The notes beneath the pieces are model-generated. The model worked only from the letters and a program-made list of their open reading frames with translations, was not told the DNA's origin and ran no database searches. This document shows, piece by piece, positions 1-64,000 of a DNA stretch of 64,000 bases; position 1 is the stretch's first letter; each line of letters starts with the position of its first letter. The position numbers and the translations under genes were made by a program. Origin of the DNA: Elusimicrobia bacterium GWA2_56_46 (GTDB lineage: Bacteria; Elusimicrobiota; Elusimicrobia; Elusimicrobiales; UBA9959); assembly GCA_001799575.1 (NCBI GenBank), contig MGTT01000028.1:143274-207273 (forward strand), written 5' to 3'.

Positions 1-1
1 G

Positions 2-553
2 GCCTGGAAAGCTCTCGCTTCCGGCGCCGATCTGGGCGACGAGGCCGCCCTTATGCGCCTGGCCCGGGCGATCAAATGGGAACTGAAACCTTCCGGGACG
101 CCGGAGCCCATGCTCTGCTTGGACGGGGCGGTTCTCGACCGGGAAATAACCGACGAGACGGTGGGCAAAGCTTCCAGCTCCATCTCTAAATTTGCCGCCG
201 TCCGCGTGTTTATGCGGGATATGCAGCGCGCCGCGGGAGCGGAAGGCGGAGTAGTAATGGAAGGGCGTGACATCGGCACCAATGTCTTTCCGGACGCGGA
301 ACTTAAGATCTATCTGGACGCCTCTCCGGAGGCCCGGGCGCGGCGCAGGGCCGGGCAGCTCAGGGATCAGGGGCTTGAAGCCGATTACGGCGCCATACTG
401 GACTTTATAATCAAGAGGGACGAACAGGACTCCGGGCGGAAGAACAATCCTCTGAAACAGGCCGAAGATGGCCATTATCTGGACTCCACCAGTCTGAGCC
501 GGGAGGCTGTGGTTGCGGAGATACTCGGGTTATGCGACAAAGTTATGGCCTGA
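2..553 (+). CDS. cmk: Cytidylate kinase, 5' end cut by window edge
   Basis: Cytidylate kinase phosphorylates CMP and dCMP with ATP in the cytoplasm, feeding nucleotide and phospholipid synthesis. The frame is open to the left edge, so the N-terminal part with the Walker A loop lies outside the window. The visible part carries the family signature EGRDIGTNVFPDA followed by the Arg-rich lid segment ARARRRAGQL, then the RDEQDSGR and NPLKQAEDG blocks typical of the C-terminal half. It is followed by plsC and an S1 gene, the cmk-plsC-rpsA order seen in several bacterial phyla. The stop codon lies inside the start region of plsC, implying translational coupling. Identification is firm; only the missing 5' end limits it. 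Confidence 0.95.
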   Translation, partial: AWKALASGADLGDEAALMRLARAIKWELKPSGTPEPMLCLDGAVLDREITDETVGKASSSISKFAAVRVFMRDMQRAAGAEGGVVMEGRDIGTNVFPDAELKIYLDASPEARARRRAGQLRDQGLEADYGAILDFIIKRDEQDSGRKNNPLKQAEDGHYLDSTSLSREAVVAEILGLCDKVMA

Positions 554-1155
554 TGGCCGGAATATCCCTGAGGTCGTTCCTCTTTTTTGTCCGCCTGTTT
601 TTCAGGATCTTCAACCGGATAGACGTGAAAGGGCTGGAGCGGATCCCGACGGAGGGCCCGCTCATCATAGTCGCCAACCATGTTTCCAACGCGGATCCGC
701 CGGCTTTGATGTCGTATGTAGTGCCGGTGCGGCCCGCCGGCATTCTGGCGAAGAAAGAGCTCTTCGCTTTCCCGCCGCTTGGCCGGCTTTTTCTGAGCTG
801 GAAGGGAATTCCGGTGGACAGGCGCCGTGAAGGCGGCGATATAGGCGCCCTGCGCGGAGGCATAGAGCTGTTGAAAGGCGGCGGCTGTCTGGTGCTGTTT
901 CCGGAGGGCACCAGAGCCAAAGGGCCTCCGCTCAAACCCAGGCTCGGCGTGGCCATGCTGGCGCACAAGACGGGCGCGCCCGTGCTTGCCGCCAGGATTT
1001 TTAACACTGAAAATTTCTCAAAATTAGGTAAAATAACCATTAAGTTCGGAAATCTCAGGAGTTTCGCCCCGTCCGCCTCGGACGGACGTAAAGACGCTTA
1101 CGCTGAATTTTCCCGGTCTATCATGTCGGATATATTCGCCATAACGGAGGGCTAA
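532..1155 (+). CDS. plsC: 1-acyl-sn-glycerol-3-phosphate acyltransferase
   Basis: PlsC-family acyltransferase that adds the second acyl chain to lysophosphatidic acid at the inner membrane, giving phosphatidic acid. The HX4D catalytic motif HVSNAD starts at residue 50 and the substrate-binding FPEGTR motif is at 123-128, with a hydrophobic N-terminal stretch that would anchor it to the membrane. Two starts are possible. ATG 532 has a GGAG 11 bases upstream and overlaps cmk by 22 bases. ATG 553 overlaps the cmk stop as TGATG but has no clear ribosome-binding site. I use 532. The length (207 aa) is slightly short but normal for the minimal PlsC domain. plsY, which makes the PlsC substrate, is at 20.1 kb. 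Confidence 0.9.
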   Translation: MRQSYGLMAGISLRSFLFFVRLFFRIFNRIDVKGLERIPTEGPLIIVANHVSNADPPALMSYVVPVRPAGILAKKELFAFPPLGRLFLSWKGIPVDRRREGGDIGALRGGIELLKGGGCLVLFPEGTRAKGPPLKPRLGVAMLAHKTGAPVLAARIFNTENFSKLGKITIKFGNLRSFAPSASDGRKDAYAEFSRSIMSDIFAITEG

Positions 1156-1163
1156 GTATAGTC

Positions 1164-2330
1164 ATGGAAATCAATGAAACGCAGCGCAGTCTGGATGACG
1201 GGGAAGAGATGTCGATGGAAGAGCTTCTGAAAGCCGAGGCTGAGGTTTCCGATAAAATTTATTCCCGGGACATAGTCAAGGTCAAGGTCGTACAGGTCAC
1301 GGCGGAACATATCCTGGTTCATATAGGCGAGAAAAAGGAAGCCGTTATCCCGGTCGCGGATTTCCAGGGCGAGAAGCTGCCCGAGATCGGTGCCGAAGTC
1401 ATGGCGGTGCTGGAGCGCAAGGGCGGCGAGGGGAAGAGCACGATCCTGTCCCACCGGAAAGCCAGGGAAAAAATCGCCTGGCAGTGGGCGAAGAAAGTAT
1501 TCGAGGCCAAGGAGCGCGTGAAAGGCCGCGTCACCGACGCGGTGAAGGGAGGCTATATCGTGGATCTTTCCGGTCTCCGGGCCTTTATGCCTCTCTCCCT
1601 GTCGGAGATAGGCGGCGCGCACAGGCATTATCTGCCCTCCAACGCGAAGATAAGATTTTATATAACGGATCTTTCCGAAAAAGACCGGAAAATAGTGGTT
1701 TCGCGGCGGCAGGTGCTTGAGGAGGATGAAAAAGACCGCCGCGCCGAAGTTATGGGGGGGATCTCCTCCGGCAGCGTGGTGCGGGCGGTGGTTTCCAGGA
1801 TCGTCGCGGACGGTATGTTCGTCAGGTTTCAGGGCATAGAAGGCTTTGTGGCTCTGAGCGATGTGGACTGGAAGAACCCCGCCGAGTCGCTGAAATCCTA
1901 TAAACGCGGCCAGCGCGTGAAATGCAAAGTTCTGTCCATGGACAAGGCGACCGAGAAAGTGTCGTTCGGCCTTAAACAGCTTATTCCCAACCCGGTGGAT
2001 GTGCTCAAAAGAAAATTTCCTTACCGGTCCGTTCTGAAAGCGACGGTGATTTCCGTTTCCGAGGCGGGGGCCAGGGTGAAGATCTCCGAGGCTGTCGAGG
2101 GCTTTATCGCCGCGGAAGAATACGGCTATGCGGCCGCGCCCGTCGAGGGCCGGGAGCTCAGAGCCGTTCTTATCGGCATCGATCCCGCGGCCTACACGCT
2201 GGTGCTTTCCATCAGAAAACTGGAAGAGCAGGAAGATCGGAAAAAAGTGCAGCAGTACATGAAAGGCGCCCCGACCCTCACGCTGGGACAGATCCTGCTG
2301 GAAAACTCGGAGGATGAGGGTGAAGCGTAG
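1164..2330 (+). CDS. rpsA: 30S ribosomal protein S1-like protein, four S1 domains
   Basis: S1 proteins bind mRNA on the 30S subunit and help initiate translation. Four OB-fold S1 repeats can be read at about residues 30-100, 115-182, 200-268 and 285-352. Each shows the pattern of a beta strand with Gly-Tyr/Met-hydrophobic-Val then Gly-Phe-hydrophobic-Pro/Ala, for example GGYIVDLSGLRAFMPLS and GMFVRFQGIEGFVALS. At 388 aa it is shorter than the six-domain proteobacterial S1 (about 557 aa) and closer to the four-domain forms of other phyla. It lies 8 bases after plsC, and its stop TAG overlaps the GTG start of the next gene. A general S1-domain RNA-binding protein is possible, but the cmk neighbour supports rpsA. 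Confidence 0.85.
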   Translation: MEINETQRSLDDGEEMSMEELLKAEAEVSDKIYSRDIVKVKVVQVTAEHILVHIGEKKEAVIPVADFQGEKLPEIGAEVMAVLERKGGEGKSTILSHRKAREKIAWQWAKKVFEAKERVKGRVTDAVKGGYIVDLSGLRAFMPLSLSEIGGAHRHYLPSNAKIRFYITDLSEKDRKIVVSRRQVLEEDEKDRRAEVMGGISSGSVVRAVVSRIVADGMFVRFQGIEGFVALSDVDWKNPAESLKSYKRGQRVKCKVLSMDKATEKVSFGLKQLIPNPVDVLKRKFPYRSVLKATVISVSEAGARVKISEAVEGFIAAEEYGYAAAPVEGRELRAVLIGIDPAAYTLVLSIRKLEEQEDRKKVQQYMKGAPTLTLGQILLENSEDEGEA

Positions 2331-3367
2331 TGACTGAGTCCCCGCTGAAAGATCTTCTCCGTCATTCATTGGGAAAAATTACGTCCCGCGCTTTTGGGCG
2401 CTTTGACCCGCAAAGCGTCCAGGGCGGCGGCAGGCGCGCCGTTGAAAGCCGGGTTCTGTCCGGCTGGCTGGCGCCCGCGGGACTTCTCGCGGTTTTTATT
2501 TTTATCGCGGCTTACGCGCTTTTCACGAGGAACCGCGGCGCCGCCCCCGGGCTGTTTCCCCGTTCCAGCGCCGAGTTCATGGAGGCCGGCCGGCTGGATC
2601 GCAGGCTGGCCGGACTTGCGGAGCGCACCGGCAAAGACCCCAACGACATTCAGGCTTTTTTTGAATCCGGCCTTCTGAAATTTCAGAAAGGCGCCGCCAG
2701 CTATATAGAGGCCATTTCCGACCTTGAAACCGCCCGCTCCAGGGGGCTCGCCGATATCCGCACGTTCTACTACCTCGGACGTATGTACCAGGCCGAAGGC
2801 CTGTATGATTTCGCACTGGAGGAATACCGGCGTTTCCTCAATAACCGCCCCGGCGATTTTGAAGTCCGTATGCTGGCGGGGAAACTGCTTTTTTCCTTGG
2901 GACGATACGCCCAGGCGGTGAAAGAGTATGAGATCCTCAAGGACGCGCAGCCGGAGAACTTCCTTGTGCTGGAAAATCTGGCTTTGTCCCGCTGGAAGAA
3001 CAAACAGGATCCCCAGCCTGTGATCGACCTCCTTCGCGGTATGGGTGCGGAGGCGGTTTTCAGAGCCGGGTATGTTTCCGGCCTTGTGGCCTACGAAAGC
3101 AGGGACTATGCCGCGGCCGTCCCGCTCCTGGAGCGCGCCGCCGGGGAGAGTACGCGATACCCGGAATTTTCGGATCTGGCGGGAATCTACCGGATGCTCA
3201 GCGATTCCTACGTGAAATTGAAGTCCGAAGCGAAAGCGGTTTCCGCTCTTGGCGAGCTGCTGAAAATAAATCCGTCCGACGACGAGGCCCGCTCGCTGCT
3301 GGCAAGGCTTTCCAGGGCGCAGAGACGCGGGGCTCCAAAGGCGCAAAGCGGCAAAGGCGCAAAGTGA
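2330..3367 (+). CDS. Membrane-anchored tetratricopeptide repeat protein
   Basis: The GTG start overlaps the stop codon of the S1 gene. The 345-residue product has a short polar N-terminus, one transmembrane segment at about residues 47-66 and then TPR-type helix pairs to the end, with segments such as FYYLGRMYQAEGLYDFALEE and repeated Ala/Gly/Tyr spacing every 34 residues. This predicts an inner-membrane protein with a large TPR scaffold, probably periplasmic given the positive N-terminal side. No enzymatic motif is seen. The stop overlaps the start of the large barrel protein that follows, so the two are likely made together; TPR proteins often assist envelope assembly. Specific partner unknown. 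Confidence 0.75.
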   Translation: MTESPLKDLLRHSLGKITSRAFGRFDPQSVQGGGRRAVESRVLSGWLAPAGLLAVFIFIAAYALFTRNRGAAPGLFPRSSAEFMEAGRLDRRLAGLAERTGKDPNDIQAFFESGLLKFQKGAASYIEAISDLETARSRGLADIRTFYYLGRMYQAEGLYDFALEEYRRFLNNRPGDFEVRMLAGKLLFSLGRYAQAVKEYEILKDAQPENFLVLENLALSRWKNKQDPQPVIDLLRGMGAEAVFRAGYVSGLVAYESRDYAAAVPLLERAAGESTRYPEFSDLAGIYRMLSDSYVKLKSEAKAVSALGELLKINPSDDEARSLLARLSRAQRRGAPKAQSGKGAK

Positions 3368-6282
3368 GAACGCTCTTTACCTCATTGTTTCTTTGCCTCC
3401 TTATTTCCTCCTCTGTCCTTTCCGCCCAGGAAGAGAACAAGGTCATAGTCAGGAGTTTCGACTGGAATATTTACGCGACCGCCCATTTCGACATCCACTA
3501 TTACGCGGAGTCCAAACCCTGGCTGCCGCATGCGGCCCGGGTTCTGGAAAAAGCTTACAAAGAGGTCTCTTCCGATCTTAATCCCGCGCTGAATAAGCGG
3601 GTGCCGTTCTTTCTCTATGCCTCCATAAACGACATGGAGCAGAATAATATCGCGGACGTGGGCGACGGGGTGGGCGGCCTGACGGAGCCGTTCAAAGACC
3701 GGTTTATGGCCTGGTCGGACGGCTCGAAAGGCTGGCTCGAAGACGTTATCACTCATGAATTCGCGCACGAGGCGCAGTTCAGCGTCCTGATAGACGGGTT
3801 CTGGAAATCCGCCCGCATACTCAAGACTTTTGTTTATCCGCTCTGGATGATGGAGGGCATCGCGGAATACGAGACCGGCGGACACGATCTGGCCCTGGAA
3901 AGTATGTACGTGCGCGACGCCGCCCTTTCCCCCGGCGGCCTTATCCCGCTTATCCGTCTTACCCAGTTCGCGCATCTGAAGCCCCACCAGATCACGCTCG
4001 CCTATAAGACCGGGGCGCAGGCCATCAGGTTCCTCGCGCGGCAATACGGCCCGGACAAGCCGGCCCGCATGCTTGAGCTGTTTAAGACCCGCTACGAAGC
4101 CTCTTCCGTGCTTCTGCCGCTTATCGGCCTGGATCTGCCGGCTTTCGACGCCAAATTCAGGGAATATGCGCAGCTTAAATACCTGGCCGAGGCCCGGGAC
4201 GGGAATTTGCAGGAGCCCGCGCGGTTCGGCGGCCGTCTTACCGGTGAAAATGGGAGTATCCCTGAATTTAACATGAGTCCTGTATTGAGCCCGGATGGCG
4301 GCCGGCTGGCCTGGCTTTCCACCAGGGAGGGCCATCCGCCGGTGGTGATGATCCGGGAGCTCGCCTCCGGGAAGTCGTCGAAACTTACCGCATACGACGC
4401 CGGCGCGGAGAATATTCCGTACGGCAGATTTACCAAACCCTGGAAAAGCCTGGCCTGGTCCGGCGCCGGCGGATATCTGGCTTTTTCCGGCCAGAAGAAT
4501 CACCGGGAATATATTTTTCTGTACGATGTCCGGGCAAAGAAGACGATCCGCCTGGCCTTTCCGGATTTCGCCGAAGTCCGCCAGCCGGTTTTCTCTCCGG
4601 ATTCCTCCAGGATAATGTTTGTCGGTATGCGCGGCGGTTTCAACGACCTTTACGAACTCAGGCTTGACCCCGGGCTCCTTAAGGCGGGCGCCGCCCGCCT
4701 GGGGGATCTGAAGCGCCTTACAGAGAGCCCTGAGGATGAATCCTCGCCCGCGTATCTGGCCGACGGCTCCGGAGCCGTTTATTCCTGCGAAAGAGACGCC
4801 GCCGGCGGGCCCCGGCGGGAACTGTGCCGCGCGGATTTCGGCGGAGACAGTATGCCGCATACTGTCTCCCGGACGCTCGCGCGGATGCCCGGGGGAAATA
4901 TTTATGACCCCGTGGTTTCTCCGGACGGCCGGAAAATACTCTTTATTTCCGATGCGGAAGGACGTTACGAACTTTACGAACTGGAGAGCGGAACCGGGGA
5001 AATAACGAGGCTGACGCGGGTCATAGGGGGGAATTTCACTCCGGCTTATTCCCCCGACGGCGGAAAAATACTTTTTTCTTCTTTCCGCGGCGGGAACATG
5101 AATATCTATTCCGGCGCCCCGGCGGATTTTCTGCGCGAGCCGCTGGGCCCGCGCGAGACACAAGACATAAGACACAGGTCACATGAGGAGGAAACGCGGG
5201 GAGGCGCCCGGCCGGTCTCGGCGTCCACGGGGACTTTAGCGCCGCCGGAGGAAACCACCGGAACTTTTAAACCGTATAAATTCAAGGCCTCCACCGACCT
5301 GTTCTTTCCGGCTTTCATGTTCTCCTCTCCCGGCGGGCTTTTCTGGATGAATTACTGGCAGGCCTCCGACATGCTGGGAAACAACAACCTGAGCCTTTTT
5401 TTGAATTACAATTCGGGCAGCGAGTTCCTCAGTTACCAGGTGAATTACAGCTACGCCCGGTACCGGATGCCGATCTTTCTCCAGAGCGCGGGACTTACGT
5501 CGAAAAACAACATAAGCGATCTGGATCTGGAATTCGACAGGAAGGACGCGCGGCATATGCTGGGAACGGCCTATCCTTTCGACCGCCATAACCGCCTTGA
5601 ATTCTTTTTCATCCATAAGAATGTGACCGATAAGTTCGATTTTACGGGCGAGGCGGCGCATTCGCGCACAAGAGCGGCGCAGACTTCTTACGTCCGCGAC
5701 ACCGTAAGCGGGCTGTACCTGACCGCCGTGAGAGGATCCAGGACGGAACTAGCCTATACCAAGGCCGGGGAGGCCCTGGGAGGCACTGAGAGATATGACG
5801 CCTACGTGTTCCAGCGGCTCCAGTATGTGCCGCTTTCCAAGCGCAGTGCGCTTGTGGACAGGTTCCTGGCCGGGGAAAGTACCGGACGCGACAGGAAATC
5901 TTTCGGTTTCGGCGGTCTCGGCGGGGTGAGGGGGTTTTCCTCCGGGTCGGATCTGAACTACGCCTCAAGGGTCTTTATGAATAATTTCGAGGCCCGCGTG
6001 CCGCTGTTCAAAGACCTGAACTACTATATGTGGTTCATGTTTCCCGATTTTTATTTCAAGGCGATCTATGCCAAAGTGTTCTTTGATTCGGCCTACGGGT
6101 GGGATCGCGGATCCCAGCTGCGTTCGTTCAGAGCGTCCGACATCAGGAGTTCCGCCGGAGTGGGCGTGAATATCCACACATTCATCCTGCAGGCATTCCA
6201 GTTTATTTTAAGTTTCGATTACGCCGTTCGCACCCATGACGGGGGAAAAATATTCTATTTTTACCTGGGGCCGATGTTTTAG
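3364..6282 (+). CDS. Metallopeptidase-like / TolB-type propeller / Omp85-like barrel protein
   Basis: A 972-residue exported protein with three parts. Residues 1-21 form a signal peptide. Residues 35-260 look like a peptidase MA-type domain: the zinc motif HEFAH is at 131-135 and the third ligand region MMEGIAE at 162-168. Residues 290-600 carry four or more PD40/TolB propeller blades, each with the pattern SPDG/SPDS followed by hydrophobic-Phe-hydrophobic. Residues 640-972 are rich in amphipathic strands, contain VRGF near 855 (the signature loop of Omp85/BamA barrels) and end in Phe, as outer-membrane barrels do. GTG start, overlapping the stop of the TPR gene. Likely an outer-membrane protein with a periplasmic protease-like and propeller part; substrate unknown. 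The domain reading is firm, the biological role is inference. Confidence 0.8.
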   Translation: MRTLFTSLFLCLLISSSVLSAQEENKVIVRSFDWNIYATAHFDIHYYAESKPWLPHAARVLEKAYKEVSSDLNPALNKRVPFFLYASINDMEQNNIADVGDGVGGLTEPFKDRFMAWSDGSKGWLEDVITHEFAHEAQFSVLIDGFWKSARILKTFVYPLWMMEGIAEYETGGHDLALESMYVRDAALSPGGLIPLIRLTQFAHLKPHQITLAYKTGAQAIRFLARQYGPDKPARMLELFKTRYEASSVLLPLIGLDLPAFDAKFREYAQLKYLAEARDGNLQEPARFGGRLTGENGSIPEFNMSPVLSPDGGRLAWLSTREGHPPVVMIRELASGKSSKLTAYDAGAENIPYGRFTKPWKSLAWSGAGGYLAFSGQKNHREYIFLYDVRAKKTIRLAFPDFAEVRQPVFSPDSSRIMFVGMRGGFNDLYELRLDPGLLKAGAARLGDLKRLTESPEDESSPAYLADGSGAVYSCERDAAGGPRRELCRADFGGDSMPHTVSRTLARMPGGNIYDPVVSPDGRKILFISDAEGRYELYELESGTGEITRLTRVIGGNFTPAYSPDGGKILFSSFRGGNMNIYSGAPADFLREPLGPRETQDIRHRSHEEETRGGARPVSASTGTLAPPEETTGTFKPYKFKASTDLFFPAFMFSSPGGLFWMNYWQASDMLGNNNLSLFLNYNSGSEFLSYQVNYSYARYRMPIFLQSAGLTSKNNISDLDLEFDRKDARHMLGTAYPFDRHNRLEFFFIHKNVTDKFDFTGEAAHSRTRAAQTSYVRDTVSGLYLTAVRGSRTELAYTKAGEALGGTERYDAYVFQRLQYVPLSKRSALVDRFLAGESTGRDRKSFGFGGLGGVRGFSSGSDLNYASRVFMNNFEARVPLFKDLNYYMWFMFPDFYFKAIYAKVFFDSAYGWDRGSQLRSFRASDIRSSAGVGVNIHTFILQAFQFILSFDYAVRTHDGGKIFYFYLGPMF

Positions 6283-6300
6283 GGGGAATCCGGTCGCATT

Positions 6301-6573
6301 ATGTCCAGAAAAAACAAAAATAAGCTTTACGGACACCAGAAAGCGCCGGCCCGGGATCCAAAACCGCCGGCCGCCCCCCCAATTACAGGCGCGGAGGAGG
6401 GGGGGATAAGCAAAAAAGGCGTTATGATCCTGTCGCTGGCCGTTTTGCTCATTGCGGCTGGGTACGTTCTCCTGGGAAAGGTTGACCCTGCCGGATCCAA
6501 TATCTATTCGAACCTCGCTCCGGCGGCTCTTTTGTCCGGCTACCTGCTGGTGTTCCTTGGGTTAAGAGGCTGA
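6301..6573 (+). CDS. Small two-helix membrane protein
   Basis: A 90-residue protein with a Lys/Pro-rich cytoplasmic N-terminus (1-37) and two hydrophobic helices at about 40-58 and 70-88, separated by a short loop containing DPAGSNIYSN. The layout resembles the small membrane proteins called DUF3098 in Bacteroidota (two helices separated by a polar Asn-containing loop), but that is only a resemblance by eye. A purine-rich AGGGGG lies about 14 bases before the ATG. It is 18 bases behind the barrel-protein gene on the same strand, so it is probably the last gene of this cluster. Function unknown. Confidence 0.6.
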   Translation: MSRKNKNKLYGHQKAPARDPKPPAAPPITGAEEGGISKKGVMILSLAVLLIAAGYVLLGKVDPAGSNIYSNLAPAALLSGYLLVFLGLRG

Positions 6574-6582
6574 AATTGGAGT

Positions 6583-6737
6583 GCCGGCGGTTGCTAGTTC
6601 GGGGTCCTGTCGGGGCCAGGCCTTTCCGCTTCACAAGCCCAGTGTCCGTAGCAAAACATAACAACGGTGTAGTCCACCCGGAAACCTGCGGGACGAAAAG
6701 GCCTGGCCCCGCCACCCCTCCAATTATACCCGCCGGC
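6583..6737 (+). repeat. Covarying palindromic repeat, copy 1
   Basis: Outer arms GCCGGCGG (6583-6590) and CCGCCGGC (6730-6737) pair, and inner arms at 6611-6625 and 6696-6711 pair (GGGGCCAGGCC with GGCCTGGCCCC). Between the arms lie blocks shared with other copies: AGTTCGGGG plus CCTGTCG on the left, GCCACCCCTCCA plus TATAC on the right, and GGAAACCTGCGGGAC in the loop. The loop is longer than in the other copies. The arm sequence differs from the other copies but still pairs. Confidence 0.75.
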
Positions 6738-6829
6738 AAATTCCTTTCACTCCCCCGTCATTTATTCTTTCCGCGGTCACTTTTGGTATACCATGAAAGC
6801 TTTGCGTGCCGGAGCCACGGTCTTTCCAC

Positions 6830-7161
6830 GGCTTTGATGGTGTTTTAAATCCCCCAATAAATCTACGGCCCTTTTCCTGCCAGGCTGCTTTTTTGTTTTA
6901 TAGCGGCCCTAAAGCCTTTAATGGTGTTTTCCAAAAACAGGCTGATTCCTGCTTTCATCCCTCATCCTTCATCCCTCATCTTTCCGGAAAATCCAATTTG
7001 GATTTTCCGGCTTGGTGGTGTTTTGAAATGGGGGGTATCAGGATACCCTGATTTACGTCCTGGGGCATTTTAGGCCGGGCTTAGTTTTCTGGTTTTTCCG
7101 GGATCGGAGTCATTTTCGCCAGAATGCCATCTAAGCCGGGGAATCGCTTAGATGGTGTTTT
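6830..7161 (+). repeat. Array of hairpins with the shared motif TGGTGTTTT
   Basis: Four occurrences of TGGTGTTTT at 6838-6846, 6922-6930, 7016-7024 and 7153-7161, spaced 84, 94 and 137 bases. The third follows the hairpin with arms CCGGAAAATCCAA/TTGGATTTTCCGG. The fourth follows CATCTAAGC/GCTTAGATG. The first follows CCATGAAAGC paired imperfectly with GCTTTGATGG. The second has only a weak stem. Function unknown; they could be degenerate repeats or part of a structured RNA. Confidence 0.5.
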
Positions 7162-7220
7162 GGGCGGCTGGAATCCGGCAGCCGGCCGGCGGTTCATGAT
7201 CCCGGGCTTTCCTTAATTTA

Positions 7221-7245
7221 CCAAAAAATCAGCCTGATTTTTTGG
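7221..7245. terminator. Perfect 12-bp palindrome, possible terminator
   Basis: Arms CCAAAAAATCAG and CTGATTTTTTGG separated by one base, followed by TTTTA on the plus strand. It could end plus-strand transcripts from the 1-6.6 kb cluster or be a protein-binding palindrome. Confidence 0.4.
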
Positions 7246-7519
7246 TTTTAAAACAACCATTTTTCAGAGAAGATATGGGAACTGCCCGGAAGCGGCCTGC
7301 TAGTTTTGAATATCTATAATTTGTATGAGAATTTGAATAATAATGCCGATCTCTCATAGCTAAATTAAAAAACATTGACTGTAATTATAGGTGAGGGGCT
7401 CGTAGCGGTATGGGGTATTTAAGTTAACATAATATATATTATCGTAAGCTGGATAAGGTAGGGTTGAGATGATCCCGGGATGCTGGTTTTATGTGGTTTG
7501 GGTCGGGCTTTATTGTCTT

Positions 7520-7610
7520 GTCATCCCGGCGATCTGTTGGCCGGGATCCATGAGAAAAGATTTATGGATTCCCGCTAAAAGCACGCGGGAATGACTGGTT
7601 TACTGAATAT
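7520..7610 (+). repeat. GTCATCCC/GGGAATGAC palindromic repeat, copy 1
   Basis: Starts with GTCATCCCGGCGATCTG and ends with GCGGGAATGAC followed by TTTACTGAATAT. Inner inverted units are CCCGG/CCGGG and CCCGC/GCGGG. Lies directly after the stop of the gene at 7617-8126. Two more copies are at 8289 and 19159. Interspersed short palindromes of this kind are common in bacterial chromosomes. Confidence 0.8.
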
Positions 7611-7616
7611 TAATTT

Positions 7617-8126
7617 TTAATCATTAGGCGCCACTTTCTTCATCGCCGTATAGGCCCTTTCCAGGCCTTTCTGGGTTATCCGGTAGGTTCGGTTTCTCTT
7701 GGTTCCGGAGGCTGTGGCGCGGCCCTCCCGGATCTCTTTTGAGAGCAGTCTGTCCAGTCTGTCCGGTTCGTAGCCTGATGATTTCAGCGCTTTTGAGAGC
7801 GTTATGGCGCTTAGGTCTTCTTTCCTGCTCAATGCTCTGCTGGCGGCCATCAGGATCAGCGCCGCTTCCGCGGCGCCTATTTCCGGCGATTTAAACCGGA
7901 GTCTCAGGAGACCGCCTTTGTCGGTTATTGTTTTGTCCCAGAAGCCGGTTAAACGATCTTCCGCGTCCGCCGCTCCGCCGGTCGCAGGCCGAAAGCCAGG
8001 CTGCGCGCTGCCGGGCGCCAGACCCGCCAGGAAGCTGTTTTTCTCGGCGAGTATGAATTCCGCGGTTCCTTCGGCCTCAAACTCGGCCCCGGAAGGGTCT
8101 TTCAGCCTTAGTTTGTAATTGGTCAT
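7617..8126 (-). CDS. Uncharacterised protein with C-terminal winged-helix-like part
   Basis: A 169-residue soluble protein not recognised as a named family. The C-terminal 70 residues (about 95-165) read like a winged helix: a helix with SALRALSRKEDLS-like spacing, a recognition-helix segment with GYEPDRLDRLLSKEI, a basic wing with TKRNRTYRIT, then a final helix KGLERAYTAMKKV. The N-terminal part resembles a small beta domain. The start is supported by GGAGGG six bases upstream. The upstream region has repeated TATGTCA elements and the palindrome CAACATGTTG, which fit a DNA-binding autoregulator. A repeat lies just behind the stop. Function as a regulator is inference. Confidence 0.65.
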   Translation of the reverse strand: MTNYKLRLKDPSGAEFEAEGTAEFILAEKNSFLAGLAPGSAQPGFRPATGGAADAEDRLTGFWDKTITDKGGLLRLRFKSPEIGAAEAALILMAASRALSRKEDLSAITLSKALKSSGYEPDRLDRLLSKEIREGRATASGTKRNRTYRITQKGLERAYTAMKKVAPND

Positions 8127-8260
8127 GGTATCCCTCCGTGCTCGCGGCCTAATTATATGTCACATATTTTAACGTATAAGGTCTTATATGTCAACATATG
8201 CCATCATTAGGGCAATCTTATGTCATCAACATGTTGATAACCATGTTGATAAGTGCCTGG
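8127..8260. promoter_or_regulatory. Promoter region with repeated TATGTCA and CATGTTGAT elements
   Basis: AT-rich upstream region of the winged-helix gene. It holds TTATATGTCA at about 8154-8163 and again near 8192-8201, a third ATGTCA at 8220, and two spaced CATGTTGATAA elements, the first inside the perfect palindrome CAACATGTTG. Spacing and symmetry suggest operator sites; no promoter hexamers are certain. Confidence 0.45.
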
Positions 8261-8288
8261 GATGAGAGGAATGAGGGATAAAGGTGTG

Positions 8289-8417
8289 AATTCAGTAAAT
8301 CCGTCATCCCGGCGATCTGTTAGCCGGGATCCATTGAGTAAAGATTTATGGATTCCCGCTAAAAGCACGCGGGAATGACGGACGAAAAAAGCGGGAATGA
8401 CGGGTTTACTGAATATT
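8289..8417 (+). repeat. GTCATCCC/GGGAATGAC palindromic repeat, copy 2
   Basis: Most complete copy: begins ATTCAGTAAATCCGTCATCC and ends GGGAATGACGGG followed by TTTACTGAAT, so the ends are inverted repeats of each other. It contains an extra GAAAAAAGCGGGAATGACGG unit at its right end. It lies between the outer-membrane protein stop and the regulator promoter. Confidence 0.85.
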
Positions 8418-8475
8418 TACGGATAAAGAGAGGCTGAAAGGCGGAAAAAATCCTTATCAACCTGCGATTTTAAGG

Positions 8476-9810
8476 TCAGAACCTGGCTGTGAGGCTCAGG
8501 GAGACCAGTTTTATGGGGTTGGTCTGGGGGTAGAGGCCCAGCGGGTTGAAAACGGCGTAAACGGCCTTTAAGCGCAGACTGTCGCCCATAGGGTAGGCGG
8601 CTTTCAGATCCCATTCGCTGCCGATCTGCGTTGAGGTTTTATTGATATTCTGCGCGGCCTTGAACTTAAACAGGTCAAAAGAGAGGATCAGTTTTTTGTA
8701 AGGCATATCCGCGCCGATATTGATAATGTTCAGGCCTGAAACGCCGTTAGGCAGGCCGTTGGCGGTGCCGGAGGTCTGGATCATATCGTAAAGGGTCGCG
8801 CCGGCTATCTCGCCGAAGCCGTCGCGCTCTATGCCTTTGAACCTGTGGCCGAAAGTGGGCATGAAAGCTTTGTCTTTCGCGCCCACGGGCCCGGAATTGC
8901 CGGAAGATTTGCCGTAGGCCATACGCATCCTGGACGCGCCGAAAAAGCTGATTTCCTGGCTCCAGACGCCCTTGAGCAGGAAAGCGTAGCCGTCGTAGGC
9001 CACTTTCCCCCCCTTTGCCGGCTTCTCCGAGGAGCCCCGCTGGATTACGAACTCCCCGTCGAAGTTGAGCTGATTGTAGCTCATGAAGTATCTGAGCCCG
9101 GTGAATTTTTTTGTCCTGGAAACCGAGTCGTGCCCCGGTTCCGTTCTTGGCTGCGCGTCCTGTTCCCAGAAGTGGTAGAGGTGCCAGAGACCCTCGCTCG
9201 AAGGATAGTAGATCCCGCCGCCCGTGACTTTTACGTAATCCGTTCCCGCGTAGGGCCGGAAGTAAAAAAATTCTCCCTTAACATTGCGCACCATCTTTTC
9301 CATGTCCACGCGCGCGCCCGGCAGGCCCAGGCCGTCGTCCGAAAGCGTTATTCCCTGGCCCAGAGTGAAAGCCTGGCGGCCGAGCGTGGCCGTAGTCCTC
9401 GGATCCAGGAACTTGTAGATCCGTATATAAGCTTCTTTCGTGAAAGGCGAGCCGTTGACGTTAGGGTAGCGGTTTATCGCGTCGGAGAACTGCGCCGCCG
9501 TCACCGTATTGGTGGAGGCTCCCGTGCCCACGCTGTTCAGGACTATGCCGACGTCCATCGAAGAGTTGTCGGTTTTCTCAAGTTTGATGTTCTTGATTAT
9601 GAAGCCCAGCGTGGCGTTTTCGGTGTAGACCGCCTGGCCCCGGCGCTGGTCGCCGGTAAGGAGGCCGGTATAATTGGCGGCCTTGATGTCCACGTTAGAG
9701 GAAAGATCCAGCTTGGTGGCATTGGCGGCCGCCGGGAGCAAAGCGAGAAGCGCCGCCGCAACGAATAGCGAACAGCGAGCAGCGAATAGCAGATAACGCG
9801 GGTTACTCAT
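8476..9810 (-). CDS. Outer-membrane beta-barrel protein (alginate-export-like)
   Basis: A 444-residue exported protein: a hydrophobic signal peptide (about 8-31, cleavage near ANA-TK), then alternating amphipathic strands throughout and a terminal Phe (LTARF), the hallmark of outer-membrane barrels. Segments such as IYKFLDPRTTATLGRQAFTL and the aromatic strand ends fit the alginate-export/porin-like superfamily that forms 16- to 18-strand channels, but substrate cannot be read. It lies behind the second porin-like gene, separated by a strong terminator at 9834-9861, so it has its own transcript. Part of the signal-peptide coding DNA (9760-9800) is a run of similar short units, apparently a repeat captured into the leader. 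Confidence 0.75.
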   Translation of the reverse strand: MSNPRYLLFAARCSLFVAAALLALLPAAANATKLDLSSNVDIKAANYTGLLTGDQRRGQAVYTENATLGFIIKNIKLEKTDNSSMDVGIVLNSVGTGASTNTVTAAQFSDAINRYPNVNGSPFTKEAYIRIYKFLDPRTTATLGRQAFTLGQGITLSDDGLGLPGARVDMEKMVRNVKGEFFYFRPYAGTDYVKVTGGGIYYPSSEGLWHLYHFWEQDAQPRTEPGHDSVSRTKKFTGLRYFMSYNQLNFDGEFVIQRGSSEKPAKGGKVAYDGYAFLLKGVWSQEISFFGASRMRMAYGKSSGNSGPVGAKDKAFMPTFGHRFKGIERDGFGEIAGATLYDMIQTSGTANGLPNGVSGLNIINIGADMPYKKLILSFDLFKFKAAQNINKTSTQIGSEWDLKAAYPMGDSLRLKAVYAVFNPLGLYPQTNPIKLVSLSLTARF

Positions 9811-9833
9811 GGATACTTAATTATATAAAAAAA

Positions 9834-9861
9834 GAACCCCGGGGGTTAGCCCCCGGGGTTC
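9834..9861 (-). terminator. Intrinsic terminator of the porin-like gene
   Basis: Perfect GC-rich stem GAACCCCGGGGG / CCCCCGGGGTTC with a 4-base loop, followed on the minus strand by seven T residues. It sits 27 bases after the stop of the gene ending at 9889. Confidence 0.9.
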
Positions 9862-9888
9862 CGTTTTCATTTCCCTTGCGGGAACGTC

Positions 9889-11151
9889 TTAGAACTTGAC
9901 GCTCGCGTAGAGGATCATGAGGTTGACTGCGTCATGTTTGGTGGCGATGGCAATGTCCTTATCGGGCATAAACATCGCGTAGGCGGCCTGAATGCTGAGG
10001 TTATCGGAGTGCGCCCAGGTGGCGGTCATGTCCAGCTCATTCCCGATGTCCTTGGCGGTGCCGACTTTCTCGGTATATTTCAGGTTCACGTACTTGGCGG
10101 TTACGTTGAGCTTGGAAAGATCCTTGGGCATGGCTTTCAAGGACGCGTTCCAGCAGGTCAGGTTGTCAAGGCTGGTGAACTTGCTGGCAACGCCGGCGCC
10201 ATAACCGTTAGCGCTGACGATGATGCCGGGCCTGTAGTGCGAGTTGATGGCTTTGAAGCCTTCATTTTTGCTGGCGCTGGCTTTATCGCCGGTGCCGCGC
10301 GCGAATTCTCCGGAAGCTTCCAGATTGCCGAGGCCCAGGCCGAAGTTGTACTTCGCGTTGAATTTCATGGCATTGCCATTGTAATCAACGGCTGTGGCTG
10401 CGGTCCTGTTGGAGCCTTTGTTCATGGCGTATTCCGCAGCGTAGGTGACGTCCATGTATTTGCCTTCGGCTTTAACGCCGGCGACAATCAGCCTGTTCTC
10501 AAGCGTCGCAACGGTGTTCCTGTCGTCGCTGCGATAGATATAGGCCGTGGGTTTGACGATCTCGGAATAATCGTAGCTCGCGGTCAAACCGGAGATGTCT
10601 TTGTCGGTCAGCGTGGTCGTAAGACCTTCATTGTATTTGGCGGAAAGACCGGTGACCACCAGTTTGTCTTTTTTCCATATACCGGTCCAGCCTTCCAGCG
10701 AGGCGGCGGTCATAATGCGCGTGGTCCAGCCGCTGGGGCCGTAATATATTATGATATCGCCGGTTTTTCCGTAGAACTGTTTGCCGACTTTATGGTCGAT
10801 GCCGAACACGTTCTTGAGGTTCAGATAAGCCTCATAGAATTTGAAGGCGTCTATGGTTCCGCCGGCGACTGTCTGCTGGACGGTTGAATCATACTGCCTG
10901 TCGCACTTTATCGCCGTTACTCCGGCGCTGGCGTCTTCGTTCAGGTCGAAGCTTGCGCCCAACGAGACGCGGGACCTTGTGTCGCTGAAGCTGTCGTTCG
11001 GTGATTTTTTCTTATCGAAGGTAACAGCGTTCTGTTCCGAGAAACTAAGCACTTCCACTTTGCCGTCGTACTTGAAGTTCTTGAGCAGTTCGGCGCTTGC
11101 CATTGAAGAGGCAAACGCGACCACCGCAAGCATTCCTATTACTTTTTTCAT
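9889..11151 (-). CDS. Porin-like outer-membrane protein
   Basis: A 420-residue exported barrel protein. Signal peptide 1-20 (MKKVIGMLAVVAFASSMASA) followed by amphipathic beta strands across the whole length and a C-terminal Phe (ASVKF). The Lys-rich, Ala/Gly-rich strands and absence of other domains point to a general or specific porin. It has an AGGAGG ribosome-binding site seven bases before ATG, a strong promoter about 250 bases upstream and a strong terminator behind it, all signs of a highly expressed single gene. pstS follows upstream, so a role in phosphate uptake (as for OprO/OprP porins) is a reasonable guess but not shown by sequence. Confidence 0.8.
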   Translation of the reverse strand: MKKVIGMLAVVAFASSMASAELLKNFKYDGKVEVLSFSEQNAVTFDKKKSPNDSFSDTRSRVSLGASFDLNEDASAGVTAIKCDRQYDSTVQQTVAGGTIDAFKFYEAYLNLKNVFGIDHKVGKQFYGKTGDIIIYYGPSGWTTRIMTAASLEGWTGIWKKDKLVVTGLSAKYNEGLTTTLTDKDISGLTASYDYSEIVKPTAYIYRSDDRNTVATLENRLIVAGVKAEGKYMDVTYAAEYAMNKGSNRTAATAVDYNGNAMKFNAKYNFGLGLGNLEASGEFARGTGDKASASKNEGFKAINSHYRPGIIVSANGYGAGVASKFTSLDNLTCWNASLKAMPKDLSKLNVTAKYVNLKYTEKVGTAKDIGNELDMTATWAHSDNLSIQAAYAMFMPDKDIAIATKHDAVNLMILYASVKF

Positions 11152-11404
11152 TAATACTCCTCCTGTTTTTGTCGTAAGCCCCCGTTACCGGGGGGTAGTT
11201 CCCCAGCCTTGCGGCCGGGGCGCTTCGCGCTCTCCCCGCGAAAATTTTGAAGCTTTCGCGGTTAGGGCCCCGCCCCGTTTCCGGGGCCTACGGCCTTCAA
11301 GGAGAAGCGCCTTTTAAAATCGGCGCTCCGCTGCCCCCTTTGGGTTCTGCGGACCTCCCCCTTCTTGAAACCGGGAGGCTCCCTTACAGAGCAAAATAAT
11401 GTTA
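11152..11404 (-). promoter_or_regulatory. Long structured 5' leader of the porin-like gene
   Basis: About 240 bases between the predicted transcription start and the ATG. Several GC-rich stem-loops can be read, including CCCCCGTTACCGGGGG near 11180, GCGAAAATTTT/GAAGCTTTCGC near 11241 and GGCCCCGCCCCGTTTCCGGGGCC near 11266. The ribosome-binding site AGGAGG is close to the first. No known riboswitch class is recognised. Confidence 0.5.
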
Positions 11405-11427
11405 CAAAAACGTTAAAACCCTGTCAA
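11399..11427 (-). promoter_or_regulatory. Sigma-70-type promoter for the porin-like gene
   Basis: Read on the minus strand: -35 TTGACA (11422-11427), a 17-base spacer, and -10 TAACAT (11399-11404). The -35 box and spacing are consensus, the -10 box matches four of six positions. It reads into the 11152-11404 leader. Confidence 0.75.
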
Positions 11428-11473
11428 GCCAAAGATGTCTCCGGGGTTGTTTCGTCTCATGTATTTAAAAAAA

Positions 11474-11503
11474 GGCCCCCGCCGCCATCAGGCGACGGGG
11501 GCC
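11474..11503 (-). terminator. Intrinsic terminator of pstS
   Basis: Stem GGCCCCCG(C)CG / CG(A)CGGGGGCC followed on the minus strand by seven T residues, 20 bases after the pstS stop codon. Confidence 0.85.
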
Positions 11504-11523
11504 GGCCCCGGTCTTGCGGACGA

Positions 11524-12330
11524 TTACTTGATCGGAACGAATTTCTTGCTTACGATCGCCTGGCCTTCCGGCGAGATCACATATTCAAACAGCTTCTTCA
11601 GATCCCCGGACGGAAGCGTTTTGGAAACCAGCAGCATGGGCCGGGACAGCAGATAGGAGCCTTTCTTGATATTCGCGGCTACGGGTTCCACATCGTTGAC
11701 CGCGACGTACTTAACTCCCTCGATTCCCAGCGAAGCGGAGGCGGCCACAATGGCGTTCTCGTCGGTGGAGACGTACTTGAGGCCCTCCTGGACAGGCTCT
11801 ATCTCTTTGGCCGTGCCGTAGTCGGTATTGTCCAAGACGACTTCCTTGAATACCTTATAGGTGCCGCGGCCCGAGGCTTTCACTTCGGTCACCACGACAA
11901 TTGTGGCGTTAGCGCCGCCGACTTCTTTCCAGTTGGCTATTTTTCCGGTGAAGATGCCCTTGAGCTGGGCTTTGCTGAGTTTTTTGACCGGATTTTTAGC
12001 GTTGACAAAGACGGCGATGGCGTCGTAGCCTATGGTCTGGGCATACAGCTTGTTCTTTTTCTCTTCCCTGGTCAGCGCGCGGGCCACACCGGCCACGTCA
12101 GCCGCGCCCTCCATGACCGCTTTTATGCCTTTGTCCACTCCGGCGCTGCCGACCTTATCTATTTTAACGCCCGTTTTGGCCTCAAGACCCGGGGCCATAA
12201 CCGTTATTATCGTTTCCCCCATCGTGGACGAGCCCTCGTAGGCAAGCCCGGCATAAGCCGCTTCCACCTGCGCGAAAGCCAGCGCTGACACAAACGCGGC
12301 CGACGCGATATACGCTCTCTTTATTGTCAT
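11524..12330 (-). CDS. pstS: Phosphate ABC transporter substrate-binding protein (PstS-like)
   Basis: Periplasmic solute-binding protein of the PstS type. After a signal peptide (1-26) comes the phosphate-contact segment YEGSSTMGETI, a variant of the usual GSST loop, then VGSAGVDKGI and the typical KNPVKKLSKAQLKGIFTGKIANWKEVGG block found in PstS proteins. Late segments RPMLLVSKTL and YVISPEGQAIV also match the fold. At 268 residues it is in the usual range for the shorter PstS class. AAGGAG lies upstream of ATG. No pstC, pstA, pstB or phoU is adjacent, so the transporter partners must be elsewhere. It is flanked by a porin-like gene and a chemoreceptor gene. Confidence 0.88.
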   Translation of the reverse strand: MTIKRAYIASAAFVSALAFAQVEAAYAGLAYEGSSTMGETIITVMAPGLEAKTGVKIDKVGSAGVDKGIKAVMEGAADVAGVARALTREEKKNKLYAQTIGYDAIAVFVNAKNPVKKLSKAQLKGIFTGKIANWKEVGGANATIVVVTEVKASGRGTYKVFKEVVLDNTDYGTAKEIEPVQEGLKYVSTDENAIVAASASLGIEGVKYVAVNDVEPVAANIKKGSYLLSRPMLLVSKTLPSGDLKKLFEYVISPEGQAIVSKKFVPIK

Positions 12331-12442
12331 TGTTCGTTCTCCTTAAGTTTTTCCAAGATTACCGCAAGCGACGCATTGCGGCTCGACATCCCAACTCTCT
12401 CCCGCCCCAAGGTTGACAGCCTGCTCCCCATGCTCAAAATGC

Positions 12443-14059
12443 TCAAACCTTGAATTTGTTCACCTCGGACTGCAGCTTGTCCGCGCCCGCGGTCAGGTTG
12501 TCCGCCGTATGCGCTATCTCGGTGATAGCGGAGGTCTGCTCCTCTATGCCGGCAGTCACTTCCTCGGCCGAAGCGGCGGTCTCCTCGCTGGTGGCGGCGA
12601 TGGCCTCTACCTGCCCGCTTATGCCTTTTATGGACGCGGCCATCTCGCCGTAGCCATTGCGCATCTTTATCATGAGATCCAGCACGGCTTTCGTTTCTTC
12701 CACGGATCTGGCGGAGGCGGCTACCACGCCCTCTGTATCGGAAGTTATCTCCTTTATTATCCCGGAGATCTTCTCGGCGGACTGGCTGGAGGACTCAGCC
12801 AGTTTTCTGACCTCGTCGGCCACGACCGCGAACCCGCGCCCCGCTTCCCCTGCGCGGGCCGCTTCTATGGCGGCGTTCAGTGCCAGCAGGTTTGTCTGGT
12901 CGGCTATTTTGGTGATCAGGCCCACGATCTCGGCGATCTCCTGCGAACGCTGGTTGAGTTTGTTGACGGAGCGCCCCGTATCGTCTATCGTTACCTGCAC
13001 GCTCTTGAAACTCTCCAGTACTTTGGAGACGTCGGAACTGCCCGCTTCCGCCGCTTTGTTGGTGTGAGCGGCCAGCGCCGTTATCTCCTGGTTGCTTTTG
13101 GCCACCTGAGATGTGGCCGTGGCGATCTGAGCCACGGAGTTCTGTATCTGGGACATGGTGTTGGAAGCCTGGGAAGTGGTTTTGGCCACGGCAGCGGAGT
13201 TGTTGCGGGTGTCGGCGGAGAGACGGGTCACTCCGGTTATGAGATCCTTGAGGTTAGCGGCCATGCGGTTGAAAGTTTCGCTCATCTGGCCGATCTCGTC
13301 CCTGCCCGAAAAAGTCAGTTTCTGGCTAAGATCGCCGGTGGCCATAGCCTGCATCACGCGAACCACCCCTACCAGGGGCCCGGTTATGGATTTTGCGATC
13401 AGAATCCCAAGCAGGACCGCGACCGCGTAAAGGGCCAGTGCCGTTAAACCGGAGAACAGCGTTATACTGAAAGAGGTCTTTTGGGCCGTTTTTTCGATCT
13501 CTTCTACTTTCAGATTTAGGATGTCCCCGGCGTTGCCCGTCTGCTCCATGAAAAAATCGCTTCGCTGCTGCTGTATCCCCTGGGTAAGAGCGCGGGCTTC
13601 GGCGGCGCGCCCCGTCATCACAGCCGGAATAAATTCTTTGTCGCGGGCCTCCTTGAATTCGGCCCAGGTGGCTTTGGCGTTCTGAACCGGAGTCAAAACC
13701 TCGTCGCTTAGTTTTTTGGAGAGTACCTCCTCGAAGGCAGCGTCTATATCGCCGCTCAACTGGGGAATCTCTTCCTTAAGCTGTCCCATCTTGTCTTTGT
13801 CGGACTCTTCCAGAAATATCCAGAGGTAAGACTTGTGTTCGCTGAGGGCGTTCCTGAGGGAAGCCAGCTTCCGGTCGGCGTCGTGGTATTCCTTGATGCC
13901 GTTGTATATCCCGCCGCCCACGCGAACCCTGGAAACCAGCCAGGCGCTCATGCCGGCGAAGGTCAGGGACGCGAAAAGAAATATTCCCATCAGCAGGCCG
14001 AGTTTGGTTCCAACCCTTAGGTCTCCCAGAAAATCAAAAACTTTCAGCGCGCTTTTCAT
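12443..14059 (-). CDS. Methyl-accepting chemotaxis protein
   Basis: A 538-residue transmembrane chemoreceptor. Transmembrane helices are at about 19-43 and 196-222, enclosing a helical periplasmic sensor (44-195) of four-helix-bundle type. A HAMP domain follows (223-275), then the coiled-coil signalling domain to the C-terminus. The conserved hairpin tip that binds CheA and CheW is at 385-424 and includes [16 protein letters not shown] and [14 protein letters not shown]. There is no CheR-docking pentapeptide at the end. The ligand cannot be read. No che genes are in the window. pstS starts 112 bases downstream on the same strand, so the two may be co-transcribed. Confidence 0.93.
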
Positions 14060-14166
14060 GCACTTTTCCTCCGATCCTTATATCATCCCGGCTTTTACCG
14101 GCCGGAACGGACTTGTCCGCGGCCGGCGCCGGAAGTCTGCCGGCACGGTCAGGGTATCATTATATA

Positions 14167-14874
14167 CTATTTTTTGTCCGGAAATTTTGCCGCCGCCGGT
14201 TTACGCGCTTCGTCCTCTTTTTTCTGCGCGGGCATTATTTTTTCCTTGGACATGACGGCCCAGGACGTTTCGGGATAAAGGAGGACTATTTTCTCGTAGG
14301 CCGCTTTGGCCTCGGCCTGGTTTCCGGAAAGTTCATGTACGCCGGCCAGCGAGAAATGAACCTCGGGGGCCAGAAAATGCTCTGGGAAAGCGGTCAGGAA
14401 ATTCTTATACTGGCTTTGTGCGCCGGTCAGATCCGCCGCGGCCTCTTTAGCCCTGCCCAGGTTGTAATATGCGAAAGGCATAAGGTTCTTTGGGCCTTTC
14501 ACGGCCAGTTTCGCGTATTCCTCGGCCGCTTCCTTGAATTTGTTCTGTCTGAAGAACAGGTCGCCCTTGGTGAGCGCGGCAAAACCCCAGGCGCTGGTAT
14601 TCCTGTAATTGGTTTCTATGGAGTCCAGCTTCGTTCCGGCTTCCGCGTAACGGCCGCTGAAACCGATCTGCTGGGCGATAAAAAGGTCTTTCCAGGCCGC
14701 TTCCCTGAGGCCGGAGTAGTGTATCGCCACCCAGACGCCGAAGATGGACGCGGCCGCCAGCATGACCAGCGAGCCCGTGACGGCCTCGCGGTGTTCCCTG
14801 ATCCAGGCCAGGGTCTTAGCGGTCTTGCTCGGCGCCTGGGGATTTCCGCTGTGTATCCATGTCGAGTTGGGCAT
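14167..14874 (-). CDS. Membrane-anchored TPR protein (YfgM/CpoB-like layout)
   Basis: A 235-residue protein with one transmembrane helix at about 31-54 and four to five TPR-type helix pairs behind it, for example AKGPKNLMPFAYYNLGRAKE-like and FAALTKGDLFFRQNKFKEAA segments. The Lys-rich cytoplasmic N-terminus followed by one helix predicts a periplasmic TPR domain, the layout of YfgM-type ancillary factors and other envelope scaffolds. The C-terminus is Lys/Ala-rich and disordered-looking. It starts 20 bases after the tRNA-Arg gene on the same strand. Exact role unknown. Confidence 0.75.
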   Translation of the reverse strand: MPNSTWIHSGNPQAPSKTAKTLAWIREHREAVTGSLVMLAAASIFGVWVAIHYSGLREAAWKDLFIAQQIGFSGRYAEAGTKLDSIETNYRNTSAWGFAALTKGDLFFRQNKFKEAAEEYAKLAVKGPKNLMPFAYYNLGRAKEAAADLTGAQSQYKNFLTAFPEHFLAPEVHFSLAGVHELSGNQAEAKAAYEKIVLLYPETSWAVMSKEKIMPAQKKEDEARKPAAAKFPDKK

Positions 14875-14894
14875 ATTTTATCCTTTTCTGAAAC

Positions 14895-14969
14895 TGGTGC
14901 CCCCGAGAGGAATCGAACCTCTATTTGGAGTTTAGGAAACTCTCGTCCTATCCGTTGAACGACGGGGGC
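14895..14969 (-). tRNA. tRNA-Arg (anticodon CCU)
   Basis: Cloverleaf readable on the minus strand: acceptor GCCCCCG/CGGGGGC, discriminator A, encoded CCA, T arm GAGG-TTCGATT-CCTC, D arm with AACGGATAG, and anticodon loop TTCCTAA giving CCU, which reads the Arg codon AGG. The outermost anticodon-stem pair is an A-C mismatch. Confidence 0.95.
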
Positions 14970-14974
14970 GGAGA

Positions 14975-15092
14975 AAGGCTTAAGGATTAGGGCTAAAGGA
15001 TCAGGGCGGAAAAGATTTAGTTGTTTTTCCGCGTTGTTCCTTTATCCTTGATCCTTCATCCTTTATCCTTCTGGAAATCGCTTGCGATTTCC
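14975..15092. repeat. AAGGAT-type inverted repeat and GGAAATCGC hairpin
   Basis: Units of AAGGATTAGGG/AAGGATCAGGG type at 14978-15007 are complementary to units of CCTTGATCCTTCATCC type at 15047-15070, with CGGAAAA/TTTTCCG in the middle. A separate perfect hairpin GGAAATCGC-TT-GCGATTTCC follows at 15073-15092, just behind apt. It resembles the hairpins in operon gaps at 23.05 and 55.75 kb. Confidence 0.55.
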
Positions 15093-15095
15093 AGG

Positions 15096-15641
15096 CTAGT
15101 ATTTTATCAAAGAATCCACTGTGCGGCCGGGGAGCTTGGCTCGGCCGTGCAGAAATTCCAGCTCTATGAGCACGGCTACGGCTTCCACTTTTCCGCCCAG
15201 CTTCTCCACCAGGGCGACTACGGCCGCGGCGGTGCCGCCGGTCGCCAGCACGTCGTCCACGATCAGCACTTTCTCCCCTTTTTTAACGGCGTCTTCGTGC
15301 ATCTGCAGAGTGTCTTCGCCGTATTCCAGGGCATAGGTCGCGGAAATGGTCTTGTAGGGCAGTTTGCCCTTTTTGCGAACCGGAACCATGCCCGCGCCCA
15401 GTTCCAGGGCTATGGGGCCGGCCAGAATGAAGCCGCGCGCTTCTATTCCCAGCACCTTGGTAATCCCCAGCCCCCTGTACTTCTCAGCCAGGCTTTTTAC
15501 GGCTCCGGAGAAAGAGGCGTTGTCGGCCAGGAGCGGCGTGATATCTTTGAAGATGATCCCTTTTTTAGGGAAATCAGGCACGTCCCGGATCACCGTTTTT
15601 ATACGTTCCATCGTGTCGGCGCTTTTCGCATTATTATTCAT
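15096..15641 (-). CDS. apt: Adenine phosphoribosyltransferase
   Basis: Purine salvage enzyme converting adenine and PRPP to AMP in the cytoplasm. The PRPP-binding loop VLIVDDVLATGGTA is at about 122-135; RDVPDFPKKGIIFKDITPLL near the N-terminus and LGIEARGFILAGPIA are the other Apt signatures. The family is about 170-180 residues and this one is 181 from the first ATG; an internal ATG at residue 11 would give 171 residues. The first is preceded by GGAT 12 bases upstream, the second has no site. The gene lies 19 bases behind the sigma-factor gene, so it is probably the last gene of an acyP-sigma-apt transcript. Confidence 0.95.
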   Translation of the reverse strand: MNNNAKSADTMERIKTVIRDVPDFPKKGIIFKDITPLLADNASFSGAVKSLAEKYRGLGITKVLGIEARGFILAGPIALELGAGMVPVRKKGKLPYKTISATYALEYGEDTLQMHEDAVKKGEKVLIVDDVLATGGTAAAVVALVEKLGGKVEAVAVLIELEFLHGRAKLPGRTVDSLIKY

Positions 15642-15660
15642 CTGGATTATCCATGACCGG

Positions 15661-16713
15661 TTATTTCTTTTTCTTTCCGTTCTTGCCCTGGTTTCTGGGG
15701 ACGTACGGTTTCGACGGCAGGGCGTCCCCCAGCAGATCCGTCTTCAGTCTGGGCTGGTTCCAGCCCGGCTGGAGATTGGTGTGATCCGGCCGCTTTCCCA
15801 TTTCTATCAGGCCCATCCTGGCGGCCACGCGGCGCAGGCGCAGAAGCGCCCGTTCCTCTATCTGGCGCACGCGCTCCCGGGAAAGCCCCAGCTTTTTGCC
15901 GATGTCGTTCAGGGTCATCGTGGTCTGGCCGGTGAGGCCGTAGCGCAGCTCTATTATCATGCGCTCCCGCTCGCCCACTTCCCCCAGCGCGTCCTTGAGC
16001 TCGTCGTGGAGGCGCAAGATGGAGATCAGGCTCTCCGGAGTTCCGGAGCCTTTGTCCTGCAGCATATCTCCGACGGTGTCGGAATTCTCCTCTCCCAGAG
16101 GAGTTTCTATGGAGGAAAGCCCGGTGACGATCTCGGAAGCGTTGAGCGCCGTGCGCACCTGGTTGGCCGTCCAGTGCATCTGGCGCGCCATCTCCGCAAG
16201 CGTTGGATCGCGGCCCAGCTTGCCGTGCATGGAATCCCATTGCTTTAGCCATTTCCTGAGGGCGGTCCAGGCGTGGGGCGGGATGCGTATTGTCTTGGAA
16301 TTCTCTTCCACCGAGCGTCTGACATACTGCTCTATCCAGTAAGTCGCGTAAGTGGAAAACCTGTAGCCCTTTTTGGGCTCGAACTTATCGATGGCGTGCA
16401 GGAGGCCGAGATTCCCTTCTTCAACCAGATCCATAAGATCCGCGCCGGGATAAAGAAAGCGCTTGGCCGTGGGGATGACCAGCTTAAGGTTTAATTCCAC
16501 GATGCGGTCTTTGGCTCGCCGGTCTCCGCGCTTGACCCGTTTCCAGAGCTCATGGGATTCTTCCCGCGAGATCTTATGGTCTATCTGGCTTATCTTCCTT
16601 ATATATTGGTTGGTGGAATCGATATTGATGTCTTTTAAAACTTCTTTCTTCGCTTTCTCGGCCTGGGGCGCTTCGTCCTGCCCCGGTTCCCGGCCTTCTT
16701 TTTCTTCAGCCAT
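15661..16713 (-). CDS. RNA polymerase sigma-70-family factor (RpoD/RpoS type)
   Basis: A 350-residue sigma factor. Region 1.2 and 2 are clear (NLKLVIPTAKRF, DLVEEGNLGLLHAIDKFEP, RFSTYATYWIEQYVRRSVEE), region 3 follows, and region 4 has the helix-turn-helix LNDIGKKLGLSRERVRQIEE near 280-300. There is no region 1.1, so it is more like a group 2 (RpoS-like) factor than the housekeeping one. Region 2.4 reads WIEQYVRR where RpoD has WIRQAITR, so one of the two residues known to contact the -12 base pair (Thr) is replaced by Arg. About 50 basic residues extend beyond region 4. It starts 5 bases after acyP. Confidence 0.88.
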   Translation of the reverse strand: MAEEKEGREPGQDEAPQAEKAKKEVLKDINIDSTNQYIRKISQIDHKISREESHELWKRVKRGDRRAKDRIVELNLKLVIPTAKRFLYPGADLMDLVEEGNLGLLHAIDKFEPKKGYRFSTYATYWIEQYVRRSVEENSKTIRIPPHAWTALRKWLKQWDSMHGKLGRDPTLAEMARQMHWTANQVRTALNASEIVTGLSSIETPLGEENSDTVGDMLQDKGSGTPESLISILRLHDELKDALGEVGERERMIIELRYGLTGQTTMTLNDIGKKLGLSRERVRQIEERALLRLRRVAARMGLIEMGKRPDHTNLQPGWNQPRLKTDLLGDALPSKPYVPRNQGKNGKKKK

Positions 16714-16718
16714 TCTGT

Positions 16719-17003
16719 TTACCTCTCCTGCCGGGAAGAATCTATTACGAAATCTTTTTCCCCCGCCAGTTCTTCCGTTATATTTACTTCGGCCTTTGTT
16801 ATCACGGCCAGCGGGTGGCCGGTCTTTAACTTCAGCATAAGAGCGTCTATCGCTTTTTTACCGCCCTGCGCCTCGCCCTCTACGGAACCGTCCCGCAGGT
16901 TTCTGACCAGGCCCGTCAGGGCGAGTCCGGCGGCGGCGTCGCGGACGAACCACCTGTAGCCTATGCCCTGCACGCTGCCGTAGATCCTGAAAATAACGCG
17001 CAT
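16719..17003 (-). CDS. acyP: Acylphosphatase
   Basis: Small enzyme hydrolysing acyl phosphates. From ATG 17003 the 94-residue product is the normal acylphosphatase length and begins with the family motif RIYGSVQGIGYRWFV; the catalytic Arg is residue 17 and the catalytic Asn is residue 35 in GLVRNLRDG. The open frame continues 51 codons further upstream, but that part is hydrophobic, lacks family similarity and would be an unusual extension, so I use the internal ATG. The gene is followed after five bases by the sigma-factor gene. Confidence 0.88.
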   Translation of the reverse strand: MRVIFRIYGSVQGIGYRWFVRDAAAGLALTGLVRNLRDGSVEGEAQGGKKAIDALMLKLKTGHPLAVITKAEVNITEELAGEKDFVIDSSRQER

Positions 17004-17193
17004 AAAAAACGCAACAGGTAAAATAATACTAAAAAGGATTATCTCGAAGCAAGATGCCGGCTTGACAAGGCAATGCCAGTGCCGTAACAGGAGAAAGATG
17101 GCGCGAAGTATACAAATAAAGCTGGAGGGGTGGCTGACAGGCCCCCGTACCCGCATTGAACTTTGGCGTTATAAAAGTGTATAATTAAAACGT

Positions 17194-17264
17194 CGGGGCA
17201 TAGTGAAATGGTATCACACGCCGTTCGGGTCGGCGGATTTACGGTTCAAATCCGTATGCCCCGA
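17194..17264 (+). tRNA. tRNA-Pro (anticodon CGG)
   Basis: Acceptor CGGGGCA/TGCCCCG with the C1-G72 pair typical of bacterial tRNA-Pro, discriminator A, T arm TACGG-TTCAAAT-CCGTA, and anticodon arm CGCCG-TTCGGGT-CGGCG giving CGG for codon CCG. CCA is not encoded. It is followed at once by seven T residues, which with the T arm could act as a terminator. It is the only plus-strand gene in this area. Confidence 0.95.
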
Positions 17265-17308
17265 TTTTTTTATTTCTCCTCCGCTCCTCTCCGAATGCTG
17301 TCCGCTGC

Positions 17309-18457
17309 TCACTGACCACTGTCTACTGTTTTTAGCAGCCGCTCCATTATCGCGGCGGCGATGTCTTTGGCCGCGCACGGCCGCGCCATCCTGGCAATAT
17401 TTCTTCTGAACGCCGCGAGCGGGGCCGGATGCCGCAGATACCGCTCTACCAGAGTTTCGAGCTGCCTGGGGTTTTCAGCCAGCTCTGCCAGCCGGTTCTT
17501 TACGAGGAAAGCGGCGTTCCGTTCTTCCTGGCCGGGGAGCGGCGAGAACAGCAGCATCGGTTTATTCAGCGCCATGGTCTCGGCTATCGTTATCCCGCCC
17601 GCCTTGCCGATGATGAGATCCGCCGCCCGGTAATGATCCGCCGGATATTCTACGAAGCCGCCTGAGATCCTTATATGCTTCTGTCCCGCCAGTTTCTTTT
17701 CCAGGCCGGCGCATAATTTTTTATTTTCCCCGCACATGATGAGGAGCTGCAGTTTCCCCAGAAATTTCTTAAGCGTATCCACCGAAAGCTGGATCTCTCC
17801 CAGACCTTTGCTCCCGCCGGCGATCAGCACCGTGAAAAGATCCGGGGCCAGGCCAAGTTCCTTTCTTTTCTGCCGGGCGTCTCCGCGCAGCAGAAATTCT
17901 TTTCGTACCGGGATGCCGGTAGTGATTATTCTGGCCGGATCCACGCCGTTTGCGAGAAGACCGGCGTCCGCGGTTCTGCCGGAGGAAAAATACAGATCCA
18001 CGCCTTTGGCCGGCCAGTAGGAATGCGCGTAAAAATCCGTGAGAACGGCGAAAAGCGGCGACGGCCTTGCCGTTTTGCCGCTTTTCGCCAGAAGCAGCGC
18101 GGCCAGGGCGTGAGTGGAGACTACGGCCTTGAGATCCTTTTTCCGCAGAGCTTCCGCAAGTTTCCCGGAGTAATAAGGAAAGATGGCCGTCTTCAGGCCT
18201 TTGGCCGCCAGCGCCACCAGGTCGTTGTCGTAGACATAGTCCCAGAGAGCCGGGGTTTTATTGAGAACCTCAAGGTAGGTTTTTGCCACGAAAGAGCCGA
18301 GGTTGGGATAGACTTCCGAGAGATCTATGAAAACGGGCTCTATAACGGAGGCGGGGAAAAAATCCGCGAGCGCCCTGGCCGCGAAGTAGTGACCGGATGG
18401 TTTATGCCCGTAGAGCAGGCCTACCCGTATGGGGTATGTGTGGTTCTGTGCGTGCAT
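17309..18457 (-). CDS. MGDG-synthase/UgtP-like glycosyltransferase
   Basis: A 382-residue GT28-type (GT-B fold) enzyme, predicted to transfer a sugar from a nucleotide sugar to a membrane lipid, as in monogalactosyl- or glucosyl-diacylglycerol synthesis. The N-terminal domain has the MGDG-synthase signature GHKPSGHYFAARAL at 18-31. The C-terminal donor domain has AGGSKGLGEIQLS and the sugar-binding block DLIIGKAGGITIAETMALNK. The longest frame starts at 18658 but its first 67 residues are translated from the tRNA-Pro gene and tandem repeats upstream, so I use ATG 18457. A piece of tRNA 3' end lies just before this start and would be in its leader. Lipid substrate unknown; MurG-like activity is less likely. 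Confidence 0.85.
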   Translation of the reverse strand: MHAQNHTYPIRVGLLYGHKPSGHYFAARALADFFPASVIEPVFIDLSEVYPNLGSFVAKTYLEVLNKTPALWDYVYDNDLVALAAKGLKTAIFPYYSGKLAEALRKKDLKAVVSTHALAALLLAKSGKTARPSPLFAVLTDFYAHSYWPAKGVDLYFSSGRTADAGLLANGVDPARIITTGIPVRKEFLLRGDARQKRKELGLAPDLFTVLIAGGSKGLGEIQLSVDTLKKFLGKLQLLIMCGENKKLCAGLEKKLAGQKHIRISGGFVEYPADHYRAADLIIGKAGGITIAETMALNKPMLLFSPLPGQEERNAAFLVKNRLAELAENPRQLETLVERYLRHPAPLAAFRRNIARMARPCAAKDIAAAIMERLLKTVDSGQ

Positions 18458-18459
18458 TA

Positions 18460-18483
18460 TTATCGGGGCGCCGGGAATTGAAC
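18460..18483 (-). other. tRNA-Pro 3'-end fragment
   Basis: A 24-base exact duplicate of 18598-18621, covering the acceptor 3' strand and most of the T arm of tRNA-Pro(GGG). It stops abruptly within the T arm and continues into unrelated sequence. It abuts the glycosyltransferase start codon. Confidence 0.85.
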
Positions 18484-18490
18484 GGGTACA

Positions 18491-18582
18491 GTGTCCGGGG
18501 TATGCGCAAGACTGCGGTAAAGTCCACGCGGAGTCGAATTGTGTCCAGGGATGGCGCAGGACTGCGGTAAAGTCCACGCTCG
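18491..18582. repeat. 50-bp tandem repeat, two copies
   Basis: Copy 1 at 18491-18540 and copy 2 from 18541 both contain GTGTCC-GGG and then ACTGCGGTAAAGTCCACGC, with a period of exactly 50 bases. The second copy is truncated after about 40 bases. The block lies between the tRNA-Pro gene and its 3' fragment. Confidence 0.8.
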
Positions 18583-18600
18583 CATTTTTGACCCGCCTTA

Positions 18601-18672
18601 TCGGGGCGCCGGGAATTGAACCCGGAGTCTCTCGCACCCCAAGCGAGCGCTCTACCATTGAGCCACGCCCCG
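18601..18672 (-). tRNA. tRNA-Pro (anticodon GGG)
   Basis: Full cloverleaf on the minus strand: acceptor CGGGGCG/CGCCCCG with C1-G72, discriminator A, D arm GCTC-AATGGTA-GAGC, anticodon arm CTCGC-TTGGGGT-GCGAG giving GGG for codons CCC/CCU, T arm CCGGG-TTCAATT-CCCGG. CCA is not encoded. Partial copies of the gene lie on both sides. Confidence 0.95.
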
Positions 18673-18694
18673 GTAATGCGGGTCAAAAACTTTG

Positions 18695-18730
18695 CCCCAA
18701 GCGAGCGCTCTACCATTGAGCCACGCCCCG
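18695..18730 (-). other. tRNA-Pro 5'-half fragment
   Basis: A 36-base exact duplicate of 18637-18672, that is nucleotides 1-36 of tRNA-Pro(GGG) including the anticodon bases. It ends there and runs into GCAAAGTTTTTGACCCGC. It lies upstream of the full gene in the direction of transcription. It cannot fold into a tRNA. Confidence 0.85.
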
Positions 18731-18793
18731 AAAATTACAGCTTTGCCGAGGGGTTGTATAACTTAATACCGTACAATTATACAAATTATTCCG

Positions 18794-19141
18794 TCAGCAT
18801 TCCTTTATTATGTGCCGGAGTTCGTTCCTTATGTCTTCCAGAAGCTCTACGGTGTCGTCCGGAGGGCGGGAATTCTGCCAGGCCGGCTGCTTCCCGGATT
18901 TCTTTTTGGAATAGATGACCTTTTTGGCTCCGGCCAGGGTGTACCCTTTCATCAGTACCAGGTCTTTTACCTCATTGATGATTTCCGCGTCCCCGGACGT
19001 ATAGCGCCGGTGGCCGCCCGCGAGCCGCAGGGGCCGCAGAAGTTTAAACCGCGATTCCCAGTAGCGGATGGTGTATTCCGGCACCTGGGTCTTTTTCGCC
19101 ATCTCGCTTATGGTAAAGTAATTTTTTTCCATGCCGACCAC
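18794..19141 (-). CDS. MerR-family transcriptional regulator
   Basis: A 115-residue MerR-type DNA-binding protein: helix-turn-helix ISEMAKKTQVPEYTIRYWE near the N-terminus, then the wing with LRLAGGHRRYTSGDAEII, followed by a short dimerisation helix and a polar tail. There is no effector-binding domain, and no cysteine set for metal binding. The annotated start is GTG 19141; ATG 19132 three codons later is equally possible because GGAG lies 3 and 12 bases before them. MerR proteins of this short type are commonly encoded behind an HU/IHF gene, as here, with one interspersed repeat in between. Targets unknown. Confidence 0.85.
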   Translation of the reverse strand: MVGMEKNYFTISEMAKKTQVPEYTIRYWESRFKLLRPLRLAGGHRRYTSGDAEIINEVKDLVLMKGYTLAGAKKVIYSKKKSGKQPAWQNSRPPDDTVELLEDIRNELRHIIKEC

Positions 19142-19158
19142 TTACTCCTATAGTATGC

Positions 19159-19276
19159 ATTCAGTAAATCTGTCATCCCGGCGATCTGTAAGCCGGGATC
19201 CATTGAGTAAAGATTTATGGATTCCCGCTAAAAGCACGCGGGAATGACGGGCGAAAAAGCGGGGTTCACCGAATAG
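19159..19276 (+). repeat. GTCATCCC/GGGAATGAC palindromic repeat, copy 3
   Basis: Begins ATTCAGTAAATCTGTCATCC, ends in GGGAATGACGGG plus GAAAAAGCGGGG and a degraded TTCACCGAAT end. It lies in the gap between the HU-like gene and the MerR gene, which are read in the same direction. Confidence 0.85.
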
Positions 19277-19282
19277 TTGCTC

Positions 19283-19549
19283 CTATATTCCGCTTGTCAG
19301 TTTTTTTGAGGGCTTGAACCTTATGCTCTTGCGCGGCCCGACCATCACTTTCTGATTGGTCTTCGGATTTCTGGCCTGGCGCGGCAGCCGGTCTTTTACT
19401 TTGAACGTGCCGAAATTGGAAATGACCACTTTCTCGTTGTTGCGCAGGGCGGACGCCATCAGCTCGAAAGTCTTCAGTACGGCCAGTTTGGCGTCCTTTT
19501 CCGTGGTAAGATGTCTGCCTATCTCGCGGATTATCTCAAGCCTGTTCAT
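19283..19549 (-). CDS. HU/IHF-family DNA-binding protein
   Basis: An 88-residue nucleoid protein. The DNA-binding arm region reads VVISNFGTFKVKDRLPRQARNPKT, which includes the family signature GTFxVxxRxxRxxRNPxT, and the C-terminal strand MVGPRKSIRFKPSKKL completes the fold. The N-terminal helices 1-45 match too. It overlaps the end of the upstream bifunctional-nuclease gene by 14 bases. Whether it acts as HU (non-specific) or IHF (site-specific) cannot be told from sequence. Confidence 0.93.
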   Translation of the reverse strand: MNRLEIIREIGRHLTTEKDAKLAVLKTFELMASALRNNEKVVISNFGTFKVKDRLPRQARNPKTNQKVMVGPRKSIRFKPSKKLTSGI

Positions 19550-20144
19550 CTTCTTCGTCCTCCCCCTCGGTTCCCTCGTTTTCTTCCCCTTCTTCCGCTT
19601 CCCCGTCCGTGCCAGGATCTTTGCGGCGTGTGTCGAACAGTTGGCTTATGATGTCGGTCGGCTTAAGATTTTTCAGATCCTGCTTGAACCTCAGAACTTC
19701 CCCTTCGGTTATGGGCTTGGAAAGCACCTGGGCTTTTTCAAAAACGCGTTCGCTTACGTATATGGGGCAGCCGAACCGTACCGCCAGGGCCACGGCGTCG
19801 GAGGGCCGGGCGTCTATGTCGCGCAGGTTTTCCCCGCCCTTGTCCGTTACCCGGATCGTGGAATAGTATGTGTTGTCCACAATATCGGTGATGATCACTT
19901 TCTCCACCGTGAGTCCCAGCTCTTTTAAAATGGAGAAGAGCAGATCGTGGGTCATCGGCCGCGGCGAAGGGTAGCCGGAAAGCCGTATGGCTATGGCCTG
20001 GGCCTCCATGGGCCCTATCCAGATGGGCAGGATCCTGGTTCCGTCCGTCTCGTCCAGGAATATTATGGACTCCGTCATGCTGGTGGCGATAGAGTAGATC
20101 TTCACTTCCAGTTCGGTTTCGTCCGTTCGTTCTTCTTTGTTCAT
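19536..20144 (-). CDS. Bifunctional nuclease (BFN/DUF151) domain protein
   Basis: A 202-residue protein whose residues 12-150 match the bifunctional nuclease domain: LPIWIGPMEAQAIAIRLSG, PRPMTHDLLFSILKELG, and DIDARPSDAVALAVRFGCPI are the conserved blocks. Family members are reported as DNases/RNases or as small regulatory proteins. The last 30 residues are almost entirely Glu, Asp and Gly, an acidic tail. The start overlaps the plsY stop by 4 bases (ATGA), and its stop overlaps HU. Biological substrate unknown. Confidence 0.88.
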   Translation of the reverse strand: MNKEERTDETELEVKIYSIATSMTESIIFLDETDGTRILPIWIGPMEAQAIAIRLSGYPSPRPMTHDLLFSILKELGLTVEKVIITDIVDNTYYSTIRVTDKGGENLRDIDARPSDAVALAVRFGCPIYVSERVFEKAQVLSKPITEGEVLRFKQDLKNLKPTDIISQLFDTRRKDPGTDGEAEEGEENEGTEGEDEEDEQA

Positions 20145-20791
20145 TTTGTCCCGTCCCCGGAGGCGTCGGCCTCTTTGTGTTCGTAGGACAGCTCCCGGCC
20201 GCGCAGAATACGGCGTATGTTAGCGATATGGGTGTAAAAAATAACGGCGCAGACGACGAAAGCCATGATGGTGAAAGGTTTCTGTCCGGGCCGCGTGTTG
20301 AGGACGGAACATAAGATCGGCAGCGCGACCGAAGCCGACATGGAGCCGACCGAGATGTGGTGCGTAAGCGCCACCGCCAGGCCGAAAACGACGAAAGCCC
20401 CCGCCGTCGGCAACGGCAGGAGCGCCATGAAGACGCCGGCCGCGGTGGCCACGCCCTTGCCGCCTTTGAAACCGAGGAAAGGCGTCCAGATATGCCCGGC
20501 TATGGCCAGGCCGCCGGCGGCCACGGGTATCCACCAGTGCCCGGCGCCCAGATAGAAAAATTTTATCGCCAGGTACGCCGGCGCGAAGCCTTTAAGGAAA
20601 TCCGTGGTGAAAGTCAGTACGCCCGGCCATTTGCCGAGCGTCCTGTAAACGTTGGCGGTGCCCGGGTTGCCGGAGCCGAATTTCCTTATGTCTATTCCCT
20701 TAATGCGGCCGATGATGTAGCCGGCCGGGATGCCGCCCAGAAGATAGCTGGCGGCCAGCAGGCCGGCGGTCAGAAGGTCCGTTTTGGTCAT
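20141..20791 (-). CDS. plsY: Glycerol-3-phosphate acyltransferase (acyl-phosphate type)
   Basis: Inner-membrane enzyme making lysophosphatidic acid from glycerol-3-phosphate and acyl phosphate, the step before PlsC. The three PlsY signature loops are present: SGNPGTANVYRTLGKW at about 40-55, GHIWTPFLGFKGGKGVATA around 99-117, and the C-terminal HIANIRRILRG. Five or more hydrophobic helices fit the family, and 216 residues is normal. Its stop overlaps the start of the BFN gene. plsX is not in the window; plsC is at 0.5 kb. Confidence 0.95.
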   Translation of the reverse strand: MTKTDLLTAGLLAASYLLGGIPAGYIIGRIKGIDIRKFGSGNPGTANVYRTLGKWPGVLTFTTDFLKGFAPAYLAIKFFYLGAGHWWIPVAAGGLAIAGHIWTPFLGFKGGKGVATAAGVFMALLPLPTAGAFVVFGLAVALTHHISVGSMSASVALPILCSVLNTRPGQKPFTIMAFVVCAVIFYTHIANIRRILRGRELSYEHKEADASGDGTK

Positions 20792-20828
20792 AGATCCAAT
20801 TATATAAAAAAACCGCTTTGCCTCTACC

Positions 20829-22085
20829 TTAAATCGCCGGCCCCAGCAGCTTAAGAATGCGCTGGTAATTTTCTTTGGTGGCTCTGAAATCCAGCGTTAT
20901 CTCTTCGGGGCCGTAGCCCGCGCTTTTGACCATGGCGTTTTTGTAGATCTCGGAGAGAAGTTTCTGTTTCCGCGCCGGCAGAACCAGTTTGTAGTCCCCC
21001 CACCGGGCCGTCAGGGCCTTTTCCACCCGGTCCAGCAGTTCTTTCATTCCCTCGCCGGTCAGGGCGGAAACGAAAACCGGCCGCGCCCGCCGCAGCGTCT
21101 CGGAGTAAAAACGATGATCCGGCACGGCGTCTATCTTGTTGTAGACGTTGATCACCGGGATGCCGGCCAGATCCAGATCTTTGAGCGTTTCCTGCACCGC
21201 CGCGTGCTGGAGCTTCACCTGGGGAGAGGACAGGTCGTGCACATGAATGATGAGATCGGCGTAGGCGGTTTCCTCAAGCGTGGAGCGGAAAGCCGCCACC
21301 AGGTTGTGAGGCAGCTTCTGGATGAAGCCGACCGTGTCTGTGAAAAGCGCCCAGCCGCCGCCGGGCAGGCGCACGCGCTTGGTGGTGGGATCCAGCGTGG
21401 CGAAGAGTTTGTCGTCGGCGTAAATGGCGTGTTTCTGCGCGGTGAGGAAGTTGAGCAGGGTGGATTTTCCGGCGTTGGTGTAGCCCACGATGGCCGCCTG
21501 GGGCATGGGAACGGAGTCCCTGTTCTTGCGCTGGGTGGCCCGTTCGTCCCTTATGGCGTCCAGTTCTTTCTGCAGCCCGGTTATCTTGTCCCGCAGCGTG
21601 CGCCTGTCGTATTCAAGCTGGCGTTCGCCGGGGCCGCGCGCGCCTATCATCCCGTGCTGCTGTCCCATGGCCGCGCCTTTGCCGGTCAGGTGGGTAAGGT
21701 CGTAGGAAAACCGGGCCAGCCTGACCTGCAGTTTGCCTTCCCGGGTCCTGGCCCTTCGTGAAAAGATCTCCAGGATCAGATAAGTGCGGTCTATCACGGG
21801 CACGCCCAGCGCGCGTTCCAGGTTCCGCTGCTGGGCCGGCGTGAGTTCTTCGTCGAAAATGATCAGGCCCGGTTTGGCCTCTTCCACGTGCTTCCGGAGC
21901 TCTTCCACTTTGCCGGAGCCTATAAGAGTGGACGGGTTGTACTTTGTCAGACGGATCAGGAACTTTTCGCGCACTTCCAGGTCGGCGGTTTCCGCCAGCC
22001 GCGCCAGTTCCTCCAGCCCCACCGCCGGAGCCGGGGAACCTTTGGGTTTTTTCTTCAGCGCGGCGCCGATAAGCGTGACTTTCAT
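20829..22085 (-). CDS. hflX: GTPase HflX
   Basis: Ribosome-associated GTPase, known in other bacteria as a splitting factor for stalled ribosomes. The HflX domain (about 1-190) contains the glycine-rich segment ARGPGERQLEYDRR near 149-162. The GTPase domain has G1 GYTNAGKS at 201-208, the LFATLDPTTKR switch block, G3 DTVGFI at 250 and G4 NKID near 307. Length 418 residues is normal. Start overlaps the miaA stop as ATGA; plsY follows after 37 bases. The miaA-hflX pair is widespread, though usually with hfq between them; no hfq is seen here. Confidence 0.95.
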   Translation of the reverse strand: MKVTLIGAALKKKPKGSPAPAVGLEELARLAETADLEVREKFLIRLTKYNPSTLIGSGKVEELRKHVEEAKPGLIIFDEELTPAQQRNLERALGVPVIDRTYLILEIFSRRARTREGKLQVRLARFSYDLTHLTGKGAAMGQQHGMIGARGPGERQLEYDRRTLRDKITGLQKELDAIRDERATQRKNRDSVPMPQAAIVGYTNAGKSTLLNFLTAQKHAIYADDKLFATLDPTTKRVRLPGGGWALFTDTVGFIQKLPHNLVAAFRSTLEETAYADLIIHVHDLSSPQVKLQHAAVQETLKDLDLAGIPVINVYNKIDAVPDHRFYSETLRRARPVFVSALTGEGMKELLDRVEKALTARWGDYKLVLPARKQKLLSEIYKNAMVKSAGYGPEEITLDFRATKENYQRILKLLGPAI

Positions 22086-23044
22086 TGTGACAGCACCTTC
22101 CTGGACAGGAGTTCAGGATCGTAGTCGGCCGGGGCCGAAAGGTTCAGCAGCAGGGCATTCTTATACCTGCCGAACCAGGTGTTCTGCCTCTTGGCGTAGG
22201 CCATCGAGACGACGGCGATGGCGCGCACCGCTTCCGCGCGCGGCATACGTCCGGAGATAAAATCTATTACCTGCGGATAGCCCAGCGATTTCAGCCCGGG
22301 CGCGTCTTCCGGATAGCCGCGCTCCAGCAGCGCCCTGGTTTCTTCCACCCAGGCGTCGAAGACCGAGGCTGTCCGGCTCTTTATCCGTTCGTTCAGGAGA
22401 TCCCTGTCCCACTTGAGAAAGACGAATTTGCCGAGATGCGCAGGCAGGGCGTCGAGGAACCTGCCCGACCACAGCTCCGAGACCGGCCGGCCGGCCAGCC
22501 TGGTGATCTCCAGCGCCCGTATCACGCGCTGGAGATTGTTGGGAGGTATCTGGGCGGCCGCCTTGGGATCCAGGGCCGCGAGTTCAGCGTGCAGGGCCTC
22601 CCTGCCTTTTTCTTCGGCGAAAGCGGCCAGAGATTTTCTAATGTTCTGATCCGCCGCCGGCAGGGGATCCAGGCCGTTCCAGAGCGCCTGGATATACATG
22701 CCGGTGCCCCCCGCGATGATGGGGGTTTTGCCCTCGGCGGAAATGGAATCTATGAGCGCCCTGGCGCTCTCGGCGAAAGTCCCCGCGTCGTACGTGTTCC
22801 TTGGATCGGCGATGTCCACCAGATGGTACGGTACGCCCTCCACAAGGTAGACTTCGTGTCCCCGCAGGGTCGTCCAGCTGCCGGCCGGCTTGGAAGTCCC
22901 GGCTGATAAATATTTGTAGATCTGTTTGGAATCGGCGGAGATTATCTCCCCGTCCGTTTTTTTGGCGAGTTCCAGGGCCAGGCCGGTCTTGCCGGAAGCG
23001 TTGGCCCCCATGATGGTGATGGGTTTGGAGATTGGAAGGGACAT
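22082..23044 (-). CDS. miaA: tRNA dimethylallyltransferase
   Basis: Adds the isopentenyl group to A37 of tRNAs reading UNN codons, the first step before MiaB. P-loop GANASGKT near residue 13 (usually GPTASGKT), then IISADSKQIYKYLSAGTSKP, the HLVDIADPRNTYDAGTFA block, IIAGGTGMYIQAL, and the late KRQNTWFGRY segment are all diagnostic. Length 320 is typical. It lies between a PilZ-domain gene (with a palindromic minisatellite in the 125-base gap) and hflX, which it overlaps by 4 bases. miaB, the next enzyme in ms2i6A synthesis, is two genes upstream. Confidence 0.96.
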   Translation of the reverse strand: MSLPISKPITIMGANASGKTGLALELAKKTDGEIISADSKQIYKYLSAGTSKPAGSWTTLRGHEVYLVEGVPYHLVDIADPRNTYDAGTFAESARALIDSISAEGKTPIIAGGTGMYIQALWNGLDPLPAADQNIRKSLAAFAEEKGREALHAELAALDPKAAAQIPPNNLQRVIRALEITRLAGRPVSELWSGRFLDALPAHLGKFVFLKWDRDLLNERIKSRTASVFDAWVEETRALLERGYPEDAPGLKSLGYPQVIDFISGRMPRAEAVRAIAVVSMAYAKRQNTWFGRYKNALLLNLSAPADYDPELLSRKVLSQ

Positions 23045-23048
23045 TTTG

Positions 23049-23165
23049 AGGGTTGGAAGGTTAGAGGGTTGGAGGGTTAGAAGGTTGGAGGGTTGGAGGG
23101 AAAAGCCATCTTTCTGGCCAACCTTCTAAACCTCTAACCTTCTAACCCTCAACTTTCCAACCCTC
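23049..23165. repeat. GGTTRGA minisatellite forming a long hairpin, copy 1
   Basis: Left half is repeated GGGTTGGAAGGTTAGA-type units, the right half repeated AACCTTCTAAACCTCTAACC-type units, so the two halves are complementary. It fills the gap between the PilZ gene stop and the miaA start. A second copy with the same organisation is at 55751-55850. Confidence 0.8.
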
Positions 23166-23169
23166 GTTT

Positions 23170-23652
23170 CTACTTCTTCTTGAACAGCGGTTCGTCTTTC
23201 TGCGGCTTGTTGCACAGCCCGTGGGCTTTGCAGGTCGCCACGCAGACTTCCGGCAGTTTCAACGCGATGCGGGTGTCGCAGTCCACGTAATCTTCCGCCA
23301 TGTCGCTTATGCGTTTCCTGTCTTCCGCGCTGATCCCCGAGAAAATGATGCCGTTCATAAAGACGCCGCCTTTTTCCTTTACCCAGGAGATGCGGCCGGT
23401 TATGGGCATTTCTTTCACGCCGGCGAGCTTGAGGATCATATTGAGCTCTTTGGAGTGGGGCGGCTCAAGAAAAGTTATCAGGCGCATGCCGCCGGCCGAG
23501 AGATCCACGAGGATGGCGGGCTGGGGGTGGTGCTTCCCGTCCGCGCCTTTGGCGTAGAACTCCAGTTCCACGGGTTCCAGGATGCCGTGGAGGATCGGCA
23601 GGCGCACGTGTTCCCGTCTTTCTTTGAAAACCTTGCTGTCTTTCTTGGTCAT
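23170..23652 (-). CDS. PilZ-domain protein with C-terminal cysteine cluster
   Basis: A 160-residue cytoplasmic protein. The PilZ c-di-GMP-binding signature is present: RREHVRLPI near residue 12-20 and DLSAGGMRL near 49-57, followed by the small barrel (TGRISWVKE, GVFMNGIIF). The last 40 residues carry four cysteines, DCDT then CVATCKAHGLC, a spacing that could bind a metal or cluster. The start overlaps the miaB stop by 4 bases. Being inside a tRNA-modification operon, it could couple c-di-GMP to translation, but this is inference; it may simply be a member of the transcript. Confidence 0.85.
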   Translation of the reverse strand: MTKKDSKVFKERREHVRLPILHGILEPVELEFYAKGADGKHHPQPAILVDLSAGGMRLITFLEPPHSKELNMILKLAGVKEMPITGRISWVKEKGGVFMNGIIFSGISAEDRKRISDMAEDYVDCDTRIALKLPEVCVATCKAHGLCNKPQKDEPLFKKK

Positions 23653-24929
23653 GGTATAAGTTTTCCCCTTAAAGTGTTTTTGCGCGTTCCCGTTATTTCC
23701 GCCCGGATCAGGCTGCCGGCCGCAAGCCCCGTATTCCGCTCCAGCCTGACTACAAAGTTCGCCGAAGTCCTTCCATGCTCCCCGGTCTCAAGCAGAACTT
23801 CCTCTATTCTACCAATTCTTTTGTTTAAAATGTCATTTGAATTTTTCTTCACTTCCGCCAGCAGCCGCTCAAGCCGCTCCTCCATTTCCGGTTCCCCAAG
23901 CTCCGGGGCCAGGCCTTTGTCATCGGTGCGCTGTGAATATTTGAAGCAATAGGCGAAAGAGACTCCGCTTTCCCCCACCAGCGAGAGCGACTCTTTAAAA
24001 TCGGCCTCGGTCTCGCCCGGATAGCCCACGATAAAATCGGTGGAAACGGCGGCGTCGGGAGCCGCGGCCCGGATCTTTTTTACTATCTCCAGGTACTGCG
24101 CGCGGGTATAGCCCCGGCGCATGGCCTTCAGGATCCGGTCAGAACCGCTCTGCACCGGCAGATGGACGTAGCGGGCTATCTTAGGCTCTTCCCTGAAAGC
24201 GCGGAAAAATCCGTCGTCAAAATAAAGCGGGTGCGGGCTCATAAAACGCACGCGGCTTACGCCCGGAACGGCGGCGGTTTTTTTAAGCAGATCCGCAAAG
24301 GACAACGCGGCTTCCGGAGTTTTATAAGCGTAAGCGTTAACGGTCTGGCCCAGCAGGATGATCTCGCGCGCGCCCGCGGCGGCTTTTGCCGCGGCCTCGG
24401 CCAGGATCTCTTCCGGCGGAAGATAACGGGCCGGCCCACGGACCGACGGCACGATGCAATAAGAGCATTTAAGCGAACACCCGCGCATGGCTGTAACAAA
24501 AGCGGTAACCGGTGACCGGTAACCGGTTACCGGTAAAGAATTAGTAGTTACTGGATACCGGTTACCGGATACTGGATACTTTCTCTCCACCGCCGCGTCC
24601 ACGCTGTTTATACTCTTCGCCCCCACCACCTCATCCACGAACGGAAATTGTCCCTTTATTTTTTTGCTTCCAAGTTTCTCGGCCGCGCAGCCCACGATGA
24701 ATACGCGCCTCTCCGGCCGCTCCAGTTTCCATTTGCGCAGCCGCCCTATCTGAGAGATCGCCTTATCCTCCGCCCGCTGCCGCACGGTGCAGGTGTTGAC
24801 CACCACCGCGTCCGCGTCCTTAAGATCCGCCGTCACCTCAAACCCCCGTCCGCGGAACGACTCCGAGATCAGCTCCGAGTCCGCCTCATTCATCTGGCAG
24901 CCGAAGGTAATGATGTGGACTTTTTTCAT
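23649..24929 (-). CDS. miaB: tRNA-2-methylthio-N6-dimethylallyladenosine synthase
   Basis: Radical-SAM methylthiotransferase acting on i6A37 in tRNA. The N-terminal UPF0004 domain begins ITFGCQMNEADSE with Cys ligands also in NTCTVRQRAEDKA and GCAAE. The radical-SAM motif GCSLKCSYCIVP follows, then a C-terminal TRAM domain. I use ATG 24929 (427 aa) because the family starts there; the frame runs 18 codons further without similarity. Just before the radical-SAM domain (24503-24580) sits an in-frame insert of about 26 residues, rich in Tyr-Pro-Val-Thr and encoded by a palindromic GGTNACC repeat that the family normally lacks. The GCQMN signature supports MiaB rather than RimO or MtaB. Confidence 0.94.
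   Translation of the reverse strand: MKKVHIITFGCQMNEADSELISESFRGRGFEVTADLKDADAVVVNTCTVRQRAEDKAISQIGRLRKWKLERPERRVFIVGCAAEKLGSKKIKGQFPFVDEVVGAKSINSVDAAVERKYPVSGNRYPVTTNSLPVTGYRSPVTAFVTAMRGCSLKCSYCIVPSVRGPARYLPPEEILAEAAAKAAAGAREIILLGQTVNAYAYKTPEAALSFADLLKKTAAVPGVSRVRFMSPHPLYFDDGFFRAFREEPKIARYVHLPVQSGSDRILKAMRRGYTRAQYLEIVKKIRAAAPDAAVSTDFIVGYPGETEADFKESLSLVGESGVSFAYCFKYSQRTDDKGLAPELGEPEMEERLERLLAEVKKNSNDILNKRIGRIEEVLLETGEHGRTSANFVVRLERNTGLAAGSLIRAEITGTRKNTLRGKLIP
24503..24580. repeat. GGTNACC palindromic repeat inserted in-frame in miaB
   Basis: About 78 bases built of CGGTAACCGGTGACCGGTAA-type units and a GGATACCGG / CCGGATACTGGATAC part, with many overlapping palindromes. The reading frame is kept (26 codons), so it adds a Pro/Val/Thr/Tyr-rich loop between the two Fe-S domains. 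Confidence 0.8.
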
Positions 24930-25002
24930 TACGTATATTTTACATTTTAAACCTGAACCGCGTTCGGCTGAACTATGGTGCACCTCCTTGCGTGGCCGGG
25001 CA

Positions 25003-25054
25003 GGCCGTACAGCGCAGAATTTAATTTTTTTCTTATTTTTAAATTATGGCCACC
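25003..25054 (-). repeat. Accessory-region repeat, copy 1 (inverted)
   Basis: Reverse-strand copy of the block GGTGGCCATAATTTAAAAAT...TTCTGCGCTGTACGGSC that also occurs at 30093 and 32113. It lies between miaB and the lipase-like gene, at the left boundary of the AT-rich accessory region. Confidence 0.85.
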
Positions 25055-25106
25055 GATAAGGATTTACCTTATTTCCGTTTCCCCTCTTCCAGGGTGGCAA
25101 TAATTT

Positions 25107-26924
25107 TCAGTTAGAAGACTTCTCTGCTCTCTTTTTCTCGTTTTCTTCTTGCAAGGCATCACGAGTTATTATCGGGAGCTCATGTGTTACCATCTGGCGG
25201 TAATGCCATAGTTTAATGGGGATATTAGGGTTTAGCGAGTCTATTTGGATAGTTACAGGCCCCGTAGATTTATCCAGGTTTTCCTTGAGATATTGTGCGT
25301 TTGGCTTAAATTCGGCTTCGGGGACACGAATATTTCTCTTGCCCAGATCAATAGCGGTTCCGAATAAATCCCCTTTTTCGTCTTCAAAATCGAAATGGTA
25401 GCGATATCCTTCAATATAATCAGCGGGTATTAATCCACGCAAAAATCGTTTTTTTTCATCGAGAGTGCTTAATGTGATGGTTATGGTTTTGCCTAAAGAA
25501 ATTTCTTTTCCTCGTAAAACCTCTCCGATGTATTTGATCTTCTCAATATCTACCATGGTGTATTTGGTTCTATATCTAAATTTTATACCGAAGTATCTCT
25601 CGATCTGAACTATTTCTTGCAAGATGCTTTCGATTAACTCGGCATTATCACGGGACATTATATTGGTGGGTAAAACATGCCCTGTCCGGAATAGTGGGGA
25701 ATCTTTTTCTATATCCCAAAATACTAGTCGAGCGTTATTGGTTAAGGCTCTTATAAACTTTGAGAAGTCCAATCGATTTGTGTAAGATGCATCTTCTTTT
25801 GAAGCATTGAAAACAACGTCGCCGAAGTAAAATATCACATTTCTGGTTGATCGCATATAATAAAAACGGAGTGTGGTCGGGGATTTGTCATTTTCATTGC
25901 TGAAAACCAGATAATCTGATGTTTCTTTAATCAAACGGAATTGTTCATAGTCAAAACAGTTGAACGATGAATATGGGTCTTCTGAAAAGATTCGTAATGG
26001 CGGCAACGCCTTGGTTGAGAAAACACTTGCGGGAAGTTCTGATTGAGTGTCAAAGTAATACTTAGACTGCTCAAGGTTTACGCCATAATCAGCGATGATT
26101 GTTGGAGAGTAGCCCTCAAGGATACGGTCGATATATCTGGCTGCCCAGCGGTAAATCTCATCTTTGTTGCTGCTGGGCTTAGCGATGTCGGAATGGTTTG
26201 TCTGAGCGGGGAGAGGCCCTGCTGTTAAATCATCGTGATATGGAAAAAGTGCATTGCGATCAACCAGTATCTTTCTGAAAAATAAAACCCCGGTCTTCTT
26301 GGTTTCATATGCGACATGAATCTGTGGCAACAACTTATGTTCGCGCGCTCTTTCTTTTGTTAGCTTCAGCCAGCGGGTGTCTAAATTCTGTAGGAAAGAA
26401 TTGGTATTTGATGCTTCTAGTTCATCCATAATTTGGCTAGGAACTAGATATCTCAAACTCTTTGTTACGATGTCTGTTCCTTTAAATGGAACCGCGAGCA
26501 GAAATATCCCCTTAATCTTTTCAAAAACTTTGGTCTCTGAGTCGGCCAGTTTGCTAAGGGTGTCCATGGTAATGATGCCGCCAAAACTATGGGCAATGAT
26601 GAAAACGTTATTGTATTCCTGGGTCTTTTGCATTAAATACTCAAGAAAACGAGTCGATAATTCGTTTGTCGTGAGGCTTTGTTGCGTTAGGGCAGCGGTG
26701 TAAGAATAGGTGTCTGTGTCAAAGGATAAAAATTTATCGTCGGATTTAATTAGGTCTGGCCAAAATGCCTTAGAATCGTGGTTTGTCCAAGTTGCCTGGT
26801 TGTTTCCCATGAAGCCATGGATGAACACGATAAGGTTTTCTTTTTTGGGGGCAGTAGGCGATTGTGCCCCTAATGCTTGTGAGGCAAACAGAATGTATAT
26901 TAATGCAAATTTTATAAATCTCAT
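25107..26924 (-). CDS. Secreted alpha/beta-hydrolase (lipase/esterase-like) with unknown C-terminal domain
   Basis: From ATG 26924 the protein has 605 residues; the frame begins seven codons earlier with a worse start. Residues 1-19 form a signal peptide. Residues 30-285 are an alpha/beta-hydrolase: oxyanion loop VFIHGFMGNNQATW, nucleophile elbow IIAHSFGGI (Ser near 113) and a candidate His in QTNHSDIAKP. This resembles lipases of the PGAP1/DUF676 type. The C-terminal 320 residues are charged, without recognised motif. Lower GC than flanking genes suggests transfer. The two accessory genes upstream are on the same strand but a 160-base AT-rich gap separates them. Substrate unknown. Confidence 0.7.
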   Translation of the reverse strand: MRFIKFALIYILFASQALGAQSPTAPKKENLIVFIHGFMGNNQATWTNHDSKAFWPDLIKSDDKFLSFDTDTYSYTAALTQQSLTTNELSTRFLEYLMQKTQEYNNVFIIAHSFGGIITMDTLSKLADSETKVFEKIKGIFLLAVPFKGTDIVTKSLRYLVPSQIMDELEASNTNSFLQNLDTRWLKLTKERAREHKLLPQIHVAYETKKTGVLFFRKILVDRNALFPYHDDLTAGPLPAQTNHSDIAKPSSNKDEIYRWAARYIDRILEGYSPTIIADYGVNLEQSKYYFDTQSELPASVFSTKALPPLRIFSEDPYSSFNCFDYEQFRLIKETSDYLVFSNENDKSPTTLRFYYMRSTRNVIFYFGDVVFNASKEDASYTNRLDFSKFIRALTNNARLVFWDIEKDSPLFRTGHVLPTNIMSRDNAELIESILQEIVQIERYFGIKFRYRTKYTMVDIEKIKYIGEVLRGKEISLGKTITITLSTLDEKKRFLRGLIPADYIEGYRYHFDFEDEKGDLFGTAIDLGKRNIRVPEAEFKPNAQYLKENLDKSTGPVTIQIDSLNPNIPIKLWHYRQMVTHELPIITRDALQEENEKKRAEKSSN

Positions 26925-27103
26925 GCCTGCTGCCTTGGTAAACACTTGGTTTTCAGTAACTTAATTATCGATGTGTTTTTTTAATCTTTTATATTCCAGA
27001 AAAATCCCATTAGTGGGCAATAACGAACAGGCACTGGCCACCGCAACAATTAATTATATAGATTTAACCCGGGGCGCTTGCCATTAAATTAACGTGGCCC
27101 AAC

Positions 27104-28141
27104 CTAAGCTGGCGCGGAAACTATGATTTTATAGGACTTCTGCGGCGCGGTTTCCTGAAATTCTAGCCCCAACCGTCGCCAAATTTCTTTAAAAGCGAGT
27201 TCCCCCGCAGGGATAACATCTTCTTCCATTTTTCTCCAGGAATCAACTGAGAGTAATGGGCTGTGCCTTCGGAATCTATTCAGGAACGTGGTGGTGGAGC
27301 CTTGAGTGTACCTTTGCATGAAAGGTAATTGCTTTATTTCTGGGGAATCGAATATTAAAACCTCTTCGCCGGTGGCATCTGCTAGCGCGCGGGCATGAAT
27401 ATACATGACGAACAAATGTTCAGTTGCTGATTGTACGTTCCCCCACATCTCTTCTAGAGGTATTTGCCGCGTTCTATAGCTGTTCACATAGCCTGGAAAT
27501 ACTTCCCCGGCTTTAGAAATATGCTGCTTAAGGCTTTCAAGATATGTCTGCCCGAAAATATCCCAAATGTGTGCCGGCGAGGATGCGCCATTTATGGTCT
27601 TTGTGCAAAGATGGTTTACAATGAGAGCGGCTAGAGAGTCCGCATAATACTCATCAATTATTATCCGGGTAAGGCTGCGGGCGGTTTCGGTTGGTGTAAT
27701 AAACGGATAGATAACGTCTTTGGCCGCGCCGCTGGCGGATCTCATACGCATTAAATATGGGTGGGCGAGTTCGTGTGCAATAAGTGCCAACTGCAGCAGT
27801 TTCCCGTCCCCAGTGCTCGACATTTCCCTGCTCCAGTCGGAGGCATTGAAAATGATGATTACATGGTCATGGGAATCATCTTGTGAAAGGTTCTTGGCTG
27901 CCACATGCCCGAATGGCCGCTCCGAAGTAAATCTGGCCTCATGTTCTTTCTTCCTCATCTTTTCAAGCACAATGTTGTCAAAATCCTCGGCCAAAATTGT
28001 CTCTATTAGTCTGGGCATCCCAGCTTCAACCGCCATTGTTGTGAATACCTGGTGGCATAGTTTTATGCTTTGCTCGAATTCTTTAAAAGTATCTGGCGCC
28101 ACATTTGTGGCTGCTAGTCTGCAATTGATAATGTTTGCCAT
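27104..28141 (-). CDS. HExxH metallopeptidase-like protein
   Basis: A 345-residue protein without signal peptide. Zinc motif HELAH at 123-127 lies in an helix LLQLALIAHELAHPYLMR, and IIDEYYADSLAAL at 161-172 provides the likely third ligand, the layout of ImmA/IrrE-type and related gluzincin peptidases. The rest is helical with no further signature. The gene ends 3 bases... from the next gene in the opposite sense of the pair: its ATG follows the stop of the SEC-C nuclease-like gene by three bases, so both are translated from one mRNA. Might be a toxin, an antitoxin-processing protease or a defence effector; family unknown to me. Confidence 0.65.
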   Translation of the reverse strand: MANIINCRLAATNVAPDTFKEFEQSIKLCHQVFTTMAVEAGMPRLIETILAEDFDNIVLEKMRKKEHEARFTSERPFGHVAAKNLSQDDSHDHVIIIFNASDWSREMSSTGDGKLLQLALIAHELAHPYLMRMRSASGAAKDVIYPFITPTETARSLTRIIIDEYYADSLAALIVNHLCTKTINGASSPAHIWDIFGQTYLESLKQHISKAGEVFPGYVNSYRTRQIPLEEMWGNVQSATEHLFVMYIHARALADATGEEVLIFDSPEIKQLPFMQRYTQGSTTTFLNRFRRHSPLLSVDSWRKMEEDVIPAGELAFKEIWRRLGLEFQETAPQKSYKIIVSAPA

Positions 28142-28144
28142 AAG

Positions 28145-29734
28145 TTAAGAAGCCGGCTTTTGTGCCGGGTCGCTCCGTTTTTCTCTAAAGGCGTATTGCA
28201 CTAAGCTTTCACAATATGTAATTGCCAATTCCTCGGTGGATGTGTTTCTTAAAATATCCTGATTTGGCCAATGTTTCATAAACTCTAAAAGGCGTTCTCT
28301 AGGTGATGATTTGTAGGTCGCATAGAAGAAATCGAAAAGTTCAAGCGGAGTATTGGCTTTCTGGTTCGCCTGTAGAGGTACTCCAAAGAAAGTTTCAGGT
28401 TGCCTTTTGTAAGCAGTAAGCTCTTCTCCACTCATCGGATACGTGATAATAATATTCTCGCCGGCCATAGTGTGGTAAACTCCTGTAATCTCCTTTTTGA
28501 ATTCCGAAACACAGGCTGTAGTAAGTTCTCCTTCAACGTCCTTGCCATCCTTGCCAGGAATCAAATATTTCCTGCCAATAATCAGACGCGGAGGAGCATT
28601 GTCCTGGTTAAAAGAGAATTCTGGATACTCTCCATCAAATGTTGACGGGATCTCGTCATGTTCTCGCATTGAGTTGACTAGAGTAAACATATCCCGGTGT
28701 TTGGCTCTCGCCTTTAACAAATCACGTATGTTCCCAAAAGTAAACTCAAAATCAAAATCTGGGATCTTAAATCCATGTCCCAGCACAGACTTGCTCTCGT
28801 AAATACCGTTAAGCCCGTATTCGAAGGGATAATTTGTAATAAAAAGATAGGCAGAAGGGGCTGGTTCGTGGTCAATTTGCAGCTCGGTTTCGTGCCGTCG
28901 TATTTCCGCCATAATTTCATCGACACGGGTGACAAAGTTCTGAATGTTCATGTCGATAAATACGACGCGCTCATAATCTGCTTTTTTGACGAGTGCCTTT
29001 GAAAGTTGTGTGGTAATGCTCACATTATCTTTACCGGCCTGTCGGGCTTTAGCTTCTACCGAGTATTTTTTCCCAGAATCCTTGGCGGTCGCGATGAATT
29101 CACAGTGAGTTGTATTCCCGTCCGTTTCATCTTCCAGTTCAATTAAGAACCCTGCTTTGATAAACTCCGCAGCTACATATGTTTCGTATTTTGCGCCAAT
29201 GAACCGATTCGTGTCTTTAAGTCTTTTAATCAGGTGGCTTTGGAGCTTCACATTGTGCGCCAGTAGGTAGAGGTTGTAGGACAGACTGATATATGAAATT
29301 AGTGCCCCAGTCATAGGCGCGGTTTGAATCTGGGCATCACCGGATTGGTTGCCTTTCATGTGGGCGTATGCAAGATTTCTCCATTGCACAATAGGGTGTT
29401 GGTTCTCTGGAGATTTTTTTAGTTCGGCAGTTCCCCATACGGGGCCGAACAAGTGCGGAATATAATCCAGAAGAAAATCATGGAATGTTTTCCATTTCGA
29501 GGAATAATGGAGCTTGTTGGCAACGGCAACAAACCGAAAACCATTGTGAAACTCGGAAATGATCTGTCTGCCGAGGCCCTGCTGCTTCTGGGTTTGTAGC
29601 TGCCGCGCTTTAAGTCGGTTCACGATATTTGTGGGCAAAACTGGAGCGCCTGCATTTTTGTCTAGGCAGCACTTCTTGAACTTTTTGCCGCTGCCGCAAG
29701 GGCATGGGTCGTTTCTTCCTACAGGGTTATTCAT
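28145..29734 (-). CDS. SEC-C motif protein with PD-(D/E)XK nuclease-like domain
   Basis: A 529-residue protein. The N-terminal SEC-C zinc motif [18 protein letters not shown] is at residues 6-23. The middle part (180-262) reads like a PD-(D/E)XK nuclease: [15 protein letters not shown], then CEFIA near 211-215 and the catalytic-looking EAK at 227-229 on the next strand, followed by a helix with [13 protein letters not shown]-terminal 270 residues are not recognised. SEC-C motifs occur on proteins that bind SecB or ribosomal parts and on many accessory proteins. The gene heads a two-gene unit with the HExxH protein. AT-rich relative to flanks. Nuclease assignment is inference from motif spacing. 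Confidence 0.65.
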
Positions 29735-30009
29735 TTTTTTAAGTCTATCTCCAGGGCTTCATGCATCTATTCTATATTTAAAAGTATAGCAGACCAACCC
29801 GACAACGTGGTGTCGTGATGAAAATGGCTATTTTTGTTGTTATTCGCGTTCCCGGGTGGGTAATTCTGCTGTACCATGGGCGTGGGCATTTAAGGCGGGC
29901 CAGGGTCAGGGGCGGCGGCCATCACGAGGCAAGCCGCTACTGGCCCTGGCTTCTCCATATTTTCTTTGCAGGCTTCCCCCTCCCCACGGGGGCTACATGA
30001 TAATAACAG

Positions 30010-30053
30010 AAAAGCCCGCCAGGGCGAGCGAACGCGAGCCGAGGCGGGTTTTT
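30010..30053. terminator. Bidirectional terminator-like hairpin
   Basis: AAAAGCCCGCC and GGCGGGTTTTT form a stem with A and T tracts on both sides. It lies downstream of the flavodoxin-type genes on the minus strand and upstream of nothing on the plus strand. Confidence 0.55.
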
Positions 30054-30080
30054 AATTAACCAAGGTGCCCCCGTTTAAAT

Positions 30081-30204
30081 CCCCCTCTCCCGGTGGCCAT
30101 AATTTAAAAATAAGAAAAAAATTAAATTCTGCGCTGTACGGGCCGCCTTTGGCGGCCCGGGAGCGGCCCGGCCAAGGCCCTGTTGAGGGCCGGCTGGCCG
30201 CGCA
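30081..30204 (+). repeat. Accessory-region repeat, copy 2
   Basis: Contains CCCTCTCCCGGTGGCCATAA, AATTAAATTCTGCGCTGTAC, GGGCCGCCTTTGGCGG and then the block CGGCCCGGCCAAGGCCCTGT-TGAGGGCCGGCTGGCCGC (30163-30204). Copy 3 at 32101 has the same blocks with about 30 extra bases in between. Copies 2 and 3, in direct orientation, enclose the flavodoxin/MarR genes. Confidence 0.85.
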
Positions 30205-30301
30205 TAGGGCCGAGCCGGCGAACCCATTTAAAACATACGGCCTGCCAGAGGCAGGCCGTACAGCATTCCCCTTTGGCTACTTTTTTATAAAAACCTTATA
30301 G

Positions 30302-30973
30302 TTAATTCTGCTGGTCTGAATAGGGCCGGGCAAAACTGGTTGCCTCGACGCCGTTTTTTCGGAGTACTGCCCCCCAGTAGTATCGGTTCGCAAGTAATAC
30401 GAATACCCGCATGAATAGCTTTGAAAGAAGGGTTTGTGTTTCTGGTTTCGAGTAATTCTTCAGAAGATGTCTATCCAACATCCCGTCAGTTCCGAACGCT
30501 CTGCCAATCATGGAAATACCAGCAATAATATGTTTGTTCCTGCTTTTTGAGCTTTTGGCAAGGCTATCGCAGCCTCCTTTTATTATTGTGCCCAAGTATG
30601 CGCAATCTAGCAGGCTGGACAGGTGTTCCAGATACTTCTCAAGAGGCCTTGCGTGCACGGCTTCCGGGAAGCCATACTGTACCAGGAATCCGACCTTTTT
30701 CCCAGTACACTTCCCTTTCAGCGGCTCTAATCTTTCAATAAAGTCCTTAACCACCGCTGGCATGGAGTAATTGTATAGCGGGAAGGCGAGAAGAATATGA
30801 TCGGAATCTTTGAATAACGCTACAGCTTCGGTTAAGTCTTTAAAAGAGTTTAGTTTGTAAGCTGTATAAGTGTTGCCGGGGATAGCGGAAAACCCATCCA
30901 CAAAACCTGCGACCAGAATCTCTGTATTAGTTATTCCCGTTTTTTGAGAACCATTAAATATCGTTAAGTGCAT
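30302..30973 (-). CDS. NAD(P)H-dependent FMN reductase-like flavodoxin-fold protein
   Basis: A 223-residue flavodoxin-fold protein. FNGSQKTGITNTEIL at the N-terminus is the phosphate-binding loop for FMN, LLAFPLYNYSMPAVVKDFIERL is the second conserved block of NADPH-dependent FMN reductases/quinone reductases, and VGFLVQYGFPEA supplies a third flavin-contact region. There is no iron-sulfur motif. The start overlaps the stop of the upstream flavoprotein gene by 20 bases, so the two form one transcript under the MarR regulator. Substrate unknown; such pairs are often involved in quinone or xenobiotic reduction. Confidence 0.8.
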   Translation of the reverse strand: MHLTIFNGSQKTGITNTEILVAGFVDGFSAIPGNTYTAYKLNSFKDLTEAVALFKDSDHILLAFPLYNYSMPAVVKDFIERLEPLKGKCTGKKVGFLVQYGFPEAVHARPLEKYLEHLSSLLDCAYLGTIIKGGCDSLAKSSKSRNKHIIAGISMIGRAFGTDGMLDRHLLKNYSKPETQTLLSKLFMRVFVLLANRYYWGAVLRKNGVEATSFARPYSDQQN

Positions 30974-31493
30974 TGGCTACCTCCTTAACCGGAGTGTTCA
31001 TCGTCTTGGTAAAAAGGAATCGGCGTGTCCGTCCGCTTTTGAAAATATTTTCTATGAGGCCCGTGCTGGATATATCATCCTCTGTCGCTCCAAGCAGTAC
31101 AGCGGAGGCGGGATATTTCGCGTAGCGTGGGATATGTTGGAGCCGGTTGTCTTTTATCAAAAAGAATGGAAGGGAAAGAGGAAGGAACCGCTCCTGCGCG
31201 CCTTTCAATAACGCACTGATGAATCCCATTAATACAGGGGATGCGTAGACGGCAAGGTCCGCCTTAAGGAATTCGGTGAGCAGCCGCGGGCCATCATCAT
31301 TGAAAACACAGACACCTGGAGTTTTCAGCCAGCAGGAGTAACATCCCACACAATGGTTAATCTTCATTTCTCGAAGGCAGATTGTTTCAGTTTCGTTGCC
31401 GAGGGAATTAAGTTCGGCTGCCAGGAGTTGAATATATCCTTCAAATCCCTGGTTCTCGGGATCGGGGTTGCCATTTATAATAGCGATTCTCAT
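30954..31493 (-). CDS. Flavodoxin-family protein with CxxCxxC motif
   Basis: From ATG 31493 the product is 179 residues and begins RIAIINGNPDPENQGFEGY, an FMN-binding loop. The frame extends 42 codons upstream without similarity, so I use this start. The motif INHCVGCYSCWLKTPGVC (C-x2-C-x2-C-x6-C) matches the compact Fe-S motif of iron-sulfur flavoproteins (Isf) and related reductases. DLAVYASPVLMGFISALLKGAQER is the second flavin-fold block. The two flavoproteins may work as a pair under control of the MarR gene just upstream. Substrate unknown. Confidence 0.8.
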   Translation of the reverse strand: MRIAIINGNPDPENQGFEGYIQLLAAELNSLGNETETICLREMKINHCVGCYSCWLKTPGVCVFNDDGPRLLTEFLKADLAVYASPVLMGFISALLKGAQERFLPLSLPFFLIKDNRLQHIPRYAKYPASAVLLGATEDDISSTGLIENIFKSGRTRRFLFTKTMNTPVKEVANALNDI

Positions 31494-31545
31494 TAGCTTC
31501 GCCTTTTTTTCATATTCCGTAAAGTTCGGGATACCTTTTTTTGGG

Positions 31546-31983
31546 TTAGAACAAAAAGCGCCCGGTAGAAAACATCCGAAAGAGGCCTTCCAAATCCGCT
31601 GCTTGTTTGCCCTCTCCAACAGGAAACATCTCAGCAGCTATTAATTCTGCGTCGCCAAGCCTTTCCCGGAGAAGGGCACGTCCTCCTGTCGCAAGTTTTA
31701 CATAGCTGACGCGTGCGTCACGCTCGCTGGCTTCTCGTTTGATTAAACCTATCTTTTCCATTGGGGCCAGCATCCTTGTTATGCCTGAGGCCGTAAGGGC
31801 CATTTTCTCGGCAAGGTCTATGCGGCGCATCCGTTCCTCATGCGCACAACTGAGGTAATAGAGTACTTGGAAGTCGCTAAAACTCAGGCCGCCGCCGAGC
31901 TTGTTGTCAAATGCACGTGTGATTATCGCTTGCGCCCGGGCAAGCCATAGCAAGAATTTCAATTGTGGGGTTAGAGGTTTCAT
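31546..31983 (-). CDS. MarR-family transcriptional regulator
   Basis: A 145-residue winged-helix regulator. LSFSDFQVLYYLSCAHEERMRRIDLAEKMALTASGITRMLAPMEKIGLI covers the dimer helix and helix-turn-helix (residues about 33-80), followed by the wing with Arg/Asp pair RDARVSYVKL near 89-98 typical of MarR proteins. It is upstream of two flavoprotein genes on the same strand (the first starts 52 bases later) and probably represses them. The region before its start has a strong inverted repeat suited to a MarR dimer (31996-32023), so autoregulation is likely. The inducer is unknown; phenolic compounds or oxidants are usual for this family. Confidence 0.9.
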   Translation of the reverse strand: MKPLTPQLKFLLWLARAQAIITRAFDNKLGGGLSFSDFQVLYYLSCAHEERMRRIDLAEKMALTASGITRMLAPMEKIGLIKREASERDARVSYVKLATGGRALLRERLGDAELIAAEMFPVGEGKQAADLEGLFRMFSTGRFLF

Positions 31984-31995
31984 AAGATTTTAATA

Positions 31996-32023
31996 ACTTG
32001 ATATATACTTGACATATCAAGTA
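31996..32023 (-). promoter_or_regulatory. MarR operator
   Basis: TACTTGA-CATA-TCAAGTA at 32006-32023 is a perfect 7-bp inverted repeat with a 4-base gap, and a third half-site ACTTGATAT is at 31996-32004. It lies 12 to 40 bases before the MarR start codon, where it would overlap the promoter. Confidence 0.75.
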
Positions 32024-32100
32024 TACATCGGGCGTGTTCGGTAGTCAATACTCTGTTTTGAACTGACTAGGAAGTGGGAGTGGCGGAATCGCTTTGCAGG

Positions 32101-32256
32101 TTCCCCCTCTCCCGGTGGCCATAATTTAAAAATAAGAAAAAATTAAATTCTGCGCTGTACGGGCCGCCTTTGGCGGAACCGGGGGTAGGGGGTGGAGCGA
32201 AGCGACACTGCAGTGCGGCCCGGCCAAGGCCCTGTTGAGGGCCGGCTGGCCGCGCA
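32101..32256 (+). repeat. Accessory-region repeat, copy 3
   Basis: Same blocks as copy 2 (CCCTCTCCCGGTGGCCATAA, the AATTAAATTCTGCGCTGTAC end, GGGCCGCCTTTGGCGG and the CGGCCCGGCC palindromic block), with a G/A-rich insert (32178-32215) between the third and last block. Direct orientation relative to copy 2. Confidence 0.85.
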
Positions 32257-32511
32257 CCGTGGCCGACCGTGCGGCTATCGTGCGGTGCAGAGGAGCGGTG
32301 CGGGGCCGCGCTGCGTGGCCACGCCCGCGACGACTCGCGGCATCATCGAGCTATCTAGGCGCTAGATCTATAGAGATTTTTTAGGAACCGATACAGAGTA
32401 ATGCGGAATCGTCCCCACAGGTCAACCAAAGGTAATAATGCAGACTCTTTTCCGCGCGCGCGGAGCAGAATCCGCGGATTCCGATTTAATGTTGTTTGAC
32501 ATTTTAAAAAA

Positions 32512-33942
32512 CTATTTTTTTGTAAAGATGATCGTTACGGCCGCCTTGGTCTTGTTACCTGCGGCTTTGGCTTTGTAAGGCCTCGCACCAGCGTTGATAT
32601 AGGCGGCAAAAGCTTTGGCGGTCTCAATAGACGTTTGCTTGGACTTTAACGCCAAAGAGATATTCCAGCCGGCTACATGGTTGGTCGTGCCATCGGGCCG
32701 TTTGTAGCGGAAAATAGAAAGCCATAAATTTATGGTGCCGTCTATGCCCGCATCCTGCTTGCCGGTTGCAATTCCGGCAATCACGGCGATCCCTGGCTTC
32801 CCCCCTACCGTCACTTTTCCGGCAGTAACGCTGATTTTCTGCGTCTTGTCGTAGGAGGCTGTTGTTAGATCAGCGCCTTTCGCGAGTTCAACTTCCGGGT
32901 TATAGCCATCGCCGGTTTTGCTTTCTTTATTGTTCGGACCTTTAAGCATTTTTACTGCTTTATCAAAATCAGAGATGTAGGTCTTGTCCTGTTCTATGCG
33001 GAACGCTTCGTATTCTTTCTCGGCTAAGGTAAGGGCGACTTCCCGCGATACTTTCCCTTTGTCTTGCAGGACATCCATCTCATGGAATTTTAAGAATGCG
33101 TTAAGTTTCTCCACCCAATCTTTCATTTTCATCAACCGGCCACGGCTAGCCTGTAACTCCGCGTAATCGAGGTACATGTCCACGATGTGATTCAGTTCCT
33201 TTATTTCATTTTTTTGCAGGTAGTTCTTCGCTACTCCAACGTCAGGTTTTAATATCTTGCCAGCCGGGGCTTTCCTCCAGGTGGTCAGGCCCATATGTGG
33301 TTTATTTTTGTCCGCCCTTTCTGAAATGATTTCAGCGGCGGTTTGTCCGGTTATGGCCCAGTGCATCTTATTTTGGACTGTCGCAAAAAACTTTTCAGCT
33401 TCCGCCGTATTCGGGGAGTAATCAACCGCTGTGGCGTAAATGTCGGTGATCTTCTGGTAAACCATCCGCTCGCTGGCCCGGATCTCGCGGATCTCTTCCA
33501 GGAGTTCTTCGAAATAGCGGGTGTCGAATTTATTGCCGTATTTAAAGCGGGCGCTGTCTATAGCAAAACCTTTTAGTATGTAATTCTTCAGCTTGTCGGT
33601 TGCCCATGTGCGGAACTGGGTACCGCGCGCTGAATTTACCCGGTAGCCGACAGCAATAATGGCCTCAAGGCTGTAATGAGTGACTTTCCGGGTTATCTCA
33701 CGCCCGCCCTCGATTTGAACTACCGAGTAATCCTCGGTAGTTGCCGCTTCATCTAGCTCTTTTTCGTTATAGATATTGCGCAGATGTAATGAAATGTTGT
33801 CCGTGCTGCATTCAAACAGGGATGCCATCAACTTTTGAGTCAGCCAAAGGTTCTCATGCTCAAAACGGACATCTACTTTAATTTTTCCGTCTTCCGTCTC
33901 ATAAATCGCGACTTGATTTATATCCCTGTTTTTATCAGTCAT
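32512..33942 (-). CDS. RhuM-family protein with extra C-terminal domain
   Basis: A 476-residue protein whose first ~340 residues match the RhuM family (named after a Salmonella pathogenicity-island gene): QVAIYETEDGKIKVDVRFEH, the LTQKLMASLFECSTDNISLHLRNI winged-helix-like part, and THYSLEAIIAVGYRVNSARG TQFRTWATDKLKNYILKGFAID. RhuM-like proteins occur on mobile islands, beside restriction systems, and their function is unknown. The last ~120 residues, beginning near TGDGYNPEVEL, are beta-rich and Lys/Ala-rich and do not belong to the usual family, so this looks like a fusion. Start ATG is normal; no clear partner gene beside it. Next to repeat copy 3. Confidence 0.8.
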   Translation of the reverse strand: MTDKNRDINQVAIYETEDGKIKVDVRFEHENLWLTQKLMASLFECSTDNISLHLRNIYNEKELDEAATTEDYSVVQIEGGREITRKVTHYSLEAIIAVGYRVNSARGTQFRTWATDKLKNYILKGFAIDSARFKYGNKFDTRYFEELLEEIREIRASERMVYQKITDIYATAVDYSPNTAEAEKFFATVQNKMHWAITGQTAAEIISERADKNKPHMGLTTWRKAPAGKILKPDVGVAKNYLQKNEIKELNHIVDMYLDYAELQASRGRLMKMKDWVEKLNAFLKFHEMDVLQDKGKVSREVALTLAEKEYEAFRIEQDKTYISDFDKAVKMLKGPNNKESKTGDGYNPEVELAKGADLTTASYDKTQKISVTAGKVTVGGKPGIAVIAGIATGKQDAGIDGTINLWLSIFRYKRPDGTTNHVAGWNISLALKSKQTSIETAKAFAAYINAGARPYKAKAAGNKTKAAVTIIFTKK

Positions 33943-34176
33943 GGCAATTCCCTTTTCGGTTATCGTAATCGTGCCATTCTATGGTTTCCGCGTTATACGT
34001 TTAATACTTCCGGCTTCTGGCTATAAACTTTTGCGTTCAAAGTGCGTCCAGCTTTCTTCCTGTTTATGCCGCCCCACTGCCTGAAGAAAAGCGGAGTTTT
34101 GTGACATATATTTGTCTTGTCTATTATATTCTATGATACTTTTGGCCCTGTCCCAATTGCTTTAAGCTCCGCTTTT

Positions 34177-35211
34177 TCAGCCGCCGCGCAGACGGCGCTT
34201 TTCATCGTTGATGTCGCGTACCATGCGGCCGAAGCTCCGCAGCCTGCGGTTGGCCGCCAGGCGCTTCTTCAGGTCGGTGCGCAGTTCCTGCCGCTCGGTT
34301 TCCCGCCGCAGCTTGTTGTAGCTCTTCAGGCGCTCCGCCGGAAGCGTGCCCGCTTCCACCGCCGCTGCCACGGCGCAGCCGGGCTCCCCGGAGTGCGAAC
34401 AGTCCTTGAATCGGCAGCCCGCCGCCAGTTCCCTGATATCGCTGAACGAAGTTGCCAGGCCTTCCCCGGCGAATGCCACACCGAATTCCCTTACGCCCGG
34501 GGTGTCTATCACCTGGCCGCCGCAGGGCAGGAAGTACAGCTGCCGCGCGGTGGTGGTGTGCCTGCCGCGCGAGTCGCCCTCCCTGACCGCCCCGGTCGCG
34601 GCGGCTTCCCGCCCCGCCAGACGGTTGAGTAGCGTGGTCTTGCCAGCGCCTGAAGACCCCACGAAGCAGCAGCGCACGCCGCCGGCCAGCTCCGCCTCCA
34701 CCCCGGCCACGCCATCTCCGGACAGCGACGACAGGCACAGCACCCGCGCCCCTGGCGCCGCCAGCTCTACAGCCGCCAGCCTGCCGGCCAGTTCCGCTTC
34801 CGGGCACAGGTCTCTCTTGGTCAGTACCACCACCGGTAGAGCCCCGCTGTCCCAGGCGGCCACAAGCAGGCGTTCCAGGCGGGCTATATTATAGTTCCCG
34901 TCCAGTCCCATTACAATGAATACCTTGTCGATGTTGGCTGCCAGCGGCTGCGCGTCGCCAGCGGCGCCAAGTTCCTTGCGCAGCAGTATGGACCGCCGCG
35001 GCAGCACCCCGTGGATGACGGCCTTGGCCCCGCCGTCGTGCAGTGACACCGCTACGTCGTCCCCCACTACGGGGAAGTCCAACCTTGAGGCGGCCTCCCC
35101 CGCAAGTTTTCCTGCCGCGAGGGCAGGCAGTTCCCTGCCCTCTAACCGCACGGTAAAACTGCCTCTCTGCTCCGCCGTAACGAGCGCGGTCATTGATTTA
35201 TCTTCAAACAT
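34177..35211 (-). CDS. rsgA: Ribosome small-subunit GTPase RsgA, paralogue 1
   Basis: Circularly permuted GTPase assisting late 30S subunit maturation. An OB-like N-terminal domain is followed by the permuted motifs: G4 TKRD at 131-134, G5 SSLSGDG, G1 GSSGAGKT at 185-192, then DTPG (236-239) and the C-terminal zinc site C266, C271, H273, C279. ATG 35211 has an AGGAG ribosome-binding site eight bases ahead; the longer frame begins with a TTG 13 codons earlier. The protein lacks the short N-terminal LGWN segment that the second RsgA (40217-41311) has. Two RsgA copies in one window is unusual. Confidence 0.9.
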   Translation of the reverse strand: MFEDKSMTALVTAEQRGSFTVRLEGRELPALAAGKLAGEAASRLDFPVVGDDVAVSLHDGGAKAVIHGVLPRRSILLRKELGAAGDAQPLAANIDKVFIVMGLDGNYNIARLERLLVAAWDSGALPVVVLTKRDLCPEAELAGRLAAVELAAPGARVLCLSSLSGDGVAGVEAELAGGVRCCFVGSSGAGKTTLLNRLAGREAAATGAVREGDSRGRHTTTARQLYFLPCGGQVIDTPGVREFGVAFAGEGLATSFSDIRELAAGCRFKDCSHSGEPGCAVAAAVEAGTLPAERLKSYNKLRRETERQELRTDLKKRLAANRRLRSFGRMVRDINDEKRRLRGG

Positions 35212-35495
35212 TGTGATCTCCTGGTTAGCGTCAATAAAGCGCGCGCGCAACGCGCGGGCGCGGACCCGTACGGCTTATACCGGAGACCTCTGGATTGAAT
35301 CGGACTAAAGAAAGAAGGAGGCCCGGCTATCGCGGTTTATGACAATCTCCATATAAGCCTCCTGTGATTTGAAATAGTGCTACCCGGATATTATACCTCG
35401 CAGAAAAGAAAACCGCAAGTTCGAGATAATCGCCACAGGCGTCGGATTGTCTTGCCGTTGAGCGCCGGCGCGGGATCTTTTGGCCGGCAGAAGCG

Positions 35496-36308
35496 CTATT
35501 TGTTCTTGGCGGTTCGGCCGCGTTTGAGATCCCAGGCCTTATAGAACGTGATATAGTACTCCATGCCGCTATCCTGCCGGCGTAGTTTCGGATAATCTCG
35601 CCATGAGTATTTGGCGCCGAGCTGAACCACGTCGTTGCCAATTTCAAAGCCGGACGAAACTTCGCTCAGGTTGAAATAATCGGCGTTTTGAGTACGCAGG
35701 CGCCAGTCATACGCCACGAAAGGTCCGGCCATGTAATTACGCGGCAGCCAGAAGAGATCCGCCTGTAATTTGGCCCAGCCCATGGTGGAGGAGCCGTTCT
35801 GGCGGCCCAGGTCGTAAGCCGCATTTCCCCAGGTGGAGAGCGGGAGAGCCTTTATGAAGTCCGACTTGCGCCATTCCTTAAGGTTCCGGTAGCGGGACCA
35901 GCTGGCGAACACGGAATAGTCCTGGCTGCTGTTGGAAAGCCCGGTGTAACGGGGCCAGCCGAATTCCGCCCCAAAGTCCACGTATTTGAAAGACAGCATC
36001 GTCCCCATGTACGGCGTGTATGAATTGAAATAGTCTTTGTTCACGTTCCTGAAACGCCAGTTATATTTGCCGTAAATCTGCAGGGGCTGCCCGCTTTCCA
36101 GGCGCAGGATCTCGACGCCCTGCCGCACCATGCCCTGCGTGTTCGTACCGTCAACCCCGTTGGAGTCCCTGCCGGACGTCATCCACGCCGCCCCGGGATA
36201 GGCAGTCGGGGAAAAGGCGAAGCCCGGGACATGGTGGTGGAAAACCAGGCAGGAGAGCAGGATCGAATATTTAACCAGGCCGCGTTTCACTGAAAATAAT
36301 GTTTTCAT
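35496..36308 (-). CDS. Exported protein of unknown family, possible outer-membrane barrel
   Basis: A 270-residue protein with a signal peptide (about 1-31, ending GFAFS). The mature part consists of short alternating hydrophobic/aromatic strands, rich in Tyr and Trp, e.g. YNWRFRNVNKDYFN, VDFGAEFGWPRYTG, YMAGPFVAYDWRLR, consistent with a small beta barrel; it does not end in Phe. Similar exported barrels accompany polysaccharide synthases such as the GT2/GH26 pair in this operon. Last gene of the cluster 41311 to 35496, with 22 bases after the ferritin-like gene. Role in export or anchoring of the polysaccharide is inference. Confidence 0.55.
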   Translation of the reverse strand: MKTLFSVKRGLVKYSILLSCLVFHHHVPGFAFSPTAYPGAAWMTSGRDSNGVDGTNTQGMVRQGVEILRLESGQPLQIYGKYNWRFRNVNKDYFNSYTPYMGTMLSFKYVDFGAEFGWPRYTGLSNSSQDYSVFASWSRYRNLKEWRKSDFIKALPLSTWGNAAYDLGRQNGSSTMGWAKLQADLFWLPRNYMAGPFVAYDWRLRTQNADYFNLSEVSSGFEIGNDVVQLGAKYSWRDYPKLRRQDSGMEYYITFYKAWDLKRGRTAKNK

Positions 36309-36330
36309 GTTTGAATGCCGTTTCCCCGGC

Positions 36331-36528
36331 TTATTTATCCCTGAACATCTCCAGCATGGAGTCCGCCAATTTGTTGTGGGCCATTTCCTCTTTGTGCAGC
36401 TGCATGAATAATTCTTTCATTTCCGGATCTTCGAGCTTTTCGGCGCAGCGCAGGAACTCGACGCTCATGCTATCCTCTATTTTTTTTATCTGGAGGAAAT
36501 ATTTAACGTAATCCTGTTTAGTAAACAT
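36331..36528 (-). CDS. Small ferritin-like protein 2
   Basis: From ATG 36528 (GGGGG six bases upstream) a 65-residue protein with two helices and the pattern KKIEDSMSVEFLRCAEKLEDPEMKELFMQLHKEEMAHNKL. The segment ELFMQLHKEEMAHN carries E, E and H in the order of ferritin/rubrerythrin metal ligands. It is too short for a full four-helix bundle, so it would need to dimerise or pair with the upstream sister protein. It overlaps that gene by 11 bases. No iron-binding assay can be inferred from this. Confidence 0.6.
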   Translation of the reverse strand: MFTKQDYVKYFLQIKKIEDSMSVEFLRCAEKLEDPEMKELFMQLHKEEMAHNKLADSMLEMFRDK

Positions 36529-36760
36529 CTTTTCCCCCTTTTCCAATCTTCTCCTTTAAAGCGTTGAGCTTCGCCGAATGCCTGCCGGATTCCTTTATCA
36601 GCATATTCAGGGAAATGCTCAGTTGTTTGCGCGTCAACTCCGGGAAGCCGCTCCAGAAAAGGGCAGTGTTAAGATGTTTGCTGTAGATCTGTATGGCCCT
36701 TTCCTCCAGGTCCGCGGCGTCATCTATGAATTTCATAAGTTCCTGTTTTGTCATGCCCAT
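36518..36760 (-). CDS. Small ferritin-like protein 1
   Basis: From ATG 36760 (GGAG six bases upstream) an 80-residue helical protein, with KFIDDAADLEERAIQIYSKH in the first helix and LTRKQLSISLNMLIKESGRHSAKLNAL in the second. E, E and H placements are reminiscent of ferritin-like/DUF2383-type helices. It starts one base after the stop of the GH26-like gene and overlaps the next gene, so it is translated with both. Whether the two small proteins form one split four-helix bundle is a hypothesis. Confidence 0.55.
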   Translation of the reverse strand: MGMTKQELMKFIDDAADLEERAIQIYSKHLNTALFWSGFPELTRKQLSISLNMLIKESGRHSAKLNALKEKIGKGGKDVY

Positions 36761-36761
36761 A

Positions 36762-37742
36762 TTAATCTCCAAAGAACCAGTTTAGGCGTCCGCCATCGGC
36801 TTTGAAAAAACCGGCGGCCGCGGCCCGCCCGTAGATCCCGGCGGCCGCGCTGTCGGAAGAAAGCCGCCAGTCGCACTCCTTGTTATAATCGAACCACATG
36901 AAGCCTTTCACCGCCGTGTAGCGCGTCTCCAGCCTGCGCAGCAATTTGGACAGCCACTGCGCTTTCGAGCCCCCCTCGCGGCAGGCGGCTGTCTCGGTCA
37001 GGAACAGAGGCTTGTCGGGCGCCATTGCCAGCGCCCTCCGGTAGGGGCTTTTCAGCAGCCTGCCCGGCGCGATCCAGGCGGACCACCAGCGCGATTCCCC
37101 CCAGTTATACGCGTCCAGCCCCACCGCGTCGGCGTAATCGGGGCCTGGATAATAATTTTCAAACTTATTCCAGCCGGCGCGCGGCTTGTCTTCCCCGTTG
37201 ACGCTGAAGATCAGCTTCAGCTTCGATCCGGCGCCGGTACGCATCAGGCCGGCCATGCGCCGCCAGGCTTTTTTGTACTCCTCCGGGGAGTTTCCATTTT
37301 TTGCGCCGCTCCAGGAATACCAGTCCCCGTTGGGCTCATGTCCCCACCTGAGCATAACGGGGCGGCCGTACTTTTTTATCGAGGCGGCCATGGCTTTTAT
37401 GTAGGCATCGTATTCGCCGCGTCCTATACCGGCCAGCAGACTTTGCTCCCGTCCGGTCTTAAGGTACGGTTCCCAGGTCAGCGCAAGTATGGCGCCGCCG
37501 CGGTTGGCTTTTGCTATCTCGGCGGAGGGAAAATTGTCGCCCCAGGCCAGGTAGAAATGCGCGAAGCCCGTCGGCAGCTCCAGCGAGGCGTAATCCCCGG
37601 AGATAATGCCGGCTACGCAGCCGGGAAATTCTTTCTCGAAACGGGCGAGCGGCCGCCACAGTATGCGGACATCCTCATAGTTCAGCCAGTAATAGGACAG
37701 GCCTAAAACGGCTGCCGCGGTCAGGATCCGGATCCATTTCAT
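36762..37742 (-). CDS. GH26-like glycanase (beta-mannanase family)
   Basis: A 326-residue protein with one N-terminal hydrophobic helix (1-20, anchor or signal peptide). It has the GH26 landmarks: LRWGHEPNGDWYSW, where His-Glu carries the acid/base Glu, and FLTETAA, with the second catalytic Glu. The barrel strands around them (GGAILALTWEP, AVGLDAYNW, KGFMWFDYN) fit a TIM barrel. GH26 enzymes hydrolyse beta-mannans or beta-1,3-xylans. Its start overlaps the stop of a cellulose-synthase-like glycosyltransferase, so synthesis and trimming of one polysaccharide are probably linked, as with BcsA and BcsZ. Substrate not proven. Confidence 0.82.
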   Translation of the reverse strand: MKWIRILTAAAVLGLSYYWLNYEDVRILWRPLARFEKEFPGCVAGIISGDYASLELPTGFAHFYLAWGDNFPSAEIAKANRGGAILALTWEPYLKTGREQSLLAGIGRGEYDAYIKAMAASIKKYGRPVMLRWGHEPNGDWYSWSGAKNGNSPEEYKKAWRRMAGLMRTGAGSKLKLIFSVNGEDKPRAGWNKFENYYPGPDYADAVGLDAYNWGESRWWSAWIAPGRLLKSPYRRALAMAPDKPLFLTETAACREGGSKAQWLSKLLRRLETRYTAVKGFMWFDYNKECDWRLSSDSAAAGIYGRAAAAGFFKADGGRLNWFFGD

Positions 37743-39280
37743 GCCGCCGCCTTTTCCGGCGGCGCCGGCGGGTTGTTGAAACGGAATATATTGGCAAGTA
37801 TGAAGATATGATAGGCGGCCCAGAACATATTAACCCCTATGGCATAAGGATCGTTGCCGAAGCGCAGGGCGCCTACGGCGATAGCGGCTGCATTAAGGCC
37901 AAGCATCACGCTGTAGGGCCAAAGCCCTTTCCAGTCCAGTCGTTCCCGTCCGCCCTTGGTGGTAACCACGAAAGTCATTTTTTCCCCCGCCAGGGCCAGC
38001 AGGGTGGATTTCATAAGCACCGGGAAGCAAAGCGAGCCCAGTATAAGTCCGGTATAGATCTGCTTGAAGGTGTAATGCCGCTCGCTCATGGTGGAGTAAA
38101 AAACAAGCAGGGAAAGCGAGAAGTACGGTACGAAAGTGGTCAGGTAGATCTCCGGCCGCAGGAAGAAGGACGGTACGTTGAAGAGCAGGAAAGCTATGGG
38201 GCAGATCATCAGGAAAAAGAAAGCCCAGCCCACAAAATAGTAGCTGCCGGCCAGGAAATATTCCAGCCACTGCATGGGCGTCAGAGAACGCGGAGACCTG
38301 AAAAAGAGCTGGATGATCCGTTTGAAAACACTGACCGTTCCGCCGGACCAGCGGGCCTGCTGTTTGAAGTAGGCCGGCAGCGTATCCGGGCCCAGGCCGA
38401 ACACTTTCACATGCGGGTGGTAGAGGGATTTGTAGCCCTTTACGTGCAATTTCACGGAGGTGGCGAAATCTTCGGTTATGGAACTCTCGTCGAAACCTCC
38501 CACGCTCATCAGCGCTGTACGCCGGAAGACCACGTTGGTGCCGCAGCAGAACATGGCGTCGTTTAGGTTCTTACCCTCGCAGATGCTCTCGTAGAAGATG
38601 GCCTGCTGCATGGCGGCGCCCATGGCCACGGGGCTGTCGCCCACGTTGGAGTAGAACTGCGGCGTCTGCACGAAAGCCAGGTTCTCGTTCGCTTCCAGAT
38701 AGGGCAGCAGTTCGTCGAGAAAGTCCGGCATCGGGTTCTGGTCCGCGTCAAAAATGGCCAGATATTTCTCCGGCATACCGGCCATGAAAGCGTTTACTAT
38801 TCCGGCCTTGGCGCCGCGCCGCTCCTCCCGCCGGAAGATCTTTATGCCGTGGCGCGCGGCCAGCCCGTCCGCTTCTTCCTTGTAGCGCTGGTCGCTGGAG
38901 TCGTCCAGGAAATAAATGTTCTTATTGGGGTAATCCAGGTTGCGGAAAGTAATGATGGTTTCTTCAAGTATTTCTTTCGGCTCGTGCCGCGCCGCCACCA
39001 CCACGGCCACCCACGGCTCTTCCCCCTGCCTTATTTCCGCGCGCGGAGCGGTCAGTTCCCTGCCGCGTATATTGAAGACGTTTATCATGTAGCCCAGCGC
39101 GTGCACCAGCATATAGGTTTCGCCGGTAAGCAGCAGTATGCCGAATAGTTTCTCCACCGGGCTGTAGTAGGAGTAGGAGAATATTATTACGCGGGCCACG
39201 AAATAAAGACAGACCGCCACGCAGCCGACCAGCGTGAAGATCCTTAGACGAGTCAGAAAAAAACGGACGAAGTTAGACAT
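37739..39280 (-). CDS. Cellulose-synthase-like family 2 glycosyltransferase
   Basis: A 513-residue membrane glycosyltransferase. Two or more transmembrane helices at the N-terminus and five at the C-terminus surround a GT2 domain with all processive-synthase motifs: DDSSD, FDADQNP, the acceptor TED (ITEDF) and QQARW (QxxRW). This predicts polymerisation and export of a beta-glycan such as cellulose or a mannan. The PilZ domain that BcsA carries at its C-terminus is not present, so c-di-GMP control, if any, must be separate. It overlaps the GH26-like gene by 4 bases and lies 43 bases behind the permease gene. Confidence 0.9.
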   Translation of the reverse strand: MSNFVRFFLTRLRIFTLVGCVAVCLYFVARVIIFSYSYYSPVEKLFGILLLTGETYMLVHALGYMINVFNIRGRELTAPRAEIRQGEEPWVAVVVAARHEPKEILEETIITFRNLDYPNKNIYFLDDSSDQRYKEEADGLAARHGIKIFRREERRGAKAGIVNAFMAGMPEKYLAIFDADQNPMPDFLDELLPYLEANENLAFVQTPQFYSNVGDSPVAMGAAMQQAIFYESICEGKNLNDAMFCCGTNVVFRRTALMSVGGFDESSITEDFATSVKLHVKGYKSLYHPHVKVFGLGPDTLPAYFKQQARWSGGTVSVFKRIIQLFFRSPRSLTPMQWLEYFLAGSYYFVGWAFFFLMICPIAFLLFNVPSFFLRPEIYLTTFVPYFSLSLLVFYSTMSERHYTFKQIYTGLILGSLCFPVLMKSTLLALAGEKMTFVVTTKGGRERLDWKGLWPYSVMLGLNAAAIAVGALRFGNDPYAIGVNMFWAAYHIFILANIFRFNNPPAPPEKAAA

Positions 39281-39323
39281 AAAAACTTTCAGGCGCCGGT
39301 TGCGGATGATCCGGTTTCCCCCT

Positions 39324-40220
39324 TCAGAACACCAGTCCGAACAGTATCCCGGAAGAGAGAGCGAAGAGCAGCCACCAGGCCGCGTAGATCAGCAGGCCGC
39401 GCCTCCCTATAAGTTTCTGCGACATTATCATGGTGGGGATGCAGGTTCCCACCGAACCCAGCAGGAATGCGAAAGCCGGCCCCGGCCCGAGGCCCAGTTT
39501 CATCAGCGACAGGGTCAATGGTATTTCCTCGCCCTCGCAGACATAAAGCGGTACGCCCAGCAGCGCCGCGCTGAGGTAGGCCAGCGGCCCCGAGGAGCCG
39601 ATGTAGCGCGTGATCACACCCGCCGGGAGGAGCACCGTGAGAAGCGTGGCTATGGCCATGCCAAGCAGGAAATATTTGCCCAGGTCTTTGAGAATGTCCA
39701 CGAAAACCGGCCAGAATTTACGGGGTTCATCGGTTTCCCCGCCGTCGGCGCAGCCGCAGGCGGAGCAGCATTCCTTGACCGGCTCCGGCGCCGGGATGTC
39801 CAGGAAGCCTGAGCGCTCAAGCCGGAGGAAGATGGCGCCTATCGTCATGGCCCCGCAGAAAGCGGCCAGAGCGCGGGCGGCGGCGAATTTCCACCCCAGC
39901 ATGGCCCAGGTGAGCACCAGGGTCTGCGGGCTGACCAGAGGCGAAGCCAGCAGGAAGCTGGTAACCGTGCCCAGATCCGCGCCTTTGCGGCGCAGGCCGT
40001 CGGCCATGGGCATGGTGGCGCAGGAGCAGCCGGGCAGAACCATGCCCAGTATGGAAGCTTTCCCCATGGAAAGCCAGCCGCCGCTCAGATGTTTCAGCGC
40101 GAATTCCGGCTTGACGAAAACGTCCAGCGCCGCGCCGAAAGCGGCCCCGCCGAGAAAATAGGGCAGCACTGTCCAGGTCAGCGTCAGGAATTCCTTGGCA
40201 AAGGCGTAGAGGTAGTTCAT
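39324..40220 (-). CDS. ArsP/DUF318-type permease
   Basis: A 298-residue membrane protein with eight or so helices. The diagnostic block GMVLPGCSCATMPMADGLRR is followed by LLASPLVSPQT, as in the ArsP/UPF0718 permease family, some members of which export methylarsenicals. A cytoplasmic loop around residues 148-160 has ECCSACGCADGGE, a further cluster of five cysteines in the first ~13 residues, likely to bind metal or metalloid. VGTCIPTMIMS near the end is the second conserved core. Overlaps the end of rsgA paralogue 2 by 4 bases. No ars operon genes are nearby, so substrate is uncertain. Confidence 0.85.
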   Translation of the reverse strand: MNYLYAFAKEFLTLTWTVLPYFLGGAAFGAALDVFVKPEFALKHLSGGWLSMGKASILGMVLPGCSCATMPMADGLRRKGADLGTVTSFLLASPLVSPQTLVLTWAMLGWKFAAARALAAFCGAMTIGAIFLRLERSGFLDIPAPEPVKECCSACGCADGGETDEPRKFWPVFVDILKDLGKYFLLGMAIATLLTVLLPAGVITRYIGSSGPLAYLSAALLGVPLYVCEGEEIPLTLSLMKLGLGPGPAFAFLLGSVGTCIPTMIMSQKLIGRRGLLIYAAWWLLFALSSGILFGLVF

Positions 40221-41311
40221 AAGAGCGGGTTCTGTCTGCGCCGTGAGGCGTCTTTCAGGGTGTTGCCGGAGTTGTCCGCGCGGCCTTTTCTTTTAAGGCG
40301 TTCGTCATGATCCGTTTTGGTTTTAAGGGAAGCGGCTTCTTTGCGCAGTTTAAGGTAATTTTCGTAATGCGCGCGCGGCAGCGTTCCGGCCTCAAGCGCT
40401 TCGCGCACGGAGCAGTCCGGCTCGCTGGAGTGCGAGCAGTTGCCGAACCGGCATCTTTCGGCCAGCGCGCGGATGTCGTCGAAAGTCCCGTCGGCGGCGC
40501 CGGCGTCTTTCCAGAGCTCCAGGCCGCGCATTCCGGGGGTGTCTATAAGCAGCGCCCCGCTGCCCGGCAGGATAAAAAGTTTCCGGCCTGTGGTGGTGTG
40601 CCGCCCGCGGGCGTCCTCTTCGCGCACCGAAGCTGTGCGCTGGAGTTCCGCGCCCATCAGGTTGTTTATTATGGTGGACTTGCCCGAGCCGGAAGAACCC
40701 GCCAGAACCACGGCGCGGCCGGGGGTCAGGAGGGCGTTCAGGGCGTCGTAGCCCGTCTTGTTTATGGAATCCAGCGGCAGAACCGGCGCACCGGAACTCA
40801 TTGAGCGAACCTCGTCGGCCTTAAGAGCGGCGTCCGGATCCAGATCCGCCTTGTTCAGAAGCACCACGGCGGAGGCGCCCCCGGCTGTGACGGCGGCCAG
40901 GTAGCGTTCCAGGCGGTTAAGATTGTAATTCCCGTCCAGGCTCTGGACGATGAAAACGGCGTCTATGTTGGCGGCGATAACCTGTTCCTCTTCGCCGCCG
41001 GGGTCGCGGCGGGAAAGTTTTGAGCTTCTGGGCAGGAGCGCCTGTATGGTCTGACGCTTCGCGCGCGGCTCGAAACTGAGGGCGGCCCAGTCCCCGACAG
41101 CGGGGAAATCGGCTTTTGATTTCGCGGCGCGCCGGAAGAGGCCGGAGACTTCGGCCAGGAAAGATCCGGCGGCGCAGACGACTTCGCAGGCGGAGCGGTG
41201 CTCGGCGACGACTCGCGCGGGGATGAGGTTTTTATCCGAAAAAATTATGAAAGCTTTAGCCAATACCGGATTCCAGCCCAGGGTTTCAAGTGCGGGAGTG
41301 TCGTGGGACAT
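40217..41311 (-). CDS. rsgA: Ribosome small-subunit GTPase RsgA, paralogue 2
   Basis: Second RsgA-type GTPase. From ATG 41311 (364 aa) it begins with a LETLGWNP segment typical of RsgA N-termini, followed by an OB-like domain, then G4 NKAD (153-156), G1 GSSGSGKS (205-212), DTPG (257-260) and the zinc residues C287, C292, H294, C300. GTG 41338 is an alternative start. It is about as distant from paralogue 1 as different RsgA subfamilies are, judged by the differing N-terminus and loop sequences. It is the first gene of the operon with the permease and polysaccharide genes. Which copy is the housekeeping enzyme is not clear. Confidence 0.9.
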   Translation of the reverse strand: MSHDTPALETLGWNPVLAKAFIIFSDKNLIPARVVAEHRSACEVVCAAGSFLAEVSGLFRRAAKSKADFPAVGDWAALSFEPRAKRQTIQALLPRSSKLSRRDPGGEEEQVIAANIDAVFIVQSLDGNYNLNRLERYLAAVTAGGASAVVLLNKADLDPDAALKADEVRSMSSGAPVLPLDSINKTGYDALNALLTPGRAVVLAGSSGSGKSTIINNLMGAELQRTASVREEDARGRHTTTGRKLFILPGSGALLIDTPGMRGLELWKDAGAADGTFDDIRALAERCRFGNCSHSSEPDCSVREALEAGTLPRAHYENYLKLRKEAASLKTKTDHDERLKRKGRADNSGNTLKDASRRRQNPLL

Positions 41312-41418
41312 AACGTAAAGGGCCAAAGTCAAAGCCACCCGCAGGCACAGGCAGGCATATTTAATCCGCCGTGCATCCGGATGGCTTTACATCCAAACCG
41401 CTTTGCGTCCGGTTTCTA

Positions 41419-44400
41419 TCAGCTGACTTTGCAGCGGCGGCGCTTGGAGATCAGGTACTCGCCGTTCTTAGTGCGCATTCTGGCCGTAAGCTGATGGGCG
41501 CCCGGAGCGAAATTTGTCCAATCGAACCACCAGTAACCTACGGAATGCCTGCAAGCCTGCCAGGGCTGGTCGTCTATGGAGAGCTCTACGCCGGCGGCAT
41601 TGCTCACGGAGACCCGGACAGCGTAATGCCTTGACGTGATATTCTCCAGGTTCCTGGGATGGTCTATCAGTACGTATTCGTTTACGGCGGCCGGTTTTGT
41701 TTTGGCGGCGGTTTTCGAGCCGGCGCCCTTTTTCGCGGTTAATTTAAGCATTGTACTCTCCTCCCCTTGCGTATGAACTGCGCTGATCTCCCGCGGCCGG
41801 GAAATCCTTTCATTAAGGCAGCGCAGGGACTTTTCCAACGGGTGCTTCAGATGAATTCTTACAACGCGTCTGTTTTTGGAGTCCAGAGCTTCGAAATCAC
41901 CAGCGGCCTGGGCCATTTCCAGCTGCCCGAAAGTGTATTTTTCCCCTGTGATATTGATATCATTTTTGACCGGGCCTGTCAAGATAAGGAAGAGGGCGCT
42001 GTCGGGCCCGCCTTTGTGGAGCTGGCCGGAGGAATGGAGGTAGCGCGGGCCGTAGGAAAGCGTTGTCGCCGCGCGGGTCCGGGTTTTGAGGGTTTCCCTG
42101 AGGTTTTTCAGTTCTTCCTCCACCTTCGGGAGATTGGGCAGATAGGCCAGCAGGGCGAGGTATTCCTTTTCTTTCAGGGCGGAGAAGAGACCCTTGAACA
42201 CTTCGTCGTAGCCGGCCGCGCCGTCCAGGGCCCCGCGCAGCGCCCTGGAGGCGTAGACAGAGAGCCTGTCCGAGGAAAACTGCGGTCTGGGTTCCGGGGC
42301 TTTTTTCCCGGCGGTCATGGCGGCCAGCGTTTTGAGCGTCAGGTCTTTCGCCTCCTTGACGTTGGGCTGGTCGAACGGATCTATCCCCAGCAGCGCGCCG
42401 GCGGCGGCGGTGGCCGCTTCCCACCGGAAGAATTCCCCGCCCAGGTCGTAGGCGTCTTTCATGAACATGGTGTAGACCGGTTGTCCGGCGGTCTTCAGTT
42501 TGCCGAGCCTGGCGGCAGTATCGGCGTCAAGGGAAGAACCGAGCTGGGTATGCGCGAAAAATCTGTCTTCCTGGTAAGTTTCCGGCGCTGAGAACTTTTC
42601 AAGGCAGACCGGCACTATTCCCATGCCCTCCTTGCCGGTGCTCTCGGCCACAAGCTGTTCAACCCAGAGGCCGAAGACTTCCAGCTTTTTCGGCATGACG
42701 AGAGTCAGCTTGTTCCGGCCTTTGAGGGCCATGCCCCCCATCAGGGCGCCCAGCAGCGCGCCGGGATTGCGGGTCAGTTCCGGTTCCTTGCAGAGGTTGG
42801 CCATGTCTATGGCCCGTTCCAGCATTTTTTTGATGTCTGCGCCGCAAAGGGCCGCCGGCACCAGCCCGAAGTAGGAGAGGGCGGAGAACCGGCCGCCTAT
42901 GTCCGCGAAGTTGAGAAAGATTTTCCTGAACTTCTTCTCTTTGGCCAGCGCGGCCAGGCCCGTGCCGGGGTCGGTGATGGCGGCGAAATTATTGCCGGGT
43001 TTCTTGACGCCTGATTTTTTCAGCAGGCTCCAGAAATACTTGAACTGGCTGGACGGCTCGATCGTGCCGCCGGATTTGCTGGCGAAGATAAAAAGCGTTT
43101 TTTTGAGATCCAGCTTTTCCTTGACGTAGAGGATCCAGGCCGGATCCGTGGTGTCCAGGACGTGGAGCCGCGGATTCAGCGGGTTCTGGAATACCGCGCG
43201 GATGACTTCGGGCGCGAGGCTGGAGCCGCCCATGCCGAGCAGCACCACGCTGGAAAAGCCTTCGGCCAGGATCTCGTCGCGGAAGCGGCCTATTTCTTTC
43301 ACCCGCGGGAGCATTTTGAACGGGGCGTCCAGCCAGCCGAGGGAATTGTCGATGATCTTTACGTGCTCCGGCCCGGTTTTCCAGAGGGAGGCGTCTTTTT
43401 TCCAGAGGCGCTTCACGAAATCTTTTTCTTTCAGCCGTTCAAGGGCCGGCCCGTACTCGGTGTAAGGAAGTTCGGGGAGGAGGGCGCCGCTTTCTTTCGC
43501 GCCCGGAGCCGCTCCCGCCGTAGAGAGCGCCCGCTTTTTCTCCTCGATATGGCTGATCAGGGAATCGTAGGCGCGGGAAAATTTTTCCACGCCGTCGCGT
43601 TCCAGAAATTCCAGAATGGCGCGGAAATCCACTCCGGCGGTCTCCAGTTTAGTGAAAAAAGATTCCGCGGCGGCCAGCCTGGCCGGGAGCGGGGCCTTGT
43701 CCGGGGAGCCGTGGTCGAGGAACGCTTTCAGCGCCGCCCCGGGCAGGGTGTTTACCGAATCGGGCAGGAGCAGGGAATCGGCGTACAGCGTGTCCCTGTA
43801 GGCGGGGTTCTTCACCCCGGTGGAGGCCCAGAGTATGCGCTGTTTCAGGGCGCCTTTTTCCCGGAGCGCCAGGAACTCCCGGCTTGAGAAGATCAGCGCG
43901 TATTTTTTGTAGGCGACAAGGGAATTGGCGACGCCCGTCCGGCCCCTGGCGGCGTTGGCGAAGTCGTACATCTCCTCGCTATCGAACGATTCTTCGGCGG
44001 CCAGCAGGGTTTCTAGCTCCTCGTCGGTCTGGGTGTCTATGCGGCTGACGAAGAAGCTGGCTACGGACGCCAGCGTGTCCACCGGGAGCCCGCTCTCCGT
44101 CCGCCAGGTCAGGGCTTCTATATAGGCTTTCACCACTTCCTCATATCTGTCGGGCGAGAAGATGAGCGTAAAATTGATGTTGACGCCTTTCTTAAGGAGG
44201 GCCTTGCCGGCCTGCACGCCTTCCAGGGTGGCGGGAACCTTTATCATTACGTTCTTGCGTCCGATCTTGGAGAACAGCCGCTCTCCCTCTTTGACGGTGC
44301 CGGCCAGGTCATGCGCCAGCGAGGGCCTCACTTCCATGCTTACGAAGCCGTCGGCGCCGCGTGTCGCGTCGTATATGTTCTTGAATAGGTCGGCGGCGCG

Positions 44401-44655
44401 CTGGATGTCTTCCACCGCCAGCGTTTCAAAAATAACTTCCGCCGTGAGGTTCCTGGCCGCGAGGTTTTCCATGGGGCCGGCGTAGTAGGAGGACTTTAGT
44501 ATCGCGGTTTCGAAGATGGAGGGGTTGGAGGTAACGCCTGTCACGCCGGAATTTTTTATCAGCGCGGCCAGGGAACCGTCCAGGAGCATGTCCCGGTTCA
44601 GGCTGTCCAGCCAGAGACTGGCGCCGGTAGTTTTGACTTCTTTTAAAATGTCCAT
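41419..44655 (-). CDS. Bifunctional transaldolase / glucose-6-phosphate isomerase with C-terminal extra domain
   Basis: From ATG 44655 (GGAG seven bases ahead) the 1078-residue protein has a transaldolase domain (1-380; SNPSIF at 43-48, Schiff-base Lys139 in VMIKVPAT) and a glucose-6-phosphate isomerase domain (about 420-930; GMGGSSLAPEV near 472 and SKSGGTIEPSSQ near 525). Such Tal-Pgi fusions link the pentose-phosphate pathway with glycolysis. The last 110 residues form an additional beta-rich domain, ending in WWFDWTNFAPGAHQLTAR and a basic tail. A strong ribosome-binding site and ATG lie at the start of this domain (41751), so it may also be made separately. rpiB is 17 bases upstream. The longer frame to 44805 reads antisense repeats and was not used. 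Confidence 0.9.
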   Translation of the reverse strand: MDILKEVKTTGASLWLDSLNRDMLLDGSLAALIKNSGVTGVTSNPSIFETAILKSSYYAGPMENLAARNLTAEVIFETLAVEDIQRAADLFKNIYDATRGADGFVSMEVRPSLAHDLAGTVKEGERLFSKIGRKNVMIKVPATLEGVQAGKALLKKGVNINFTLIFSPDRYEEVVKAYIEALTWRTESGLPVDTLASVASFFVSRIDTQTDEELETLLAAEESFDSEEMYDFANAARGRTGVANSLVAYKKYALIFSSREFLALREKGALKQRILWASTGVKNPAYRDTLYADSLLLPDSVNTLPGAALKAFLDHGSPDKAPLPARLAAAESFFTKLETAGVDFRAILEFLERDGVEKFSRAYDSLISHIEEKKRALSTAGAAPGAKESGALLPELPYTEYGPALERLKEKDFVKRLWKKDASLWKTGPEHVKIIDNSLGWLDAPFKMLPRVKEIGRFRDEILAEGFSSVVLLGMGGSSLAPEVIRAVFQNPLNPRLHVLDTTDPAWILYVKEKLDLKKTLFIFASKSGGTIEPSSQFKYFWSLLKKSGVKKPGNNFAAITDPGTGLAALAKEKKFRKIFLNFADIGGRFSALSYFGLVPAALCGADIKKMLERAIDMANLCKEPELTRNPGALLGALMGGMALKGRNKLTLVMPKKLEVFGLWVEQLVAESTGKEGMGIVPVCLEKFSAPETYQEDRFFAHTQLGSSLDADTAARLGKLKTAGQPVYTMFMKDAYDLGGEFFRWEAATAAAGALLGIDPFDQPNVKEAKDLTLKTLAAMTAGKKAPEPRPQFSSDRLSVYASRALRGALDGAAGYDEVFKGLFSALKEKEYLALLAYLPNLPKVEEELKNLRETLKTRTRAATTLSYGPRYLHSSGQLHKGGPDSALFLILTGPVKNDINITGEKYTFGQLEMAQAAGDFEALDSKNRRVVRIHLKHPLEKSLRCLNERISRPREISAVHTQGEESTMLKLTAKKGAGSKTAAKTKPAAVNEYVLIDHPRNLENITSRHYAVRVSVSNAAGVELSIDDQPWQACRHSVGYWWFDWTNFAPGAHQLTARMRTKNGEYLISKRRRCKVS
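41749..41769 (-). promoter_or_regulatory. Internal ribosome-binding site and ATG within the tal-pgi frame
   Basis: On the minus strand GGGGAGGAG precedes ATG 41751 by six bases. Initiation here would give a 110-residue protein beginning MLKLTAKKGAGSK, in frame with Tal-Pgi. It suggests that a once separate gene has lost the stop codon between it and Pgi, or that two products are made. Confidence 0.55.
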
Positions 44656-44672
44656 AATTTCTCCTGTGCGGA

Positions 44673-45119
44673 TCATTGCTGTTCGAAAGACCTGATTTTG
44701 TCCAGGCGGCGGACGTGGCGCGCCTCGTTCGAGAAGACCGCGTTTACGAAAGCGTCGGTTATCTCCCGCGCGAGTTCCGTGCCTATGACCCTGGCGCCCA
44801 GGCATAAGATGTTCAGGTCGTCGTGTTCCACGCCCTGGCGCGCTGAGTAGGTGTCGTGGCAGACCGAGGCCCTGACGCCGGTGAATTTGTTGGCGGCCAC
44901 GCAGGCGCCCACGCCGCTGCCGCAGACCACGATACCCCTGCCGGCCTTGCCTTTCGTCACGGCCAGGGCGACTTTGGCGGCGAAGTCCGGGTAATCGACG
45001 GAGACATCGGCGGAATCCGTTCCCAGATCCTCGACCTTATGCCCCATGGTCTTAAGGTGTTCGGCGAGATACTTTTTTAAAGGAAACCCGGCATGGTCGC
45101 CGGCAATCGCAATTTTCAC
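44673..45119 (-). CDS. rpiB: Ribose 5-phosphate isomerase B
   Basis: Interconverts ribose 5-phosphate and ribulose 5-phosphate. The 148-residue protein starts MKIAIAGDHAGFPLKKYL, the RpiB/LacA signature, and has the catalytic Cys66 in IVVCGSGVGACVAANK, the NKFTGVRASVCHD block, and HDDLNILCLGARV. Length is exactly that of the family. Its stop is 17 bases before the tal-pgi start, so both carbohydrate genes share a transcript. A terminator hairpin 65 bases upstream separates it from the next cluster. Confidence 0.95.
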   Translation of the reverse strand: MKIAIAGDHAGFPLKKYLAEHLKTMGHKVEDLGTDSADVSVDYPDFAAKVALAVTKGKAGRGIVVCGSGVGACVAANKFTGVRASVCHDTYSARQGVEHDDLNILCLGARVIGTELAREITDAFVNAVFSNEARHVRRLDKIRSFEQQ

Positions 45120-45184
45120 ATTATCCTCCGTAAAATCAAGCCCCTAAATTTTATCATTTTGCCGCCGATTATTCCCGTTTGTGC

Positions 45185-45207
45185 AAAAAGGTAGACGCTA
45201 CCTTTTT
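45185..45207. terminator. Bidirectional terminator hairpin
   Basis: AAAAAGGTAG-ACG-CTACCTTTTT, a 10-bp stem with A and T tracts on both strands. It lies between rpiB and the DUF6429-like gene; on the minus strand it would end the transcript of the latter. Confidence 0.8.
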
Positions 45208-45341
45208 ACGATGGCCGGAGTGAAGAACTTAAATAATCCGAGGATGTTTATGGCGTTGGGTAATGCGTGGGCCCGTGATGCGGACGGGAGGAGGAATGGG
45301 TGTCGGCCTGGGTTATAGCGAAAAAGCCGATACGCAGTCTA

Positions 45342-45599
45342 TTAAAGTCCGGCAGTTTTGGCGTATTTTTCTTTAAGTTCTTTAGCCTTAGTCAGGCCTT
45401 CTGGAGTGATATAGACCGATTTTGCGCCTCTGGAACTTTGCAGATAGCCCTTTTCGGCAAGCGTATCCAGGATTTCGAACCGGTGATTTTTCCAGGCCCG
45501 GAAGCCGGGGACGTCCTTCTCCGTCCAACTCGCAAGATAAAGCCCCAGCAATGTCAGTTCTTCCTCAAGTACGTAGTCAGGGTCATTAACGTTTATCAT
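45342..45599 (-). CDS. Small DUF6429-like protein
   Basis: An 85-residue protein resembling the DUF6429 family: an acidic helix with EEELTLLGLYLASWTE, a central WKNHRFEILDTLAEKGYL block (usually AWKGFDWDTLDRLHEKGYI) and a C-terminal wing-like strand and helix (SVYITPEGLTKAKELKEKY). It looks like a small winged-helix protein without known function. The gene lies 72 bases downstream of coaB-like gene stop, in the same orientation. Similarity was judged by eye from memory of the family. Confidence 0.65.
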   Translation of the reverse strand: MINVNDPDYVLEEELTLLGLYLASWTEKDVPGFRAWKNHRFEILDTLAEKGYLQSSRGAKSVYITPEGLTKAKELKEKYAKTAGL

Positions 45600-45670
45600 G
45601 TTTTATCCCTCACAAATATTAATTTTTTACTAAATATTTAGGCCAATCCGACCCGGTTTGAATGCAAACC

Positions 45671-46363
45671 TCAAGACCTAGCGCTCATTCCACTTGTGTG
45701 CGCTTTTATGGCGGTGTAAAGTTTTTTGGCGAGCTGCGTTTCGTCCATGCAATAGACGGGCTTTTCCCCGTTTCGGCAGATGTTGAAGATATGTCCGCCT
45801 TCAGATATCCCGCTCAGGTCATTATGAACGACCAGATCTGCGGAACGCAGCCGTTTTACAGCTTTGTTTATTTCTGCGGATGAGCGGGTGTCCGTGAGTT
45901 TAAAGCCAACCAGGAAAGGATTGTACGGATTCGCGCCGATGCGGCAGTAGCCCCTTATTCTGTCGATTATTTTGAAATTCTTCTTGAACGTCACGGTCAT
46001 GCTTCCGGCTTTAGAATCTATCTTTCCCCGCACTCCCGACCAGCGGTTTTTAGCGCCCACGCTTACAGAAGCCACCGAATAATCGCTGACGGCGGCCAAA
46101 TGTATGACCGCGTCGAAAATATTTTTACTCAGGAGGGCGCGCATTTTTGAGTCCAGATCCTTAAAATCTGAAAATTCCACCGTCTTTATTTCCTGAGAGG
46201 ACGGTCTTAAGGCTCCTTGTCCGACCAGGGAGACGACCTCGCAGCCTTTTGAGGCCAGGAGGCCGGCTATCACGCAGCCGGTTCTCCCCGTGCTCAGATT
46301 GGTTATGAAGCGTACACTATCTATGTATTCGCGTGTCGCGCCCATGGTCAGCAGTATTTTCAT
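45671..46363 (-). CDS. coaB: Phosphopantothenate-cysteine ligase-like protein (CoaB)
   Basis: A 230-residue protein matching the CoaB half of bifunctional CoaBC. The N-terminal ILLTMGATREYIDSVRFITN and LSTGRTGCVIAGLLASKG are the family start; HLAAVSDYSV, FLVGFKLTDT and NDLSGI follow in the expected order. CoaB joins phosphopantothenate and cysteine using CTP in CoA synthesis. Here it is a separate gene whose ATG overlaps the stop of the CoaC-like gene, unlike the usual single fused gene. Lower GC than the flanks. A role in another pathway with such a pair cannot be excluded. Confidence 0.8.
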   Translation of the reverse strand: MKILLTMGATREYIDSVRFITNLSTGRTGCVIAGLLASKGCEVVSLVGQGALRPSSQEIKTVEFSDFKDLDSKMRALLSKNIFDAVIHLAAVSDYSVASVSVGAKNRWSGVRGKIDSKAGSMTVTFKKNFKIIDRIRGYCRIGANPYNPFLVGFKLTDTRSSAEINKAVKRLRSADLVVHNDLSGISEGGHIFNICRNGEKPVYCMDETQLAKKLYTAIKAHTSGMSARS

Positions 46364-46908
46364 TTCTTGAATTCATCCTTTATCGCGCCGAATATCTCCG
46401 CGGGTTCAAGCAGCCGGCCTTCTCCTTCGACGCCGCAGGCCTGGTAACCGTAACCCGTTTTGAGAATCTTCACCCCCCAGCTTTCCAGCGTCTCTATCGA
46501 CTTTTTAGTGGCCGGATGGTTAAGCATATTTTTATTCATGGCCGGCGCTATCAGATAAGGCTTCGCGAAGTCGAAAGCCAGGAACGTGGTGGAAATATAG
46601 TCATCTGCTATGCCTGCGGCGAGCTTGTTGATGATGTTGGCCGTAGCCGGGCATATTATCGCCAGATCCAGCCATTTCACTATCTCAATATGTTCAAGCG
46701 CGAATTTTTCCTCGAAAGTGTCTACGTAGACCGGGTTATGAGTCAGCCCCTCAAGAGTTGATCTGCCTATAAATTTCAGCGCGTTTTCCGAGCATATGGT
46801 TTTGACCTCAAAGCCGTCCTGAACCAGTTTTGAGACGACACCGCAGGCCTTGTAGCAAGCTATGGATCCGGTGAGCTGGAATAGTATGTTACCTTTAGAT
46901 TTTGACAT
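46360..46908 (-). CDS. coaC: Phosphopantothenoylcysteine decarboxylase-like flavoprotein (CoaC)
   Basis: An HFCD-family flavoprotein of 182 residues from ATG 46908. Features: TGSIACYKAC at the N-terminus, active-site His73 in ALEHIEIVKWLD, PATANIINKLAAGIADDYIS (PASANT motif) at 87-106, and PAMNKNMLN at 122-130 (the substrate-binding PXMNXXMW motif, here ending in Leu). It decarboxylates phosphopantothenoylcysteine with FMN. The frame starts five codons earlier with GTG; the ATG is preferred because GAGG lies nine bases ahead. A Cys usually seen in a late loop appears as GYGYQACGVEGEGR. It is co-translated with the CoaB-like gene. Confidence 0.8.
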   Translation of the reverse strand: MSKSKGNILFQLTGSIACYKACGVVSKLVQDGFEVKTICSENALKFIGRSTLEGLTHNPVYVDTFEEKFALEHIEIVKWLDLAIICPATANIINKLAAGIADDYISTTFLAFDFAKPYLIAPAMNKNMLNHPATKKSIETLESWGVKILKTGYGYQACGVEGEGRLLEPAEIFGAIKDEFKK

Positions 46909-47144
46909 TGTATGCAACCTCACTTTCCAGAAAATAATCCGAGGATGGCTTATAACATCGCAGGGTGCTTTTTCGACCCTGGACGCAAGGTGAACAGAGC
47001 GGATTGAACCGCAGTTTTGGTTTATTCATGGACACAAACAGTCCAATTTCTCGACGGTGTTGCAAAAAATAATCTTACCTCAAAAGAATAAGTGAGGAGA
47101 GCGGTATGGGAATTATGCTCGGGTCGCCGCTTGCCGCCTCCTCG

Positions 47145-48026
47145 TTAAGCGTTACAAGGATTCCGAAAGGGGCGTTGTAATGGGCTTTTCCCATGAACTC
47201 CTGATGATCTATTCTCCCGCGGTACTTGATCTTCCAAAAATATGGGGCGGAAGGTTCTTTGTGGAAACTGGATTTCGCTGGCTTTCTTTTCAATGAACTT
47301 ATCGGCAAAATGGCATATATCCTTAAAGAGTTTGATGTAATCAGCTTCGGTTCCCAAACCTACTGTAGCCCGCCGATCATCAATACGCTCTGGATCTTCC
47401 ATTGGCAAAGGCTCCCAAGTTCCCGGGCCTGTACATTCCCCCTGAGTACCGTAACGCTGTAAGGTTGTTTGGGTCGGGTCGTTGAATGAAGCCGCAACAC
47501 GATCAAACAAATAAGCGTAATTTGTCGGATTAGTTTCGCCCTTTTGCCAAAGACCAGACAAAATAGTGAGTACGGATTTTTGAAAGGCGTAGTCCATGTC
47601 CGCATGCTGTACCAGCAGCCAGGCGTTCTGGTCTGCACGTTGTCCGAATTCACTGATCATGAACCAGGTATAGATCTTGATAAGTTCCTTGAGATCGGAG
47701 GTGTTGTTTGTATCTACTGAGCGCCAACGAACCCCGAACTGATTGATGAATTCTGATTTTTCAGCATTAGAATAAGCATGATCGTAAGGAGTATTGTTAT
47801 ATTTCCTCGTGTACTGATCCACATCGACCATGTGTTGGAGCTTAGATACGATCCATTTCTTATCACTGGGATTAGCGGCGGTCTGGTTGAATGAGGTATT
47901 TAGTGTCGCGACTTTGTCATCATAAGTTGTGATATCTGCATCCACCCGCGGAAAACCTGAGGCGCGAGCCGTTTGGATTAACGCGATCAATGGTATGACT
48001 GTGAGATAAAAAAATTTAAGTCTCAT
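47145..48026 (-). CDS. Exported DUF6624-like protein
   Basis: A 293-residue protein with a signal peptide (1-22). The mature part matches the DUF6624 pattern: VDQYTRKYNNTP, DLKELIKIYTWFMISEFG, NAWLLVQHADMDYAFQKSVL, YAYLFDRVAASFNDP, YGTQGE, then PLPMEDPERIDDRRATVGLG. Function unknown for the family. The last 45 residues lack similarity; in another frame the same DNA (47075-47308) encodes a more ordinary-looking peptide ending in PLSSLILLR, so a frameshift near 47300 is possible. The gene is AT-rich like its neighbours. Confidence 0.7.
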   Translation of the reverse strand: MRLKFFYLTVIPLIALIQTARASGFPRVDADITTYDDKVATLNTSFNQTAANPSDKKWIVSKLQHMVDVDQYTRKYNNTPYDHAYSNAEKSEFINQFGVRWRSVDTNNTSDLKELIKIYTWFMISEFGQRADQNAWLLVQHADMDYAFQKSVLTILSGLWQKGETNPTNYAYLFDRVAASFNDPTQTTLQRYGTQGECTGPGTWEPLPMEDPERIDDRRATVGLGTEADYIKLFKDICHFADKFIEKKASEIQFPQRTFRPIFLEDQVPRENRSSGVHGKSPLQRPFRNPCNA

Positions 48027-48151
48027 TTTTATTTACTCTTGAAAGCAGTTAGGATTTGGATGCGAATTCCGGTCTCTCATGTCTGTTCGGAGGATTACAG
48101 GTGTCCCATGCAAGATAATATTACAAATCTTTTGTATAAGAGAGTAGTGCC

Positions 48152-48180
48152 GCAAGGCCCATAAGGGGATGGGCCTTTAG
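48152..48180. terminator. Terminator-like hairpin downstream of the Bat operon
   Basis: AAGGCCCAT-AAGGGG-ATGGGCCTT stem in the 48027-48251 gap, about 70 bases behind the batE stop on the minus strand. Confidence 0.45.
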
Positions 48181-48251
48181 GGAAGATAAATACTGAGGGC
48201 AAAAGGCCGTATACTAAACAGGGCAGAGCCAGCGAACTGGCAGATCCACTT

Positions 48252-48998
48252 TTAAATCTTCTCCGCGGAGGTTTTTTTTATCCAGCCTTTTATGCCTTCG
48301 CGGGGGATGCCTATCTCGTAGTAGACGTCGTCGGTGTCGTCCAGCACTTTCACCAGCCTGCCTTCCGGCAGCGAAGCGTACGCCTTGAACGTTTCCCCCG
48401 GCCCGCTCAGGAGCTGCGCCGACCCCTCCGCCGTTATCACCGCCGCCTCATTGAACGGCGAAGATGCGCGGGCCATAAGCCACAAAAGCGAACCGGCCAG
48501 GAGCAGTCCCGCGCCCAGCAGCGGCCCGCTCAGCCTCTCCCGCAGGCCGGCTTTCAGCGCGTAAAGCGAAAGCAGCAGACAGGCCAGCCACCAGAGAACG
48601 ACCGCCGCGGCCTTGAGTTCCCCGTCGGAGAAGAAGTAGTAGAGGTAATGGAGCGCCTTTGGCATACCCTCCGGCACGAACGCCTGCCCCGTGCGCTTCA
48701 TGACGAGATCCATATTCGCGCGGACATCGGAGTCGCGCGGATCCAGCCGGAAAGCCTTACCGTAGTACAGGAGTGCCAGCCCCGGCTTATTCATGCGGAA
48801 GTAGGCGTTCCCGGCGTTATAAAAGGCGCTGGGGTTGCCGGGTTCTTTCGCGGCCATTTCTTTATAGCCGTCCAGCGCGGCCTGGTAGCCGCCGTTCTTG
48901 TAGAGGTCGTTATATTCCGCCAGGATGTTCCGGTCATAGGCGCCGGCGGTATGGACGGAACAAACGGCGAACAGCGTGAATAATATGGTTTTCTTCAT
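48252..48998 (-). CDS. batE: BatE-like TPR protein
   Basis: Last gene of the Bat (aerotolerance) operon. A 248-residue exported/membrane protein: signal peptide (1-20), TPR pairs (25-105; AFYNAGNAYFRMNKPGLALLYYGKA), two hydrophobic helices (about 128-170), and a C-terminal SH3-like segment with LLSGPGETFKAYASLPEGR and GWIKK. This is the layout of BatE proteins. Its start overlaps the batD stop by 4 bases. Bat proteins are implicated in oxygen tolerance and envelope integrity in other phyla; mechanism unknown. Confidence 0.85.
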   Translation of the reverse strand: MKKTILFTLFAVCSVHTAGAYDRNILAEYNDLYKNGGYQAALDGYKEMAAKEPGNPSAFYNAGNAYFRMNKPGLALLYYGKAFRLDPRDSDVRANMDLVMKRTGQAFVPEGMPKALHYLYYFFSDGELKAAAVVLWWLACLLLSLYALKAGLRERLSGPLLGAGLLLAGSLLWLMARASSPFNEAAVITAEGSAQLLSGPGETFKAYASLPEGRLVKVLDDTDDVYYEIGIPREGIKGWIKKTSAEKI

Positions 48999-50848
48999 TT
49001 TCTTTTGGATTTCTTGAATTCCCTTTCCAGCAGATCCAGCAGGGAGGAATACTTCTCGATCATATCTTTGACCTCCCGCGGCCCGGCCCCGCCCGGAGAA
49101 AAATGCGCGGCTTCCAGCTTTTCCCAGAGATCCCTGATCTCGGCCAGGGAATGTTCGCCTATGTCCGGGAATTTTTCCCTGAGCAGGGAAAGCGCGCGTT
49201 TCATCGTCAGGCCGCTCGCTTTAAGGCCGGACTTGCCGTGCAGATAGGCCAGCAGGGAATCATAAAGGAGAGGAGCCGCTTCTTGGGGCCGGCCGGCGGC
49301 GAGTTTTTCCGCGGCGGCGGCGAGGCCTGCGCGCGCGGCCCCGCCGGCTTTCCTGAAGCGGAAGAGCAGCGGGTTTTTGAGACGGGAATCGTTGAGGCGC
49401 GCCAGCCAGAGGCTTAAAAGCACGGCCGCCGCCGGAAACAGATTAAGCCAGAGGGGCAGGGCGGAGACGCGGCCGGCGGCCGCCGCCAGGAGCGGAGGAA
49501 CGGCCCTGTCGCTAACGTAGCGGATATCGGAAGCCAGCGGGGTTATGCCGGCCGGCTGTCCGCCGTGGGCGAAAGAGAAATTCTTCCCCTCCCCGTCGCC
49601 TTTTTTCACCAGCAGTTCGAACGGCCCGGCCGTCAGTTCCCTGTAAGACCTGGTTTGCGGATCCAGGAAAGAGAAGCGTATCGGGGGGATGATCCGCCTG
49701 CCTTCGGTTTTCGGGATAAGGATGGTGGTGAAAGTCTTTTTCCCGCCGATGACGTCTCCGGTTTTGGAGATATCCAGCGAGCTCATCGTGTCGTAGACCT
49801 TGAAGTCCGGCATATCCGGGAGTTTCGGGGCGGTGAGGATCTTGAGGTTGCCTTTGCCGGCCACGGTTACTGACAGGTTCAGGGCTTCCCCGGTCTTGAT
49901 CTCTTTATGATCCGGCCCGGCGGAGAGCGTAAAATTTCCCACGGCGCCGTTGAACGACGGCGGCGCGCCCGCGGGGAGCGGCAGGATCCTGATCTCGACG
50001 GGGTTGCTGGCGACCCGCCGGGTCTCGCCCTGACCGGCGCTCATGGAAAAGAACTGCTGGAAAAAGTTTGGGTCGAACGGGTCTATCGCGCTCTCGCTGT
50101 GGATCTGGGCCACTACCGAGGCGGGGTTGACGGAGGCCCTGCCCTCTTCTATTCCAAAGAGCGCCGTCTTTATCTCGCTGTAGGAGTAGCGCGCGCCTTT
50201 TACTACGGTTTCGCCGTTCCTGACCGGAGGCAGATCCTCGGAGATGAGGTTCTTGAACTGCGGAGGGACATACTGCGGGTTGGAGGTCAGCGGCACCGCG
50301 GTGTAGAACCTTATGGTCAGGTTTATCTGCTCATTGGGATAGGCGGCTTTTTTGTCGGTTTCGGCGGTCAGGTAGAGCAGATCTTCCGGTTTCATGGCGG
50401 TCCGGGTCTCGGCGGACGAGGGCTGCCTCCGGGCCGGTCTGCCGGACTGATCCGTCCCGGGCGGATGGGCCGTCGCGGCGGCCTTTGTCACCGTGATCTC
50501 TATTTCCTGCGTGAGATATTTCTCCTTGCCGTTAAAGACAGAGATGGGAGGGATCTTCTGTTTGCCTATAAATCTGGGCGAGAGGATGTAGGTAAAGGCG
50601 ACCGAGGTGCTTATCTTTCCGTTTATAATAGAGATGTTCTGGCTCCGGCCGGAGGAGTAGACGTTGAAGTTGTCCATCCTGGGGAGGGCGGGTTCGGGGA
50701 CGGAGGCGGAGTCGCCGGTGACGGTGAGTGTGAGGTAAAGGCTGTCGTTGATCTCGACGGTCGTCTTGTCGGTTTCCGCGGAGATGGAGAGGGCGGCGGA
50801 GGCGGGCCGCGCCGAGAGGAATGTTAACGCAACGGCCGCGAAAGTCAT
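48995..50848 (-). CDS. batD: BatD-like oxygen tolerance protein
   Basis: From ATG 50848 the 617-residue protein has a signal peptide (1-20) followed by long immunoglobulin-like beta domains (PEPALPRMDNFNVYSSGRSQ, ISPRF-like IPPISVFNG blocks repeated), a transmembrane helix near 500, and a helical C-terminal domain. The longest frame begins 54 codons earlier, but that part is translated from the palindromic repeat at 50870-51003 and was rejected. BatD is thought to be the inner-membrane anchored periplasmic member of the Bat complex. It overlaps batE and lies 289 bases behind the batB/C gene. Confidence 0.85.
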   Translation of the reverse strand: MTFAAVALTFLSARPASAALSISAETDKTTVEINDSLYLTLTVTGDSASVPEPALPRMDNFNVYSSGRSQNISIINGKISTSVAFTYILSPRFIGKQKIPPISVFNGKEKYLTQEIEITVTKAAATAHPPGTDQSGRPARRQPSSAETRTAMKPEDLLYLTAETDKKAAYPNEQINLTIRFYTAVPLTSNPQYVPPQFKNLISEDLPPVRNGETVVKGARYSYSEIKTALFGIEEGRASVNPASVVAQIHSESAIDPFDPNFFQQFFSMSAGQGETRRVASNPVEIRILPLPAGAPPSFNGAVGNFTLSAGPDHKEIKTGEALNLSVTVAGKGNLKILTAPKLPDMPDFKVYDTMSSLDISKTGDVIGGKKTFTTILIPKTEGRRIIPPIRFSFLDPQTRSYRELTAGPFELLVKKGDGEGKNFSFAHGGQPAGITPLASDIRYVSDRAVPPLLAAAAGRVSALPLWLNLFPAAAVLLSLWLARLNDSRLKNPLLFRFRKAGGAARAGLAAAAEKLAAGRPQEAAPLLYDSLLAYLHGKSGLKASGLTMKRALSLLREKFPDIGEHSLAEIRDLWEKLEAAHFSPGGAGPREVKDMIEKYSSLLDLLEREFKKSKRK

Positions 50849-50869
50849 AAGGTAACGCCTGGCTGATGA

Positions 50870-51003
50870 GCTTTGGGTTAAAGAACCGCAGGATAGTAAA
50901 GTCGGGGGCCTGTCGGCGGGCAGCCTTTTTGCTTCCCTCAGGGGCCTGCGGGACAAAAAGGCTGCCCGCCGCCACCCCTCCAGTAAACTTTCGCACATGA
51001 TGG
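50870..51003 (-). repeat. Covarying palindromic repeat, copy 2
   Basis: Perfect 17-bp inner arms GGCGGGCAGCCTTTTTG (50915-50931) and its complement (50954-50970). Flanks: CCGCAGGATAGTAAAG-CGGGGGCCTG on the left and GCCACCCCTCCA then TTTCGCACATGATGG on the right. The coding frame of batD runs through it, giving a false N-terminal extension. Confidence 0.85.
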
Positions 51004-51137
51004 TTTTCACGTTTTCAATATCCCCGGCGCCATTCTAAGATGTAGGATCTTTAATCCCACCCAAGTTATTACTTGAATTACCCGCCCTATTATTAACTTC
51101 AATTGCTCTTCGCGCTTTACTTACTACCATCGGCCGG

Positions 51138-52892
51138 TTACCAATCTTTGCCCGAGGCGGGGTCTTTCTTACGGGGCTGGTTGGTGAAGCGGGCGTTCAT
51201 CATATCCTTGTTGGCGGAGGATTTTTCCTTTTCTTTCATCAGTTCCAGCAGTTTGTCCGCGGCCTGGCGGGCCGCTTCCTTTTTTTTCTGTTCTTCCTGT
51301 TTTTTAGAGTCCGCCTGATCCTTTTTATCCTGGTCCGTTCCCCCGCTTTTGTTGTCCGGTTTCTGCTGCTGGTCTTTCTTTTTCTGGTCCTGTTTATTAT
51401 TTTTATTATTGCACTGGTTCTGTTTCTGCTGTTCGAGGGCTTTTTGGAGATTATACTTGGCGTTCTGATTGTTTGGGGCGGCCAGTATCGCTTCGCGGTA
51501 TTTCGCTATGGCTTTCGGCAGTTCGGAGTTTTTGAAATAGGCGTTCCCGGCGTTATAGTCCGCGGCGCTTTTGAGTTTGGGGTTTTTGGCGGCTTCTTCG
51601 AATTCTCCGGCCGCTTTCCCGTAATCTTCCATGCGGTAATAGGCCGCGCCCCGGTTGAATACCATCTTTTTGTTCTTTGGGCTTTTCTCCAGGGCCTTCG
51701 AGTAATACTCGTAGGATTTCGGGAAGTCTTTTCTGGCGTAGGCGGAATTGCCCCGGCGCGCCAGGCTTTCCGCCGAAGCCGCGCCGGCGGCGCGCGGCTG
51801 GAGCGCGGAAAGAGCCAAAGCGGCGAGCAGCGCCGCCGCCGGCGCTTTGCGGAAGCGGGAAAGGAATTTTTTGAGGAATGGAGGCGCGGCGAATCCTTTT
51901 TCCATGAACATAAATTCTATCAAAAACAGGAGTAAAGCGAGGAACAGCGGTATCTGGTAGCGGTTCTTGTAGGCGGCCCGGCCGAAACCTTTGGTCTTGG
52001 ACATGGCTATTCTGCCCACCGTGGAGCGTATCTCTTCGGCCGCGGCGTCCGGGTCTCCGCCGTAACGGATATATTCGGCCCCGGTTTTCTGCGCTATCCT
52101 GAGGAGCGTGGCTTCGTCCAGGCGCGTAACCACCGTTTTGCCGGTCTCGTCTTTCTTGTATCCCGTTGTATTTCCGGCCTGGTCCGCCACGGGGATCAGT
52201 TCACCCTCCATTTTGCCTACGCCCACGGTGAAGATCTTCAGGTTGGCGGCCGCGGCCGAATTCAGCGCCTCGTCCACTTTGCCCGCCAGGTCTTCTCCGT
52301 CGGTGATAAGCACCAGCACTTTCTGGCCGGAATAGCCGCCCAGCATGCGTTCGGCGGCGGTTATAGCGGAAGAGAGATCCGTGCCGGGCACTGGCAGGAT
52401 GCCGGGCGCCAGGTAGGAGAGGAAATATTTTACGGCGTCCGAGTCGGTGGTCAGGGGGCATTGGACATAGGCGTCGCCGCTGAACGCTATTATTCCCAGC
52501 CGGTAGTCCTGGAATTTATCCGCGATCGAGTTCAGCAGGAGTTTGGCGTTCTCTATCCGGGAAGGCTTGATGTCTTTCGCGCCCATGGAGAAAGAGGTGT
52601 CCACGGCCACCACCAGGCTGCCGTTCAGGTCCGCTAAGGGAGACATTTCCATGCCCCACTGCGGTCCCCCGGCTGCCGCCGCCAGGAAAGCGAGCGCCGC
52701 CAGGTAGAGCCGATCCCGGATCCGTTTCCGGGACAGGGCTTTTTCACCCGAGAGCAGGGAAAGCCGGCTGTCGTCCATGAGTTCCCGGGCCGCGCGCGCG
52801 GAAGCGGCCCGCGCCCTGAAATAGAAGAACACCAGAGCGGCGAAGCCCGCCAGGAGCCAGAGGAGTTCTATCGGATATCTAAAAAGTTCCAT
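51138..52892 (-). CDS. batB: BatB/BatC-like fusion: VWA domain plus TPR
   Basis: A 584-residue membrane protein. Two N-terminal helices (8-26 and 60-76) flank the start of a von Willebrand A domain whose metal site reads AVDTSFSMG at 96-104. A third helix near 320-337 precedes TPR motifs (375-480; YYSKALEKSPKNKKMVFNRG) and a long Gln/Asn/Lys-rich tail. In many genomes the VWA part (BatB) and TPR part (BatC) are separate; here they are one. ATG 52892 is used; GTG 52898 is six bases earlier. It is 11 bases downstream of batA. Confidence 0.88.
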   Translation of the reverse strand: MELFRYPIELLWLLAGFAALVFFYFRARAASARAARELMDDSRLSLLSGEKALSRKRIRDRLYLAALAFLAAAAGGPQWGMEMSPLADLNGSLVVAVDTSFSMGAKDIKPSRIENAKLLLNSIADKFQDYRLGIIAFSGDAYVQCPLTTDSDAVKYFLSYLAPGILPVPGTDLSSAITAAERMLGGYSGQKVLVLITDGEDLAGKVDEALNSAAAANLKIFTVGVGKMEGELIPVADQAGNTTGYKKDETGKTVVTRLDEATLLRIAQKTGAEYIRYGGDPDAAAEEIRSTVGRIAMSKTKGFGRAAYKNRYQIPLFLALLLFLIEFMFMEKGFAAPPFLKKFLSRFRKAPAAALLAALALSALQPRAAGAASAESLARRGNSAYARKDFPKSYEYYSKALEKSPKNKKMVFNRGAAYYRMEDYGKAAGEFEEAAKNPKLKSAADYNAGNAYFKNSELPKAIAKYREAILAAPNNQNAKYNLQKALEQQKQNQCNNKNNKQDQKKKDQQQKPDNKSGGTDQDKKDQADSKKQEEQKKKEAARQAADKLLELMKEKEKSSANKDMMNARFTNQPRKKDPASGKDW

Positions 52893-52903
52893 AACCACTT
52901 TCC

Positions 52904-53887
52904 CTACGGTATAGTCCTCAAGTAAGTCTTTTCCAAAATAAAAATGAGGGACGCGAGGACCAGGGCCGGTATCAGGAAAAGCAGATACAGGTCGGTATAG
53001 TCCACCAGCGTTTTTACCTCGAACCTGGTTTTTTCAAGGGCGTCTATCTTTTCGTATATTTTCCGCAGTTCCAGGAAGTTCCCCGCCCTGTAGAACTCTC
53101 CTCCCGTTGTCGCCGCCACTTCCATAAGCGTGGCTTCGTCCAGATCGTCGTTTATGGCCGCGTAGGGCTGTATGGGGTTTCCGGTGGGGATCCGGGCCGG
53201 GCCCTTTGTCGCCGTGCCTATAGCGTAGATCTTGATGCCGTAGGCCAGGGCGGTTTTCGCCGCCATCACGGGGTCGGTGATCGTGCCTACGTTGGAGCGG
53301 CCGTCCGTCAGGAGAATAATGAGCTTGCTTTTGGCCTTGCTGTTTTTGAGGTGGTTGACGGCGGTGATAAGGGCGTCGCCTATGGCCGTGCCGTCCGCCC
53401 TGGTCATATTGATCGAAGCGGAATTCAGCAGCTCCAGCAGGGACTGGTAATCCAGGGTGAGCGGGCAGGAGAGCACCGCCACGCCGCCGAAGATCAGCAT
53501 GCCTATGCGGTCGTTGGCGCGGCGATGGATGAAATCGGCCGCCGCGGCCTTGGCGGCGTCCAGCCTGTTGTAGGGAGTGAAATCTTCGGCGGCCATGCTG
53601 TATGAGGTATCCAGACACAGCATTATGTCCACGCCTTCTGCGGGAGGGAGTTCGCTCCTTTCCACCTTTTGGGGGCGGGCCAGGGCTAACGCAAGCAGCA
53701 ACAGGACTATGACCCTTCCCCAGAAAGGCAGATACCGGAACAGCAGAGTGCGCCCGGTTTCCCGGATGGGCAGGGACGCGGGCAGTTTGAGCGCAGCCAG
53801 GCGCCGGGAACCCATGCTTCGGGCGGCGGCCGCCAGCAGCAGGATGACGGGGATGAGCGTCAGGATATAGGGATGCCGGAAAGTCAT
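52904..53887 (-). CDS. batA: BatA-like VWA protein
   Basis: A 327-residue membrane protein: N-terminal helix (8-24) and second helix (55-73), a VWA domain with MIDAS motif CLDTSYSM at 91-98 and IILLTDGRSNVGTI, then a C-terminal helix (about 300-320). This is the typical BatA architecture. The MIDAS suggests metal-dependent binding of a partner, perhaps BatB. Its start overlaps the previous gene's stop by 4 bases. Cellular role: Bat complex at the inner membrane. Confidence 0.9.
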   Translation of the reverse strand: MTFRHPYILTLIPVILLLAAAARSMGSRRLAALKLPASLPIRETGRTLLFRYLPFWGRVIVLLLLALALARPQKVERSELPPAEGVDIMLCLDTSYSMAAEDFTPYNRLDAAKAAAADFIHRRANDRIGMLIFGGVAVLSCPLTLDYQSLLELLNSASINMTRADGTAIGDALITAVNHLKNSKAKSKLIILLTDGRSNVGTITDPVMAAKTALAYGIKIYAIGTATKGPARIPTGNPIQPYAAINDDLDEATLMEVAATTGGEFYRAGNFLELRKIYEKIDALEKTRFEVKTLVDYTDLYLLFLIPALVLASLIFILEKTYLRTIP

Positions 53888-54855
53888 TGTTTCCCCCCCT
53901 CTTCCGCCGCCGGCGGTGCCGCGTTTTCCGCCCGCCGGTTGAAGAATAAGAGAAGGTCTTTCAGGGAAGCGACGGCGTCGTCGCGCTCTTTTTCGCCCGG
54001 TCTGAATCTGGCGAATTTTACCAGGTCGGCGCTTTCCAGCAGTTCCCTTGTCCTGATAACGGTCTTTATATCGGCCCCGGTCCGGCGCAGTTCCCGGGTG
54101 ATATCGTTCGTGGTCAGCAGCTCCGCCTTTATGGCGAACTGCGCGTCCAGGTAGCCGCGGAAGATATCCGCAAGGCGGCTGTAAAATTCTTTGATCCGGC
54201 CTTCCGCCCAGATGCCGGAAGCGGTAAGTTCGGCCAGGGCGGCGGAGGCTTTTTCGTAAGGAGAGCGGAGATCGGGCGCGCTTTCGGGACCGGAGGAGGC
54301 CGCGGCGTTTATCGCCGCTTTATACCGTCTGTAAAGGAACCAGGCCGCGGCCGCCGCTGCCGCGAGGCCAGCCAGCAGCCATAGCCAGGGGATGAATTTA
54401 AAGGGCGGAGAGATGTCCCTGATGCCTTCCTGCCCGGTTTTCCCGGCGAAAAGCGGCAGTATCTCAAGTGCGAACGGCGGGCTTTTCGCCTGTTTCTCTT
54501 CCGCGCCGGCCGTCAGGAGCCATGTTATCTCAGGAAAAGTGCTGACGCCGATGTCGAAAGCGGCGGCCTCCAGCTCGAAGACCCCGGTTTTCAGCGCGCC
54601 GTCCGCCCTTTCGGAAACTTTTTTGATTTTCAGGAGCGAGAAAATTTCGTTGGAAAAAGCGGCGGTGTCCGGCCTCACGGAATAAGCGGCCGGGCGGGTG
54701 AGTTCGAGGCGGATCGTGAAAGATTCGGCGAGTTTCGGTTTATTTGCGGGCGGAGCGAGTTTGAAAGACACCGTCAGGTCGTTCTCTTTCGCCCCGGCGT
54801 ATCCGCCGGACAGCAGGAGCGCCGCCAGGAACGCATATTTCAGAAAGCGCGTCAT
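53884..54855 (-). CDS. Bat operon membrane protein (DUF4381-like)
   Basis: A 323-residue protein with a signal peptide (1-22), a beta-rich periplasmic domain (25-150), one transmembrane helix (about 155-172) and a cytoplasmic helical domain containing GRIKEFYSRLADIFRGYLDAQF and TTNDITRELRR. Proteins of this layout occur between DUF58 and BatA genes and resemble DUF4381. The C-terminal part may contact MoxR. It overlaps both neighbours by 4 bases. Function unknown beyond operon membership. Confidence 0.75.
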   Translation of the reverse strand: MTRFLKYAFLAALLLSGGYAGAKENDLTVSFKLAPPANKPKLAESFTIRLELTRPAAYSVRPDTAAFSNEIFSLLKIKKVSERADGALKTGVFELEAAAFDIGVSTFPEITWLLTAGAEEKQAKSPPFALEILPLFAGKTGQEGIRDISPPFKFIPWLWLLAGLAAAAAAAWFLYRRYKAAINAAASSGPESAPDLRSPYEKASAALAELTASGIWAEGRIKEFYSRLADIFRGYLDAQFAIKAELLTTNDITRELRRTGADIKTVIRTRELLESADLVKFARFRPGEKERDDAVASLKDLLLFFNRRAENAAPPAAEEGGKQ

Positions 54856-55742
54856 CTCCGTATCTTCCTTTCGCGTTTTTTGAAAAATTTAACCACAGGG
54901 CCGTAGATATCCCCCGCCGGATCCACGAGGATCCAGTCGGCGCCGGCGCTTTTGAAAGTCCGCGCCACGGCCCTGGAAGCTTCCGCCCGGTCGGCCGCGT
55001 ACCTGGCCAGGAAATCGGGGGACGAGAGATCCGCCAGGAACGGAACGGCGCCGGCGTCTTCCAGGAGCTCGGCGTTCAGGAGGCCGCCGATTTTCGGCAG
55101 CGTCCGTTCCAGCCTGTCCTCCACCATTACCGGTATGAGGTCGTGCCTGACGGCGGTGCGCCGCAGGGCCTTTTCATAGCCGGAGTCGTTGAAATCCGAG
55201 ATCAGGATTATTATGCCTCTGCGCTTCATCAGGCGGTTGACCGTGTCCAGCGCCCGGGCCACCGAAGTCCCCCGTTCGCGCGGGGAATAGGCCAGGATCT
55301 CCCGGATGATGCGCAGGATATGGTTTTTACCTTTCCGGGGCGGGATATAGAGCTCCGGCCCGTCGGTAAATACCAGCAGCCCGGTCTTGTCGTTATTCTT
55401 GAGCGCCGAGAAAGCGAACATGGCGCCCAGTTCGGCGGCCGCCTCGTTCTTGGCTTTGGTTCCGCTGCCGAAGAACTGCGAGGCGGACATATCGCACACG
55501 ATCATGAGCGTGAGTTCGCGCTCTTCCACGAAGCGTTTGACGAAAGGCCTGGCGTAACGCGCGGTCACGTTCCAGTCGATGGTGCGGACATCGTCGCCCG
55601 GCACATATTCCCTTACCTCGGCGAATTCCATGCCGCGCCCTTTGAAGACGCTCTGGTACTCTCCGGCAAAGGTCTCGCTGACCAGCCGGCCGGTCTTGAT
55701 CTCTATCTGGCGGACTTTTTTAAGGATTTCCGCGGTGTTCAT
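54852..55742 (-). CDS. DUF58 protein of the Bat operon
   Basis: A 296-residue cytoplasmic DUF58 protein. The family block VREYVPGDDVRTIDWNVTARY is at about 43-63, followed by LTLMIVCDMSASQFFGSG, a VWA-like metal site with DMSAS, and RGIIILISDFNDSGYEKALRR. DUF58 proteins usually sit directly behind MoxR, as here, and are thought to be its partners. The gap to moxR (115 bases) is filled by the hairpin repeat at 55751. Start ATG; the stop overlaps the next gene by 4 bases. Confidence 0.9.
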   Translation of the reverse strand: MNTAEILKKVRQIEIKTGRLVSETFAGEYQSVFKGRGMEFAEVREYVPGDDVRTIDWNVTARYARPFVKRFVEERELTLMIVCDMSASQFFGSGTKAKNEAAAELGAMFAFSALKNNDKTGLLVFTDGPELYIPPRKGKNHILRIIREILAYSPRERGTSVARALDTVNRLMKRRGIIILISDFNDSGYEKALRRTAVRHDLIPVMVEDRLERTLPKIGGLLNAELLEDAGAVPFLADLSSPDFLARYAADRAEASRAVARTFKSAGADWILVDPAGDIYGPVVKFFKKRERKIRR

Positions 55743-55750
55743 AAATTTAG

Positions 55751-55850
55751 CGAGGGTTAGAAGGTTCGAAGGTTGGAGGGTTGGAAGAAGGAAATTCCTT
55801 TAAAAAGTTTTTCCCTCTAACCTTCTAATCCTCAAACCCTCTAACCCTCG
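55751..55850. repeat. GGTTRGA minisatellite forming a long hairpin, copy 2
   Basis: CGAGGGTTAGAAGGTT at the left end and AACCCTCTAACCCTCG at the right end are near-complementary, with GAAGGTTGGAGGG units inside. Same arrangement as copy 1 at 23049. It lies between moxR and the DUF58 gene. Confidence 0.8.
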
Positions 55851-55857
55851 TTGTTCC

Positions 55858-56847
55858 CTAAGGCACTTCTATGGCTTCGAATATGGTGTTCAGCACGGTT
55901 TCGGAATTAACGTTCTCGGCCTCGGCCTCGTACGTCATCAGAACGCGGTGGCGCATGACGTCCAGGCCCACGGCCTTGATGTCTTCCGGCGTCACGTAGC
56001 CGCGGCCCTGGATAAAGGCGTAGGCTTTGGCTGCCTGCACCAGGAAGATGGTGGCCCGGGGGCTCGCCCCGTAGAGGATCCACGGCTTGATCTTTTCCAG
56101 GGAATACTTTTCCGGGACGCGGGTAGCCTGGACCAGATCCAGGACGTAATTTTTGATCTTGTCGTCTACATAGATCCCGTCGGCGGTCTCACGGGCTTTG
56201 AGGATCTGTTCGGCCTGAATTACACGGGCTGGCGCCGGGATATGCTGGCGGGCCATGGTGTCGAGGATGCGGCTTTCCTCGGTTTTAGAAGGATAGGTGA
56301 TGTTGATCTTCAGCATGAAGCGGTCTATCTGGGCTTCCGGCAGGGGATAGGTGCCTTCCTGCTCTATGGGGTTCTGGGTCGCGAGCACCATGAAAAGCTC
56401 CGGCAGACGGTGGGTGGTGTCGGAAATGGTCACCTGGCGCTCCTGCATCGCTTCCAGCAGCGCGCTCTGCACCTTGGCGGGGGCGCGGTTTATCTCGTCG
56501 GCCAGCAGGATATTGGTGAAGACAGGGCCTTTTTTAACGGAAAAAGCGCCGTCCTTGGGATTAAAGATCATGGTGCCGATGATATCGGCCGGCAGGAGGT
56601 CGGGCGTGAACTGTATGCGCTGGAAAGCGGCCGAGACCGTCTGCGCGAGAGTTTTGACCGCGAGGGTCTTGGCCAGGCCCGGCACGCCTTCGACCAGGAT
56701 GTGGCCGTTGGCCAGCAGGCCCACGATGAGGCCGTTGACCAGGTCTTCCTGGCCGACGATGATCTTCGCGATCTCCTTTTTCAGGTCGTGCACAAAAACG
56801 CTTTCCGCCTGTATTTTTTTGCCGAGCTGCGAGATTTCAGAGTCCAT
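55858..56847 (-). CDS. MoxR-family AAA+ ATPase
   Basis: A 329-residue AAA+ ATPase. Walker A GVPGLAKT at 54-61, Walker B LLADEINRAP near 113-122, sensor block FMVLATQNPIEQEGTYPLPEAQIDRF and arginine-finger area SPRATIFLVQAAKAYAF all match MoxR. MoxR ATPases act as chaperones or activators of VWA-domain proteins; here the likely clients are BatA, BatB and the DUF58 protein encoded downstream. 37 bases separate it from the HEAT-repeat gene. Confidence 0.93.
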   Translation of the reverse strand: MDSEISQLGKKIQAESVFVHDLKKEIAKIIVGQEDLVNGLIVGLLANGHILVEGVPGLAKTLAVKTLAQTVSAAFQRIQFTPDLLPADIIGTMIFNPKDGAFSVKKGPVFTNILLADEINRAPAKVQSALLEAMQERQVTISDTTHRLPELFMVLATQNPIEQEGTYPLPEAQIDRFMLKINITYPSKTEESRILDTMARQHIPAPARVIQAEQILKARETADGIYVDDKIKNYVLDLVQATRVPEKYSLEKIKPWILYGASPRATIFLVQAAKAYAFIQGRGYVTPEDIKAVGLDVMRHRVLMTYEAEAENVNSETVLNTIFEAIEVP

Positions 56848-56884
56848 ATATCCTCCTTGTCAACGGGCAGGCCGCCCTGCCCGG

Positions 56885-57508
56885 TTAATTTACCGTGAAA
56901 AGCGGACGTTTAACCAGTTCCTTGATCTGCTGTTCCTTGTTGGCCTCGATGTCGCCGCGGACGCGGTTAACGGCCTCGATGGATTTCAGCCTGACCTCCT
57001 CGTCGTAATCTTTCATCCCTTTGTTGAGAACCAGGATAGCTTCCTTATTGGAGAAACCGCCGATGGCTTCCACGGCCAGCAGCCTGGTGTTTTTATCATA
57101 ATCGTTCATGGCTTCGGAGAGGAGGGCCAGGCTGAGCTTGCTCTTGTCTTTCGCGATCATCGCGATGAGACGTTTTTTAACGCCGGTATCGGTTTCTTCC
57201 TGCAGCATACGTTTTATTACGGAAGGGGCCTGCTCGTCCTGGAGTTCCCACAGGAGTTCTATGGCCGCGAAACGCACCTTTTCGTTGGAGTCCGAGGCCA
57301 GAGTCCGCAGGGTCTGCAGGGTTTGCATGGAAAACTGTATGACGTGTTCTTTTTCCGGTCTTACGGGCAGAGGCATTTCTTCTATCGCTTTGATCTGTTC
57401 CTGCTTCGTCTTGTCCGCCGCCGCTTTCCGGCGCGCCTCCATTCCGCGCTGATTGACGAGGTAGTAGATGCCTGCGATGAAGACGAGAAGCATTAAGAAC
57501 CATTTCAT
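56885..57508 (-). CDS. Membrane-anchored HEAT-repeat protein
   Basis: From ATG 57508 (AAAGGAT upstream) a 207-residue protein with one N-terminal helix (2-18), a Lys/Glu-rich linker and five to six HEAT-like repeats such as TLRTLASDSNEKVRFAAIELLWELQ and KDYDEEVRLKSIEAVNRV. The longest frame starts at 57670 but its extra 54 residues are translated from the palindromic repeat at 57601-57710 and were rejected. First gene of the Bat transcript. A scaffold role is inference. Confidence 0.75.
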   Translation of the reverse strand: MKWFLMLLVFIAGIYYLVNQRGMEARRKAAADKTKQEQIKAIEEMPLPVRPEKEHVIQFSMQTLQTLRTLASDSNEKVRFAAIELLWELQDEQAPSVIKRMLQEETDTGVKKRLIAMIAKDKSKLSLALLSEAMNDYDKNTRLLAVEAIGGFSNKEAILVLNKGMKDYDEEVRLKSIEAVNRVRGDIEANKEQQIKELVKRPLFTVN

Positions 57509-57600
57509 GTGGATATCCTTTGGCCCGAGATTAAAAAGACGTTCGGCGCGTACAGTTATTAAATCAATTTTTCCCCGTCCGTTCAACTGCGTAAGGAGAT

Positions 57601-57710
57601 GCCGGGGCTGCCAGTTCGGGGGCCTGTCGATGGGCAGCCTTTTTGCTTCCTTCGGCTGCCTGCAGGACAAAAAGGCTGCCCATCGCCACCCCTCCAGCTA
57701 TACCCCCGGC
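57601..57710 (+). repeat. Covarying palindromic repeat, copy 3
   Basis: Outer arms GCCGGGG (57601-57607) and CCCCGGC (57704-57710); 18-bp perfect inner arms CGATGGGCAGCCTTTTTG (57628-57645) and complement (57668-57685). Flanks contain AGTTCGGGGGCCTGTCG and CGCCACCCCTCCA plus TATAC. Compared with copy 1, the arms differ at both levels yet still pair. Confidence 0.85.
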
Positions 57711-57790
57711 ACTTTTGTCGATCATTTGCTAAAATAAACAAGATAGGAGTCGCAAAAGTCGGCCCGGAAGATTCAGTGGAGCCCTGGTTT

Positions 57791-58423
57791 ATGACGGATA
57801 AGCTGGAGAATTTTAGGAAAATTGCTGTAGCGTTCGCGGACGGCCTGAAAGCTGTCGCCGGAGTGGAGGAAATTGCGGTTTTCGGTTCGGTTGCGGGCGG
57901 CGATCGGTATCCGTCCGATGTGGATGTCGCGATAATCTTGAGTTCACTGTCCGGTTTAGCGCAGGTAGCCAGGCATAAACGTAAGGTGGATAACTCTAAT
58001 TATCTCGACGTGTTCCTTTTCGACGGGCGAAAATTTATGGGCAACGTGTGCCACCGCAAGGATTGTCCGGGCCAATCCATGGAGTGTTATCAGCCAGGCT
58101 GCGGCCGTAATAAATTCATCAGAGTGCGCGAGGGTCTGGTGCCGGATCCGGCACGGTGGTTTAAAACGCCGCTTATAGTTCTCCAAAAGCATGATGATAA
58201 AAGCGTTTTTCTGGATTGGCAAAAAGATATCTTGCGCAGCCTTGGTCTGACAGCCCCGGAAGCCTATCAGGTCAGGGGAAGCATTACGGAAAAATGCCGT
58301 CAATGCGGAAGCGGATTTGAGATCAATCCGGGTGAGCAGAAATATTTTGAAAGCATGGGTTTTAAACTCCCCAAACGGTGCCAGCCCTGCCGCGACGGGA
58401 GCAGGGGTCTGGAAGAAGTGTAG
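57791..58423 (+). CDS. Nucleotidyltransferase with cysteine-rich and zinc-ribbon segments
   Basis: From ATG 57791 the protein has 210 residues; a longer frame from 57599 begins in the palindromic repeat. Residues 20-45 carry the nucleotidyltransferase signature FGSVAGGDRYPSDVDVAI (GSx-G-SDxD), as in MNT/KNT-type minimal enzymes. A middle segment has CHRKDCPGQSMECYQPGC, and a C-terminal zinc ribbon has CRQCGSGFEINPGEQKY and CQPCR. Target of nucleotidyl transfer unknown; it may also be a non-catalytic DNA- or RNA-binding protein. The gene is plus-strand, divergent from the Bat operon, and starts about 80 bases after the repeat. Confidence 0.7.
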   Translation: MTDKLENFRKIAVAFADGLKAVAGVEEIAVFGSVAGGDRYPSDVDVAIILSSLSGLAQVARHKRKVDNSNYLDVFLFDGRKFMGNVCHRKDCPGQSMECYQPGCGRNKFIRVREGLVPDPARWFKTPLIVLQKHDDKSVFLDWQKDILRSLGLTAPEAYQVRGSITEKCRQCGSGFEINPGEQKYFESMGFKLPKRCQPCRDGSRGLEEV

Positions 58424-58504
58424 AGAGAGTTAGGTAACGGCAGGCCTGCAGGTTCGCGGGGCCTGCCGGGGGGTGGGTTCCCCTGTCCAGGAGGCCCAAG
58501 TTTA

Positions 58505-58560
58505 GTTATAATTATCGCAGGATGCAATCTTCTGAATTCCAATTGAGGAATTCGGGGTAG
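58505..58560 (+). promoter_or_regulatory. Promoter/operator region of the RDD gene
   Basis: TATAAT at 58507-58512 is a consensus -10 box; no good -35 box is seen upstream. Downstream, GAATTCC (58534-58540) and GGAATTC (58547-58553) form an inverted repeat with a 6-base gap, a possible operator in the leader. GTAGGAG precedes the ATG of the RDD gene by about seven bases. Confidence 0.5.
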
Positions 58561-58567
58561 GAGATAT

Positions 58568-59434
58568 ATGGAAAACGAGAATTTTCAGTTTAATCCTGAG
58601 ACCGTCGGCGGGATTTTACCGCCGGAGGAACCGCGCGGCGCGGCGCCGGCTGGGTTCAGCGAGCGTTTTCTCGCCTACGCCATCGACGCGGCCCCTTTCG
58701 TCGCCGGGGCTTATGTAACGTTCCTGGTTATGGTAAGGAGCGGGGCCGTGGAGTATTCCGCCGCCGCCGAGCTCAGGTGCAAACTGTTATGGATCCTCCC
58801 TTACCTGGTTTATGAGACGCTGCTCTCCTCCGGGGGCCGGGCCACCCTCGGGAAGTATCTGCTGGGCATCCGGGTGAAAGCCGCCGACGGTTCGGATCTT
58901 TCCGTTTCCAGAGCGTTCATACGTTCCGGTTCTTACTTTGTCAGCGCCGCGGTTCTGAACCTCGGCTATCTCATGGCGCTGGTCACGCCGGAGAAACGGG
59001 CTCTCCACGATTATATCTGCGGAAGCCGCGTGATAAGCGTAAAGGAGCGAGGCGAGTGGGCGGACGGCCTGGTGCTGGTCGTTTCCTGGGCGCTGATGGC
59101 CGTCCTTACGGGTTCCTGGATAAACAGCAATTTTCTCCGGCTGACCCCGGAGGCGAAAGAAAAGGTGGTCATGGCCGAGACCACTCTTTCAAAAGTCGCC
59201 AAGCTGGAAGAGATCCACAGGTTTAAGTACGGCCGGTATACGGAAGATCTGACGCGCCTGGCCGCGCTGACCGGCAACCCGGACGCGGTGCGCCGTGAGA
59301 TCATGAGGACTCTGGAACCCGATACCCTGGTTCTGTCTACGGACGGCCGGGCCTACGTCATTTCCGGCAAGGCCAGGAATTGGCTCAAAACCGAAGTGTC
59401 GGTCACGTCCATCCCCCCGCAGAAAAATCAGTAA
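58568..59434 (+). CDS. RDD-family membrane protein with C-terminal domain
   Basis: A 288-residue protein. Residues 28-155 form an RDD-type domain (ERFLAYAIDAAPFVAGAYV with the helix-associated Arg and Asp, and GKYLLGIRVKAADGSDLSV then DYICGSRVI), with three to four hydrophobic helices, one more at about 165-180. The C-terminal part (200-285) is soluble and reads like the pilin/secretin-associated type: KVAKLEEIHRFKYGRYTEDLTRLAAL is reminiscent of type II secretion pseudopilin headgroups. RDD proteins are thought to be transporters or channel-like; role here unknown. Start chosen at ATG with GTAGGAG upstream. Confidence 0.75.
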   Translation: MENENFQFNPETVGGILPPEEPRGAAPAGFSERFLAYAIDAAPFVAGAYVTFLVMVRSGAVEYSAAAELRCKLLWILPYLVYETLLSSGGRATLGKYLLGIRVKAADGSDLSVSRAFIRSGSYFVSAAVLNLGYLMALVTPEKRALHDYICGSRVISVKERGEWADGLVLVVSWALMAVLTGSWINSNFLRLTPEAKEKVVMAETTLSKVAKLEEIHRFKYGRYTEDLTRLAALTGNPDAVRREIMRTLEPDTLVLSTDGRAYVISGKARNWLKTEVSVTSIPPQKNQ

Positions 59435-59455
59435 AGTGACGCCGCTGGGCCGGTA

Positions 59456-59538
59456 AGCTTTGGGTCAGTGCCCCGCAGGATAGTAAAGCGGGGGCCTGGC
59501 CCCCTGGCACCCCGCGCACAACTTACGCACATGATGGT
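59456..59538 (+). repeat. Covarying palindromic repeat, short copy 5
   Basis: Shares CCGCAGGATAGTAAAG-CGGGGGCCTG and CTTACGCACATGATGG ends with copy 2 (50870-51003), but the inner stem is shortened to GGGGGCC/GGCCCCC. Lies behind the RDD gene. Confidence 0.75.
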
Positions 59539-59573
59539 CGCGCGGCGTTGTTAATTCTCCGGCGCTTCCTTAA

Positions 59574-59620
59574 ACCAAAATAATATTATCCCGCCCTTTT
59601 GATGATACGGCGTAATGACC
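59574..59620. repeat. Left inverted repeat of the methyltransferase unit
   Basis: TTATCCCGCCC (59586-59596) and TACGGCGTAAT plus CC, preceded by CCAAAA. The same sequence occurs inverted at 60518-60566: TTATCCCGCCC, ATG, TACGGCGTAAT match in about 29 of 35 positions. Confidence 0.75.
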
Positions 59621-59643
59621 GGCCCGTTGGTAAACGAATATCC

Positions 59644-60411
59644 TCAATCCTTTTTCGTATAGGTTTTAGCATTGGTGATATTCTTGACTTCAAATCTGCC
59701 TTGCCGCTTGCAGACTTTTCCTAACTCGCAAAAGAATGTCGCTTGCACATCAGGTGGAAGCATCCTGTGATCCGACATCGTCCGCATAAGACCGAGATAT
59801 GAATCTGAATCGTACTCTGTATCAAACTCATAGGAAATATTCCCCTCTGGGAAAAAGTATTTTTCCTGAAGCGAGAGGCTCGATTCAGACGAACCTGGAA
59901 CGGGGCTTGAGGACTTTACATTTGTAAAGGCCGCATTGAATTTCTGATAAAGGATATCGAGTTCGTCCTTGAGTCCGGATTCAAGCTCACGTCTGATCGT
60001 CAGGATCGCGAGATGTTTGCCCGGTTTCAGCAAACGATGCGCTTTTCCCCAAGCGACTTCGGGGCTTATCCAGTGAAAAGAATTTGCCGCAAAAATAAAA
60101 TCATATCGCTGGCTATCGCTTTTATACTCTTCAAAACTAAGACACTCAAAACTAACGGAAGGGGTGTCCGAGAAACGCTTTTTTGCGATAGAAATTAATG
60201 CCTCACTAGGGTCAATGGCGAGCACGTCAAAATCAAGTTTGCCAAACGCTCTTGTGGCCTGGCCGGAGCCGCATCCGATTTCCAGGAGCTTTGACTGTTT
60301 CACCAATCTGACGTGTTTCGCGATCTTCTTCACAAATCCCACCGGATATTCAGGACGAAAAGAATCATATTCTTCCGCAAAACTGTCAAATATTTTATTT
60401 CTAGATTTCAT
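59644..60411 (-). CDS. Class I SAM-dependent methyltransferase
   Basis: From ATG 60411 the 255-residue product begins KIFDSFAEEYDSFRPEYP, as in UbiE/Coq5-like and other type 11 methyltransferases. The SAM site LEIGCGSGQATRAFG (motif I) at about 41-55, the acidic residue in VLAIDPSE (motif II) and FIFAANSFHWIS (motif III) are clear. The frame continues 42 codons upstream but with a weak start there. Lower GC than the neighbours. The gene is bounded by a pair of inverted repeats (59574-59620, 60518-60566), so it looks like a single-gene mobile cassette. Substrate unknown. Confidence 0.85.
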   Translation of the reverse strand: MKSRNKIFDSFAEEYDSFRPEYPVGFVKKIAKHVRLVKQSKLLEIGCGSGQATRAFGKLDFDVLAIDPSEALISIAKKRFSDTPSVSFECLSFEEYKSDSQRYDFIFAANSFHWISPEVAWGKAHRLLKPGKHLAILTIRRELESGLKDELDILYQKFNAAFTNVKSSSPVPGSSESSLSLQEKYFFPEGNISYEFDTEYDSDSYLGLMRTMSDHRMLPPDVQATFFCELGKVCKRQGRFEVKNITNAKTYTKKD

Positions 60412-60517
60412 GTCGGAATCCAACTGCGTTATGATAACAAAAACCGAACGGGGCTTCCATAAATTCTCAACAGTTTCAGTATGCCCCTTAAATATCCCTG
60501 TTAAAAACAACAGGGGC

Positions 60518-60566
60518 GGGCAATTACGCCGTACCATGATTTGGGCGGGATAAATTGTGTTTTGGC
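60518..60566. repeat. Right inverted repeat of the methyltransferase unit
   Basis: ATTACGCCGTA then CAT and GGGCGGGATAA, the complement of the left repeat, followed by TTTTGG complementary to the CCAAAA before the left repeat. It overlaps the upstream end of the longer methyltransferase frame. Confidence 0.75.
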
Positions 60567-60599
60567 GAGGAAAGGAGCGCCGGGGAATTTAGCCGAGCA

Positions 60600-60728
60600 A
60601 ACATCAAATGTGTAAGTTTTATGGCGGGTGGCGACGGGCAGCCTTTTTGTCCCGCAGGTTTCCGAGGGAAGCAAAAAGGCTGCCCGTCGACAGGACCCGC
60701 CTTTGCAATCCTGCGGTTCTCGCGTCAA
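60600..60728 (-). repeat. Covarying palindromic repeat, copy 4 (inverted)
   Basis: 18-bp perfect arms CGACGGGCAGCCTTTTTG (60632-60649) and complement (60672-60689). On the minus strand the flanks read CCGCAGGATTGCAAAG-CGGG and CGCCACCCGCCAT, then ACTTACACATTTGATG, matching copies 2 and 5. The loop contains GGAAACCTGCGGGAC as in copy 1. Confidence 0.85.
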
Positions 60729-60824
60729 CGCCCATTGCCCAGGCATTACATTATATATCCTGTTAAATGAACCCCCCCGGCCACTTATAAGGCGGACGGG
60801 GGTTTTTATGCTTGTCGGCAGCCG

Positions 60825-61298
60825 TTACTGGCGGCTCTTTTCGGAGCCGCTCTGGCAGGGCAGGCAGTAGCGGGCGGAAGGCAGCGCTTTGATCCGTTTC
60901 TTCTCTATCGGGGTTTTGCAGTGCTCGCACAGACCGTAAACGCCGTTGTCCATCTTGCGCAGGGCCGCGTCTATGCTGTCCAGCATCTTGCGCTCATTGT
61001 CGGAAAGTTCAAACAGTATTTCCTTGTCGAGGCTTTGCGTGGCCTGGTCTATGGAATCCCCGACTTCGGGCTCCAGCATATCCAGATTTTTCTTGTCTTC
61101 CACGTTCTTGGAAAGGCTGCCGCGCATTTCGTCCAGTTTGGTTTTTATTTCCGCCAGTTCTTTTTTTGTGAAGCCTTCCGCCGGATGTTTTACCGCGGAC
61201 TTGGCTTTCGCCGCGCGTGGAGCGCGCCGCGCCTTTTCCCCGGCTTTCGCTTTTGCGGCTTTTTTGGTGTGCTTAGCCGGTTTTTTGTTTTTCTTCAT
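60825..61298 (-). CDS. DksA/TraR-family zinc-finger protein
   Basis: A 157-residue protein that may bind RNA polymerase through its secondary channel, as DksA does. N-terminal 45 residues are Lys/Ala-rich and disordered. A coiled coil follows (45-118) with a DxxDxA motif at 81-86 (DSIDQA), the DksA tip signature. The C-terminal zinc finger has C124, C127, C145, C148 (C-x2-C-x17-C-x2-C), in GLCEHCKTPIEKKR and YCLPCQ. This supports a real DksA-like regulator rather than a generic TraR finger. The Lys-rich extension is an addition; standard DksA has 151 residues with a different N-terminus. Promoter not identified. Confidence 0.88.
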   Translation of the reverse strand: MKKNKKPAKHTKKAAKAKAGEKARRAPRAAKAKSAVKHPAEGFTKKELAEIKTKLDEMRGSLSKNVEDKKNLDMLEPEVGDSIDQATQSLDKEILFELSDNERKMLDSIDAALRKMDNGVYGLCEHCKTPIEKKRIKALPSARYCLPCQSGSEKSRQ

Positions 61299-61415
61299 TG
61301 TGTCGCTCCTTATCCGCGCAAATAAAACGGTATTTAACGATACTTCCCCCGCTTACCCCGTAAAAGAATGAATGAAAATCTATAAAATTTGACCCTGGAA
61401 GTCAAACTGCGGATT

Positions 61416-62483
61416 TTATTTCAATGATACGGCTTTCATCTTTGTAAAGATGGAGCGGTCGCGGCGGTTGAAGACCGGATTTCGGAAAGGGAAATCGAAA
61501 GTGACGGAGATCTTGTGAGTGGAGCCCAGTTCCCCCAGCGGCACAAAGGCGTAGTCCAGGCTGAAGAAGTGAAAGGTTCCGCCCACGCCCATAGTGAAGC
61601 CGCCGAGCCCGTCTTTCAGGCGCTGGGTGTTCAGGCCCGCCCTGGCGCTCAGGCGGGTGAGTTCGTTGGGTTCGGTCGAGAGTTCGGAACCGAGAAGCAG
61701 GCTGGGGGCGTTCTGCTTGGGGAGCACCAGGTCGGCCGAGAACAGCATGTTCCTGAAAGGGTTTACCGCGCCCGCCAGTTTAAAGGTCAGCGGCAGGGGG
61801 CTGGAATCCACGTCGTAGCGCATGCCGGAGCCGAGATTGGTCATAGTTACGCCCAGACGGTAGGGGATGCTGGCGAAATTATAGGTCATGATGCCCAGGT
61901 CGCCGGCATAAGCGTGAGCCGATTCCACGATCTGGGACTTTATGTATTTGGCCGAAACGCCGATGGACACGTCCATGTTCCTGTCAGAGAACTCAAGGAT
62001 CGCCTTACTGTAGGAAAGCGTTAACACCTCGTCGCGCGGCGAGAAAGTCCCCAGTTTGTCCCCGCTGGCGTTCGTGCGGTCTATGGCGCCGATGTCGGTC
62101 AGCAAAACCGAACCCGCGAGAACCGAATCGTATGAAAGGCGGTGGGCGTACGCCGCGTACTGGTAAGAGATGTCCGCCACGTATTGGGATCGCATAAAGA
62201 TCGCCGAAAGTTTGGGTATCTGTACGAGCCCGGCCGGGTTCCAGTAGATCGCGGAGGCCTCTTCGCTGATAGCGCTATAGGCGCCTCCCATGGCGGCGGC
62301 CCTGGCGCCGACGGGCAGGTTTAAAAAGTCCGCGCTGGTGGTGCCGGCCGCTTTCGAGGAGAAAAATCTGTTCTTTTCTGTCGCGCCCGCCGCGCCGGGA
62401 AAGAGGTATATGAGCGCAAGCAGGCACGCGGCGGCGTAAACCGCCGTCTTCGCGTTAACCCGGATGTGATCAAGAGCTTTCAT
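61416..62483 (-). CDS. PorV/PorQ-family outer-membrane protein
   Basis: From ATG 62483 a 355-residue exported protein with a signal peptide (about 1-34). The mature N-terminus has GTTSADFLNLPVGARAAAMG then GAYSAISEEASAIYWNPAGL, the family signature of PorV/PorQ (UPF0164-type) barrels. The rest is a 14-strand-like barrel. In Bacteroidota PorV is a type IX secretion component, but here its partner is unknown. A GTG start nine codons upstream (62510) is possible. The gene follows the FN3 protein with its sorting-like C-terminus by 36 bases on the same strand, so the two may be functionally linked. Confidence 0.82.
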   Translation of the reverse strand: MKALDHIRVNAKTAVYAAACLLALIYLFPGAAGATEKNRFFSSKAAGTTSADFLNLPVGARAAAMGGAYSAISEEASAIYWNPAGLVQIPKLSAIFMRSQYVADISYQYAAYAHRLSYDSVLAGSVLLTDIGAIDRTNASGDKLGTFSPRDEVLTLSYSKAILEFSDRNMDVSIGVSAKYIKSQIVESAHAYAGDLGIMTYNFASIPYRLGVTMTNLGSGMRYDVDSSPLPLTFKLAGAVNPFRNMLFSADLVLPKQNAPSLLLGSELSTEPNELTRLSARAGLNTQRLKDGLGGFTMGVGGTFHFFSLDYAFVPLGELGSTHKISVTFDFPFRNPVFNRRDRSIFTKMKAVSLK

Positions 62484-62519
62484 AACTATCCGTGCCTGCC
62501 CGTTCCGCACACTATGCCG

Positions 62520-64000
62520 TTACCTTTCCACCGCTATTTTCACGACTTTCTTGCCCGCGCTGGAATCTATTACGGCAAGATAAATTCCGCTGCCCACCAT
62601 GACGCCGGATTTATTTACGGCGTTCCAGGTGAGGATGCCGGTGGTTCCGGCCGTGCCTTCCCACACTTTTTCTCCGGAGAGCGTATAGATCTTGACCTTG
62701 GCCGCGGCGGGCAGGTTGTCTATGGTGATGAAGCCCTGGAACCTGTTGGTATAGAAAGGGTTGGGGTAGACGCGCACCGCGCTTAAACTTGAGGCGGCGG
62801 TCTTCTCCATCAGCTGAAAAATGCTGAAATGGTTCAGGTTGGCGGTTATGGTTCTGTTCCCGGGGCTTAAAAGAGTGTCAAGCGGCAGGCAATCGCCCGA
62901 AACGGGATTATATCTCCCCAGAACTATATGCTGGCGTTTTGCGTCTATGGTCGCCCAGGCCGGCCCGTCATAGCTCAGATTGAGCGTCACAGGCACCTGC
63001 GGCTGGGCGTTGTTCTGCGTGTAAACCTGCACTTCCACTACCGGGATGCCGGACTGTCCGCAGGAATTGGTGGCCGAGGAGGAAATGGCGATGGCGGTCT
63101 GCGTCGGGAAAGCGCCGGAGGGGACGGTCAGCGAGACGGCGCGGCCGTCGGGCAGGAGGCCGGCTATCATGACGTCCCTGGAGGGGTCGCTGGTGCCGCC
63201 CAGCGAACCGCCGGGCGCCCCGCCGGGCCCCGGCAGCGTATAAGCGGCCGGTACGCATTGAGTACGGGCCGTTTCTACGAAAGCGCCGTTCATCGCCGCG
63301 ACGTCGAAATAATATGTGGTAGCGGTTAAAAGTCCGTTGATGGAGAGAGTGTTCGCCGTGTAGGCCTGCGCGAAAGACTTGAGTTTTGTCACGGTTCCGG
63401 TAAAGCCGGGGTTGGTTGTGAAGCGCACCTCGTACCAGGTGGAGGCCGGATTGGTTCCCACATTCCAGGTCAGGGTTATGCCGGACATGGAAATCTCGGC
63501 CGGCCTGAGATTCGTCGGAGGCTGCGCCAGAGTGTACGCCGTTCCCAGGCTGACGGAAGAGGTTTCCAGGTTAGACTCGTTCATCGCGCTCACGCGGGCA
63601 AAATATTGTTTGTTAGGGGATAAACCGGTGAGGCTGACGGCGGTTCCGGTCGTGGTCTGGGCCACGGGCGAGGTGAAATTTATATCGTTGGCGTAGCTGA
63701 CGTTATACCGCGTCCCGGAAGGGTTCCCGTTGGCGATCCAGTTCAGCGTAAGCCCGGAGGAGGTGATGCCGGAGAAAGCCGGCGCGTAAGGCAGGGGCTG
63801 CACCGCCAGGGTGTAAACGGCTTCGGAGTATGCGGCGGGGCCTTTGTTCGCCCCCACAAAGGCGTTTACGCTCACCGCATGGGCGGTGTTGGTGCTCAGC
63901 GCGGTCTGGGTGAAGCTGTTGACCGTGGTGGAAGCGAGGAAAACGGCGGTTCCGGGGGCGGTGCCGGCGGTCACGTCGTAAATCTCATAGGAAGGGTTCC
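62520..64000 (-). CDS. Fibronectin-III repeat surface protein, 5' end cut by window edge
   Basis: The frame is open to the right edge. At least three fibronectin type III domains are visible (segments GLTLNWIANGNPSGTRYNVS, SGITLTWNVGTNPASTWYEV and repeated TxYxxxVxAMN endings). A further ~200 residues of beta-rich sequence without FN3 signature follow, then a C-terminal domain with SAVRVYPNPF and WNAVNKSGVMVGSGIYLAVI, ending KVVKIAVER. That end matches the FlgD-Ig/T9SS type A sorting-like domains on exported proteins of Bacteroidota, Ignavibacteria and Elusimicrobiota. Likely a cell-surface adhesin or secreted protein. The true N-terminus is outside the window. Confidence 0.85.
   Translation of the reverse strand, partial: NPSYEIYDVTAGTAPGTAVFLASTTVNSFTQTALSTNTAHAVSVNAFVGANKGPAAYSEAVYTLAVQPLPYAPAFSGITSSGLTLNWIANGNPSGTRYNVSYANDINFTSPVAQTTTGTAVSLTGLSPNKQYFARVSAMNESNLETSSVSLGTAYTLAQPPTNLRPAEISMSGITLTWNVGTNPASTWYEVRFTTNPGFTGTVTKLKSFAQAYTANTLSINGLLTATTYYFDVAAMNGAFVETARTQCVPAAYTLPGPGGAPGGSLGGTSDPSRDVMIAGLLPDGRAVSLTVPSGAFPTQTAIAISSSATNSCGQSGIPVVEVQVYTQNNAQPQVPVTLNLSYDGPAWATIDAKRQHIVLGRYNPVSGDCLPLDTLLSPGNRTITANLNHFSIFQLMEKTAASSLSAVRVYPNPFYTNRFQGFITIDNLPAAAKVKIYTLSGEKVWEGTAGTTGILTWNAVNKSGVMVGSGIYLAVIDSSAGKKVVKIAVER

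Follow-up and report, generated by a model that had tools for sequence, protein, structure and literature searches.

We identified a 972-residue protein, encoded in a genome of the little-studied Elusimicrobiota, in which models, profiles and fold searches delineate three domains: a gluzincin metallopeptidase, a TolB-like propeller and an Omp85-type barrel. In the reading we favour, to which we give an even chance, the protein is a zinc endopeptidase anchored in the outer membrane, with its catalytic and propeller domains facing the periplasm, and clips misfolded or precursor envelope proteins. Propeller-Omp85 fusions are already known as the WD40-Omp85 class (Heinz and Lithgow, 2014; PMC4104836). 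The protease is the added element, and no description of the peptidase-propeller-Omp85 combination was found in the openly licensed PubMed Central literature.

The window, that is the whole stretch of DNA analysed, comprises 64,000 nucleotides, and the gene occupies 3364..6282 on the + strand, as do all features given below. Its GTG start codon overlaps the TGA stop of an upstream TPR gene, and an AAAGG stretch 6 bases 5' of the GTG is a possible weak ribosome-binding site. The original prediction had listed the open reading frame of 972 amino acids with its HEFAH and GIAE motifs, SPDG repeats, VRGF motif and terminal Phe, all of which we found in the sequence. The profile scores, the invariant residues and the fold matches rule out chance motif matches. 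An artificial join of two genes was likewise ruled out, since the listed long matches in relatives were one frame with no internal stops; some relatives' matches were split, and those with visible contig ends lay at contig ends or within one long frame. Conservation was read from 66 sequences, namely the window protein and 65 distinct near-full-length relatives (118 loci, of which 13 with shorter matches were dropped, leaving 105). Residues 1-22 (3364..3429) form a putative signal peptide, as judged from sequence, hydropathy and a model helix: residues 2-19 were helical in the full-chain model, and a crude hydropathy scan found a hydrophobic stretch ahead of residue 35 in 64 of the 66 sequences. 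The protein is probably exported. Beyond this helix, the full-chain model (pLDDT 80.7, pTM 0.81) consists of an N-terminal domain of mixed structure, followed by six blades and then 16 strands.

The N-terminal domain (residues 23-285; 3430..4218) was assigned by PF13485, a separate model and a fold search. Modelled alone, it reached a pLDDT of 89.1 and matched M9 collagenase with Z 18.2, M30 lugdulysin with Z 16.8 and M1 peptidases with Z of about 13-14; on this model it is a gluzincin metallopeptidase, nearest to the peptidase domains of M9 collagenases. Its profile matched ColG (E 0.0033), and all 39 homologues in the alignment were matched by Peptidase_MA_2 (PF13485) at E up to 0.1. The likeness to M9 collagenases (ColG, ColH and that of Grimontia) extends from the fold to the GG motif, HExxH and EGxAE. 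Identity in the structural alignments was however 12-16%, the window protein gave no hit to the M9 family profile PF01752 at E up to 1 (two of 39 homologues did so at E up to 0.1, the best at 3.6e-4), and activity on collagen is not implied. The zinc and catalytic motif HEFAH (residues 131-135; 3754..3768) supplies the predicted zinc ligands H131 and H135 and the catalytic E132, while EGIAE (residues 164-168; 3853..3867), aligned to EGTAE of ColG, supplies E164 as the probable third ligand. These four residues were unchanged in 66/66 sequences, as was G165, and E168 was found in 59/66. A third motif, GGLTE (residues 104-108; 3673..3687), aligned to GGLYIE of ColG and has invariant G104, G105 and E108. 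HExxH with a downstream Glu ligand in an M1/M9/M30 fold is the pattern of MA-clan gluzincins, which bears out the metallopeptidase first proposed from the motifs. Conservation of the zinc ligands across homologues had been set beforehand as a test of that proposal, and no loss was observed. With the ligands and the catalytic Glu invariant, a degenerate or inactive peptidase is unlikely on sequence.

Residues 286-591 (4219..5136) form a six-bladed TolB-type beta-propeller according to PD40, the model and the fold search. The Pfam profile detected PD40 repeats at E 5.1e-33, manual grouping of the model strands gave six blades, and TolB in the PDB matched with Z 27.1 and rmsd 2.2 over 243 aligned residues, so that the propeller originally read from SPDG-type repeats is well founded. 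TolB itself was ruled out: the TIGR02800 score of 102.1 bits fell below the cut-off of 343.15, and PF04052, the TolB N-terminal domain, was not among the families listed. A distinct TolB-like gene lies elsewhere in the same genome. The propeller is followed by a low-confidence, poorly conserved linker (residues 592-633; 5137..5262), which had a mean column conservation of 0.19 and was disordered in the model, with pLDDT <50 for residues 597-630. BamA, TamA and PlpD-type proteins carry at least one POTRA domain ahead of the barrel; here the Pfam listing for 39 members contained no POTRA family, and the linker had no fold in the model.

The C-terminal region (5263..6279) was modelled as a 16-stranded Omp85-type barrel, with its strands within residues 642-969 and a C-terminal Phe. 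In the PDB fold search the barrel, taken to residue 972, matched TamA (Z 23.2), BamA (Z 22.7-22.8) and chains of the mitochondrial SAM complex (about 22). Conservation and the model strand positions place the VRGF motif (residues 855-858; 5926..5937) in loop 6, between strands 11 and 12; R856 was invariant in 66/66 sequences, G857 was present in 64/66 and F or Y at position 858 in 59/66. The 16-stranded BamA/TamA/Sam50 fold and the VRGF/Y motif in loop 6, from model and alignment, put the protein in the Omp85 superfamily. The VRGF-bearing barrel with a terminal Phe had been anticipated, with structure prediction of this region named in advance as its test, and barrel topology was present. By profile, the window's own barrel had no PF01103 (Omp85) match and found no PDB sequence. 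When 61 genomes were searched with PF01103 at E up to 1e-5, orthologue C-termini passed the curated cut-off in 3 of the 33 genomes holding an orthologue (G002, G021, G029). The genome's main Omp85 protein is a different one, encoded in a separate 853-aa frame that has a full-length match to PF01103.

Such a barrel raises the question of whether the protein is an accessory assembly factor for outer-membrane proteins, acting on a subset of proteins as a BamA/TamA-like insertase, with the propeller as a BamB-like platform and the peptidase as proofreader. The closeness of the 16-strand barrel with its VRGF loop 6 to TamA, BamA and SAM chains speaks for this, and WD40-Omp85 proteins have been likened to a BamA-BamB fusion in the available passages of Heinz and Lithgow (2014; PMC4104836). 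We nevertheless consider it unlikely, in view of the undetected POTRA, the second Omp85 protein in the genome and the occurrence of the gene: all 24 f2 genomes searched with PF01103 had a full-length-type match, yet 0/24 had the full-length protein. The gene is thus dispensable, which rules it out as an essential factor for assembly or quality control. A bolder version, in which one chain would form an outer-membrane proofreading machine whose barrel receives nascent outer-membrane proteins, whose propeller reads their state and whose collagenase-type protease destroys stalled ones, strikes us as quite unlikely. If true, a protease would be part of a BamA-like insertase, one that is found widely in Elusimicrobiota, also in a second small phylum, and again in at least two divergent paralogues.

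In overall layout the protein resembles WD40-Omp85 proteins, with a TolB-like propeller N-terminal to an Omp85 barrel that lacks POTRA. It is set apart by the intact gluzincin domain ahead of the propeller, as far as the class is described in the available passages of PMC4104836. PF00149 is presumably the calcineurin-like phosphoesterase family and not a peptidase family. It is the so-called metalloprotease domain of the 'Metallo' Omp85 subfamily, which like our protein joins such a domain to an Omp85 barrel, and for which those passages of PMC4104836 mention no propeller. PlpD, the best-studied enzyme-Omp85 fusion, likewise has an N-terminal enzyme on an Omp85 barrel; according to the available text of PMC11116518, it differs in having a patatin lipase and one POTRA, in place of the gluzincin peptidase, the propeller and the lack of a detected POTRA found here.

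The enzyme domain of PlpD stays periplasmic (PMC11116518, available text), and by this analogy we favour a periplasm-facing protease, probably attached to the outer membrane on its inner side. For domain docking we relied solely on pTM and the ranges of the alignments. The pTM of 0.81, for a chain of three domains, suggests a defined placement of each relative to the others. Alignments to TamA and BamA, read as ranges, reached from the barrel into the N-terminal domain of the model (residues 30..972 on TamA 206..579, with 326 aligned versus 284 for barrel-only TamA), and from these ranges the N-terminal domain appears to lie on the POTRA, or periplasmic, side. Self-translocation of the type Vd kind was an idea first put forward for PlpD, and our protein could similarly be a surface-displayed protease, with the Omp85 barrel carrying the peptidase and propeller of its own chain through the outer membrane for the digestion of polymers or prey. 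The combination of an N-terminal enzyme with an Omp85 barrel would fit, as would a peptidase domain whose closest matches, collagenases and lugdulysin, are secreted. So would a Salinibacter ruber relative with peptidase and propeller but no barrel, and the lack of the full-length gene in the listed genomes of two small-genome families. The periplasmic enzyme of PlpD (PMC11116518), the apparent position of the N-terminal domain, the housekeeping gene order and the likelihood that a folded six-bladed propeller would be a poor passenger all argue against surface display, which we rate as improbable. The original prediction had placed a protease and a TolB-like propeller at the outer membrane as a possible quality-control or secretion device. 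The model, the fold search and conservation uphold the predicted protease and propeller on an Omp85 barrel, and hence a probable outer-membrane location. The secretion device found no positive support: POTRA went undetected, no partner exoprotein was recognised among the neighbours covered by the Pfam scan, and the PlpD enzyme is periplasmic according to the available text of PMC11116518.

In the favoured reading of a periplasm-facing protease, the barrel would be inserted by the BAM pathway and would hold the enzyme against the periplasmic side of the outer membrane, while the propeller would stand in for the POTRA or BamB-like modules of other Omp85 proteins and may serve as an adaptor or lid that lets unfolded polypeptide reach the zinc site. 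The protease would then cut misfolded or precursor envelope proteins, in a clean-up at the outer membrane like that of BepA or DegP; we infer both the substrate and the role, be it quality control or processing. BepA is an M48 peptidase with TPR repeats that is periplasmic and serves outer-membrane protein quality control. It shares with our protein the idea of a periplasmic metallopeptidase in this process, but belongs to another peptidase family, is soluble and has its TPR in cis. A quality-control role is plausible.

The gene follows cytidylate kinase (cmk; 53..553; PF02224), a PlsC-type acyltransferase (532..1155; PF01553), an S1-domain protein of the ribosomal protein S1 type (1164..2330; PF00575) and the TPR-repeat protein gene (2330..3367). 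The cmk frame matched PF02224 profile positions 57-208 only, and its gene start may fall outside the window. Across 64 loci (those of 75 that include the N-terminus and have 3 kb or more upstream), the order was conserved, with cmk at 61/64, PlsC at 57/64, S1 at 62/64 and TPR at 49/64. The TPR protein has one hydrophobic segment at about residues 47-66 and probably sits in the inner membrane with its TPRs in the periplasm. A strict TPR partnership was not upheld, since TPR was undetected beside the protein gene in 15/64 loci; conversely, five genomes (G045, G151, G170, G229 and G121) had the TPR gene without the protein gene beside it. In three others (G009, G019 and G047) the contig stops at or soon past the TPR gene, where the missing protein gene may reflect the assembly. 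The neighbours scanned with Pfam in the window included no recognised BAM or Tol gene. Over the 55 of 75 loci with long matches to both proteins (20 were left out), distances, taken over best-matching segments only, correlated with those of S1 at rho 0.92, a value that 0/999 permutations reached, and mean distances were 0.480 for the protein and 0.483 for S1. Because the protein distances follow S1, vertical descent is favoured in this sample and horizontal acquisition disfavoured; the gene appears to be inherited vertically. Following growth genes and with this apparent inheritance, it is on sequence grounds housekeeping-like rather than a weapon for virulence or competition, though dispensable in some lineages. 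We also weighed a nutrient-processing pore, with the barrel as a passive channel and the protease trimming imported peptides, for which the gene's absence from the listed genomes of the two small-genome families and a peptidase fold common to degradative collagenases could be cited. This is very unlikely, since in Omp85 barrels loop 6 usually blocks the channel, the gene sits after cmk, plsC and S1, and none of the Pfam-named neighbours within the window is a peptide transporter.

The available text of PMC11116518 calls the WD40-like and enzyme-bearing Omp85 subfamilies not well characterised. The protein offers a concrete, testable case in which proteolysis would be tied physically to a barrel in the outer membrane, with a conserved, apparently intact predicted peptidase, a TolB-type propeller and a POTRA-less Omp85, and for part of the WD40-Omp85 class the peptidase may be the domain that defines function. 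The gene is also present in a second small phylum, in three genomes (G307-G309), and two divergent paralogues, perhaps a third, share the peptidase-propeller-barrel layout. Prokaryotes beyond Elusimicrobiota and this phylum were covered by a contig scan with two peptide patterns (best 80 of 85 matches). The barrel-less Salinibacter ruber relative (WP_118831798.1) is 25.6% identical over residues 11-556 and has a PD40 propeller and a BSP-like peptidase, the latter matched at 21.7 bits, under the 23.8 cut-off; it differs in its length of 633 aa and in having no barrel matched by Pfam. Among 72,556 plasmid records 18 matched, none covering >80% of the query. A Salinibacter plasmid stretch encodes a 339-aa protein annotated 'DPP IV N-terminal domain-containing'.

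Computational analysis of the 972-codon open reading frame at window positions 3364-6282 (+), which is present just as the original prediction had claimed, supports a product with a signal-like N-terminus, an intact zinc site, a propeller and an Omp85 barrel. This is a surprising domain composition, and it describes a real, conserved and catalytically plausible three-domain outer-membrane protein whose function we infer. The N-terminus was called signal-like because, in 64 of 66 sequences, a crude hydropathy scan picked up a hydrophobic segment ahead of residue 35. Since the upstream TPR gene ends in a stop codon that overlaps the GTG start, the two genes are likely to be translationally coupled; AAAGG, 6 bases 5' of the GTG, could be a weak ribosome-binding site.

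The N-terminal domain resembles gluzincin metallopeptidases in fold and in active-site residues. On the whole protein, Pfam Peptidase_MA_2 scored 28.9 bits (E 1.2e-6) against a cut-off of 32.4, while the isolated N-terminal domain scored 32.4 bits; at E up to 0.1 the family was found in all 39 aligned homologues. Modelled alone from 51 sequences, the domain reached a pLDDT of 89.1, and a fold search matched it to Grimontia collagenase (Z 18.2, rmsd 3.3, 233 aligned), ColH (Z 17.2), the M30 enzyme lugdulysin (Z 16.8) and M1 enzymes (about Z 13-14). Independently, a sequence profile matched it to ColG (E 0.0033) and brought the GG motif, HExxH and EGxAE into alignment. For conservation we matched 118 loci, of which 105 were near full length and 65 were left after removing identicals, giving 66 sequences with the window protein. 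The zinc ligands, whose conservation the original prediction had proposed to check, held throughout: H131, H135 and E164 are invariant in 66/66, as are E132, G165, G104, G105, E108 and H204, and E168 varies in 7. Both the ColG alignment and the family to which the fold belongs point to E164 as the probable third zinc ligand. Computation thus supports an apparently intact zinc site, at which catalysis is plausible.

The full-length AlphaFold2 model (39-row alignment; pLDDT 80.7, pTM 0.81) places a mixed N-terminal domain before the propeller strands, which we grouped into six blades, followed by a low-confidence linker (597-630) and the barrel. PD40 matched five stretches of the window protein (Pfam, 5e-33) and 38 of the 39 aligned homologues (E up to 0.1), and the model propeller aligned to TolB with Z 27.1 (VIA-align; rmsd 2.2, 243 aligned). 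The C-terminal barrel topology that had been predicted was borne out in the model, which has 16 strands between residues 642 and 969, strands 11 and 12 being joined by a loop that carries VRGF; VIA-align matched the barrel to TamA (Z 23.2), BamA (Z 22.7-22.8) and chains of the mitochondrial SAM complex (Z about 22). The barrel assignment rests on orthologues and structure: the window protein's own barrel gave no PF01103 match, its profile found no convincing match among PDB sequences, and Pfam Omp85 appeared in 2 of 39 aligned homologues (E up to 0.1). In a PF01103 search of 61 genomes (E up to 1e-5), 33 of which hold an orthologue, the orthologue C-terminus exceeded the curated cut-off in three: G002, from the window's genus (2.3e-10), G021 (2.3e-8) and G029 (6.6e-8). 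Barrel residues R856, E876, R878 and D908 are invariant in 66/66. Also invariant is PDFYFK (residues 894-899, window 6043-6060), which lies where strand 13 begins, within a low-confidence turn predicted to face the periplasm; it is possible that this stretch contacts the peptidase or propeller.

The TamA and BamA alignments extend past the barrel to reach the N-terminal domain of the model, and from their extent we read that domain as occupying the position that POTRA domains have. We favor an arrangement in which peptidase and propeller would lie on the periplasmic side of the outer membrane, the propeller acting as an adaptor and the peptidase degrading unfolded envelope proteins. In PlpD, the best-studied enzyme-Omp85 fusion, the enzyme stays periplasmic (PMC11116518). 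Alternatively, the N-terminal domains of the window protein might be displayed on the surface, or the protein might act as an assembly factor. Among the ten Omp85 subfamilies defined by Heinz and Lithgow 2014 (PMC4104836), WD40-Omp85 carries a TolB-like propeller and 'Metallo' carries PF00149, termed there a metalloprotease domain. By layout the window protein fits WD40-Omp85 as described there, with a peptidase domain added to that description. A search of openly licensed PubMed Central literature found no published peptidase-propeller-Omp85 protein. PF00149 we take to be the calcineurin-like phosphoesterase family, so the members of the 'Metallo' class may be something other than proteases.

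Three divergent paralogues, in other Elusimicrobiota genomes that also bear the orthologue, combine HExxH, a downstream EGxAE, PD40 repeats and RGY or RGF. Those of G286 (1194 aa, L240:2416-5997) and G200 (1040 aa, L242:1475-4594) pass the Omp85 cut-off, with a BSP peptidase and Peptidase_MA_2, respectively, below the Pfam cut-off. That of G216 (1221 aa, L241:1792-5454) matched neither Omp85 nor a peptidase family, and its barrel is putative, from motif and terminal Phe. A 976-aa protein in G121 (L243:1666-4593), with HExxH and a PD40 propeller and no Omp85 barrel detected, is possibly a further variant. In Salinibacter ruber, peptidase and propeller occur together in a protein of 633 aa in which no barrel was matched. 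Judged from these sequences, the peptidase-propeller module is older and broader than the window gene.

A scan of named genomes placed the best 80 of 85 relatives in 75 loci, mostly from Elusimicrobia/Elusimicrobiota MAGs; some are labelled only 'bacterium', and L113 is labelled 'Clostridia bacterium'. Among these 80, MGVA01000038.1, Elusimicrobia bacterium, is the nearest. A profile search matched 244 of 294 Elusimicrobiota genomes at 1e-10, the weak matches with listed ranges covering mainly the propeller, as expected of a TolB gene. By hand count, the best match fell under 1e-40 in 97 of the 294, across many families, including 40 of 46 listed genomes of family f1 and none from f2 (79 listed) or f15 (56 listed); the 30 match-less genomes were not broken down by family. 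The f2 and f15 genomes are mostly small, and these families may be host-associated. All three genomes examined of a second small phylum contain the barrel protein. Because its pairwise distances track those of S1 (rho 0.92, reached by 0/999 permutations) with near-equal means (0.480 versus 0.483; best-matching segments, 55 of 75 loci), the protein appears vertically inherited and about as conserved as this neighbor.

Upstream context was counted over the 64 named-genome loci that include the N-terminus and 3 kb or more of preceding sequence. S1 was present upstream in 62 of them, cmk in 61 and plsC in 57; a TPR gene was detected in 49. The second-phylum loci (L113-L115) have cmk, plsC and S1 ahead of the barrel gene, and no TPR gene was detected there. 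The f2 loci read, which lack the full-length protein, keep cmk-plsC-S1; the sequence read at these loci shows no TPR gene and no barrel protein. Five genomes (G045, G151, G170, G229 and G121; L228-L231, L236) keep the TPR gene after S1 without an adjoining barrel protein. On these patterns the link between TPR gene and barrel protein is suggestive only, and from the five genomes the TPR gene probably also functions independently. Immediately downstream of the barrel gene, frame 6301-6573 (+) encodes 90 residues with a probable transmembrane segment; several relatives have weakly similar frames downstream. Further on are a 169-aa protein with no Pfam match (7617-8126, -), a 444-aa protein with no more than a weak Porin_4 hint (E 0.9; 8476-9810, -) and an Alginate_exp protein (4.4e-7; 9889-11151, -), an order that is kept in many relatives.
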